Assembly (NCBI GenBank): GCA_019113275.1
Contig: DXHS01000058.1
Span: 1 to 45,448 of the forward strand
DNA length: 45,448 nucleotides
From: Candidatus Protoclostridium stercorigallinarum
Lineage (GTDB): Bacteria > Bacillota > Clostridia > Christensenellales > Pumilibacteraceae
Direction of reading: 5' to 3'
In this document: positions 1 to 45,448 of the stretch, piece by piece
Numbering within the stretch: position 1 is the first letter of the stretch
How the letters are laid out: every line of letters begins with the position of its first letter
Program-made: the position numbers and the translations under genes
Notes under the pieces: model-generated
Told to the model about the DNA's origin: nothing
The model's database searches: none
The model's input: only the letters and a program-made list of their open reading frames with translations

Positions 1-92
1 ACCGAGCAGAAGGGTTGCAGATTGTGTCCTTTCGAATGCGAGGACAAGGGAGCGTACTAAAGCGTACGTGACCGCAGTCCGAGACATGAAGA

Positions 93-113
93 AAGGGCGC
101 AAGATGCGCCCTT
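93..113. terminator. GC-rich hairpin (AAGGGCGC-aagat-GCGCCCTT), possible terminator of a gene outside the window
   Basis: Perfect 8-bp inverted repeat. Confidence 0.45.
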
Positions 114-143
114 ATCCTCGGTTTGGTGCGGCCAGACAGGAGA

Positions 144-227
144 GCGAGTTTACAAAGTAAACTCGCCGACTTCGCGATCGCAGATCGCTCGTCCGCTCGC
201 TAAAAACAGGACATTTAGTCCTGTTTT
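144..227. repeat. Cluster of perfect hairpins: GCGAGTTTAC-aaa-GTAAACTCGC (144-166), GCGATC-gca-GATCGC (174-188), AAAACAGGAC-attta-GTCCTGTTTT (203-227)
   Basis: Three consecutive perfect inverted repeats in 84 nt. Confidence 0.75.
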
Positions 228-249
228 CTTAACGCGTCGCGCCTTCTTA

Positions 250-332
250 AGGTTCAACTCCTGTCGACCGCAACGAAAAAGACACCCACACGGGGTGTCT
301 TTATCGTTGGTGCGGTTGACAGGAGTTGAACC
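250..332. repeat. Large near-perfect palindrome: inverted copy of the tRNA-Leu 3' end plus terminator hairpin
   Basis: Left arm AGGTTCAACTCCTGTCGACCGCAACGAAAAAGACACCC is the near-perfect reverse complement of GGGTGTCTTTATCGTTGGTGCGGTTGACAGGAGTTGAACCT. Confidence 0.85.
281..300 (-). terminator. Rho-independent-like terminator downstream of tRNA-Leu
   Basis: GACACCC-acac-GGGGTGTC hairpin with A/T tracts on both sides. Confidence 0.6.
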
Positions 333-390
333 TGCACGGTCGCCCACAAGATCCTTAGTCTTGCGCGTCTGCCAATTCCGCCACAACCGC
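308..390 (-). tRNA. tRNA-Leu(AAG), CCA encoded
   Basis: Reverse complement GCGGTTGTGGCGGAATTGGCAGACGCGCAAGACTAAGGATCTTG...GCAGGTTCAACTCCTGTCAACCGCACCA; 7-bp acceptor stem, long variable arm, anticodon loop CTAAGGA. Confidence 0.92.
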
Positions 391-422
391 ACATGCCGTT
401 TGCTCTCGCTCACAGCTTTGTT

Positions 423-451
423 ATAATACTACATTTGCCGTCGAATGTCAA
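423..451 (-). promoter_or_regulatory. Sigma-A-like promoter for tRNA-Leu
   Basis: Minus strand TTGACA-17 nt-TATTAT. Confidence 0.6.
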
Positions 452-556
452 CCGTATTTGCGCGATTTGGCAAAAAAATATTGCGGCGCGCCGCGGCTTG
501 CGGAAAAAGACGGATCACCCGAATAATATCCGGCGCATGCGGCAATAATCACGGGT

Positions 557-2062
557 ATGGAGACCTTATCTGTCTGGCAAAAAAGCGACGTTTCGGTCAG
601 GCGCTATCCGCGGCTGACGGGGGATATAAGCGTAGGAGCGCTCGTCATCGGCGGCGGGATAGCCGGTTATCTTGCCGCATACCGCCTTGCCGAAAGCGGA
701 AGAAAGACCGTGCTCATCGAAGGGTACAGATTGTTTTCGGGCACCACCGCCGGCACTACGGCGAAGATAACGTACCACCAGGGGAACATATACCCAAAAC
801 TTGCGAAAAACTACGGCGAACGATTCGCCCGCATGTATTACGATTCGCAATGCGAAGGCATGTCGGATATCCTCTCGCTCGCGACGGAGCACGATATCGA
901 CTGCGGACTGAAGAGCGTGGATTCGTATGTATATTCATCCGAAAACAGCGAAGAGACGCAGAAGTTATACGGTACTATGTCTGACATAGGTGCGAAAACC
1001 GCGCTCGTGCGTGCCGAAACGCCGGCGGGCAGCGTGCTTGCCGTGCGCGCCGAGGGGCAATATATATTCCATCCGCTGCGCTTTCTGCGTTCTCTCCCCG
1101 CGCACTTCGACATTTACGAGAACACCCGCGCCCTGTCCGTCGATACCGAGCGGAAGATCGTCCGTACCGAAGAGGGCAGCGTCCATGCGGACGTTATCGT
1201 CGTGGCGACGCGTTACCCGATCGTAGACTCGCACGGTGCGTATATGTACAAGCTGCGCCCGTCCATGTCGTTCACGATCGCCGTGGAAGGCGCGTCGGCG
1301 GACGCGACGTATCTCGATATCCGTGAAGACGGGCTTTCGGTGCGGCCGTACGACGGCGGCGTGACGGTGGGCGGTTTCGACCGTCGCACGGGCACGGGGG
1401 ACGAACGCGCGTTCCTCGGCTTACGCGCCGCTGCCGCGCACATGTTCGGCTCGCGTCCCGTCGAAACGCAATGGGCGGCGCAGGACTGCGTGTCTTTCGA
1501 TGGCTTGCCGTATGTCGGCAGGTACGCCAAGGGGCTTAAAGACATATACGTCATCACGGGATTCGGCAAGTGGGGGATGGCGAATTCCGCCGTTGCCGCG
1601 CGCCTTATCGCCGATCTCGCGGACGGGCGCGATAACGCGTACGAAAAATTGTTTTCGCCTTTGCGCGGGCGAAAAGGCGTGTTCCTCGGCACTCTGCGCA
1701 ACGTCTTCAGGAGCGCGGCATATCTCATCTCGGGCAACCTGCATTTCCCGCTCAAGACCGCGCGGTCTGTCGCTCCGGGCGAAGGTAAGGTCGTGCGTTT
1801 AAGCGGCAAAAAGCGCGCGGTATACAAAGAGAGCGACGGCAAGCTGTACGCGTTCGACGCCATGTGCCCGCACAAGCATGCCGAGCTGCGCTGGAACTCC
1901 GAGACAAAAACGTGGGACTGTCCCTGCCACGGCTCGCGTTTCGACAGATACGGCAACCTTATCTCCGCGCCCGCGCTGCGCTCGTGCGAGAGCCATTCGT
2001 CGCTTATCGGCGACGGGGAGCGAGCGGCAGGCAAGGAGAAGAAAAAAGACGGGAGCGAATGA
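557..2062 (+). CDS. FAD-dependent oxidoreductase (DAO family) with C-terminal Rieske [2Fe-2S] domain
   Basis: N-terminal GALVIGGGIAGYLAAYRLAESG dinucleotide fold; C-terminal CPHKHAELRWNSETKTWDCPCHGSRFD Rieske motif. Confidence 0.88.
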   Translation: METLSVWQKSDVSVRRYPRLTGDISVGALVIGGGIAGYLAAYRLAESGRKTVLIEGYRLFSGTTAGTTAKITYHQGNIYPKLAKNYGERFARMYYDSQCEGMSDILSLATEHDIDCGLKSVDSYVYSSENSEETQKLYGTMSDIGAKTALVRAETPAGSVLAVRAEGQYIFHPLRFLRSLPAHFDIYENTRALSVDTERKIVRTEEGSVHADVIVVATRYPIVDSHGAYMYKLRPSMSFTIAVEGASADATYLDIREDGLSVRPYDGGVTVGGFDRRTGTGDERAFLGLRAAAAHMFGSRPVETQWAAQDCVSFDGLPYVGRYAKGLKDIYVITGFGKWGMANSAVAARLIADLADGRDNAYEKLFSPLRGRKGVFLGTLRNVFRSAAYLISGNLHFPLKTARSVAPGEGKVVRLSGKKRAVYKESDGKLYAFDAMCPHKHAELRWNSETKTWDCPCHGSRFDRYGNLISAPALRSCESHSSLIGDGERAAGKEKKKDGSE

Positions 2063-2138
2063 TGGGAAATGCCGCTCGAACGCTTGACTTTTTCCGCCGA
2101 TAAGTTTATACCATTTGCGGGGAAAGCAGGAGGCATTC

Positions 2139-3506
2139 GTGGTCAGAGATCTCTCCGAAGGGAATCCCTTCAAATTGCTGTGGCTGTATTCGCTGCCGCT
2201 GATAGGCAGCGTCATATTCCAGCAGATGTACAATATGGCGGATACGGTGATCGCGGGGCGGGCGATAGACGATTTTGCGCTCGCCGCCGTCGGCGCGTCC
2301 TATCCCGTCACCATGATATTCACCGCAGTGGCTCTCGGCTGCAATCTCGGCTGTTCGGTCGTCGTGTCCCGTTTCTTCGGACAGAAGCATTACACCGAAG
2401 TACGCGAGAGCGTTTCGACGATCATAATATCCGTTCTCGTGCTCGGCGCGGTGATGACGGGCATAGGCATCGGCATAGGCTCTCCCGTCATGAAGCTGCT
2501 GCAAACGCCGGAGAGCATAATGGAGGACGCTCTCGCGTACCTCTACATATATATCGGCGGGTTTTTGTTCGTGCTGCTGTACAACGTATGCACGGGCATT
2601 TATACCGCGCTCGGCGATTCGCTCACGCCCTTCTTTTTCCTCGTCGCGTCCAGCCTGGGGAATATAGGGCTCGACCTGCTGTTCGTGCTGGCGTTCGGTA
2701 TGGGAGTAGCGGGGCTCGCGTGGGCGACGTTCATCTGCCAGGGTATCGCGGCTGTGCTTTGCATGCTCGCGCTGCTTTTGCGTATGCGTAAGCTGGGCGG
2801 CGACAGGAAGCCGAGGCTGTTTTCCAAAGCCATACTCGCGCGTATGTGTTCGGTGGCGATCCCGAGCATATTGCAGCAGAGTTTCATCTCGGTGGGCAAC
2901 CTGTTCATACAGGCACTCGTGAACGGTCACGGCGAGCTCGTGCTCGCGGGCTATACCGCGGCGATCAAGCTGAACACCTTTTTCCTCACGACGCTGACCA
3001 CCGTCACAGGAGCGATGTCGTCCTATACCGCGCAGAACCTCGGGGCGCGAAAACCCGAACGGCTGAGGATAGGATTGGGCGCGTGCTGTACGGTATGCGC
3101 GGCGATGGTCGTGCCTTTCACGGTATTCTATCTCGCGTTCCCGCAGGCTGCGCTGCTGCTCTTTACTCAGGACGTGGCGGGAGAGGCGATGACCACGGGC
3201 GTGGAGTTCCTGCGCATGGTGGTTCCGTTCTACGCGGTGGTGTCCCTCAAAATGCTTTGCGACGCGGTCATGCGCGGGTCCGAGCGTATGACGGCGTTCA
3301 TGATAACCACGCTTTTCGATCTCGTCATCCGCGTCGTGCTTTGCTTCGTATTCGATCTCGGCATGGGGATGGGCTCTTCCGGCTTGTGGCTCTCGTGGCC
3401 CATAGGCTGGAGCGCCGCCACCGCGCTGTCCGTCGTACTGTGCCTTTTCGTCGGACCGAGAAATCTTATCGCGATATCCAAAGTTAAGGAGAAAAATATA
3501 AGCTGA
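2139..3506 (+). CDS. MATE family efflux transporter
   Basis: FKLLWLYSLPLIGSVIFQQMYNMADTVIAGR is typical of MATE; ORF opens at 2115 (TTG) but GTG 2139 has an upstream AGGAGG. Confidence 0.9.
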   Translation: MVRDLSEGNPFKLLWLYSLPLIGSVIFQQMYNMADTVIAGRAIDDFALAAVGASYPVTMIFTAVALGCNLGCSVVVSRFFGQKHYTEVRESVSTIIISVLVLGAVMTGIGIGIGSPVMKLLQTPESIMEDALAYLYIYIGGFLFVLLYNVCTGIYTALGDSLTPFFFLVASSLGNIGLDLLFVLAFGMGVAGLAWATFICQGIAAVLCMLALLLRMRKLGGDRKPRLFSKAILARMCSVAIPSILQQSFISVGNLFIQALVNGHGELVLAGYTAAIKLNTFFLTTLTTVTGAMSSYTAQNLGARKPERLRIGLGACCTVCAAMVVPFTVFYLAFPQAALLLFTQDVAGEAMTTGVEFLRMVVPFYAVVSLKMLCDAVMRGSERMTAFMITTLFDLVIRVVLCFVFDLGMGMGSSGLWLSWPIGWSAATALSVVLCLFVGPRNLIAISKVKEKNIS

Positions 3507-3672
3507 CCGCCTGTTCCCGGCAGCGTATTTCCGTCCGATCGCGGCGCGCATGTACGGCAGCCGCGATCTTTGCGTATGTCGAGGCTAAAAATTTTCCGTA
3601 ATAAAGTTTTATCCTTGACTTTTGACATGCGCGTTTGTATAATATTTTAGAAGAAACAAAAGGGATCGTAAG

Positions 3673-4863
3673 ATGAACTACACATTTTCCGAAAGAATGA
3701 AGAACATGAACGGCACCGCCACGCGCGAGATATTCAAGCTGCTCGGCGACCCGTCCATAATAAGTTTTGCGGGCGGCAATCCCGCGATAGAGTGCCTGCC
3801 CACGGAGCGGGTGAAGGAGATCGCGAACGACATCTGCGCTTCTCCCGATTTTCCCCGCGTATTGCAGTACGGGCTCACCGCGGGTTTCCCCGAGTTCCGC
3901 GAACTGCTTTGCAAGTACGTCGAGACGGCGGGCATATATGGCGCGAAGACGGAAAACGTCCTCGTCATAAGCGGCGGTCAGCAGGGTATAGACCTCGCGC
4001 TCAAAGCGTTCATCGATCCCGGCGACGTCATACTCGTCGAGGATCCCACATATCTCGCTTTCCTGCAGCTCGCCAATTCCTACGAAGGCGTGTGCGTGGG
4101 CGTGAAAGCGGACGAGAACGGGCTGGATCTTGCCGACCTCGAGGCGAAGATAAAGAAGCATAAGCCCAAAGTGCTCTATTGCGTGCCGACGTTCTCCAAT
4201 CCCACGGGCAAGACGTATTCGGCTGAGAACCGCAAAGCGATAGCCGAAATGACCGCAAAGTACGGCGTGATCGTTCTCGAGGACGACCCTTACAGCAAAC
4301 TGCGCTTCAAGGGCGAATATCTGCCGGCGATGAAGAGCTACGACGAGGCGGGGAATATAATATTCATCTCATCGTTCTCCAAAATAATCTCGCCGGGCAA
4401 CCGCACGGGCGTGGCGGTGGCGTCGCCCGAGATCATCCGCAAGATGGAGATAGGCAAGCAGGGCACCGACCTTCATACGCCCAATCTTTCACAGATGATA
4501 ACTTACGAGTATCTGCGCCGCGGTTATCTCGAGCCCGACCTCGAAAAAGCCGTGAAGATATACGGCGAAAAGAAAGCCGCGATGAGCGCCGCGATAGCGA
4601 AATACATGCCCGAAGAGTTCGAATGCACGGATCCCGACGGCGGACTGTTCATCTGGGGCAGGTTCCCCGAGAAAATAGACGTGGTGAAGATATTCCCCGA
4701 GGCGATCGCCCGCAAAGTGGCTTACATACAGGGCTGCGTGTTCTTTGCGGACGGCAGCGGCACGAACTATGTACGTCTCAATTATTCGTACGCGAGCCCC
4801 GCGCAGATAGACGAAGGCATCGCCCGCTTAGGCGAACTGTTCAAAGAAAAACTCGCAAAATGA
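3673..4863 (+). CDS. PLP-dependent class I/II aminotransferase (2-aminoadipate transaminase/LysN-like)
   Basis: ISFAGGNPAIECLPTERV, VPTFSNPTGKTYS, SSFSKIISPGNRTGV (PLP Lys). Confidence 0.88.
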   Translation: MNYTFSERMKNMNGTATREIFKLLGDPSIISFAGGNPAIECLPTERVKEIANDICASPDFPRVLQYGLTAGFPEFRELLCKYVETAGIYGAKTENVLVISGGQQGIDLALKAFIDPGDVILVEDPTYLAFLQLANSYEGVCVGVKADENGLDLADLEAKIKKHKPKVLYCVPTFSNPTGKTYSAENRKAIAEMTAKYGVIVLEDDPYSKLRFKGEYLPAMKSYDEAGNIIFISSFSKIISPGNRTGVAVASPEIIRKMEIGKQGTDLHTPNLSQMITYEYLRRGYLEPDLEKAVKIYGEKKAAMSAAIAKYMPEEFECTDPDGGLFIWGRFPEKIDVVKIFPEAIARKVAYIQGCVFFADGSGTNYVRLNYSYASPAQIDEGIARLGELFKEKLAK

Positions 4864-4877
4864 CGACGGAGAGATAA

Positions 4878-6089
4878 ATGACCAACGCACTTGACATACT
4901 CAGAGAAAGAGGATACGTCGGACAGACGGTATACGAAGAGGACCTTTACAAGATCCTCGGCAGCGAGAAGGTCCCGTTTTATGTGGGCTTCGACCCTACG
5001 GCGGACAGCCTTCACATAGGGCACTATATCCCCATAATGGCGATGGCGCACATGCAGAAATGCGGTCACAAGCCCATCGTCCTCGTGGGCGGCGGAACGG
5101 GCATGATCGGCGACCCTTCGGGGCGCAGCGATCTGCGCAGCATGCTCACTAAAGAGCAGGTGGAGCATAACGTCGCCTGCATAAAAAAGCAGATGGAACG
5201 TTTCCTCTCCTTCGAGGGGGAGAACGGCGCGGTCATCGTCAATAACGCCGACTGGCTGCTCGGGCTCAATTACATCGACTTCCTTCGCGACGTCGGCGTG
5301 TACTTCTCCGTCAACAAGATGCTGACGGCGGAGTGCTTCAAGATACGTTACGAAAAGGGTCTTACGTTCCTCGAATTCAACTACATGCTCATGCAGGCGT
5401 ACGACTTCCTCATGCTTTACAAAAAGTTCGGCTGCCTGCTCGAAATGGGTGGCAACGACCAGTGGAGCAATATCCTCGCGGGCGCGGATCTCATCCGCCG
5501 CAAGGAGAGGAAAGACGCTTTCGCGATAACCTGCCCGCTGCTCCTCAATTCGGACGGCACGAAGATGGGCAAGACCGCCAAAGGCGCGTTGTGGCTTTCC
5601 GCCGAGCGCACCACGCCGTACGAGTTCTACCAGTACTTCCGCAACGTCGAGGACATCAAGACGGAAGAGTGCCTGCGTCTGCTCACGTTCGTTCCGCTGG
5701 ACGAGATAAAAGAGCTCACTAAGTACAACGACGAGCGCATGAACGTCGCCAAAGAGCGCCTTGCATACGAGGTCACCAAGCTCGTGCACGGCGAAGAGGC
5801 GGCGGACAAAGCGCGCGCCGAAGCCAAAGCCGCGTTCGGCGGAAATGCCGAGGATATGCCCGCGGTGAAGGCGGCATGGAGCGGCGATACGCCTGTGACG
5901 GATATCCTTGTCGCGGCGGGAGCATGCTCGTCAAAAAGCGAGGCGCGCAGGCTCATCGAGGGCGGCGGCGTGAAGATAGGCGAGAGCAAGGTGGAAGGCG
6001 TTACCGACGTCGTATCCGCTTACTCGGACGCCGACGAGTTCGTGCTGCACAAGGGCAAGAAGTTCCATGTGCGCGTAGTCCGCGGATGA
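4878..6089 (+). CDS. tyrS: Tyrosine--tRNA ligase
   Basis: YVGFDPTADSLHIGHYIPIMAM (HIGH motif), GNDQWSNILAG, KMGKTAKGALWL, C-terminal S4 domain. Confidence 0.97.
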   Translation: MTNALDILRERGYVGQTVYEEDLYKILGSEKVPFYVGFDPTADSLHIGHYIPIMAMAHMQKCGHKPIVLVGGGTGMIGDPSGRSDLRSMLTKEQVEHNVACIKKQMERFLSFEGENGAVIVNNADWLLGLNYIDFLRDVGVYFSVNKMLTAECFKIRYEKGLTFLEFNYMLMQAYDFLMLYKKFGCLLEMGGNDQWSNILAGADLIRRKERKDAFAITCPLLLNSDGTKMGKTAKGALWLSAERTTPYEFYQYFRNVEDIKTEECLRLLTFVPLDEIKELTKYNDERMNVAKERLAYEVTKLVHGEEAADKARAEAKAAFGGNAEDMPAVKAAWSGDTPVTDILVAAGACSSKSEARRLIEGGGVKIGESKVEGVTDVVSAYSDADEFVLHKGKKFHVRVVRG

Positions 6090-6709
6090 CCGACCGCTAC
6101 GTCACTCTCTCCGATTCCTTTGCGGAGATCGTGATACTTCGCTCGCGTTTTCTCGCTTACGTTTATCATGTCGAGAGCGAGGAAGAGTGTGCGGAAAAGC
6201 TTGCGGCGCTGCGGAAAAAATATTACGACGCCACGCACGTCTGCTACGCGTACTGCGCGGATATCGAAGGGCGGACGATACGTTTTTCGGACGACGGCGA
6301 ACCTTCGTCCACGGCGGGCGCGCCCATACTGTCCGTCATAACCAAGGGCGGATGGAGGCAGGTGCTCATCGCGGTGGTGCGCTATTTCGGCGGCACAAAG
6401 CTGGGCGCCGGCGGGCTCGTAAGAGCGTATACGGACGCGGCGGTAAAAGCGGCGGAAGCCGCCGAAGAAACGGAGATGCGGCTTTGCACCGTGTATTACG
6501 CGGAAACGGATTACAATACGTTCGCGCGGCTGAGCGCGGCGGTGCCGCGTATGGGCGGCAGTATGACGAACGTTTGTTACGGCGAGGGCGTATCGTTCGA
6601 GACGGTCTTCCCGAAAGGTGAGGACAGGACGGCGGCGCTCGCGGATCTTACGGGCGGAAAAACGAAATTTATCCAAAGAGGCGACAGATATGAAATTTAT
6701 CGAGCGTAA
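6086..6709 (+). CDS. YigZ/IMPACT family protein
   Basis: SRFLAYVYHVESEEECAEKLAALRKKYYDATHVCYAY...DDGEPSSTAGAPILSVI...VVRYFGGTKLGAGGLVRAY; ATGA overlap with tyrS. Confidence 0.93.
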   Translation: MTDRYVTLSDSFAEIVILRSRFLAYVYHVESEEECAEKLAALRKKYYDATHVCYAYCADIEGRTIRFSDDGEPSSTAGAPILSVITKGGWRQVLIAVVRYFGGTKLGAGGLVRAYTDAAVKAAEAAEETEMRLCTVYYAETDYNTFARLSAAVPRMGGSMTNVCYGEGVSFETVFPKGEDRTAALADLTGGKTKFIQRGDRYEIYRA

Positions 6710-7745
6710 ACAACTCAAAGAAAGACCTTCCGATCTCGTGTTCGGAAAACATTTCACGGACTATATGTTCATGATGCGCTATCACGACGGCGCCTGGGAT
6801 TACGAGAATGCCTGCATCAAGCCGTACGAACCTTTCGTGCTCGATCCTTCCACTTCCGTGTTCCATTACGGTCAGGCGGTATTCGAGGGGCTCAAAGCAT
6901 ACAGGAACGATAAAGGCGAAGTAAGACTTTTCCGTCCCATGGAAAACATGAAGCGCATGAACGAATCCTGCTGGAGATTGTGCATCCCGCAGTTCGACGC
7001 GAAGTTCGTTCACGACGCTCTCGTCGAGCTCGTGAAAACAGAAAAGGATTGGATCCCTACGGCTCCGGGGACGTCGCTGTATATCCGCCCGTTCGTGATA
7101 GCGACGGATGAAACGCTCGGCGTACACTCTTCCAAAAACTACATCATGGCTATCATACTTTCGCCTGTGGGCGCGTATTACGCTCACGGTTTCGATCCCG
7201 TCAGGCTGTATGTGGAAGAGAATTACAAGCGCGCATGCAAGGGCGGCACGGGACATCATAAGGTGGCGGGCAACTACGCCGCGTCCATCCTCGCCGCAGA
7301 CGAAGCGGAGAAAAAGGGCTACGACCAGACGCTGTGGCTGGACGCCGCCGAGAACAAGTATATGGAAGAAGTGGGTTCGATGAACATCTTCTTCGTCATA
7401 AACGGCAAGGTGGTCACGCCCATGCTCGGCGGATCCATACTCCCGGGCATCACGAGAAGGAGCACGATCGAGCTACTCAAAGCGCGCGGCTACGATGTCG
7501 AGGAACGCCTCGTCAGCGTCAAAGAAGTGGTGGACGCGGCGAAAGACGGCACTCTCGACGAGATATTCGGCACGGGTACCGCGGCGGTCGTTTCTCCTGT
7601 CGGCGAGTTCGGCTACGAGGGCAAGGACTACAAAGTAGGCGACGGTAAGCTGGGCAGGATAACAAAGTACGTTTACGACGAGCTTACCGGCATACAGACG
7701 GGCGCTAAACCCGACGAGTTCGGCTGGGTGGAGCGCATAGTATAA
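6690..7745 (+). CDS. ilvE: Branched-chain amino acid aminotransferase
   Basis: VFHYGQAVFEGLKAYR, GTGHHKVAGNYAASI, EVGSMNIFFV, GSILPGITRRSTIELL. Confidence 0.93.
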   Translation: MKFIERKQLKERPSDLVFGKHFTDYMFMMRYHDGAWDYENACIKPYEPFVLDPSTSVFHYGQAVFEGLKAYRNDKGEVRLFRPMENMKRMNESCWRLCIPQFDAKFVHDALVELVKTEKDWIPTAPGTSLYIRPFVIATDETLGVHSSKNYIMAIILSPVGAYYAHGFDPVRLYVEENYKRACKGGTGHHKVAGNYAASILAADEAEKKGYDQTLWLDAAENKYMEEVGSMNIFFVINGKVVTPMLGGSILPGITRRSTIELLKARGYDVEERLVSVKEVVDAAKDGTLDEIFGTGTAAVVSPVGEFGYEGKDYKVGDGKLGRITKYVYDELTGIQTGAKPDEFGWVERIV

Positions 7746-7758
7746 ACAAAGGAGTTAT

Positions 7759-9030
7759 ATGAAAAAAGATACCGAATGCGTGCGAGCGGGTTACGAACCG
7801 GGTAACGGCGAGCCGCGTCAGATACCTATCGTGCAGTCGACCACTTTCCGCTATACGACGAGCGAAGAGATGGGCGCGCTGTTCGATCTCGAAAAAGCGG
7901 GTTATTTCTATACCCGTCTGCAAAATCCCACCAACGACAACGTTGCCGCCCGCATAACCGCTCTCGAAGGCGGCGTGGCGGGCATGCTGACGAGCTCGGG
8001 GCAGGCTGCGAACTTCTTTGCGGTGTTCAATATCTGCGAAGCGGGCGATCATTTCGTAGCGTCGTCCACGATATACGGCGGGACGTTCAACCTCTTCGGC
8101 GTGACGATGAAAAAGATGGGCGTCGAATGCACTTTTGTCGATCAGGATGCGAGCGAGGAGGAGATCTCCGCCGCGTTCAGACCTAACACCAAGTGCATGT
8201 TCGGCGAGACAGTCTCCAATCCCGGCGTAAAGGTGCTGGATATAGAGAAGTTCGCTAAGATCGCACATGCTCACGGCGTGCCGCTCATCGTGGACAATAC
8301 GTTCCCGACGCCCGTGAACTGCCGTCCGTTCGAGTGGGGCGCGGATATCGTGACCCATTCCACTACCAAGTATATGGACGGTCACGGAGTGGCTGTCGGC
8401 GGGGCGATAGTGGACAGCGGTAACTTCGACTTCGCCGCTTACGGCGATAAATTCCCGGGACTCAATACTCCCGACGAATCCTATCACGGCATAGTGTACA
8501 CGAGGAAGTTCGGCAAGGCGGGGTATATCACCAAAGCCACTTCGCAGCTCATGCGCGACCTCGGCTCCATACAGTCGCCGCAGAACGCGTTCTATCTCGG
8601 TCTCGGGCTGGAATCTCTCCACCTGCGTATGCCGCGCCATTGCGCGAACGCTCAGCGCATAGCGGAGTTTTTGGAGGCGCATCCCGCGGTGGAATGGGTA
8701 TCCTATCCGGGATTGAAGAGCAATAAGTACTACGAGCTCGGTAAAAAATACTGCCCGAACGGCACCTGCGGCGTGCTTTGCTTCGGACTCAAAGGCGGTC
8801 GCGCGGCTGCCGAGAAATTCATGGACGGCTTAAAACTCGTTCGTATATACACGCATGTCGCCGATTCGCAGTCGTGCATGCTCCATCCGGCGAGCCACAC
8901 TCATCGTCAGCTCACCGACGAGCAGCTCGCCGCCGCGGGTATCGATCCGTCGCTTATACGTTTCTCGTTAGGAATCGAGGACGCGGACGATATAATCGCC
9001 GATATAACTCAGGCGCTTGAAAGCAAATAA
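7759..9030 (+). CDS. metY: O-acetylhomoserine aminocarboxypropyltransferase/sulfhydrylase (Cys/Met metabolism PLP enzyme)
   Basis: IPIVQSTTFRYTTSEEM, YTRLQNPTNDNVAARI, THSTTKYMDGHG, HPASHTHRQLTDEQL. Confidence 0.87.
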   Translation: MKKDTECVRAGYEPGNGEPRQIPIVQSTTFRYTTSEEMGALFDLEKAGYFYTRLQNPTNDNVAARITALEGGVAGMLTSSGQAANFFAVFNICEAGDHFVASSTIYGGTFNLFGVTMKKMGVECTFVDQDASEEEISAAFRPNTKCMFGETVSNPGVKVLDIEKFAKIAHAHGVPLIVDNTFPTPVNCRPFEWGADIVTHSTTKYMDGHGVAVGGAIVDSGNFDFAAYGDKFPGLNTPDESYHGIVYTRKFGKAGYITKATSQLMRDLGSIQSPQNAFYLGLGLESLHLRMPRHCANAQRIAEFLEAHPAVEWVSYPGLKSNKYYELGKKYCPNGTCGVLCFGLKGGRAAAEKFMDGLKLVRIYTHVADSQSCMLHPASHTHRQLTDEQLAAAGIDPSLIRFSLGIEDADDIIADITQALESK

Positions 9031-9047
9031 ATCGTAAAAATGACGAT

Positions 9048-9089
9048 AAAGCAAAAAGAGTCAAGGCAAGCCTTGATTCTTTTTGCTTT
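9048..9089. terminator. Intrinsic terminator
   Basis: AAAGCAAAAAGAGTCAAGGC-aa-GCCTTGATTCTTTTTGCTTT, 20-bp arms with one mismatch. Confidence 0.85.
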
Positions 9090-9148
9090 ATTTTACGAAA
9101 AATCGTGTTGCAGTGTTCGGGCGAGCGTGATCGCGGCAGCGTGCGCCG

Positions 9149-9586
9149 TTATCTGTCCCTTCCCGTGAGGATATCCAAAGATACGTCGAGATAGTCGGCA
9201 AGCTCGAGTGCGGAAGTTATGTTGGGATCCGCGCCTTTGCTCCAATCGACAAAGTGCGAAGAGCGGATATGCGTTTCGCGATTTATCCTGTTCCTTGAGA
9301 TCCCTTTTTCTTTCATCAATTCGCGCAGGTGGGGATAAAAAGGCGGAGCGGGATGCGGAGAAAAGTCTATAAAAGTATCGCTCCTGCCTGTAAGAAATTC
9401 CAAAGAACAGCCGAAGCGGTTCGCTATCGCGACCGCGTTCCCGAGCCGCATATATTTGGCTCCTCGTTTCCAGCGTCTGACGGTAGACGCGTTTACCCCG
9501 AGCTCTTCGGCGAGAGCTTCTGCGCTTATATCGTTTTCCGATAGCAGTTCGCTCAATCTTTCCCCTATGTCGATCTTTCTTTCCAT
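9149..9586 (-). CDS. XRE-family HTH transcriptional regulator with two HTH-like segments
   Basis: ISAEALAEELGVNASTVRRWKRGAKYMRLGNAVAIANRFGCSLEFLTG and a second ELADYLDVSLDILTG half; start MERKID preceded by CGGAGGA. Confidence 0.85.
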   Translation of the reverse strand: MERKIDIGERLSELLSENDISAEALAEELGVNASTVRRWKRGAKYMRLGNAVAIANRFGCSLEFLTGRSDTFIDFSPHPAPPFYPHLRELMKEKGISRNRINRETHIRSSHFVDWSKGADPNITSALELADYLDVSLDILTGRDR

Positions 9587-9609
9587 GATCGTCCTCCGTT
9601 TCAATTATA

Positions 9610-9651
9610 GTAGGAAAGTGCCCGAAATACTTGACTCGGGCATTTTCCTAC
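9610..9651. promoter_or_regulatory. Operator-like dyad between divergent HTH gene and small Cys-rich ORF
   Basis: GTAGGAAAGTGCCCGA-10 nt-TCGGGCATTTTCCTAC, 15/16 matched arms; overlaps TTGACT (9631)-18 nt-TATAAT (9655). Confidence 0.75.
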
Positions 9652-9679
9652 GTGTATAATATATGCGGGAGCATAAATC

Positions 9680-9973
9680 ATGAGTATTAAGATCGACAGT
9701 CGGGAAAGGGAGACGGAAAGTGCGACATGCGACCGTGTGTGCGCATGTTGCACGGAGTTTACGCGCTATTATATAAAAGTGCGTTCCGATTATTTTCATA
9801 CCGAAAACGGTTATTGTTCCCGAATGGGCGATAACGTGCGTTCGGGAGACGGTTGCGATAAGTGGCGGCTGAACGACAGAAAATATTACGAAAGAGACGG
9901 TCGCTCGACAGCCGAATTATTGTCCGATATCATAAACGAACTTAAAACGCTGTACGTATCCTTGTTCGAATAA
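9680..9973 (+). CDS. Small cysteine-rich protein of unknown function, possibly metal-binding
   Basis: 97-aa ORF with C-x3-C-x-CC-x21-C-x11-C pattern downstream of a consensus-like promoter. Confidence 0.6.
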   Translation: MSIKIDSRERETESATCDRVCACCTEFTRYYIKVRSDYFHTENGYCSRMGDNVRSGDGCDKWRLNDRKYYERDGRSTAELLSDIINELKTLYVSLFE

Positions 9974-10007
9974 CAACGGCGAGTGAAGCGCATTGTGACG
10001 CGGACGT

Positions 10008-10268
10008 TCATGCGAGCAGCTTGAACATGGAGCCGAGTATGTCCGGCGGGGCGAACGAGGCGATGGCTTTAAGCCCGAGAACGGGCGGGCGGGAGTGCGA
10101 TGCGGAGCGGTTTTTGAAGAGGGACAGCAGTCCGCTTGCTTCGGGCGGGAGCGCGCCCGCGAGCACGTCCTCGGGGGAGCCGCCGGACGCGAGCGCGGTA
10201 AACAGTTTGGTCTTGTCTTTCATATCCGTCTTGCCGAGAAGAAGTGGCAGTATCGCGTTTATATCCAT
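10008..10268 (-). CDS. Small hypothetical protein (86 aa)
   Basis: Start codon preceded by CAGGAGGACAACAA; divergent from 10318 ORF. Confidence 0.55.
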   Translation of the reverse strand: MDINAILPLLLGKTDMKDKTKLFTALASGGSPEDVLAGALPPEASGLLSLFKNRSASHSRPPVLGLKAIASFAPPDILGSMFKLLA

Positions 10269-10292
10269 TTGTTGTCCTCCTGGTCAATAACA

Positions 10293-10308
10293 TATATGCC
10301 GGCATATA
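10293..10308. promoter_or_regulatory. Perfect 16-bp palindrome TATATGCCGGCATATA in divergent intergenic region
   Basis: Direct reading; overlaps the -10-like TATAAT at 10305-10310. Confidence 0.5.
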
Positions 10309-10317
10309 ATATAATGT

Positions 10318-10569
10318 ATGCGTAAAAAACTTAAAAACTACATGTGCGCCGATGATGAGAAAAAGCGCGCGGCGGAGCTTATGGAAAAGTACGGCAGTAT
10401 GAGCGAGGACGCACTGTACGCCAAACTTATGAGCGAGGTCGCTTCGGCGAAATCGAGCGGGAATTTTTCCGCCGCGCGGCTCGCCGAGGACATAGACCGT
10501 ATGCGCCCGTACCTGACGCACGAACAGGTGGAAAAACTAAACCATCTCCTGCGTATCATCGGCAGCTGA
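10318..10569 (+). CDS. Small hypothetical protein (83 aa, helical)
   Basis: ELMEKYGSMSEDALYAKLMSEVASAKSSGNFSAARLAEDIDRMRPYLTHEQVEKLNHLL, coherent amphipathic ORF followed by terminator-like hairpin. Confidence 0.6.
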   Translation: MRKKLKNYMCADDEKKRAAELMEKYGSMSEDALYAKLMSEVASAKSSGNFSAARLAEDIDRMRPYLTHEQVEKLNHLLRIIGS

Positions 10570-10714
10570 ACGGGGAAGTGAGTTCGGGGAAAATTTTTTT
10601 GCCGAAAGAAAAGTTTTCCCCGTTCATTTTTATCTTTCAAAAAAAATCACACCGCGCCAAGCGAAAGAAACGCGGCTTGTTCTGCCGTTGTCGCGATCGG
10701 ATCTTGCTTCGGGA

Positions 10715-10895
10715 TAGAATTATATCGTTTTAAGTCTTTCGCAGGAGAGCGAGAGGGGACGATAATACGGAGCACCGTATCATATCGCTTTAACTTTCTC
10801 GTAAAGGCGGGGGCGTATGGGGCGGGAAACGGAGTATTTTTCGTAAAGTTAGAATTATATTGTTTTAAGTTTCTCGAGGGAGAGCGCGAGAGGGT
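10715..10895. repeat. Three degenerate direct repeats around a GAATTATATCGTTTTAAGTyTyTCG core
   Basis: Copies at about 10715-10758, 10776-10812 and 10850-10895 in non-coding DNA. Confidence 0.6.
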
Positions 10896-10924
10896 ACCTC
10901 TTTGTCAAAGAGGTGCCCTCTCGC
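10886..10924. terminator. Long hairpin (18-bp arms), possible terminator or structured RNA
   Basis: GCGAGAGGGTACCTCTTT-gtc-AAAGAGGTGCCCTCTCGC, one T-G position. Confidence 0.6.
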
Positions 10925-10940
10925 AAAGCTCTCTACAAGT

Positions 10941-12065
10941 TTACCGGGCGACTTCGGAAAGGGCTTGCAGGAAGAAATTGATCTCGTCGGCATTATTGTC
11001 CACGCCGACGGCTATGCGCACCATGCCGTCTTTGAGTGTCCCGTAATGCTTGTGCGCGAGCGGAGCGCAATGCAGCCCCGAGCGCACGCAGATGTCATAC
11101 TCGTCCGCGAGGATATTGCCCGCTTCCGCGCTTGTCATGCCGCGCACCGTGAACGCGATCACGGGACCGCCGTACTCCTTGCGCGTGTACAAGCGCACTC
11201 CGCCTATCTTGGACATCTCCCCGAGCGTGTAATAGAAGAGCCCGTTCAGCTTCTTACGGTTCTCCTCTCCGTGCTCGAGCGTGTACTTCATCGCCGCATT
11301 CAGACCCGCGATCGCGGGGGTGGGGAGAGTGCCGCTTTCGAGCGCTTCGGGCAGCTCGCTCGGCTGAGGCTTGGCGCTTTCCGTGCCCGTCCCTCCGTAG
11401 CGGAACGGCCGCACGCGCACATCTCCGCGGATGAGCAGCATGCCCACGCCCTGCGGCGCATGCAACCCCTTATGCGGAGCCACCGCAAGCAGATCGATCT
11501 TATCCTTCGCCATGTCTATATCGCGGTATCCCGCGCTCTGCGCCGCGTCGACAAGCAAAAGCAGCTTGTATTTCTCGGTCAGGAACCCGTACTCGGAGAT
11601 CGGCTGTACCGCCCCCGTGACATTGCTCACATGGCTCGCTATCACCATGTAAGTATTGGGTCTTATCGCGCTCGCGACCTGCTCGGCAGATACGTATCCT
11701 CCCATGAGCGGGGAGAGCGCTGTGAAATCCGTTATCCCGAGCTCCCTGAGCCGCATGAGCGGTCTGAGTACGCTGTTGTGTTCGAGCACCGTCGTAATTA
11801 TATGCCCGCCGCGCCGCGCGCACCCGAATATCGCGGTGTCGAGCGCGTCCGTGCAATTGAGCGTAAACACTACTCTGTCAGGCGTAGTACCGAACATTTT
11901 AGCGGCGATCTCCCGAGTTTCTTCCACGAGCATGCCCGCTTTTACGGCGAGCGAGTGCGAAGAACGCGTAGGGTTCGCGGAAAGATATTTCAGCGCGTTG
12001 CCTACGGCGTTTATCACGGGAGTGGGTTTGAAATAAGTAGTCGCGGCATTATCCAGATATATCAA
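10941..12065 (-). CDS. Cysteine desulfurase family protein (class V aminotransferase fold)
   Basis: IYLDNAATTYFKPTPVINAVG, VLEHNSVLRPL, LLVDAAQSAGYRDIDM, APHKGLHAPQGVGMLL (PLP Lys), SGLHCAPLAHK. ORF opens at 12089; TTG at 12065 has GGAGG at ideal spacing. Confidence 0.88.
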   Translation of the reverse strand: MIYLDNAATTYFKPTPVINAVGNALKYLSANPTRSSHSLAVKAGMLVEETREIAAKMFGTTPDRVVFTLNCTDALDTAIFGCARRGGHIITTVLEHNSVLRPLMRLRELGITDFTALSPLMGGYVSAEQVASAIRPNTYMVIASHVSNVTGAVQPISEYGFLTEKYKLLLLVDAAQSAGYRDIDMAKDKIDLLAVAPHKGLHAPQGVGMLLIRGDVRVRPFRYGGTGTESAKPQPSELPEALESGTLPTPAIAGLNAAMKYTLEHGEENRKKLNGLFYYTLGEMSKIGGVRLYTRKEYGGPVIAFTVRGMTSAEAGNILADEYDICVRSGLHCAPLAHKHYGTLKDGMVRIAVGVDNNADEINFFLQALSEVAR

Positions 12066-12183
12066 GGGCATTCCTCCGCGCGGCCGCATATAATGTAACA
12101 GCCGCCGTATTAGTTTATGGACGCCGGGAGAGAAAGAGAACCGTACATGATATTTCGATATTACTTATGATGACGGAGGAACG

Positions 12184-12423
12184 ATGGATATACTGCTCGT
12201 ATTCGGTGCGAGATCGCAGACGCTCAGGTGCGCCAATATGCTGCGCGCCTCTTCTTATGCCGCTTCCGTTACCGACGCGCCTTTACGCATGAGCGGGAGC
12301 TGTACGCTCGCGGTACGAACGGACAGAGCGGGGCTCATGTTTTTTACGAACGTTGCGACGGGCTTTTCCGCTTTTCGCGGCGCGTACGCGGTAAGAGAAG
12401 GAAAGTGGTCCCGAATATTTTGA
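12184..12423 (+). CDS. DUF3343-like small protein (putative Se/S carrier-like)
   Basis: LLVFGARSQTLRCANMLRASSYAASVTDAPLRMSGSCTLAVR resembles the DUF3343 pattern with Pro-x-x-(x)-Ser-x-Ser-Cys; SD GGAGG. Confidence 0.65.
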   Translation: MDILLVFGARSQTLRCANMLRASSYAASVTDAPLRMSGSCTLAVRTDRAGLMFFTNVATGFSAFRGAYAVREGKWSRIF

Positions 12424-12430
12424 ATAACGC

Positions 12431-12459
12431 TTTACAAAATACGGTCCGTATGGTATAAT
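12431..12459 (+). promoter_or_regulatory. Promoter for nth
   Basis: TTTACA-17 nt-TATAAT, ATG 11 nt after the -10. Confidence 0.65.
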
Positions 12460-12470
12460 CATTAATAACG

Positions 12471-13112
12471 ATGGAAAGCGTCGAAAACAAGTCCGCGCGG
12501 GCGGACAGAATACTCGGTTTGCTCGAACAGGCGCACCCCGACGCGCATTGCGAACTTGATTACGGCACGGATTTCCAGCTGCTCGTCGCGGTCATACTCT
12601 CGGCACAGTGCACGGATAAGCGCGTCAATATCGTCACCGAAAAACTCTTTGCCGAGTACGGCAAACCCGAGGACTTCGCAGTTATGCCGCAGGAAAAGTT
12701 GGAAACGCTCATCCGCTCGTGCGGGTTTTTCCGCGCCAAAGCGCGCAGCATAATCTCGGCGTCGACGGATATCGTCGAGCGTTTCGGCGGCAAAGTCCCT
12801 CGCACGATGGACGAGCTTCTTTCTCTCCGCGGAGTGGGGAGAAAGACCGCCAACGTCATGCTTTCGGTGGCGTTCGGAGAGTCCGCTATCGCGGTGGACA
12901 CGCACGTTTTCCGCCTGTCGCACCGCCTCGGGCTTTCGGACAAGCCTACGCCCGAAGGGGTGGAAAACGATCTTACGAAAGAAATAAATCTCGAAATGCG
13001 GTCAAAAGCGCATCATTTGCTTATATTTCACGGGAGGTATGTCTGTCATAGCAGGAATCCGGAGTGCGATAAATGCAATGTGACGGAGTTTTGTAACTAT
13101 ATCAAAGGATAA
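12471..13112 (+). CDS. nth: Endonuclease III
   Basis: LLVAVILSAQCTDKRVN, LRGVGRKTANVML HhH, C-terminal CHSRNPECDKCNVTEFC [4Fe-4S] motif. Confidence 0.96.
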   Translation: MESVENKSARADRILGLLEQAHPDAHCELDYGTDFQLLVAVILSAQCTDKRVNIVTEKLFAEYGKPEDFAVMPQEKLETLIRSCGFFRAKARSIISASTDIVERFGGKVPRTMDELLSLRGVGRKTANVMLSVAFGESAIAVDTHVFRLSHRLGLSDKPTPEGVENDLTKEINLEMRSKAHHLLIFHGRYVCHSRNPECDKCNVTEFCNYIKG

Positions 13113-13114
13113 CT

Positions 13115-14374
13115 ATGTTTGCGGATACTGCAAAAATTTTCATAAAAGCGGGCAACGGCGGAAACGGCTGCACGTCCTTTTATACGGAGAAGTACGTCAA
13201 TAACGGCGGACCCGACGGCGGCAACGGCGGCGAAGGCGGAAGGGTGATCTTCCGCGCTTCGGGCAGCAAGAACAATCTTGCGGAATTCAGGTTCGCGAGG
13301 CATTATCGCGCCGAGAACGGCGAGAACGGAAAATCGCGTTATTCGGCGGGTAAAAAGGGCAAGGATCTTATCATCGACGTGCCCGTCGGCACCGTCGTGC
13401 GCGACGAAGAGACGGGCGGTATCATCGCCGATATGTTCGAAGAGGGAGCCGAAGTCGTTGCCGCGGAAGGCGGCAAGGGAGGAAAGGGAAACGCGTTTTT
13501 CCGCAATTCCCGCCGCCAGGCTCCGCACTTTTCGCAGGCGGGCGAACGCACCGAAGAGCATTCGGTGACTCTCGAACTCAAAACGATAGCGGATGTCGGA
13601 CTTATAGGTTATCCCAACGTGGGCAAATCCACCATACTTTCCGTTATCAGCTCCGCGCGCCCCAAGATAGCGAATTACCATTTCACAACGCTGTCTCCCA
13701 ATCTCGGCATGGTGAGCGTATACGACGATTCGTTTTCGGTCGCGGATATCCCCGGGCTCATCGACGGCGCAGCCGAAGGCGCGGGATTGGGTCATGATTT
13801 CCTGCGCCATATCGAGCGCACGCGGCTGCTCGTGCACGTCATCGACGGCAGCGGCAGCGAAGGCAGGGACCCGGTAGACGACTATAAAGCCATTTGCCGC
13901 GAGCTTGCGGGCTACGACGAAAAACTGCTCGACAAGCCGCAGGTGATCGTGATAAACAAAGCGGACATCATCACGGACGGCAGCGTCGTGGAGAGGATAG
14001 AAAAAGCGTCGGGCAAGCGCCCCGTGCTCATGAGCGCGATCGTCCACAGCGGCGTGGAAGAGCTGGTAAAGACCATGTATGCCGAGCTTGCCAAGCTGCC
14101 GCCCCTCGAGCCGCTCGAATACGAGCCGTTCGTGTATGCGCGGCCGGACAAGACGGGGTTCGACGTCGTGAAAACCGGGGATGGCGAGTACGAAGTATTC
14201 GGCGGTCTGGTGGACGAGCTTGCCCGCAACGTCGTGCTCGACAGTTACGACAGCATGCAATATTTCCAGCGCCGCATACGCGAAACGGGCATAGATAAGG
14301 CGCTCAGGAAAGCGGGCGTAAAGACGGGCGACACCGTTCGTATGCTCGATGTGGAGTTCGAATACGTTGAGTGA
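13115..14374 (+). CDS. obgE: GTPase ObgE/CgtA
   Basis: GNGGNGCTSFYTEKYVNNGGPDGGNGGEGG Obg fold; GYPNVGKSTILS G1; DIPGLIDGA; C-terminal OCT domain. Confidence 0.97.
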   Translation: MFADTAKIFIKAGNGGNGCTSFYTEKYVNNGGPDGGNGGEGGRVIFRASGSKNNLAEFRFARHYRAENGENGKSRYSAGKKGKDLIIDVPVGTVVRDEETGGIIADMFEEGAEVVAAEGGKGGKGNAFFRNSRRQAPHFSQAGERTEEHSVTLELKTIADVGLIGYPNVGKSTILSVISSARPKIANYHFTTLSPNLGMVSVYDDSFSVADIPGLIDGAAEGAGLGHDFLRHIERTRLLVHVIDGSGSEGRDPVDDYKAICRELAGYDEKLLDKPQVIVINKADIITDGSVVERIEKASGKRPVLMSAIVHSGVEELVKTMYAELAKLPPLEPLEYEPFVYARPDKTGFDVVKTGDGEYEVFGGLVDELARNVVLDSYDSMQYFQRRIRETGIDKALRKAGVKTGDTVRMLDVEFEYVE

Positions 14375-15497
14375 GTCGTTCGTGATATACGGCGGGACTT
14401 TCGATCCGCCGACGAAAGCGCATGCCGCGCTCGTGCGCGGGCTGTCCGAGCGTTTTTCGCATGTGATCGTCGTTCCCTGCAAGGTATCGCCGTTCAAGAG
14501 CGTTACCGGGGCGACGGCGGAGCAGCGTCTTGACATGCTGCGCATGATAACGGCGGGCACGGAAAACGTGCATATAGATACCTTCGAGCTTGACAGAGAA
14601 GGCACGGATTACACATACATCACACTGGAGCATTTTGCGGAAGAGCACGCTGGAAGTAAGTTTTATCTGTGCATGGGAAGCGAGATGCTCATAGAGCTCG
14701 AGCGCTGGAAGCATACGGATATCATTTCGCGGCTGGCGACGCTGTATGTCGTGCCCCGTCCGCACTTCCCGATAACGAGGGACGGAGAGCGCAAGATGCG
14801 TGATCTCGGCATGAAGTATGTCATAGCCGATTTCGAGGGCGAGTACGGTTCTTCGTCCGAAGTGCGCATATCCGTCGCGATGGGAAAACCGGAAATGTTC
14901 CTTACCGAGGACGTCGCGCGTTACGTTACCGAGAGCGGGCTTTACCGCGATTACTGCTATGTGAACGGGCTTTACGAGCGTTTCGGCATGAAGAAGTCGC
15001 GCATAGATCATTCGTTTTCCACAGCGCTCTGCGGCGTATGCCTTGCCAAGCGCGCCTGCGTGGATACGCATAAAGCGACGACCGCGCTGCTTCTCCACGA
15101 CATAGGCAAGTACGTCACGAAAGAACAGGCGGAAGAGATGAGCGTGAAGTTCGACGGCAGGATAGACGGCATGCCTCTGCCCATACGCCATGCCGAGATA
15201 GGAGCGGAGATACTTCGCCAGCTCCTCGGCATAACCGACGAAGACATCGTCGAGGCGGTGCGATGGCACACGACGGGCAAGCCGGACATGACGCCTTTGG
15301 AAAAGGTGGTATATCTCGCTGATTATATCGAGCCGCTGCGTTCTTTTCCGACGGTGGAGGTCTTGCGCAAAGCGACGGAAAAGAGCATAGACGACGGGCT
15401 GCGCGCCGCTCTCGCCAATTCGGTGGAACACGTCGGCGCGGACGAACTGTATCCCGCGACCGCGGAAGCATACGAGTATTACAAGGAGCATAAATGA
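14349..15497 (+). CDS. nadD: Nicotinate-nucleotide adenylyltransferase fused to YqeK-type HD hydrolase
   Basis: N-term VIYGGTFDPPTKAHAALVRGL; C-term RIDHSFSTALCGVCLAKRACVDTHKATTALLLHDIGKYV in one ORF; true start may be TTG 14367. Confidence 0.9.
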   Translation: MWSSNTLSESFVIYGGTFDPPTKAHAALVRGLSERFSHVIVVPCKVSPFKSVTGATAEQRLDMLRMITAGTENVHIDTFELDREGTDYTYITLEHFAEEHAGSKFYLCMGSEMLIELERWKHTDIISRLATLYVVPRPHFPITRDGERKMRDLGMKYVIADFEGEYGSSSEVRISVAMGKPEMFLTEDVARYVTESGLYRDYCYVNGLYERFGMKKSRIDHSFSTALCGVCLAKRACVDTHKATTALLLHDIGKYVTKEQAEEMSVKFDGRIDGMPLPIRHAEIGAEILRQLLGITDEDIVEAVRWHTTGKPDMTPLEKVVYLADYIEPLRSFPTVEVLRKATEKSIDDGLRAALANSVEHVGADELYPATAEAYEYYKEHK

Positions 15498-15859
15498 AAA
15501 CGATGACAAAAGAGCAGGCTCACGAGCTTGCGGTAAAAATAGCAAAAGTGCTGGACGACAAAAAAGGGCGGGATATCGTGATAATAGACATATCCGCCAA
15601 GTCCGTTCTTGCAGATTATTTCGTTATCGCGAGCGGCAGGTCGACCACTGCGGTCAAATCGCTCTGCGACAACGTGGAGGAAAAACTGTCCGAAGAGGGC
15701 ATAGAGCCCGCTCGTCGCGACGGCATGAACGAGACAAAATGGATCGTCATGGACTACGGCAGCGTCATACTCCATGTCTTCCACGAGGAGACTCGCGAGT
15801 ATTATCATCTCGAACGTCTGTGGGTGGACGGTGCGAACTGCGAGCGTTACGGAGAGTGA
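15494..15859 (+). CDS. rsfS: Ribosome silencing factor
   Basis: AKVLDDKKGRDIVIIDISAKSVLADYFVIASGRSTTAVKSLCDNVEEKL...YYHLERLW. Confidence 0.95.
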   Translation: MKTMTKEQAHELAVKIAKVLDDKKGRDIVIIDISAKSVLADYFVIASGRSTTAVKSLCDNVEEKLSEEGIEPARRDGMNETKWIVMDYGSVILHVFHEETREYYHLERLWVDGANCERYGE

Positions 15860-15863
15860 CGGC

Positions 15864-16778
15864 ATGGAATGGGAAGCCGATTTTCTGGAAAAGCTGCAAA
15901 GCGTAAGTAACGACGCGTCGAATTTCTTCTGGAAGCTCGCGTCGCTGCTCGGCGAGGAGATGGTCGTCATTGCGGTCGTCATGTTTTTCTATTGGTGCGT
16001 CGACAAGCGCAAGGGCTTCAAGATGATGAACATATACTTCGTCAGCGCGGCGATAGTGGCGGGCGTGAAAGCGCTCGTCCGCCGCGTGCGCCCATTCAAC
16101 GCTTATCCGGACAAAGTGCGGTCGATAGGCGACGCGAGCACGGACTACTGTTTCCCGAGCGGGCACACGAACAGCGTGACTGCGCTGGCGGCGCTCACCG
16201 TGCGCGAATTTCCGAAAGCGCGTAAGGCGACGATCCCGATAGGAATAGTCGTCGTGCTCCTCGTGATGTTATCGCGCATGTTCCTCGGTCAGCATTACCC
16301 GACGGACGTGCTTGCGGGTGCGGCGACCGGCATACTCATCGTCGCGCTTTTCGGTTGGCTTTACGACTTTCTCGGCGATCGCGAGGAGTATCTTGCTTTC
16401 GTTCTCGCCCCGGCGGCGATAGTCGCCTCGGTGCTTATCGGCATATTCGCCGATCCCGACTTTACGGATACCGCGCTCACGCTCACGGGCGTGATGACGA
16501 GCGTTTATGCGTGCTACTTTATCGAAAAACGCTTCGTGAAGTGGGAGACGAAAGCGAGCGTATTGCAGAACATACTCAAGTTCGTCCTCGGCGCGGCGGG
16601 AGCCATGGTCATCTATCTGCCGTTCGAGCTTTCCGCTTTTGCCGATATTACGGTATGGGTGACGGCGTTCGTGCGTTATTTCCTCATCGGCATATGGCTG
16701 ATACTCGGCGCGCCGCTCGCATTCAAGGCGCTCGGGCTTTACAAAAAGGACGAAACGAAAAGCGCAAAACCCGCGTAA
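15864..16778 (+). CDS. PAP2-superfamily phosphatase, membrane protein
   Basis: RRVRPFN, CFPSGHTNSVTALAAL, RMFLGQHYPTDVLAGA phosphatase motifs; multiple TM segments. Confidence 0.9.
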   Translation: MEWEADFLEKLQSVSNDASNFFWKLASLLGEEMVVIAVVMFFYWCVDKRKGFKMMNIYFVSAAIVAGVKALVRRVRPFNAYPDKVRSIGDASTDYCFPSGHTNSVTALAALTVREFPKARKATIPIGIVVVLLVMLSRMFLGQHYPTDVLAGAATGILIVALFGWLYDFLGDREEYLAFVLAPAAIVASVLIGIFADPDFTDTALTLTGVMTSVYACYFIEKRFVKWETKASVLQNILKFVLGAAGAMVIYLPFELSAFADITVWVTAFVRYFLIGIWLILGAPLAFKALGLYKKDETKSAKPA

Positions 16779-16784
16779 AATCGT

Positions 16785-16813
16785 TTGACAAACGTCGCAC
16801 GGCGTAATATATT
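16785..16813 (+). promoter_or_regulatory. Promoter upstream of FMN riboswitch
   Basis: TTGACA-17 nt-TATATT. Confidence 0.65.
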
Positions 16814-16827
16814 ATAAACACAACATA

Positions 16828-16936
16828 GCTTTAGGGGCGGGGTGAAAATCCCCACCGGCGGTGACAGTCCGCGAAGCCGAAAGGCCCGATGGGGTGGAAT
16901 TCCCCGACCGACGGTATAGTCCGGATGTTATAAAGC
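16828..16936 (+). ncRNA. FMN riboswitch (RFN element)
   Basis: AGGGGCGGGGTGAAAATCCCCACCGGCGGTGACAGTCCGCGAAGC...GGGGTGGAATTCCCCGACCGACGGTATAGTCCGGATG, P1 stem GCTTTA/TAAAGC. Confidence 0.96.
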
Positions 16937-16970
16937 GTTTATCGTGCCGCATATCTGTGCGCGCCGTATC

Positions 16971-16998
16971 ACCGCCCCTTATCGCATAAGGAGGCGGT
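16971..16998 (+). promoter_or_regulatory. Expression-platform hairpin sequestering the ribU Shine-Dalgarno
   Basis: ACCGCCCCTTA-tcgca-TAAGGAGGCGGT then TTTT; contains SD AAGGAGG (16988-16994), ATG at 17005. Confidence 0.7.
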
Positions 16999-17004
16999 TT
17001 TATC

Positions 17005-18129
17005 ATGACCGGAAGTAAAGCAAAAACGCCGTCGGGAAGATCGACGGAGACAAAGCCCCGCGCAAAACGCGGCGAGTATATAAGGCGGTATTTTACAGCT
17101 CAGCGCATAGCGACGCTTGCCATGCTGACGGCGATAGGGTACGCATTGTCTTTTCTGGAATTCACGATATTCCCACCGGCGTCCTTTCTGAAAATGGACT
17201 TTTCCAACGTCGCGACCATGCTGGGCGGGTATATGCTCGGACCCGTGGGCGCGATAGTCATCGAGGGAGTCAAACAGGCGCTGTGCCTTATAACTTCCAC
17301 TTCGGGCGGAGTGGGACAGCTCGCCAACTTCATGGTCACGGTGTGCTTCATCATCGTGCCGTCCGTGCTGTATAAGTTCAAAAAAGGACTGCCGTGGGTG
17401 GCTGCGGGCATGGGCGTCGGCTGCGTGCTGCAGGTCGCGGCGTCGCTCGTCGCCAACCGCTACATAAATTTCCCGCTGTATATGGGAGATCAGGCGGCGG
17501 AGATGTTCTCGTCGCTGTTCCCGTTTATCATAGCGTTCAACGTGATAAAAGGCGTAGCGATAAGCGCGCTCACGCTGCTACTTTACAAGCGGCTCTCCAA
17601 AGCCATGAAATGGCTGTTCCGCGACAGGAAGAAGTCGGCAAAAGCGGGCGAAGCTGAGGATAACGACGGCAAATCGTTTGCAAAAAACGAGAAAGAAGTG
17701 TATAATGATGGTATGCAAAAGACGATCACCCGAAGCGAAGACGAGACCCGCGCATTCGCGCGCGGACTTGCCGAAAATTTTAAGGGCGGCGAGGTAGTTC
17801 TCCTTAACGGAGATCTCGGCGCGGGGAAGACGGTATTCGCCAAAGGCGTTGCCGAAGCTCTCGGCGTAAAAGAGGACGTCAAAAGCCCGACGTTCACGCT
17901 GTCCTGCGAATACGAAGGCAGGCTCCGTCTCGTGCATATCGACGCATACCGTCTGAAAAACGGCGAGGAAGCGGAAGCGTGCGGCATCGGCGAGCGTTTC
18001 GGCGACAAGTCCGCGGTATGCCTTGTCGAGTGGCCGTCTCAGATAGAAAGCATACTGCCCGCGCACGCGATCGAAGTGACGATAGAGCGCACGGGCGACA
18101 ACGAAAGAGAGATCACGGTAAAATGCTGA
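17005..18129 (+). CDS. ribU-tsaE: Riboflavin ECF transporter S component (RibU-like) in-frame with TsaE (t6A biosynthesis ATPase)
   Basis: N-term ALSFLEFTIFPPASFLKMDFSNVATMLGGYMLGPVGAIVIEGVKQAL; C-term EVVLLNGDLGAGKTVFAKGVAEALG...VKSPTFTLSCEY...HIDAYRL; single ORF without stop. Confidence 0.9.
   Translation: MTGSKAKTPSGRSTETKPRAKRGEYIRRYFTAQRIATLAMLTAIGYALSFLEFTIFPPASFLKMDFSNVATMLGGYMLGPVGAIVIEGVKQALCLITSTSGGVGQLANFMVTVCFIIVPSVLYKFKKGLPWVAAGMGVGCVLQVAASLVANRYINFPLYMGDQAAEMFSSLFPFIIAFNVIKGVAISALTLLLYKRLSKAMKWLFRDRKKSAKAGEAEDNDGKSFAKNEKEVYNDGMQKTITRSEDETRAFARGLAENFKGGEVVLLNGDLGAGKTVFAKGVAEALGVKEDVKSPTFTLSCEYEGRLRLVHIDAYRLKNGEEAEACGIGERFGDKSAVCLVEWPSQIESILPAHAIEVTIERTGDNEREITVKC
17678..17706 (+). 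promoter_or_regulatory. Promoter-like sequence at the RibU/TsaE junction
   Basis: TTGCAA-17 nt-TATAAT followed 6 nt later by in-frame ATG 17713 (Met237, MQKTITRSEDET, the natural start of a TsaE). Confidence 0.6.
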
Positions 18130-18416
18130 CGAGTAAACAACGGGCAAAACTGAAGAGCATAGCGGCGAACGAGCCCGCGATCTTTCAGATCGGCAAGGGC
18201 GCGATATCCGATAACCTTATCGAGGGGCTGGATTCGGCTCTTTCTCGCCGCGAGCTCATAAAGATAAGCGTGCTCAAAAACTGCGATTACGAGGCGGACG
18301 ATCTCATGCGTCTGCTCGAAATGAAACTGCGTGCCGAAGCGGTATGCAGGATAGGGAGCAAGATAGTACTTTACAGGTACAGCAGCAAAGAGGGAGTAAA
18401 ACACATAGAACTATGA
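18123..18416 (+). CDS. yhbY: YhbY family (CRS1-YhbY) RNA-binding protein
   Basis: LTSKQRAKLKSIAANEPAIFQIGKGAISDNLIEGLDSALSRRELIKISVLKN. Confidence 0.93.
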   Translation: MLTSKQRAKLKSIAANEPAIFQIGKGAISDNLIEGLDSALSRRELIKISVLKNCDYEADDLMRLLEMKLRAEAVCRIGSKIVLYRYSSKEGVKHIEL

Positions 18417-19066
18417 ACTATCTCGCGGTCGACACGGCTTCGGAATCTCTGAAAGTACTCGTTTGCTTTGACGGCAAATACGGGTATTTTCAATGTGACG
18501 ACTTTACCGCGGCGTCGGTAAGACTGATGCCCGAGGTGGACGCGCTGCTTAGGCGCATGGGAGCTAAGGTCTCGGACATGGATATGTTCGCCTGCGTGAC
18601 CGGTCCGGGGTCGTTCACGGGCATAAGGATAGGCATGGCGACGGTGAAGGCGCTCGCTTACGTCTGCGAAAAGCCGACGGTGGGAGTGACCGCTCTCGAG
18701 CTGCTCGCATATAACTGTAAGGGAAAAGATCCCGTCGTAGCTGTGAGCGACGCGTCCAACGGTATGCGCTACGTCGCGGTGTACGACGGCAAGATGCGCA
18801 CGCTCCTTCCGCCCAAAACTCTGTCGGCGGAAGAGCTGAAAGATTTTCTGGCGGAGATAGAAGAACCTTACGCGCTCGTAGCGGACAGCCGCACGGCGGA
18901 CGAGATAAACGCATTCTGCCCGAAGGATACGGAAAAAGCGTTCGCGGCGCTCGTGGAAGCGCACGCGGGCGAAGCGGTGAGCGGCAACGAGCTTCAGCCG
19001 CTGTATATCCGCAAACCGCAGGCGGAGCGCGATCTCGAAAAGAAAAATGATACGTCGGGCAAATAA
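18413..19066 (+). CDS. tsaB: tRNA (adenosine(37)-N6)-threonylcarbamoyltransferase complex dimerization subunit TsaB
   Basis: LAVDTASESLKVLV, VTGPGSFTGIRIGMATVKAL. Confidence 0.95.
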   Translation: MNYLAVDTASESLKVLVCFDGKYGYFQCDDFTAASVRLMPEVDALLRRMGAKVSDMDMFACVTGPGSFTGIRIGMATVKALAYVCEKPTVGVTALELLAYNCKGKDPVVAVSDASNGMRYVAVYDGKMRTLLPPKTLSAEELKDFLAEIEEPYALVADSRTADEINAFCPKDTEKAFAALVEAHAGEAVSGNELQPLYIRKPQAERDLEKKNDTSGK

Positions 19067-19472
19067 GGACGACGAACGCGCGGTAGCTCGCCTCATGCGG
19101 GAAAACGTCCGTCCCGTATGGACGGACGAACAGATACACGCGGCGTTCGTCTCGCCGCGGACGGATATATATGTTTGCGACGAGGGCGGCGTGTGCGGCT
19201 ATGTGATAGCCGAAAGAGTGCTCGACGAGGGCTGCATATCCTCGATAGCGACTGACGAAAGCAAACGCCGCCGCGGCATAGGTAGGGCGCTCGTTCGCGC
19301 CGCTCTTTCCGGAGACGCGGCTCATTGGTATCTCGAAGTGAACGAAAACAACGCGCCCGCGATAGCGCTGTACGAGTCCTGCGGCTTCGTGCTCGCAGGC
19401 AGGCGCCCGGGCTACTACGGCGATGCGTCCGCCTGTATAATGACGCGGGAGGCGGTATCGAAAGATACGTGA
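19047..19472 (+). CDS. rimI: Ribosomal protein alanine N-acetyltransferase (GNAT)
   Basis: SSIATDESKRRRGIGRALVRAAL...YLEVNENNAPAIALYESCGFVLAGRRPGYY; follows tsaB. Confidence 0.92.
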   Translation: MIRRANKDDERAVARLMRENVRPVWTDEQIHAAFVSPRTDIYVCDEGGVCGYVIAERVLDEGCISSIATDESKRRRGIGRALVRAALSGDAAHWYLEVNENNAPAIALYESCGFVLAGRRPGYYGDASACIMTREAVSKDT

Positions 19473-20200
19473 ACGGGCTCAAGGCCGAATGCGATATTAG
19501 GCTCGGGAGAGGGATCCCTCTCGTATTCCTGCACGGCTGGGGCGGCGACGCGCGCTCGTTCGGCGGCGCCATGGAGTATTTTTCGCGGCGCGGCAGGACG
19601 TGCATGACGTTTTCCTTTCCGCCCTTCGGCGGCACGGATATGCCGCCCGAGGATTGGAACCTGCGCGATTATTCCGCATTTACGCTCGCCCTGCTTGACA
19701 AATGCGCCTTCGATAAGGTAATATTTATAGGGCACAGCTTCGGCGGCAGGGTGGCGATAGATATCGCTTCGGGTGAGGATAAGGAGCGGGCGTACGCTCT
19801 CGCTCTCGTTGCCGCCGCGGGAGTAAGACCACGCCGCGGACTGAGGTACGCACTGCGCCGCATGGCTTTTAAGCGCGACAAACGCCTGGGGCGGGACGTG
19901 ACCAAATACTATTCGCCCGATTGGCTGGCATTGCCGGAGCGCATGCGCGGGGTATTCTCGCGTATCGTATCCGAAGATCTTACGGAAAGGCTGAACTATA
20001 TATCCTGCCCGACGGCGCTCTTTTGGGGAGACGGGGACAGGGAAACGCCGCCGTACATGTGCGGCATAATGGCGCGGCGCATACGCGGCGCCGAGGCGAT
20101 ACGTCTGAAAGGAGGGCATTTCGCATACGCGGAGGATCACGTTACGTTCGTGACTTCTCTTGCGGAGCTCATCGAAAAATGGACACTGCGCTTGACGTGA
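19469..20200 (+). CDS. Alpha/beta hydrolase
   Basis: IPLVFLHGWGGDARSF, IGHSFGGRVAI nucleophile elbow, GGHFAYAE; GTGA overlap with rimI. Confidence 0.88.
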   Translation: MNGLKAECDIRLGRGIPLVFLHGWGGDARSFGGAMEYFSRRGRTCMTFSFPPFGGTDMPPEDWNLRDYSAFTLALLDKCAFDKVIFIGHSFGGRVAIDIASGEDKERAYALALVAAAGVRPRRGLRYALRRMAFKRDKRLGRDVTKYYSPDWLALPERMRGVFSRIVSEDLTERLNYISCPTALFWGDGDRETPPYMCGIMARRIRGAEAIRLKGGHFAYAEDHVTFVTSLAELIEKWTLRLT

Positions 20201-21771
20201 TCTTTATATTTCTGTCGACGATACTGCTGTCTGTGGCGGGCATAAAGATGCTGCACATGTATCAGCTGTCGTCGTACCGTTTCAAGGGCGTTCTGAGCTG
20301 GCTCAAAGCGTCCCATTACGACTATATCCTGCGGTACTTCACTTATTCGCTGCTGACGGTCTGCTTCATGCTGCTGTTCAGGTATTGTTTCCCGTGGGAA
20401 TGGGAGTCGGGCGTCCATTATTTTTCATATATCGCTTATGTGGTGTTCGGCATAGCGTTCGCGGCGGTGGCTTACGCGAAGAAGTCCAAAGTCCCGCTTG
20501 CCGTCACCCCGAGGATGAGAAGGCTCATACTCACATACGTCGTGGTCTGCCTCGCGTTCAGCGTGGGCGGGTGGGCGCTTTCGCTCACGCCGATGTATGA
20601 GTGCGGTTACGCGATACTTCCCGTGCTCGTCCCGCTGATGGCGGCTATAGCGTATTTCGTAACTTATCCCTTCGAACGCATGAGCGCGCGTTCCTTTATG
20701 CGCGACGCGTCTGCCGAGATGAAAAAACTTAAAGCCGAAGGGCTCAAGGTCGTAGGTATCACGGGCAGCTACGGCAAGACCACCGCGAAGAACATACTCA
20801 CGGTCATGCTCTCGGGCAAGTGCCGCGTGTGCGCCAGCCCAAAGAGTTACAACACGCCTCTCGGTATATGCCGTACGATAAACGACGTGCTCGCACCCGA
20901 CGACGGTATATTCATCGCCGAGATGGGCGCGCGCAGGAAGGGCGACATCGCCGAGATATGTACCGTTGCGGAGCCCGATTACGCGCTCATAACGGGCGTG
21001 GGCTGTCAGCATTACGAGACGTTCGGTTCGCTGGAAAACATCGCGGATACCAAGTACGAGCTTGTCGAAGCGGTGGGCGAGAAAGGTCTGGCGGTTTTCA
21101 ACTGCGCCGACGAAGGCGCGCGTGAGCTCTCGCTGCGCAGAACGGGCAGGATGATGAAAACGGGCGACGGCGACGACTGTGACGTGCGCTACTCCTCGCT
21201 CGTGCTTTCGCCGTCTGGCACGACGTTCGACGTTACCGCGGGCGGAAAGACCGTATCGATCCGCACTCCGCTCCTCGGCAGGCATGTGCCCGCGCTGATA
21301 TGCGCATGCATCGCGATAGCCGCGGATATGGGCGTGAGCCTCGAAGAGTGCGCCAAGGCGTGCGAAAAGCTCGCACCCGTCGAGCACCGTCTGGAAGTCA
21401 TCCGCGTGGGCGGACGCACGATAATAGACGATTCGTACAATTCCAACCCCTGCGGAGCGAAGAACGCTCTCGAGGTGCTGTCCGCGTTCGACGGCGAAAA
21501 GATCGTCGTGACGCCCGGTATGGTGGAACTCGGCGGGCTGGAGAACGACGCGAATGCCGAGCTTGGCAGGAACATCGCGGGCGTGTGCGACATGGCGATA
21601 CTTGTGGGCAGCCGAGCAAAGACCATAAAAGCGGGTGCCATGGAAGCGGGCATGCCCGAAGAGCGTATCAAGACCGCAATGTCCTTGGACGCGGCGAAGA
21701 AGATACTTGCGACCCTTCCGGACGGCTGCGCGATACTGTTTGAAAATGATCTGCCCGACAATTACGCATAA
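20179..21771 (+). CDS. murF: MurF-like Mur ligase with N-terminal multi-TM domain
   Basis: GITGSYGKTTAKNILTVML, FIAEMGARRKGDIAEIC, IIDDSYNSNPCGAKNAL; about 170-residue hydrophobic N-terminus. Confidence 0.88.
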   Translation: MDTALDVIFIFLSTILLSVAGIKMLHMYQLSSYRFKGVLSWLKASHYDYILRYFTYSLLTVCFMLLFRYCFPWEWESGVHYFSYIAYVVFGIAFAAVAYAKKSKVPLAVTPRMRRLILTYVVVCLAFSVGGWALSLTPMYECGYAILPVLVPLMAAIAYFVTYPFERMSARSFMRDASAEMKKLKAEGLKVVGITGSYGKTTAKNILTVMLSGKCRVCASPKSYNTPLGICRTINDVLAPDDGIFIAEMGARRKGDIAEICTVAEPDYALITGVGCQHYETFGSLENIADTKYELVEAVGEKGLAVFNCADEGARELSLRRTGRMMKTGDGDDCDVRYSSLVLSPSGTTFDVTAGGKTVSIRTPLLGRHVPALICACIAIAADMGVSLEECAKACEKLAPVEHRLEVIRVGGRTIIDDSYNSNPCGAKNALEVLSAFDGEKIVVTPGMVELGGLENDANAELGRNIAGVCDMAILVGSRAKTIKAGAMEAGMPEERIKTAMSLDAAKKILATLPDGCAILFENDLPDNYA

Positions 21772-22504
21772 CGAGGATAAAAAGACCGTCGTGGTGACGG
21801 GCGGAGCTAAGGGGATAGGCGCGGCTGTGTCGCGCCTGTTTTCGCGGCGCGGCTGGAACGTCGTAGTATGTTACAAGTCGAGCGGTGATGCCGCGGAGGC
21901 TCTGGTGAGCGAACTCGGCGTTGAACGCACGGTCGCCGTAAAAGCGGATCTTTCCGCTTTTACGGGCGCGGCGGAAGTAAGACGCGCGGCGATCGCGCGG
22001 TTCGGCGGCGTCGACGTTCTCGTCAACAACGCGGGCAGCAGCGAATACGGCGTTCTCGCGGACATGAGCGAAGAGGATATCCGACGCACGGTAGGCGACG
22101 ATCTGCTTTCCGCGATCTTTACTGTAAAGGCGTTTTACGACGACTTCGCCTTTTCCCGCAAAGGCAGCATAGTGAACGTGTCGTCCGTGTGGGGGATATG
22201 CGGTGCGAGCATGGAGTCGGTGTACTCGGCGGCAAAAGCGGGTATCATCGCCTTTACCAAAGCGATGGCGAAGGAGCTCGCTCCGAGCGGAGTGCGCGTA
22301 AACGCCGTCGCCCCGGGCGCGATAAAAACGGACATGCTTTCGCGTTTTGCTCCCGAAGAGCTTGCGGATATAATTGCCGAAGTACCTTCGGGCAGGCTGG
22401 GCGCACCCGAGGATATAGCGAACGCCGTTTATTTCCTCGCGAGCGAACGCGCATCCTACATCACGGGGCAGACGTTCAACGTCAGCGGCGGCTATGTGAT
22501 ATAA
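21746..22504 (+). CDS. SDR family oxidoreductase (FabG-like)
   Basis: VVVTGGAKGIGAAVSRLF, VLVNNAG, YSAAKAGIIAFTKAMAKELAPSGVRVNAVAPG. Confidence 0.93.
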   Translation: MICPTITHNEDKKTVVVTGGAKGIGAAVSRLFSRRGWNVVVCYKSSGDAAEALVSELGVERTVAVKADLSAFTGAAEVRRAAIARFGGVDVLVNNAGSSEYGVLADMSEEDIRRTVGDDLLSAIFTVKAFYDDFAFSRKGSIVNVSSVWGICGASMESVYSAAKAGIIAFTKAMAKELAPSGVRVNAVAPGAIKTDMLSRFAPEELADIIAEVPSGRLGAPEDIANAVYFLASERASYITGQTFNVSGGYVI

Positions 22505-22530
22505 AAGGGTATAGAGGTATAGATATATAC

Positions 22531-22559
22531 TTGACATACGTAAACAAATAATGTATAAT
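22531..22559 (+). promoter_or_regulatory. Consensus sigma-A promoter
   Basis: TTGACA-17 nt-TATAAT. Confidence 0.8.
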
Positions 22560-22588
22560 GAATAAGTAAAAAGGAAAAGGAGGCAGTA

Positions 22589-22876
22589 ATGGCAAAGATA
22601 TACGACCCTACGGACATCAAAAATCTGCATAACAGACTGAATAAGCTGATGGGGCAGATGAAGGCGATAGACAGGATGATAGACGAAGGCATAAGCAGCG
22701 AGGACCTCATCATACAGGTCAATTCCGTAAAATCGGCTATGCACAGCTTCGGGCGCGCCGTGATGGAAAAGGAGCTCGCCGAGTCCATGAAAAAATGCGC
22801 CGAAGGCGAAGATCCCGATACGGTGTTCGCGGAGTTCCGCGCTCTTGTCGGCCGCTTCTCTGACTTGTCTAAATAA
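22589..22876 (+). CDS. CsoR/FrmR-family (DUF156) helical repressor
   Basis: LHNRLNKLMGQMKAIDRMIDEGISSEDLIIQVNSVKSAMHSFGRAVMEKELAESM matches the fold pattern. Confidence 0.85.
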   Translation: MAKIYDPTDIKNLHNRLNKLMGQMKAIDRMIDEGISSEDLIIQVNSVKSAMHSFGRAVMEKELAESMKKCAEGEDPDTVFAEFRALVGRFSDLSK

Positions 22877-22897
22877 ACGGATATATCCGAATAACGT

Positions 22898-22927
22898 AAG
22901 CGAGCTCCCACCGGGAGCTCGCTTTAT
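22898..22927. terminator. Terminator hairpin between convergent genes
   Basis: AGCGAGCTCCC-acc-GGGAGCTCGCT. Confidence 0.75.
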
Positions 22928-22942
22928 ATATGCGGATATAAA

Positions 22943-23317
22943 TTATATACTGTTCTTGTATTCAGTGCCCCAATCGAACATGGCGTCAAGGATGGGTTTC
23001 AATGTTTTGCCGAGGTCGGACAGGGAATAGACGACGCGCGGCGGGACTTCCGCGAACACTTCGCGTTCGATGAGCCCGTCGCTTTCCAGCGCCCGCAGAT
23101 TGTCCGTCAGCACTTTTTTGCTGATGCCGGGAATGGTCTTGGGAAAATCGGTGAACCGCTGCGCTCCGTTATAGATGAGATTGCGAAGGATAAGCAGTTT
23201 CCATTTATTGCCGATGAGCTGTACCGTCGTTGCCACGGGGCATTCGGGCAATTCTTCTTTTGCCAGCATAATAAGCGCTCCTTTTTTCTTTATATTATAG
23301 CAAGAGCGTCTTGACAA
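22943..23317 (-). CDS. HxlR family transcriptional regulator
   Basis: ECPVATTVQLIGNKWKLLILRNLIYNGAQRFTDFPKTIPGISKKVLTDNLRALESDGLIER. Confidence 0.95.
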   Translation of the reverse strand: MSRRSCYNIKKKGALIMLAKEELPECPVATTVQLIGNKWKLLILRNLIYNGAQRFTDFPKTIPGISKKVLTDNLRALESDGLIEREVFAEVPPRVVYSLSDLGKTLKPILDAMFDWGTEYKNSI

Positions 23318-23322
23318 GTCAA
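23294..23322 (-). promoter_or_regulatory. Promoter for hxlR-type gene
   Basis: Minus strand TTGACT-17 nt-TATAAT. Confidence 0.6.
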
Positions 23323-23340
23323 TAGTTCAAAAACGAAACC

Positions 23341-23379
23341 AAGTAACAAATCTATTATCAAATAATAGAAAGGTAACTT
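23341..23379. promoter_or_regulatory. Operator-like imperfect dyad in HxlR/oxidoreductase intergenic region
   Basis: AAGTAAC...TCTATTAT-caa-ATAATAGA...GTAACTT. Confidence 0.55.
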
Positions 23380-23462
23380 CCGAGAAAAATTTTTCCGCAT
23401 TTGTTATACTGTGCCCGTGATCGGAAAGGTCACTGAAACAAAATAATTTCGGAGGTATCATT

Positions 23463-24101
23463 ATGAAAAAAGTAGCTGTCATTTGTGCGGCAGGCAAACA
23501 GGGTAAACTGCTCGTAAACGAGGCGGTTTCCCGCGGGTATGATGTGACGGGTTTCGTGCGCGGGAACGGTAAGGTAGAAAACGCCAAGGCAAAGACGGTC
23601 GTCAAAGACCTGTTCGATCTGACGCGTGAGGACCTTATCGAGTTCGACGTCGTTATCGACGCATTCGGCGCGTGGATGCCCGAAACCCTTCCTCTCCATA
23701 AGACGTCGCTCAAACATCTTTGCGATATCCTGAGCGGAACGAAAGTCCGTCTACTCGTCGTTGGCGGCGCGGGCAGCTTGTATGCAGATACCGAACACAC
23801 CGTGCAGGTCAAAGACTTAGAGAGCTTCCCCGACGTGTTCAAGCCGCTGGCAAACAACATGGGCGAGGCTCTCGCAGAACTTCGTAAGCGTTCTGATGTG
23901 CTGTGGACGTACCTCTCGCCCGCGGGCGACTTCGTAGCGGACGGCGAACGAACGGGCGAATACCTTCTCGGCGGCGAGAACTACTTCGTCAACGATAAGG
24001 GAGAGAGCCGTATCGGCTATGCCGATTACGCCATCGCGATGATCGACGAGATAGAAAACGCAAACAACATTCAGAAGCGTTTTTCCGTCATCGGGAAGTA
24101 A
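23463..24101 (+). CDS. NAD(P)H-binding / NAD-dependent epimerase-dehydratase family protein
   Basis: KKVAVICAAGKQGKLLVNEAVSRGYDVTGFVR, VVIDAFGAW, LLVVGGAGSLY. Confidence 0.9.
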   Translation: MKKVAVICAAGKQGKLLVNEAVSRGYDVTGFVRGNGKVENAKAKTVVKDLFDLTREDLIEFDVVIDAFGAWMPETLPLHKTSLKHLCDILSGTKVRLLVVGGAGSLYADTEHTVQVKDLESFPDVFKPLANNMGEALAELRKRSDVLWTYLSPAGDFVADGERTGEYLLGGENYFVNDKGESRIGYADYAIAMIDEIENANNIQKRFSVIGK

Positions 24102-24171
24102 TACGGGCAATATACAGCGACAGGCGCGGTCGTTTCGATCGCGCTTGCGCCGTTTCGTAAAGGAGGATCGA

Positions 24172-24933
24172 ATGCAGACCACTCTCGACAGATTGATACA
24201 AATCCTCTGTGAGGAGCGCGGCGAAGCCGTCCCGTCCCTTACGGATGAACAAAAGCCGGATCTTTTTCGTGCGCTCTGCAATGTGCGCCCGCCCATGCCG
24301 GCAACGAAAGAGTTTTTGCGCTTACAGGACGAATATCTGTCGCAAAAAACAAAAGAGCGCGGCATCGTCGACGTGAACGGCTTTGTTTACCGGGACGGCA
24401 TTGCCTTATGGCGGGGCGATATCACGAGGCTGAACGCAGACGCCATAGTAAACGCCTGCAACCCCGCGCTCCTCGGTTGTTTTCATCCGCTCCATAATTG
24501 TATAGATAACGTCATCCATTCTGCGGCAGGCGTTCGGGTGCGGCTGGATTGCGATAAGCTCATGAAAGGCGGGCGGGAGCCGAACGGGCAGGTGAAAGTG
24601 ACAAAGGCGTATAATCTGCCGTCGCGCTATATTTTCCATACCGTCGGTCCCGTCGTCCGCGGCAGCGTGACCGGGCAGGACCGTCGCGATCTTGCAAACT
24701 GTTATCTGTCCTGCCTGAACGAAGCGTCCGGAATGAAACTCTCAACGATCGCTTTTTGCTGCATTTCTACGGGCGAATATCGTTACCCCAAGGACGAAGC
24801 CTGCGCTCTTGCCGTGCAGACGGTCAAACAATGGAAGTCGGAGACGGGCAGTCCGTTAAAAATCATTTTCAACGTGTTTTTGAAGGAGGATGAAGTGCTG
24901 TATGAAAGAGAACTTTTCGGACAGGATAAATAA
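24172..24933 (+). CDS. Zn-dependent macrodomain protein-ADP-ribose hydrolase
   Basis: LWRGDITRLNADAIVNACNPALLGCFHPLHNCIDNVIHSAAG (C-x4-H-x-C), YIFHTVGPVV, IAFCCISTGEYRYPKDEA. Confidence 0.92.
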   Translation: MQTTLDRLIQILCEERGEAVPSLTDEQKPDLFRALCNVRPPMPATKEFLRLQDEYLSQKTKERGIVDVNGFVYRDGIALWRGDITRLNADAIVNACNPALLGCFHPLHNCIDNVIHSAAGVRVRLDCDKLMKGGREPNGQVKVTKAYNLPSRYIFHTVGPVVRGSVTGQDRRDLANCYLSCLNEASGMKLSTIAFCCISTGEYRYPKDEACALAVQTVKQWKSETGSPLKIIFNVFLKEDEVLYERELFGQDK

Positions 24934-25753
24934 ACTGCGCTCGCTTCTCGAAGACGCGGAATGCGTGCTCATCGGCGGCGGCTCGGGGCTTTCGTCCGCT
25001 GCGGGTCTGACTTATTCGGGAAAACGTTTTACCGCAAATTTCGGCGACTTTATTGCGCTGTATGATCTTACGGATATGTATTCCGCGGGATTTTATCCGT
25101 TCAAAACACAGGAAGAAAAATGGGCTTATTGGTCGAGGCATATCCTGCTCAACCGTTGGCAGCCGTCCGCATTGCCGTTATATAAAACGTTGCTCGGAAT
25201 CGTCGGAGATAAAGATTGTTTCGTTATCACCACAAATGTGGACGCGCAGTTTTATAAGGCGGGTTTCGATCCCGATCGTATCTTTGCCGTGCAGGGCGAT
25301 TACGGAAAACTTCAATGCGCAAAGGGCTGTCACGATACTCTGTACGATAACGAAAGCCTTGTCCGCAGGATGGCTGTGGAGCAACGTGATTGCCGTATCC
25401 CGTCCTCTCTCGTACCGAAGTGCCCCGTGTGCGGGGGAGAAGCGGAAGTCAATATCCGCAAGGATATATACTTCGTGCAGGACAAAGCGTGGTACGAAGC
25501 GGCGCGGCGCTACGAAAGTTTCCGAGACAAAGCGCGCGGCAAAAAGACCGTACTTCTCGAACTCGGCGTCGGCTACAATACTCCGACGATCATACGCTTT
25601 CCCTTTGAGCGTATGGTGTACGAAAACGACGACGTATACCTCGTCCGCGTAAACAGGCAATACGGCGGAGCCATACCCGAAAATGCAGAAAAGACGCTTT
25701 CTTTCGACGAGGATATAAGTCTTGTGTTGAGCGAGCTCTCTCGCCATTCGTAA
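24902..25753 (+). CDS. SIR2 family protein, class M sirtuin-like (SirTM, protein ADP-ribosyltransferase type)
   Basis: VLIGGGSGLSSAAGLTYSG, FVITTNVDAQFYKAGFDPDRIFAVQGDYGKLQC (VQG at the usual His-Gly position), CPVCGG; overlaps the macrodomain gene. Confidence 0.9.
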   Translation: MKENFSDRINKLRSLLEDAECVLIGGGSGLSSAAGLTYSGKRFTANFGDFIALYDLTDMYSAGFYPFKTQEEKWAYWSRHILLNRWQPSALPLYKTLLGIVGDKDCFVITTNVDAQFYKAGFDPDRIFAVQGDYGKLQCAKGCHDTLYDNESLVRRMAVEQRDCRIPSSLVPKCPVCGGEAEVNIRKDIYFVQDKAWYEAARRYESFRDKARGKKTVLLELGVGYNTPTIIRFPFERMVYENDDVYLVRVNRQYGGAIPENAEKTLSFDEDISLVLSELSRHS

Positions 25754-25864
25754 AGCTCCGCCGCGGCGCGGCATTGAAACTTTCGGCTTTGCCATACGAT
25801 CGGACGGGGCGCTATAAACATTATCCGCCTGTCGGGCGGGGGACGGCATAAAAGCTGCGATATA

Positions 25865-25899
25865 AAAACAGCGGAAAGCATTTCGCTTTCCGCTGTTTT
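25865..25899. terminator. Bidirectional terminator
   Basis: AAAACAGCGGAAAGC-atttc-GCTTTCCGCTGTTTT perfect 15-bp stem between convergent genes. Confidence 0.9.
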
Positions 25900-25913
25900 C
25901 GTAAGTTTACGGA

Positions 25914-28900
25914 TCAATCCTCGAAGTCATCCCACTTGTTGTATCTGCGGGTGGCTTCTTTGCGCTCCGCTTCGAGACGCGCTCTCGCGTTCTCTTCGGC
26001 TTTACGCGCGGCTTCTTTCTCTGCCTTTATGCGAGCCTTTTCGGCTTTAGCCGCTTCTATCTCGCGGCGTCTGTCCTCGCTGGGAGTGAAGTCCACGATC
26101 TCGTCCGAGTAACGGTATTCTTCCTCTTCCTCTGCGGACTGCTCTTCGGAGACAGGCTCTTCGACCGCTTCGGTCTGCTCCGCAGGAGCGGCTTCCGCCT
26201 CGACGTCTGTCGTTTCCTCGGCAGGTTGCTCAGTTTCGGCAGGCTGTTCACTCTCTGCCGGCTGCTCTGCATCCGCGGGCTGTTCGCTCTCGGTCGCGGG
26301 AGCTTCGTCCGTGCCCGCAGCTTCATCGCTCTGCTCTTCCGGAGCGGGGGACTGATCGCTCTCGGTCGCTTCGGGTGCGTTTTCCGCATTCGCCGCGGCA
26401 TTCTCGCCTGCAAGCGCTTCCGCTTCGGCGATCGCCTGCATCGTAGCTATACGATCCTCGATATCCTCGTCGAACGCGTCGTAACCGGAAGCCTCGTCCG
26501 CGGTCTCGTTCTCCACAAGCGCTTTATGCTGACGAACGAGCGTGATCTCGCGGTCGTAGGAATGTCTCTCCGAAGGGGAGCGTTCGCCCGATCTCTTCTT
26601 CTTGAGCGCAACGTATCTGACGATCGCCGCGATCACCGCTATCACTATGACTACCGCAAGAACTACGGAGATGTAGATGTACCAGTTGTTGCCGGATGCG
26701 TCCGTCGAACCGATATCTTCGTCTTCGTCCTCCTCTTCGGCGTCGTCCGTCTCGCCGCCCGTATAGTCGGCGATACCTTCGTATTTGCCGGCTGTCGCGC
26801 CGGAGTTCTGTACGCGGTCGTTCGCGTCGTTGAACGTAGTGCTGTCTATCTGAGTGACGGTTATGCCGCTCACGATCATCGTGCCTACCGCGCGCTCGCC
26901 GAGATCCGTGCCGCCGATACCGAAGGCTATCGTTATCGTGCGCGTGGTCGCGTCGGTGCTCGTACTGTCCTCGGTCTCGGAAGGAGCGGTGCCGTCGGTG
27001 TGGATGTAGAGGTCGAACGTTCGGAACACGCCCTCGCCCTTATCGTTCACGGTGCTCTTTATGTCGTCTATATAATATTCGGTCTCGTCGATACCGATGT
27101 ACGCGCCCTTGTAATCCGCGGACGCCTGTTTGACGGGGATGTACACCTGAGCCGTTACGGTAAGACGGTAATACGAATCGCCGTCCAGCGTATAGGTGAC
27201 GTCGCCCGTGACCTCGGAATGAGCCGCGGTCTTGTTCGTTATGACGAGCGCGTCGTCGCTGCTCGTGCCTTCCTTCGTGTAGTTCTCGGGAAGAACTGAG
27301 TCGTCTTTGGACGAGAGATCGTAATAGCCGAACGATACCGCGTCGTCGCTGTCGGCGGCGTTAGACAGTACGGTGCCGAGCGACCAGTTGTAAGAGGTCT
27401 TTACCGCGCCGTCGTCGTAGATGTTGTACGCGCCGCCTATCGTGCTGCCGTATGTGGAGTAGCAGGCGAAGAAGGGGATACGCTTGCTCACGTTGAATAC
27501 GTTCTTATACTCGCGGCAACGGCTCGCGAAGTCCGCGCGCGCGCCGGAGAGGGAAGTCTCGTCGGCTACTTCGTTGCCTTCGTCGTCCGTAGTCATCTCG
27601 TTGAGCTGCGTCATCGTCACTTCGGAAACGTATATCGTACCGGCGGACAGCTTGCTCATGTTACGGTCTTTATCGTACATGCCCAGCCATATCTCCAGCG
27701 AAAGATCGCTGAGGCTGGAATCGCCCGTCTGCACGAAGAAGGTATAAGTCATATATCCGTCTCCGGCGTACAGTGCGAAGGATCCGTCGTTAGTGTCGGT
27801 TATGCGCTGTATGGTAGCGACTTCCTTGTCGCCGCTCTTGAGCACGAGGTTTGCGCCGTAACCGCTTATGTTCTCGACGCGCATCTTTACGTCTATGCGC
27901 TGTACCGTGTTCGCCGAAGCGCTGAAACTTGCGGAAGAGTAACCTACCGCAACGCCGTCCTTATCCGCGGGGAGATCCTCCGCCTTGATCAGGAGCAGAT
28001 TGTCCGCTTTGTTGTCGGGTGCGGTAGCCTTGGGGGTAAGGGGACCTTCGAGATAGCGGTCGGCAGCGCCCGGGACTTTGTACTTGTATGCGGTCATGTC
28101 CGAGGACACGATACCGGCTACGGTATAGTCGAGGTAATCGTCGTTATAGACGTTGGTGCTCATGCCCTTCGTCTCGTCCTTGCCGGCTACGGTGAGGGTC
28201 CAGTTCTCGGGGGAGTATATGTTGGAGTCTCCGTCGGGATCGCCGAACTCGTCGAAGTAGCCGTTGGTTATGGAGTTGTCCGCGGCTTCGCCGTCGAACG
28301 TCACCGTGGTGCCGCTGCTGCTGTTCGTCGAGTACTCGTCGTAGGTGATCTCTTCGATGCGGATGCTGTCGAACATCGCGATGCCCGAGGCGTTTGCGGC
28401 GCTCGTTTCACCGCCCGCGCGCATGCCCAGCCAAAGCTCGATATGCACGTCGTAATCGTTGTACACCGAACCCTGCAGATAGAACACCTGCTCGCTCCAG
28501 CCGTAGCGCATGTCGTCGTCGCCTCCGCTGAGCTGCGTTGCCGCGACCATGAGCTGACCTTTGCCGTTATTGACCTTATCGTTGGGGTCGTTCAGCGGTC
28601 CGCGGTAATCGTCGCCCGCGATCACTATGCCCGCGGGGGATTCGCCCACCGTCTTGACCCATACCGAGAGACGGTAATTGGTGCGGCGCTCTATCGTGAA
28701 GTCGCAGCTCTTGACGCCTCCGGAAGCGGACTTGAAAGTCTCGCTCTTGGCGTCGAAGGTGTTTATCATGAGGATGTTGCCCTTCTCGCCGTCGGGAGAG
28801 TAGGGGATGTCCTCCGCGTTGTCGATGCCGAGTTCTTCGCTCTCCGCGCCGTAAGCGCCGACTTCGGGCTGCACCCCGTAGGACTGCTGCGCGCTGTCCC

Positions 28901-29960
28901 AGCGGGTCATCCTGTTCTCTTCAAAGTCGCCGATTATGTTGGCGGTGAAGTCTGCGTCGCCCTCGGAAAGGATATTGCCGTTTTCGTCAACGGAAAGGAA
29001 CGCGGAATCGTTCTCGTCGTAATACAGCGCGCATCCGTCGTCCGAAAGGGCGTAAGTGCGCTCCTCGAACGGATCGATGAACGTATGCGTATCGTTTATG
29101 TCCGCGACGCGGGAGACGAAAGTATTGTAAGTATACTGTTTCGCCGTGACGTGATCGAACAGCGCCCAGCCGTTGGATTCGTCGGAGATGACGCGGGGCT
29201 CTTCCGAGGAAGAGGAGGGATCGGTGAAGGATACGCTGCTGCCCAGCTGAAGACTGATCGTGATCGAAGGCGCGCTCATCGTGCTCGTCGCGATATATAT
29301 CTTGTATTCCACCCAGCCGTAATGGTTTTCTTTATTTGGAGATATGTCTTTTTCGTTGCAATAGTCGACGGTATCGATATCTTCGATGATGATGTCGTTC
29401 TCCATGCCGGAGACTTTAAGGCTCGCGCCCTGACCGTCGCCGAAGTCGCTCGTTTTCACCCATGCGCTTATCTCGTAGTAGGAGCTTGCGTCGAGAGATA
29501 TGCTCGAAGAGTCGTAGCCGTAAACGATGTCCGCTCCGTCGGAGTTGATGAACAGGGCGTTGGCGTCCGAACCCGCGAACATATTGCTGTCCGAACTGCT
29601 ACCGAATGGAGTGCGTATGACGTCGTCGGCTTCCAGACCGAGGTCTTCGAGAGCGTCGCTGTCAAGCGCCGCGGGATCCAGATCCACGACGCCGGATATG
29701 ACGTTATCTTCGTTTATAACGGATACCGCGTTGCTCGTCCAGCTCGAAGGAGTCATGAGCGTTTCCGAACCCGAAGTTTCGGTGAACTCGCCGTTCGTGA
29801 CGGTCGTCTCTTCCACCATGTCCACAGCCGCCGCTTTTTCCGTGCGGCTTCCCGCCGCGACGGGAAAGAACGCGATCAGCGAAAGCACGAGTGCCGCCGC
29901 AACGATCAGCGCGACGATCGTGAGCGATCTTTTTCTTAACGAATTGATTTTCGATTGCAT
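25914..29960 (-). CDS. Very large secreted, membrane-anchored surface protein with repeated jelly-roll/CBM-like modules and an acidic/coiled cytoplasmic tail
   Basis: N-term SLTIVALIVAAALVLSLIAFFPVAA; repeats such as YYEISAWVKTSDFG / NYRLSVWVKTVGES; TM NWYIYISVVLAVVIVIAVIAAIVRYVALKKKR; tail EQPADAEQPAESEQPAETEQPAEE. Confidence 0.85.
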   Translation of the reverse strand: MQSKINSLRKRSLTIVALIVAAALVLSLIAFFPVAAGSRTEKAAAVDMVEETTVTNGEFTETSGSETLMTPSSWTSNAVSVINEDNVISGVVDLDPAALDSDALEDLGLEADDVIRTPFGSSSDSNMFAGSDANALFINSDGADIVYGYDSSSISLDASSYYEISAWVKTSDFGDGQGASLKVSGMENDIIIEDIDTVDYCNEKDISPNKENHYGWVEYKIYIATSTMSAPSITISLQLGSSVSFTDPSSSSEEPRVISDESNGWALFDHVTAKQYTYNTFVSRVADINDTHTFIDPFEERTYALSDDGCALYYDENDSAFLSVDENGNILSEGDADFTANIIGDFEENRMTRWDSAQQSYGVQPEVGAYGAESEELGIDNAEDIPYSPDGEKGNILMINTFDAKSETFKSASGGVKSCDFTIERRTNYRLSVWVKTVGESPAGIVIAGDDYRGPLNDPNDKVNNGKGQLMVAATQLSGGDDDMRYGWSEQVFYLQGSVYNDYDVHIELWLGMRAGGETSAANASGIAMFDSIRIEEITYDEYSTNSSSGTTVTFDGEAADNSITNGYFDEFGDPDGDSNIYSPENWTLTVAGKDETKGMSTNVYNDDYLDYTVAGIVSSDMTAYKYKVPGAADRYLEGPLTPKATAPDNKADNLLLIKAEDLPADKDGVAVGYSSASFSASANTVQRIDVKMRVENISGYGANLVLKSGDKEVATIQRITDTNDGSFALYAGDGYMTYTFFVQTGDSSLSDLSLEIWLGMYDKDRNMSKLSAGTIYVSEVTMTQLNEMTTDDEGNEVADETSLSGARADFASRCREYKNVFNVSKRIPFFACYSTYGSTIGGAYNIYDDGAVKTSYNWSLGTVLSNAADSDDAVSFGYYDLSSKDDSVLPENYTKEGTSSDDALVITNKTAAHSEVTGDVTYTLDGDSYYRLTVTAQVYIPVKQASADYKGAYIGIDETEYYIDDIKSTVNDKGEGVFRTFDLYIHTDGTAPSETEDSTSTDATTRTITIAFGIGGTDLGERAVGTMIVSGITVTQIDSTTFNDANDRVQNSGATAGKYEGIADYTGGETDDAEEEDEDEDIGSTDASGNNWYIYISVVLAVVIVIAVIAAIVRYVALKKKRSGERSPSERHSYDREITLVRQHKALVENETADEASGYDAFDEDIEDRIATMQAIAEAEALAGENAAANAENAPEATESDQSPAPEEQSDEAAGTDEAPATESEQPADAEQPAESEQPAETEQPAEETTDVEAEAAPAEQTEAVEEPVSEEQSAEEEEEYRYSDEIVDFTPSEDRRREIEAAKAEKARIKAEKEAARKAEENARARLEAERKEATRRYNKWDDFED

Positions 29961-30115
29961 CTGTATAAGCATCCTTAAACGTGAAAACAGCATAAGTTCT
30001 CACCATAGTCAATACTTGTTCTATTATACCGTAATCGCTTTCGATATGCAAACGTTTTTATCCGTAAACACGCAAATTTTTTCCGATTTTTTGCGCATTA
30101 TATTATATATAAATT

Positions 30116-30502
30116 ATGGTAAAAGCGAAGGCGAAGGCAAAAGCGGGAAGGAGAGTGCTCGAGGCGGCGGTAGGGGTCGCGGTCGGCGCGATAAACGGCT
30201 TGCTCGGAGGCGGCGGAGGCATGCTCTGCGTGCCCTTTCTCGAGAATATCCTCGGCGAAGAAGTGAAGGTGAGCCACGCTACCACCGTGCTCGTGATATT
30301 CCCGGTATGTCTTGCCGCCGCCGCGGTGTATACCGCGAAGGGGGAGACGGATCCGCTGTCCGCGCTGCTCGTTGCCGCGGGAGCCGTGGTCGGCGGCGCG
30401 TTGGGTTCCGCCGCTCTTGCGGGCGCTCCGCCCAAAGCGGTGGCGGTCGTGTTTGCGCTCATAGTGGCGGGCGCGGGAGCGTGGACGGTATGGAAGGGCT
30501 GA
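30116..30502 (+). CDS. TauE/SafE family permease, N-terminal-type half protein
   Basis: AVGAINGLLGGGGGMLCVPFLENILGEEVKVSHATTVLVIFPVCLAAAAVY. Confidence 0.8.
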   Translation: MVKAKAKAKAGRRVLEAAVGVAVGAINGLLGGGGGMLCVPFLENILGEEVKVSHATTVLVIFPVCLAAAAVYTAKGETDPLSALLVAAGAVVGGALGSAALAGAPPKAVAVVFALIVAGAGAWTVWKG

Positions 30503-30897
30503 CTCTCGTGCTTGCCGGAGCCGCGGGCGGCGCGCTCGGCGGGATGGGCATGGGAGGCGGCACGCTGCTCATCCCCCTCCTTACTCTCCTTTGCGGATTT
30601 TCCCGTCATGCGGCGCAGGCGATAAATCTCGTCGTGTTCCTGCCGATGTCAGCCGTGAGCCTGTTTTTCCATGCCAAAAACGGCTTGCTGCGCGCGGAGT
30701 ATTTTTTCACCGTCGCGCTCCCTGCGGCGGCGTCGGCGACGGGCGTATCCTTTCTTGCCGTGGCGGCGGACGCGGGGTTGCTCAAAAACGTGTTCGGCGT
30801 ATTCCTTATCGCCGTCGGCGCGATGCAGTTTATCGGCGCGTTTACGAATAAGAAAGATAATGCTTTGCCCGTGCTCGTCGGAAAAACGGACAAATGA
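30490..30897 (+). CDS. TauE/SafE family permease, second half protein
   Basis: AAGGALGGMGMGGGTLLIPLLTLLCGFSRHAAQAINLVVFLPMSAVSLFFHAKNG; overlaps the upstream half in another frame. Confidence 0.8.
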   Translation: MEGLTLVLAGAAGGALGGMGMGGGTLLIPLLTLLCGFSRHAAQAINLVVFLPMSAVSLFFHAKNGLLRAEYFFTVALPAAASATGVSFLAVAADAGLLKNVFGVFLIAVGAMQFIGAFTNKKDNALPVLVGKTDK

Positions 30898-31073
30898 TAT
30901 GCGTCGGTTTGCCGTCGCCCGCGCGCTCAACGCGCGGGCGTTTTTGCATAATCGCGGGCGGCGGAGCATACGTTATACAAACGCGGGCGGGAGGCGTCGC
31001 GATTTTACGCGCCGTTTCGGCAAAAGTTGTCGTTTTCCGCGCGCATTAATCTGTTATCATCGGGGAGTCGGGC

Positions 31074-31844
31074 GTGATGAAGATAGCGATAGCGAGTAAA
31101 CGAACGATAGTGGCGGTGGCGGTGACGGTCGTGCTCATCGCCGCGGCGATAGCGTCGGTAACGGTGACTGACAGCGCCTGCGTGTATCTGGGGCGCAGTC
31201 CGCGTCTTCTGCCGATATATTCGGTGGAGCGCGAAGACAAAGTGGTGGCGCTGACGTTCGACGCGGCATGGGGAGCGGATAAAACGCCGGATATACTCGA
31301 TATCGTGGAGGAATACGACGCATGCGCCACGTTCTTTGCTGTGGGCATGTGGGCGGACAAATATCCCGAGCAGCTGCGCGCGCTTGCCGAAAGCGGACGT
31401 TTCGAGATAGGAACGCACAGCAATACTCATCCCGACATGGGCGGCATGAGCGCGGACGACATAAGTAACGAACTCGGGCTGTCCTGCGACATCATCGAAA
31501 AGGTCACGGGTGACCGCCCGAAACTGTTCAGACCGCCTTACGGCTCGTACAGCGACGTGCTCATACGCACGGCGGAAGAAGAGGGGCTCGTCACCGTGCA
31601 GTGGGATGTGGACACTCTCGACTGGAAGGGACTGAGCGCGGGTGAGATAGCGGGGCGCGTGCTCGGCTCGGTGAGGAACGGCAGCATAGTGCTCATGCAC
31701 AACAACGGCGAGCATACGACGGAAGCCCTTCCGCTGATATTGGACGGGCTGAAGGCGAAAGGATATACGTTCATGACGGTAGGCGACATGATATATACCG
31801 AAGGTTATACCATAGACCATACCGGAAGACAGATAAAGGAGTAA
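31074..31844 (+). CDS. Polysaccharide deacetylase (NodB; PdaB-like)
   Basis: VVALTFDAAWGADKTPDIL, GTHSNTHPDM, FRPPYGSYSDVL, DTLDWKG, GSIVLMHN. Confidence 0.92.
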   Translation: MMKIAIASKRTIVAVAVTVVLIAAAIASVTVTDSACVYLGRSPRLLPIYSVEREDKVVALTFDAAWGADKTPDILDIVEEYDACATFFAVGMWADKYPEQLRALAESGRFEIGTHSNTHPDMGGMSADDISNELGLSCDIIEKVTGDRPKLFRPPYGSYSDVLIRTAEEEGLVTVQWDVDTLDWKGLSAGEIAGRVLGSVRNGSIVLMHNNGEHTTEALPLILDGLKAKGYTFMTVGDMIYTEGYTIDHTGRQIKE

Positions 31845-31848
31845 CGAA

Positions 31849-32541
31849 ATGACAAGCGAAGATCGCAACACGACGAACAAGGTACACCTCTCGGGAGAGA
31901 TAGTCACCGAGCCCGAGCTCACGCACGAGATATGCGGGGAAGGATTTTACGAGTTTTTCCTCAGCGTTCCGCGGCTGAGCGAACAGACGGATATCATCCC
32001 CGTCACCGTGGCGGAACGGCTGCTCTGCGAGATACACCCCAAAGCGGGCGACAGGATAACGGTGGACGGGCAGTTCCGCAGCTACAACAAGATGGCGGAC
32101 GGGCATTCCAAACTCATGCTAACCGTGTTTGTCAAAGAATTGGAAGAAGCGGACGGCTCCGATCCCGGACCGAATACCGTCGAACTGACGGGTTATATCT
32201 GCAAGCCGCCGGTATACCGCACTACTCCGCTTTCGCGCGAGATATGCGATATGCTGCTTGCGGTAAACCGCGCGTTCAACAAATCCGACTACATACCGTG
32301 TATCGCCTGGGGGCGCAACGCCAGGTACTGCAAAACGCTGCCCGTCGGCACGAAACTGCGCGTCGCGGGGCGCGTGCAGTCCCGCCGCTATGTGAAAAAA
32401 CTTTCCGAAGAGGTGTCCGAAACGCGCACGGCTTACGAGATATCCGTCGGGCGTATCGAGCGTGCGGAAGAGGAGAGCGGGGCGGAAGACGTCGCCGCGA
32501 CCACGAGCGAAGACCGCGGCGCCTGCGACGAATTTACTTGA
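31849..32541 (+). CDS. Single-stranded DNA-binding-like protein, two OB-fold segments
   Basis: KVHLSGEIVTEPELTHE...GDRITVDGQFRSY and NTVELTGYICKPPVYRTTPLSREICDMLLAVNRAFNKSDYIPCIAWGRNA...GTKLRVAGRVQSRRY. Confidence 0.75.
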   Translation: MTSEDRNTTNKVHLSGEIVTEPELTHEICGEGFYEFFLSVPRLSEQTDIIPVTVAERLLCEIHPKAGDRITVDGQFRSYNKMADGHSKLMLTVFVKELEEADGSDPGPNTVELTGYICKPPVYRTTPLSREICDMLLAVNRAFNKSDYIPCIAWGRNARYCKTLPVGTKLRVAGRVQSRRYVKKLSEEVSETRTAYEISVGRIERAEEESGAEDVAATTSEDRGACDEFT

Positions 32542-32566
32542 ATGTATCGCAAAACGGTGATATAAT
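32538..32566 (+). promoter_or_regulatory. Promoter immediately upstream of GNAT ORF
   Basis: TTGAAT-17 nt-TATAAT; ATG 9 nt after the -10. Confidence 0.55.
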
Positions 32567-32575
32567 ATACTTATT

Positions 32576-33106
32576 ATGGAAACAACGAGGATCACCGATA
32601 AATGCGCCCTGCTCGACAAGCTGGACGAAATAGGCAAAGAGGCGTTTCCGCCGTCCGAATATGTGGCTCCGTCCTCTTTTCTCGGCGATGACGACGTGGG
32701 CATATACGCTCTCACCGAAGGCGGCGAGGCTGTAGGCTATATGTGCGCGGGGATGTATGCCGAGCTGACGTATCTGTTTTTTCTCGCGGTAGCGCCCGCC
32801 TTCCGTAACGCGGGCAGGGGAGCCGCGGCGATAAAAACGCTCGGAAAGCTGCGCCCAGGCGTACCTGTCGTCGTCGATCCCGAACTTGCGGGCGAGGGGA
32901 TGAGGGATAACGATCTCCGCCTTCGCCGCCGCGGATTTTATCTCCGCAACGGTTTTTATCCGACGGGAAGCGGTATGACGTATAACGGGGAATATTTCGA
33001 ACTTCTTTGCACGGACAGGCATTTCGATATCGATATATTCGTCCGCTCGGTGGAAAAATACCGCGCCCGCGGTTTTGCTCCGCGGTATTTCGAGGTAAAA
33101 GCATAA
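32576..33106 (+). CDS. GNAT-like N-acetyltransferase
   Basis: YLFFLAVAPAFRNAGRGAAAIKTLGKL...RRRGFYLRNGFYPTG. Confidence 0.75.
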   Translation: METTRITDKCALLDKLDEIGKEAFPPSEYVAPSSFLGDDDVGIYALTEGGEAVGYMCAGMYAELTYLFFLAVAPAFRNAGRGAAAIKTLGKLRPGVPVVVDPELAGEGMRDNDLRLRRRGFYLRNGFYPTGSGMTYNGEYFELLCTDRHFDIDIFVRSVEKYRARGFAPRYFEVKA

Positions 33107-33111
33107 AACGG

Positions 33112-33144
33112 AAACGTCCGAAGCGATACCCGCTTCGGACGTTT
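33112..33144. terminator. Bidirectional terminator
   Basis: AAACGTCCGAAGC-gataccc-GCTTCGGACGTTT. Confidence 0.85.
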
Positions 33145-33157
33145 GCAAACGCCGATC

Positions 33158-35566
33158 TTAATCTATCTTTTTCCTGCGCCGCAGGTAAACTGTCACGAGC
33201 ACTATCAGGAATACCGCTACGACTCCCGCTACTACGAACATGACTATCTGGTACCGGCCCGCTTCCGTCAGTATGACTTCGCCGGTGAGCACATAGCAGT
33301 CGCGCACGGTGCCGTTTTCGTCTTTATAGCGGATATGCGTGTATTCTTCCGACTTCGTGTAATCGCCGACTATCTCCACTTTCGTGCGGTCGGCGACGAG
33401 GTCGCCGTTTTCGACATACTCGCCGCTCACTATCGCATAACACTTGGCGCTCACGCCGTCGTCCGCACGTATCTCGCCGTTGATATCGGGCTCCGTCTGG
33501 TCGCCGCTCACGAGCGAAAGGGTGGATACTTTCATGTATCCGTCCAGCGTTATGTTCTTGTCGCTCGCGTCCGCCCAGACGACGCGGTACCACGATCCGC
33601 CTTTCGCGTCCTTATATCCTTTCACGAAGGGCGCTACCGTGAATTCGTTGTAGTCGCTGTCCGTATCTATGGTGGATGATTCGAGCACGGGTGCCTCTTC
33701 CGAGGGGTATTTGTATATCGGGCTTACTATATAAACATATCTGCGCAGATCGGGACCGTATTCGGCAATGGTCTCTTCTTCCGTCATGTAATCGCACCTT
33801 TCGACCGCGTTGACGTTTATGTAACCGATCGCGCTGCCTTCTTCTGCGGATTCGGCTATCGCCAGATAGTAATCGGTATCTTCGTAGCGGGCGACAAGAG
33901 TGACATAAGTGCCTTTAGCTATCATTCCTGTATCCGAAGGCATTTCCGCGGGGCAGGGATATATCTCGGTATCCGTCGTGACGACCGCTATATCCGCGCG
34001 TTCGGAAGAGGGCGCGGGAGAGGAGTTAAACTTTTCGTCAGAGAAAGCCGTATATGCTTCTTTGTCCTCTTCGCCGTCGAGCATATCAGTTCCGGCATTT
34101 CCCGCCGGGATAACGTCGGTCGAGCGCGAGTGCAGCCCCACGGTGACGATATCTCCGAATCCCACCGCGTAACCGTCCGCGGCAAAGCTCACTTCGCTTA
34201 TCTCGAACGAATCGATGTCCGAAACGCCGAGTTTTTCGGATGTACTGCCGTCGGGGGAGTATTTGCTTATCTCTCCGCCCGAGAGGACGTAAACGTTGCC
34301 CGCTCTGTCCGCGTCTATATCCGTGCCCGCGGCGGCGGTGAACGAGCTTACCGCCGCATAGCCGCCGTTATCGCCTGCGGCGTAATGCGTTACGGTACCG
34401 TCCGTTCCGAGGGCGAGCACTCCGCCGTCCGGCGAAGGCGCTATCGCGGAGACGGAGGAGGCTATCGCCGTTCCGCCGTTCGCTTCGGTGAGGTCGCCGT
34501 TTTCGCCGAGAGCGTATACGATGTCTTTGTCCACCGCTTTTATGTCGAAGCAGATATCGGCGACTATGCCATTCGAAACGAACACTTCCGCGTCACGGCT
34601 AACGTTCACTATTTTATTGTCGCTTGCCGCGAATATTTCGCCGGTATAGCTTATCGCCGCGGCGTTAGGACTGTCCGCGGGGAGAGACGTCGTTTCGCCG
34701 TCGCGCATGACTGTCACCCTGTTGTTTCCCTTGTCCGCAAACGCCACGGTGTTCCTGCGGGATGAAACGGAGATGTGTCCGGACTTGCCGAGGACGGTCT
34801 CCGTAACGCTGCCGTCGTAAGAATGCACGCGCCCCGAGCGGGTGGTGAACAGCAGCTTGCCGCCGCTTGCCGCCATGGAAATGATGCCGCCGCGGGTATC
34901 GCAGCCGTCGGGCTGCTCGAGGGAATACAGCGTATAATCGGTGGCGTAATAAAACACGCCGTCCAGCACCGCGGACGCGGTCACGTTCCCGTCCGCGGGG
35001 AGTTCGACCGCGATCGTTTCGGTATTTCCGTCCGACCACTTTATAAGAGAGTATCTGCCGCCGCTCTCCGTCACTATATACAGCGCGTCGCCGTCCGCCG
35101 CCGCAGTCACCGCGTTCCCGGTCAGCCCTACGGAAAGGGGAGAGGAACTCTCCGCGTCCGTGCGCAGGGCAACGCCGTTTTCCGCGATCTCGTATATGCC
35201 AGCGCTGCCCGATGTGACGGCAACGACGTCGCTGCCGTAAAGGTATACCGCGCCGCCGAACGCAGCGAGTTTGTCCGCGCTTGCCGCTCCGCCGGGCGTG
35301 AACGTCTCGCCCGTGAATTTGCCGACGGCTCCGTCCGCGAGCGAGGATACTTCGCCGCTTTCATCGAGGACGTAGACGTTTTCGTCTTCCGCCGCTACGG
35401 CGAGAGGGGCGCTCATTATATAATCGTAAGAGAGTCCGGCTGCTCCCGTTGCGGCTTCCGCCGCGCTCGGGCGGGTGAGAGGCAGCGCAAGGAGCGCCGC
35501 CGTTGCCGTAAGAACGGCGATCGGTATGGCGATCAGACTCGTAAAAATTTTTCTTGCGTACCTCAT
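33158..35566 (-). CDS. Secreted membrane-anchored protein, probable beta-propeller plus SH3-like C-terminal region
   Basis: Signal-like N-terminus; repeated short beta segments (NVYVLDESGEVSSLADG, GNVYVLSGGEISKYSPDGS); C-term TM VVAGVVAVFLIVLVTVYLRRRKKID. Confidence 0.75.
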   Translation of the reverse strand: MRYARKIFTSLIAIPIAVLTATAALLALPLTRPSAAEAATGAAGLSYDYIMSAPLAVAAEDENVYVLDESGEVSSLADGAVGKFTGETFTPGGAASADKLAAFGGAVYLYGSDVVAVTSGSAGIYEIAENGVALRTDAESSSPLSVGLTGNAVTAAADGDALYIVTESGGRYSLIKWSDGNTETIAVELPADGNVTASAVLDGVFYYATDYTLYSLEQPDGCDTRGGIISMAASGGKLLFTTRSGRVHSYDGSVTETVLGKSGHISVSSRRNTVAFADKGNNRVTVMRDGETTSLPADSPNAAAISYTGEIFAASDNKIVNVSRDAEVFVSNGIVADICFDIKAVDKDIVYALGENGDLTEANGGTAIASSVSAIAPSPDGGVLALGTDGTVTHYAAGDNGGYAAVSSFTAAAGTDIDADRAGNVYVLSGGEISKYSPDGSTSEKLGVSDIDSFEISEVSFAADGYAVGFGDIVTVGLHSRSTDVIPAGNAGTDMLDGEEDKEAYTAFSDEKFNSSPAPSSERADIAVVTTDTEIYPCPAEMPSDTGMIAKGTYVTLVARYEDTDYYLAIAESAEEGSAIGYINVNAVERCDYMTEEETIAEYGPDLRRYVYIVSPIYKYPSEEAPVLESSTIDTDSDYNEFTVAPFVKGYKDAKGGSWYRVVWADASDKNITLDGYMKVSTLSLVSGDQTEPDINGEIRADDGVSAKCYAIVSGEYVENGDLVADRTKVEIVGDYTKSEEYTHIRYKDENGTVRDCYVLTGEVILTEAGRYQIVMFVVAGVVAVFLIVLVTVYLRRRKKID

Positions 35567-35645
35567 ATCAATAAATTATAGCACTTTGCAACGGCGGTTG
35601 TAAACGATTTAATAAATATTCTCTAAATTATTTTTCAAAAAGGTA

Positions 35646-35674
35646 TTTACAAACCGAATAAGTTGTGTTATAAT
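35646..35674 (+). promoter_or_regulatory. Promoter for ppx
   Basis: TTTACA-17 nt-TATAAT. Confidence 0.65.
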
Positions 35675-35724
35675 GTAACAGGTGACAATGTGTGATGGTA
35701 TAACGACAGGAAAGAAGGAGCTAT

Positions 35725-37251
35725 ATGGAAAAAATTGCCGTAATAGACATGGGCAGCAATCTTGCCAAGCTGATGCTCGCTTATGTGCTCGAGGATGGTC
35801 ATAACGACGGCCACTTCGTTGTGTTCGACGAATTGCAGGAACAGGTAAGACTCGGACAGGATATGGAACGCGACGGATACATCAAGCCTTCGCGTATCGC
35901 GCAAGCCGTCAAAACGCTTAAAATGTTCAAAAAACTGTGCGATACGAACAATGTGGACAAGGTCTATGCCATCGCCACCAACGCCGTCCGCCGCGCAAAG
36001 AACCAGAAGAGCTTTCTCGAGGAAGTGAACGCTACGTGCGGATTCAAGCTGAGAGTGCTTTCCGAAGAGGAAGAGACTCAGCTCATTTACCACGGAGTCA
36101 TAAACTCGCTGGATATACCCAAGGGAGTGATAATAGACATCAGCGGGAGCAGCTTCCAGCTCGTGCAGTATAACAGGCGCAACATCCTCAACCGCACGAC
36201 GCTGCCTTTCGGCGCGATAACCCTCAGCGATCTGTTCAACGACGGGAACACTCCTCCCGAGCGCGTGTCCGAACTTATCGAAGAGTACATCGGCAACCAG
36301 CTCGCGGAGATCCCGTGGCTCAAAGAGATAGAACCCGACGTGCAGCTGATAGGCGTGGGCGGGTCTTTCCGCAACCTCGCGACGATAAGCCAGAGGCTGC
36401 GCCGTTATCCGCTGTCCGCGATACACAATTACTCCATAAGCAAAGAGGAGTTCCTCAATATTTACGACACCATACGCGTCCTGCCCGTGGACAAGCGCGC
36501 CAAGATAAAGGGTCTCAACGAAGAGCGGGCGGACATATTCGTTTCCGCGCTCGCCGGAATGAAATCCTTCTTCGACAGCACCAATTTCGCAAACGTGGTC
36601 GTATCCGCGTCGGGTATCCGCGAAGGTATAATGTTCAATCACGCCGTGCCTACTACGCTGGAAAAGCCGATAAGCGATATCGTCGCGCACTCGGTATATA
36701 CCCAGCTGTACTACTGCGACCAAAACATAAAGCACTGCGAGCAGGTGTGCAATCTTTCCATCATGCTGTATAAGCAGCTGCGCGTGCTGCACAAGCTGCC
36801 GAGGATGTATGTGAAGGTGCTGCGCGTTGCGGCTCTCATGCACGATATCGGAGTGCGCCTCAAATATTACGCTCACAACAAGCATTCCTTCTATTTCATA
36901 CTCAACTCCACTCTTTACGGGCTTTCGCACCGCGACATGGTGCTCGCGGCGTTCGTGGCTCTCGGGCATCATCCGTCCGAGTTCAACATGCAGGAGTGGA
37001 ACAAGTATAAGGACATAGTGCAGGAAGAAGATCTTGCGGCGGTCATGAAGTTGTCCGTCATCCTGCGCATAGCCGAGTCGCTCGACCGTTCCATGAGCGG
37101 CGGCATAAAGTCGATCAACTGCGACGTTCTCGGTGACTCCGTCATCATGAAGACGGAAGCGGAAGGGGATTGCACGCTGGAGATAAAGGACGCGCTCACG
37201 GCGCGTGCGGAATTCGCCAAGGCGTACAAAAAGAATCTCGATATACTTTGA
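35725..37251 (+). CDS. ppx: Ppx/GppA phosphatase family protein with HD region
   Basis: IAVIDMGSNLAKLMLA, IATNAVRRAKN, GVIIDISGSSFQLV; C-term RVAALMHDIGVRL, ALGHHPSE. Confidence 0.9.
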   Translation: MEKIAVIDMGSNLAKLMLAYVLEDGHNDGHFVVFDELQEQVRLGQDMERDGYIKPSRIAQAVKTLKMFKKLCDTNNVDKVYAIATNAVRRAKNQKSFLEEVNATCGFKLRVLSEEEETQLIYHGVINSLDIPKGVIIDISGSSFQLVQYNRRNILNRTTLPFGAITLSDLFNDGNTPPERVSELIEEYIGNQLAEIPWLKEIEPDVQLIGVGGSFRNLATISQRLRRYPLSAIHNYSISKEEFLNIYDTIRVLPVDKRAKIKGLNEERADIFVSALAGMKSFFDSTNFANVVVSASGIREGIMFNHAVPTTLEKPISDIVAHSVYTQLYYCDQNIKHCEQVCNLSIMLYKQLRVLHKLPRMYVKVLRVAALMHDIGVRLKYYAHNKHSFYFILNSTLYGLSHRDMVLAAFVALGHHPSEFNMQEWNKYKDIVQEEDLAAVMKLSVILRIAESLDRSMSGGIKSINCDVLGDSVIMKTEAEGDCTLEIKDALTARAEFAKAYKKNLDIL

Positions 37252-37802
37252 TGAAGATCATACTTGCGTCCGCGTCTCCGCGCAGGGCGGAGCTCATCCG
37301 CAAACTCGGCGCAGACGTAGCCGTTGTCCCTTCGGATGCGGAAGAGGTGACTCTCGCGGGAGCGGAGGAGACCGCGGTCGAAAACGCAAAACGCAAAGCG
37401 CTCTCCGTGCCTGCCGAAGGCGGCGTGGTGCTGGGAGCGGACACCGTGGTAGCGTCCGCGGATAACAGACCGCTCGGCAAGCCGCACTCGGAAGAGGAGG
37501 CTTTTGCCATGTTAAGGGAGCTGTGCGGGCGCACTCACGAGGTCGTTACCGCCGTATGCCTGACGGACGGGAAAAAGACCGTCGAGGGCAGGGAAAAGAC
37601 TAAAGTCACTTTTTCCGCGGCAGACGACGAAGCGCTGCGCGCATACATAGCCACAGGAAAGCCGTTCGATAAGGCGGGCGGTTACGGCTTACAGGACAAG
37701 GAGATCGCTCCGCTCGTAGCAAAAGTGGAAGGCGACCGCGATAACGTTATCGGCTTGCCCGTATCGCTGGTAAGCAGATTACTGAGGGAGAATTTTTTAT
37801 GA
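37251..37802 (+). CDS. maf: Maf family nucleotide pyrophosphatase
   Basis: ILASASPRRAELIRKLG, VLGADTVV, FDKAGGYGLQDK. Confidence 0.95.
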   Translation: MKIILASASPRRAELIRKLGADVAVVPSDAEEVTLAGAEETAVENAKRKALSVPAEGGVVLGADTVVASADNRPLGKPHSEEEAFAMLRELCGRTHEVVTAVCLTDGKKTVEGREKTKVTFSAADDEALRAYIATGKPFDKAGGYGLQDKEIAPLVAKVEGDRDNVIGLPVSLVSRLLRENFL

Positions 37803-38809
37803 CGGAAGAGCTTGCGATATCGCTCGGAACATCCAACACGTCCATATTCATGCCGGGCAACGGTATCGTTCTTTGCGAGCCGTCCGTGGTCGCGTACAGC
37901 GGCGATCCCGCCGCGCGCCGCATAAAGGCGGTAGGCAAGGAAGCCGCGGCGATGGAAGGCAGGACGTCGGACAGGATAACCGTCATCCGTCCGCTCGAAG
38001 ACGGACTCATCTCGGACGCGGATGCCTGCCGCGACATGCTGAACGCATTCCTTCTCAAAGTGGTCCGCCCGGGCGTGTTCGGTCCGCGTATCCGCGCGAT
38101 CGTAGGTGTACCGGTGGGGCTGTCCATGGAAGAGCGCCGCATTTACGACGACGTGCTGGCAAAGGTGGGCGTGACCCATGCGATAATGATAGAAAACGCC
38201 ATTCTCGCCGCCATCGGCGCGGGAATGCCCGTACATACGCACAAAAGCGGACTGATAGCGGATATAGGCGGCGGTATGACGGAGATAGCTGTCATATCGC
38301 TCGGCGCCATCGTGAACGGCTGCTCGATAAACGTCGGCGGAGACATGATGGACAAAGCTCTCCGCGATTTCATCATGGGCAAATACGACCTCGACGTCGG
38401 TACGGAAACGATAAAGCGTATCAAAAGCCGTATCGGCAGTCTGTATTCCAATGACAAAACGGGGCTGCAGGTCTCAGGAACGGATATATCCGCTCGCTCA
38501 CCCGCGAATTTCCGCGTCAAAGCGACGGACGTCATGGAAGCGCTCATGCCGTATTACCTGCGCATAGCGGACGCGATAGACAGCATCCTTCAGGTGCTCC
38601 CTCCCGAAACGTCCGCGGATATAGGCGGCGACGGTATACACGTAACGGGCGGCGCGAGCAAGATACTCGGGCTGGATAAGCTGTTCTTCGGCAAGCTCAA
38701 TCTTCCCGTCATCGTGCACGACGACGCCGAATACGCCACCGTGCTCGGCGGCGGCAAATTGTTGGAGAATTCCGTACTGCTCGGCGAAGTGCTGGGCACG
38801 CGGCAGTGA
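37799..38809 (+). CDS. mreB: MreB/Mbl-like rod-shape actin homologue
   Basis: SLGTSNTSIFMPGNGIVLCEPSVVA, RPLEDGLISDADA, LIADIGGGMTEIAVISLG. Confidence 0.88.
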   Translation: MTEELAISLGTSNTSIFMPGNGIVLCEPSVVAYSGDPAARRIKAVGKEAAAMEGRTSDRITVIRPLEDGLISDADACRDMLNAFLLKVVRPGVFGPRIRAIVGVPVGLSMEERRIYDDVLAKVGVTHAIMIENAILAAIGAGMPVHTHKSGLIADIGGGMTEIAVISLGAIVNGCSINVGGDMMDKALRDFIMGKYDLDVGTETIKRIKSRIGSLYSNDKTGLQVSGTDISARSPANFRVKATDVMEALMPYYLRIADAIDSILQVLPPETSADIGGDGIHVTGGASKILGLDKLFFGKLNLPVIVHDDAEYATVLGGGKLLENSVLLGEVLGTRQ

Positions 38810-38826
38810 CCGCGAAAGGGGGAAAC

Positions 38827-39318
38827 ATGACTGTACGCGACATCAAACTCAAAGAGATCGTTCCGGATATGGAACGCCGTTGCAAAAAGCTGCATACGCT
38901 GAGCAATGTTTTTCGCGTGCTCGTATTGCTCATCATCCCGGCGATCCCGGCGATGATCATACTTTCCAAATACGGCTATTGCATGATGCTTTGCCGCATC
39001 ATAAACGCCGTAAGGATGCGGGACAGCACTCCGCTCATCACGGTGTTCGGCTACGCGCCCAACGCCGCCGATGCCGCCCGCAAACTTATCGAAACGGGCA
39101 ATCTCCCCGGGTACAAGCTGGTGGCGGACGCCGTTCTCGTGCGCGAGGACATCGACATGAGCGACGAGCAGGCGATCGAAGAGTATTCGGCTTACTTCAA
39201 CGCTTATGCCGCCGCAACGGCGGGGCTCACTCCCGAAACGATGCCCGAACCCATGAAGCTCGCGTCGAAAATGCGGTCCGAAGTTCCCGTATCCGCAGAC
39301 GACAAGCCGATAGAGTGA
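38827..39318 (+). CDS. Hypothetical single-TM protein downstream of mreB
   Basis: ORF 38806-39318, likely start MTVRDIKLKE; hydrophobic FRVLVLLIIPAIPAMIIL. Confidence 0.65.
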   Translation: MTVRDIKLKEIVPDMERRCKKLHTLSNVFRVLVLLIIPAIPAMIILSKYGYCMMLCRIINAVRMRDSTPLITVFGYAPNAADAARKLIETGNLPGYKLVADAVLVREDIDMSDEQAIEEYSAYFNAYAAATAGLTPETMPEPMKLASKMRSEVPVSADDKPIE

Positions 39319-39416
39319 CGACGGATTTAAGCGGGACGAGGCAGACGACAGAAGTACGCTTCGGCGCAAAGTCAGATATAAAGAAAGCGATATTAAGTAT
39401 ATAGAAAGCGATATTG

Positions 39417-39442
39417 AGAAAGACGGATCTGTCCGTCTTTCT
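39417..39442 (+). terminator. Intrinsic terminator
   Basis: AGAAAGACGGA-tctg-TCCGTCTTTCT followed by TTTTT. Confidence 0.85.
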
Positions 39443-39516
39443 TTTTACGTTAAAAGCTCATTTGCGGCAATAACGCTCATATTGCGACAGCCGCGGTGTG
39501 CTAATATATACGGGAT

Positions 39517-40305
39517 ATGGCGAGGACTTTTGTGGTGACAAGCGGAAAAGGCGGGGTGGGCAAGACTACGCTCACGGCGTCTCTCGGCAGGGCGTTCGCT
39601 TCGATGGGCGAAAAGACCGTCGCGCTCGACGCCGACCTCGGCTTGAACAATCTCGACGTCCTTCTCGGCATAGATTCGCGCATAGTTTACGACATAGTGG
39701 ACGTCGCCGAGGGTAAGTGCCGCATGAAGCAGGCGCTCGTGCGCGACACCGACGAACCCGAACTGTACGTCCTTCCCGGGGCGCACAGTTACGACCGGAC
39801 GGCTATAGACGCGCAGAGTATGCGCGAGATAGTGGGGCGTTTGGCGCGCAGCTTCGATATAGTCCTTGTTGACTGTCCCGCGGGGATAGAGGCGGGGTTC
39901 AGGCGGGCGGTCGGCGCGTGCGACGAAGCCGTGCTCGTCACGACACCGCATATCAGCAGCGTGCGCGACGCCGAAACGGTGCTCACGCTTCTCAGGCAGA
40001 ACGGGATGACGCATATCTACACCGCGGTCAACCGCGTGCGCGGCGACCTCGTGCTCTCGGGGGAAATGCTTTCTCGCTGCGACGTGGAACGCCTTCTCGG
40101 CACGGAAGTGTACGGCATGATCCCCGAGGACGACGGCATGAATCTGATGAGCAATTCGTTCGATCAAGGCTTGAGCGCGGGGCAGTCCGCGTGCGCGGCT
40201 CTTGCGCGCGGTATATTGTCGGGTTCGCCCGAGGTGTTCGATCTTACGAAAAAGTACCGCGGTCTGTTCGGCGGTTTGAAAAGGAGGATGAAACGCAGGC
40301 TGTGA
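39517..40305 (+). CDS. minD: Septum site-determining protein MinD
   Basis: TFVVTSGKGGVGKTTLTASLGRAFA, LDADLGLNNLDVLLGI, VLVDCPAGIEAGF. Confidence 0.95.
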   Translation: MARTFVVTSGKGGVGKTTLTASLGRAFASMGEKTVALDADLGLNNLDVLLGIDSRIVYDIVDVAEGKCRMKQALVRDTDEPELYVLPGAHSYDRTAIDAQSMREIVGRLARSFDIVLVDCPAGIEAGFRRAVGACDEAVLVTTPHISSVRDAETVLTLLRQNGMTHIYTAVNRVRGDLVLSGEMLSRCDVERLLGTEVYGMIPEDDGMNLMSNSFDQGLSAGQSACAALARGILSGSPEVFDLTKKYRGLFGGLKRRMKRRL

Positions 40306-40550
40306 AAACGGACGTTTCGGAAAGGCTTAAAAGATATCTGCTCGGGGCAAAGGTGAAGTCCATGACTTCGCTTCTTGCGCTGCTTAAAAGCGATCTGCGC
40401 AAAATGCTCTCCGATTATATGTCGCTCACGGGGGATATGACCGTGACCGCGGACATAAACGACGAGGGAAGCGAGGTATTATTTCATATCGATTTTCGTG
40501 CGGATGAGGTATACGACGCCGGAGAATTGATGGAAACGGACTCGATTTGA
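40302..40550 (+). CDS. minE: MinE-like cell division topological specificity factor
   Basis: GTG start overlapping minD stop; LLALLKSDLRKMLSDYMSLTGDMTVTADINDEGSEVLFHIDF. Confidence 0.75.
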   Translation: MKTDVSERLKRYLLGAKVKSMTSLLALLKSDLRKMLSDYMSLTGDMTVTADINDEGSEVLFHIDFRADEVYDAGELMETDSI

Positions 40551-40596
40551 CGCGTAAATGCATAATATGTCAGACATAGTACGCATATATTAGCCT

Positions 40597-41466
40597 ATGA
40601 AAAGGCGAAAAAAGTCGGAAGAAGGCGGCTTGACGATATCGCCGCTCGTCCCCGCAGCCGTGCTTGCTCTCGTGCTGTTCGGGCACGGGATCCGACTGCT
40701 TGCATACGCGGCGGTGCTTTTGCCGCACGAGTTCGCGCATGCATATGCGGCGGAAAAGCTCGGGTATAAAGCGAAAAGCATACATATCGCGCCGTACGGC
40801 GTCGCGCTCGAACGCGAAAAAGGGTATGTCCGACCGCTCGACGAGGTGAAGATCGCGCTCGCGGGTCCACTCGTCAACATATTCATGGCGGTAACGCTCG
40901 CCGCGCTGTGGTGGGTGTTCCCGCCGATATATTCGGGGACGAAGTATATTGCCGAAGCCTCGCTGTTTACGGCTGTCTTAAATCTGCTCCCGGTGTATCC
41001 TATGGACGGCGGCAGAGCGCTTCGCGGCGTAATAGAATACAGATCTTCGCGCAAGACAGCATGTGCTGTGTCACGCATAGTAGGTATTTGCGTGGGCGTG
41101 GCGGCAGTCGCGGGAGCGCTTGCACTCCTTGTTTCGGGAATCGGCCCCGCATTTGCCACGTTGGGTATATTCATACTCGCGTCGCTCGCGATGCCCGCGG
41201 CGGGAGAATACGGGAGGATATATGCGTTGGACGGTTTGAGCGGTAGACTGCGCAAAGGACTTCCCGTGCGGGAGATCATGGTAAGCAGCGAGTGCACTCT
41301 TTGCGAGCTGTTTTCCATGCTGCGCCCGGGCGCGTATACGCGTTTTGATGTATGCGACGGGCGTAAGGTCGTTTTTACGGTGGAGGAATGGCAGCTCGAA
41401 GAATTTATCCTGCGTTTTAGTTGTGACGATACGGTAATTTCTGTTGCAAAATCCGAAGCGATGTGA
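40597..41466 (+). CDS. M50 family site-2 metalloprotease, SpoIVFB-like
   Basis: LLPHEFAHAYAAEKLG (HExxH-type) and NLLPVYPMDGGRALRG. Confidence 0.9.
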   Translation: MKRRKKSEEGGLTISPLVPAAVLALVLFGHGIRLLAYAAVLLPHEFAHAYAAEKLGYKAKSIHIAPYGVALEREKGYVRPLDEVKIALAGPLVNIFMAVTLAALWWVFPPIYSGTKYIAEASLFTAVLNLLPVYPMDGGRALRGVIEYRSSRKTACAVSRIVGICVGVAAVAGALALLVSGIGPAFATLGIFILASLAMPAAGEYGRIYALDGLSGRLRKGLPVREIMVSSECTLCELFSMLRPGAYTRFDVCDGRKVVFTVEEWQLEEFILRFSCDDTVISVAKSEAM

Positions 41467-41472
41467 TATAAT
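41444..41472 (+). promoter_or_regulatory. Promoter inside end of M50 gene, driving rng
   Basis: TTGCAA-17 nt-TATAAT; ATG 10 nt after the -10. Confidence 0.6.
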
Positions 41473-41482
41473 CTTACAGGTT

Positions 41483-42991
41483 ATGACGACAAAGAATATG
41501 AAAAACATTATTTTAGTCGACAACGAGAAAAATTATACAACTGTAGGATTGATCGAAAACGGAAAGCTGAGCGAACTTTACAGCGAGTCGGCGGAAGAGC
41601 GGCAGACGTCCGGCAATATTTACAAGGGCAGAGTGACCGACGTCGTGGACGGTTTGCAGAGCGCGTTCGTGGATATAGGCTTGAGCCGCACGGGATTTTG
41701 GTATATCGACGAAACTCTCGACCATAAATCCGTGCTCGGAGAGCAGAACGCTTTGCCGCACAGGATATCCGCGAAGAAGGGCGATTACGTCATGGTGCAG
41801 GCGATAAAGGAAGGCACGGAGCTCAAAGGTCCCAAGCTGTCGTCCAATATCTCGATACCCGGGCATTTCGTCGTATATTTATACAATCTGCCGTTCGTGG
41901 GGGTGTCTAACAAGATCACGAGCCCCACGCTCAGGGACAAGCTGACCGAACTTCTTAAAGGGCTTGCGCCCGAGGGAGGCGGTTTTATCGCGCGCACGAA
42001 CTGTCTTACCGCCACGCGCGAAGAGATAGAGCAGGAAGCCAGATTCCTTATCAAAGCGGGAGAGCGCATACAGCAGCGTTGGGAAGAGACCGACGGCGTC
42101 GCGCTCATACATAACGAAGGCAATATACTTTACCGCACGATACGCGACATGCTTTCGGATACTACCGAGAGCATAGTCTGCAACAACGAGCGCATGGCGG
42201 AAGATATCCGTCAGATGGTGGAAGTGTTTTGCCCGTATTTCCGCGGTACCGTCGAGTTTTACGACAAGGAAGAGGACATATACGATTATTACGATATCGG
42301 CGAGGATATGTCCGTGATATATTCGCCGCGCGCCGAGCTGCCGAGCGGCGGCTTCCTGATGATAGAAAAGACGGAAGCGCTCACGGCGATAGACGTCAAT
42401 ACCGGCAAATTCATAGGCACGGACAATCGCGAAGACACGGTATACCGCACCAATCTCGAGGCGGTCAAGGAGATCGCCCGTCAGCTGCGCCTGCGCAATA
42501 TAGGCGGGATAATAGTGGTCGATTTTATCGATATGGCGGATCCCGAGCATAAGATATCCGTGGTGGAGGCTATGAAGAACGAGCTGTTCTTCGACCGCGT
42601 CAAGACGCGCGTCCTCGATATGTCCGGACTCGGGCTCGTGGAGATAACGCGCAAAAAAGTGGGGAAGGAGCTGGGTTCGATCAGCCAGGGCAAGTGCCCT
42701 TATTGCGGCGGTACGGGATTTCTGCTCGTGGACGCCTACGTGTCGCGCCGCATAAAGTACAATCTCAAAAAGCTCTTCATGAACCACGACGTTTCCATCG
42801 CGCTTATTTTCGCTCATCCCGTGCTCGCCAAGCACATGATAGAGCACAAGGCGTTCTCTCAGGAGTGTTCTTCGGGCATCTGGTCGCATAAGCGTATTTA
42901 TGTGGTCCCCGACGAGTCCATGGATTTCGCCGCCTCCCGCGTCGTTTCCGGCATGGGCGGCGTCCCCTCCAACGCCGAACTGCTTACCTGA
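41483..42991 (+). CDS. rng: Ribonuclease E/G
   Basis: GNIYKGRVTDVVDGLQSAFVDIGLSRTGF S1 domain; GGFLMIEKTEALTAIDVNTGKF; CPYCGGTG. Confidence 0.95.
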   Translation: MTTKNMKNIILVDNEKNYTTVGLIENGKLSELYSESAEERQTSGNIYKGRVTDVVDGLQSAFVDIGLSRTGFWYIDETLDHKSVLGEQNALPHRISAKKGDYVMVQAIKEGTELKGPKLSSNISIPGHFVVYLYNLPFVGVSNKITSPTLRDKLTELLKGLAPEGGGFIARTNCLTATREEIEQEARFLIKAGERIQQRWEETDGVALIHNEGNILYRTIRDMLSDTTESIVCNNERMAEDIRQMVEVFCPYFRGTVEFYDKEEDIYDYYDIGEDMSVIYSPRAELPSGGFLMIEKTEALTAIDVNTGKFIGTDNREDTVYRTNLEAVKEIARQLRLRNIGGIIVVDFIDMADPEHKISVVEAMKNELFFDRVKTRVLDMSGLGLVEITRKKVGKELGSISQGKCPYCGGTGFLLVDAYVSRRIKYNLKKLFMNHDVSIALIFAHPVLAKHMIEHKAFSQECSSGIWSHKRIYVVPDESMDFAASRVVSGMGGVPSNAELLT

Positions 42992-43019
42992 ACCTGCTTT
43001 AAGTGTATAAACAAGAACG

Positions 43020-43052
43020 AAGGGGCTTTCCTTGAAAGGAAAACCCCTTCTT
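43020..43052. terminator. Intrinsic terminator between convergent rng and groEL
   Basis: AAGGGGCTTTCCTT-gaa-AGGAAAACCCCTT. Confidence 0.8.
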
Positions 43053-43129
43053 GACTTCCGTCCCGAATGAACTTATACAACAAAAAAGCGACAGCCTTTC
43101 GGCATGTCGCTTTTTGTTCGAGTTTGGGC

Positions 43130-44779
<1,650 letters not shown>

Positions 44780-45064
44780 TTATTCGACTATTGCGAGTAT
44801 ATCGCTCTGACGGAGGATGGTAACTTCCTTGCCGTCTATCTTGAATTCGCTGCCTGCGTACTTGGAGCAGAGAACTTTGTCGCCGACCTTTACGTTCATA
44901 ACGACTTCCTTGCCGTCGATCACACCGCCGGGACCTACCGCGACGACTTTAGCCATCTGGGGCTTTTCCTGATCTTTGGCGAGAAGAACTATGCCGCTCT
45001 TCGTCGTCTCTTCGTTGTCGATCTGCTCGACGACCACTCTGTCAAACAAAGGTTTGATTGTCAT
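44780..45064 (-). CDS. groES: 10 kDa chaperonin GroES
   Basis: MTIKPLFDRVVVEQIDNEETTKSGIVLLAKDQEKPQMAKVVAVGPG. Confidence 0.98.
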   Translation of the reverse strand: MTIKPLFDRVVVEQIDNEETTKSGIVLLAKDQEKPQMAKVVAVGPGGVIDGKEVVMNVKVGDKVLCSKYAGSEFKIDGKEVTILRQSDILAIVE

Positions 45065-45104
45065 GTATATATGCCTCCTGTATGTTTTTTCACATTGCTT
45101 ATAT

Positions 45105-45133
45105 ATTGTAGTATCCTTATCTCCGTTTGTCAA
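45105..45133 (-). promoter_or_regulatory. groESL proximal promoter
   Basis: Minus strand TTGACA-17 nt-TACAAT. Confidence 0.75.
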
Positions 45134-45271
45134 GCGGGGAAGGGAACTTTTATCGCATTTATGCGGATATCGGGCTATCTTATGCGCAATCTCTTATTTT
45201 TAATACCGATTTGTTTACTTCTTGCTCCGCAAGTTCGTCATCTTATGCGGAATATCGACAGCCGAAATATT

Positions 45272-45288
45272 TTTGACTTTCTTTGACT
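45272..45288 (-). promoter_or_regulatory. CtsR-type operator
   Basis: Minus strand AGTCAAA-GAA-AGTCAAA, matching RGTCAAA-NAN-RGTCAAA. Confidence 0.75.
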
Positions 45289-45297
45289 TTCATATGC

Positions 45298-45326
45298 ATT
45301 ATAGTCCCGTCTGTTTAATTTGTCAA
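45298..45326 (-). promoter_or_regulatory. groESL distal promoter
   Basis: Minus strand TTGACA-17 nt-TATAAT just upstream of the CtsR box. Confidence 0.8.
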
Positions 45327-45407
45327 GGGTTTTGCCCGAAATTTTCCCTTAAAATGTAAAAAATTTTTTGCGGTCAGTCAGGTCTGTATCGATATCCGGC
45401 ACTGCTA

Positions 45408-45436
45408 TTGACATCCGCCCGCGGGTGTGGTACAAT
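45408..45436 (+). promoter_or_regulatory. Outward promoter for a gene beyond the right edge
   Basis: TTGACA-17 nt-TACAAT. Confidence 0.65.
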
Positions 45437-45448
45437 AACGGTGCTTTT

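Follow-up and report, generated by a model that had tools for sequence, protein, structure and literature searches.

Class M sirtuins (SirTM) and Zn-macrodomain proteins (Zn-Macro) are known from the extended operons of Staphylococcaceae and Lactobacillales, in which the pair is associated with oxidoreductases and accompanied by a lipoyl carrier (GcvH-L), the lipoate ligase LplA2, LLM and OYE (PMC4518038). Independent or minimal SirTM/macro operons have also been published (PMC4518038, PMC11490716); in the minimal operon of Methanobrevibacter oralis the Zn-Macro and SirTM genes are adjacent and neither GcvH-L nor LplA2 is present (PMC11490716). The same two domains are joined in the fungal Mfs1 macrodomain-SirTM fusions (8rsn). 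The targets of the other SirTM/Zn-Macro systems were stated in the 2024 literature to be unknown (PMC11490716).

The window analysed here is the whole 45,448 nt stretch of contig DXHS01000058.1 from Candidatus Protoclostridium stercorigallinarum, the genome of which is 1.65 Mb in 122 contigs and 86% complete. It contains genes for an HxlR regulator, an NAD(P)-binding protein, a macrodomain and a sirtuin where a sequence-only reading had placed them (Table 1). The reading frame of hxlR extends over 22943-23317 in full, with the likely ATG start at 23269. The macrodomain and SirTM genes overlap, as that reading had also noted, by 44 nt, or by 32 nt if SirTM starts at the alternative ATG at 24902, which would give a protein of 283 aa. 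Just upstream of the module, at 22589-22876, is a gene for a CsoR/DUF156-family metal-type repressor. CsoR as a dedicated partner was rejected because no CsoR was found near any other SirTM locus.

Table 1. Features of the regulator, slot gene, Zn-Macro and SirTM module (positions in the window)
Feature	Position	Strand	Basis
HxlR/DUF24-family regulator, 108 aa	22943-23269	-	Pfam HxlR 1.3e-32; 4a5m alignment
hxlR promoter-like site TTGACT-17-TATAAT	23294-23322	-	11/12 consensus matches; consensus match only
Putative HxlR operator GTAACAAATCTATTATCAAATAATAGAAAGGTAAC	23343-23377	+	Kept in relatives with differing downstream genes
Putative -10 (TATACT) of the operon promoter	23405-23410	+	Conserved in footprint alignment; inferred
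NmrA/NADH-flavin-reductase-like NAD(P)H-binding protein (slot gene)	23463-24101	+	Pfam NAD_binding_10 2.7e-13; 4r01
Stable RNA hairpin in the gap between slot gene and macrodomain gene	24102-24159	+	-28.6 kcal/mol, z -2.66
Zn-macrodomain (predicted protein-ADP-ribose hydrolase), 253 aa	24172-24933	+	NCBIfam PRK04143; 8rsi
Zn-loop codons CFHPLHNC (C-x4-H-x-C)	24478-24501	+	Sequence
Class M sirtuin (SirTM), 287 aa	24890-25753	+	5a3a; catalytic Gln

Judged by its sequence, the pair in the window is of the minimal, non-extended SirTM/Zn-Macro type, a kind already published. It resembles the M. oralis operon in its adjacent Zn-Macro and SirTM genes and in lacking GcvH-L and LplA2, but adds an oxidoreductase-like gene, here called the slot gene, and a divergently oriented HxlR gene with a conserved putative operator. 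With the extended operon it shares SirTM, Zn-Macro and the association with an oxidoreductase, whereas the lipoyl carrier, LplA2, LLM and OYE are missing. In a SirTM tree the extended-operon proteins of Streptococcus pyogenes and Aerococcus formed one long branch apart from the window clade (n=2; the root of the tree and the exact attachment are unresolved). Unlike in Mfs1, the two domains are encoded by separate, overlapping genes, and 8rsn matched only at 1.3e-37 (macrodomain) and 3.4e-30 (sirtuin). We consider it probable that the locus is a dedicated, HxlR-controlled stress operon in which this minimal-type pair carries out reversible, lipoyl-independent ADP-ribosylation.

Family membership and catalytic residues confirmed the sirtuin as a SirTM, as had been proposed from the lack of a catalytic His. 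The closest solved structure is the S. pyogenes SirTM (5a3a, 1.4e-57), and Gln135 replaces the catalytic His, giving QG instead of HG; in a 98-sequence alignment this position was Gln in all 96 sequences that covered it. The SirTM residues reported in addition to the catalytic Gln (PMC4518038) are also present, with Asn116, Arg190, Asn255 and GVGYNTP as the counterparts of Asn118, Arg192, Asn258 and GVGx[NT]TP (S. pyogenes numbering), together with the four zinc Cys. An ordinary deacetylase was rejected, as the catalytic His is missing and Pfam Sir2 had no match to the protein.

The macrodomain likewise proved to be a Zn-Macro, as its C-x4-H-x-C signature had suggested. It scored 301 bits against NCBIfam PRK04143 (cut-off 272), and its closest solved structure is the M. 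oralis Zn-Macro (MorMacro, 8rsi, 9e-71), with which the N-terminal extension of about 75 residues also aligns. The zinc loop is C103-x4-H108-x-C110, a motif found in 90/90 macrodomains examined, and the Dx3H dyad is present (CIDNVIH). The NAAN motif reported for Zn-Macros (PMC11490716) is replaced by NACN, a one-residue variant, in the window protein and in one other locus (L128), and Zn-Macro membership was kept despite this variant as every other feature is present. At the positive patch by which macrodomains of extended operons bind GcvH-L, the window protein appeared basic at two of the three positions, read by eye from alignments.

The sequence-only reading had noted that GcvH-L and LplA2 are missing from the window, which is the case. 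When the search was extended to the whole 86%-complete genome, the Pfam models GCV_H and LplA-B_cat found no match; the test is valid because the GCV_H and LplA models recognise the true GcvH-L and LplA2 of the Aerococcus extended operon, which served as a positive control. The sole Biotin_lipoyl match in the genome is a biotin carrier with AMKM, and its gene adjoins an apparent decarboxylase beta subunit gene (named by eye). The absence had further been taken as unusual, on the premise that the pair usually occurs with GcvH-L. This premise was wrong for the group surveyed, since minimal operons had already been published (PMC4518038, PMC11490716) and none of the genomes surveyed had a GcvH match beside SirTM. 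In the plasmid collection, 2/6 records read had GcvH-L beside SirTM.

With the assembly in 122 contigs and incomplete, a GcvH-L/LplA2 pair that supplies the substrate could in principle be encoded in the 14% of the genome that the assembly lacks, but we find this hardly credible. Relatives that are 95-100% complete lack GcvH too, among them G180 (95% complete, with a SirTM 75% identical), G140 from the same genus and the single-contig genomes G033, G031 and G054; in G180, G140 and G033 LplA is also absent. Nor were SirTM and GcvH associated across 200 genomes of the order, GcvH being found in 10/41 SirTM-positive and 52/159 SirTM-negative genomes (p 0.35). The corresponding figures for Zn-Macro were 40/41 and 2/159 (p 1.7e-38). 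This near-complete co-occurrence with Zn-Macro and the lack of enrichment for GcvH point to a SirTM/Zn-Macro pair that is independent of GcvH in the order surveyed, which fits the failure of MorMacro to demodify GcvH-L (PMC11490716). The earlier suggestion that the substrate differs is supported.

SirTM loci with no adjacent macrodomain gene do exist. However, all 13 such genomes checked hold a Zn-Macro elsewhere, and a true macro-less SirTM lineage was rejected on these grounds. The macrodomain gene was found 4 kb from SirTM on the same contig in G064, and beside a second SirTM in G010 and in G215 (locus L138). The only SirTM genome lacking a full-length macrodomain match (G108) has a partial one adjoining SirTM at a contig edge. 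In G140 the module is split, with Rrf2, NmrA and macrodomain genes in L128 (contig C10) and HxlR and SirTM genes in L102 (contig C28).

Where Zn-Macro was unlinked, a gene for a YbhJ-like aconitase-family hydratase (NCBIfam PRK11413, 1179 bits) was immediately upstream in 7/11 loci fetched, often overlapping the macrodomain gene by 4 nt. These loci, L129-L134 and L137, have no SirTM linkage (the L131 macrodomain gene is at 5936-6664 on the minus strand), and the hydratase-linked macrodomains fall in one well-supported clade of 10 rows. The hydratase neighbourhood seems to be a second, metabolic-looking context for Zn-Macro. In Mesomycoplasma hyorhinis (L141) an operon of LLM, GcvH-L, SirTM, LplA2 and OYE-type genes includes no macrodomain gene.

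A writer that is almost never found in a genome without its eraser, a patchy distribution and the existence of plasmid copies are all features that a DarT/DarG-like toxin-antitoxin or anti-phage module would show, with SirTM as the toxin and Zn-Macro as the antidote. This is nevertheless very unlikely. PADLOC gave no match for SirTM, Zn-Macro or the slot protein, the eraser is not always linked and, when it is not, frequently accompanies the metabolic hydratase, the regulator is of a redox type, and the M. hyorhinis extended operon has no macrodomain gene inside it. Among the plasmid loci is one from Roseburia (L144, 1135-5885) in which a divergent regulator and a repeat-peptide RiPP cassette precede SirTM/Zn-Macro; the cassette is annotated as ACGX peptide (acgA), radical SAM (acgM) and nitroreductase. 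Genes similar to this cassette were found in the Bacteroidales loci L069 and L087 by our own gene calls.

Cys10 of the window HxlR (numbered from the ATG at 23269) corresponds in alignment to Cys14 of Bacillus subtilis HypR/YybR (4a5m), which is modified by allicin in that organism (PMC6943732). In HypR, YodB and CatR an N-terminal Cys serves to detect oxidants and quinones, while HxlR of B. subtilis is said to be more specific to the detoxification of aldehydes (PMC6943732). The window regulator has the HxlR fold and the aligned Cys in common with these DUF24 redox regulators, but its partner is an ADP-ribosylation pair and not just a nitroreductase or azoreductase. An N-terminal Cys was found in 47/47 SirTM-linked HxlRs; it is a general trait of the DUF24/HxlR family, and permits redox sensing without proving it. 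Given the aldehyde specificity stated for the B. subtilis protein, carbonyl electrophiles are as likely an inducer as oxidants.

The survey of gene order placed HxlR upstream and divergent in 44/81 loci with enough flank, drawn from genome collections and plasmids, and downstream in 2/82; the gene separating HxlR from the pair varied. For about 46% of loci the survey detected no upstream HxlR, and either Rrf2 or nothing recognisable was there, though these neighbour counts come from tblastn with the window proteins, which may miss diverged HxlRs, and from mechanical gene calls. Across 30 genomes of the order, 19 of the 28 true HxlR genes (E below 1e-20) were within 5 kb of SirTM, as was the HxlR gene in 16/19 genomes that have only one. 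The linkage recurs in Clostridia, Bacteroidales, Paenibacillus, Desulfosporosinus, Raoultibacter and Methanobrevibacter, and no mention of it was found in the open-access papers searched.

Adjoining the strong promoter-like site of hxlR is a putative operator of 35 bp, in which an inverted repeat (TCTATTATcaaATAATAGA) of the form TCTATTAT-CAA-ATAATAGA has GTAAC flanks; a TATACT box follows 27 nt downstream. The putative operator is conserved whether an NmrA-like or a cupin gene comes next. When this pattern was searched for in 10 genomes, seven had exactly one match, each on the SirTM contig and beside hxlR, whereas the reversed control pattern had none; zero matches were expected in the window. 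No match within 3 mismatches was found in G140, G076 or G208. The divergent HxlR with its conserved putative operator appears to be a new part of the system. Taken with the Cys present in every linked HxlR and aligned with HypR Cys14, the operator lends support to the redox control that had been suggested from the N-terminal Cys.

Two observations would suit a regulator that controls the slot gene only, with the pair co-travelling by chance and SirTM and Zn-Macro expressed by read-through. HxlR genes are common beside oxidoreductase genes, and a stable hairpin separates the slot gene from the macrodomain gene; the hairpin has no U-run, and a similar sequence is present in locus L036. An Rfam search gave no match. 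We consider such slot-only regulation improbable, as in Methanobrevibacter, Eisenbergiella-type loci and G140 the slot gene is missing and the immediate neighbour of HxlR is Macro-SirTM or SirTM, and the same putative operator stands ahead of different slot genes. Control of the whole operon by HxlR is the reading that we prefer.

The closest solved structure to the slot protein is 4r01, a 'putative NADH-flavin reductase' (1.5e-63). Depending on the locus, the slot between HxlR and Macro-SirTM is occupied by an NmrA-like protein, Cupin_2, PNPOx-ferredoxin, a zinc-type (quinone-oxidoreductase-like) dehydrogenase, a 287-aa protein labelled MBL by eye but with no match in Pfam or NCBIfam, or a radical SAM protein (identified by eye and by the annotation of the Roseburia locus), or there is no gene. 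Within the window's own SirTM clade NmrA, cupin and PNPOx-ferredoxin were all found. On the SirTM tree slot identity changed at least 16 times and macrodomain adjacency at least nine times; the slot labels are mechanical and the trees are quick searches, so these counts are rough. One such exchange has left a junction in L036, where a chimeric 70-residue frame (6978-7190) begins with 28 residues that match a SirTM N-terminus like that of the cupin-SirTM locus L033, and continues with about 42 residues of an NmrA-like C-terminus. This is direct evidence that a left half of HxlR, operator and cupin recombined onto an NmrA-Macro-SirTM locus.

These exchanges bear on the role of the NAD(P)-binding protein, which had been put forward as a candidate partner. 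It is encoded immediately upstream in the same operon, and GcvH-L, the substrate in extended operons and the sole target known for such pairs, is also an operon neighbour, so that it could be the dedicated ADP-ribosylation substrate. The candidacy is weakened by the close relatives that hold a cupin, PNPOx-ferredoxin or nothing in its place, by the number of slot changes on the tree, and by the L036 junction, in which the slot was exchanged and Macro-SirTM retained. The free exchange of the slot makes a dedicated substrate there unlikely, albeit by an indirect argument, and the substrate is most likely a common cellular protein encoded elsewhere.

In the operon as we envisage it, HxlR would at rest occupy the putative operator, which has one of the divergent promoters on either side. 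Modification of the N-terminal Cys of HxlR by oxidants or electrophiles would alter transcription of hxlR and of the operon, which would yield the oxidoreductase-like slot protein, the eraser and the writer. SirTM would then use NAD+ to mono-ADP-ribosylate a protein other than lipoylated GcvH-L, and Zn-Macro would remove the mark.

More tentatively, and with the balance at present somewhat against it, SirTM/Zn-Macro may originally have been a lipoyl-independent switch for thiol or electrophile stress, served by an HxlR regulon of its own and carrying redox cargo that can be exchanged. The variant with GcvH-L/LplA2, studied in Staphylococcus aureus and S. pyogenes, would then be a derived offshoot, and the true substrate, itself widespread, would still await discovery. 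SirTM genomes that have no detectable GcvH or lipoate ligase but do have a dedicated regulator and a putative operator would offer a clean route to the target of SirTM.
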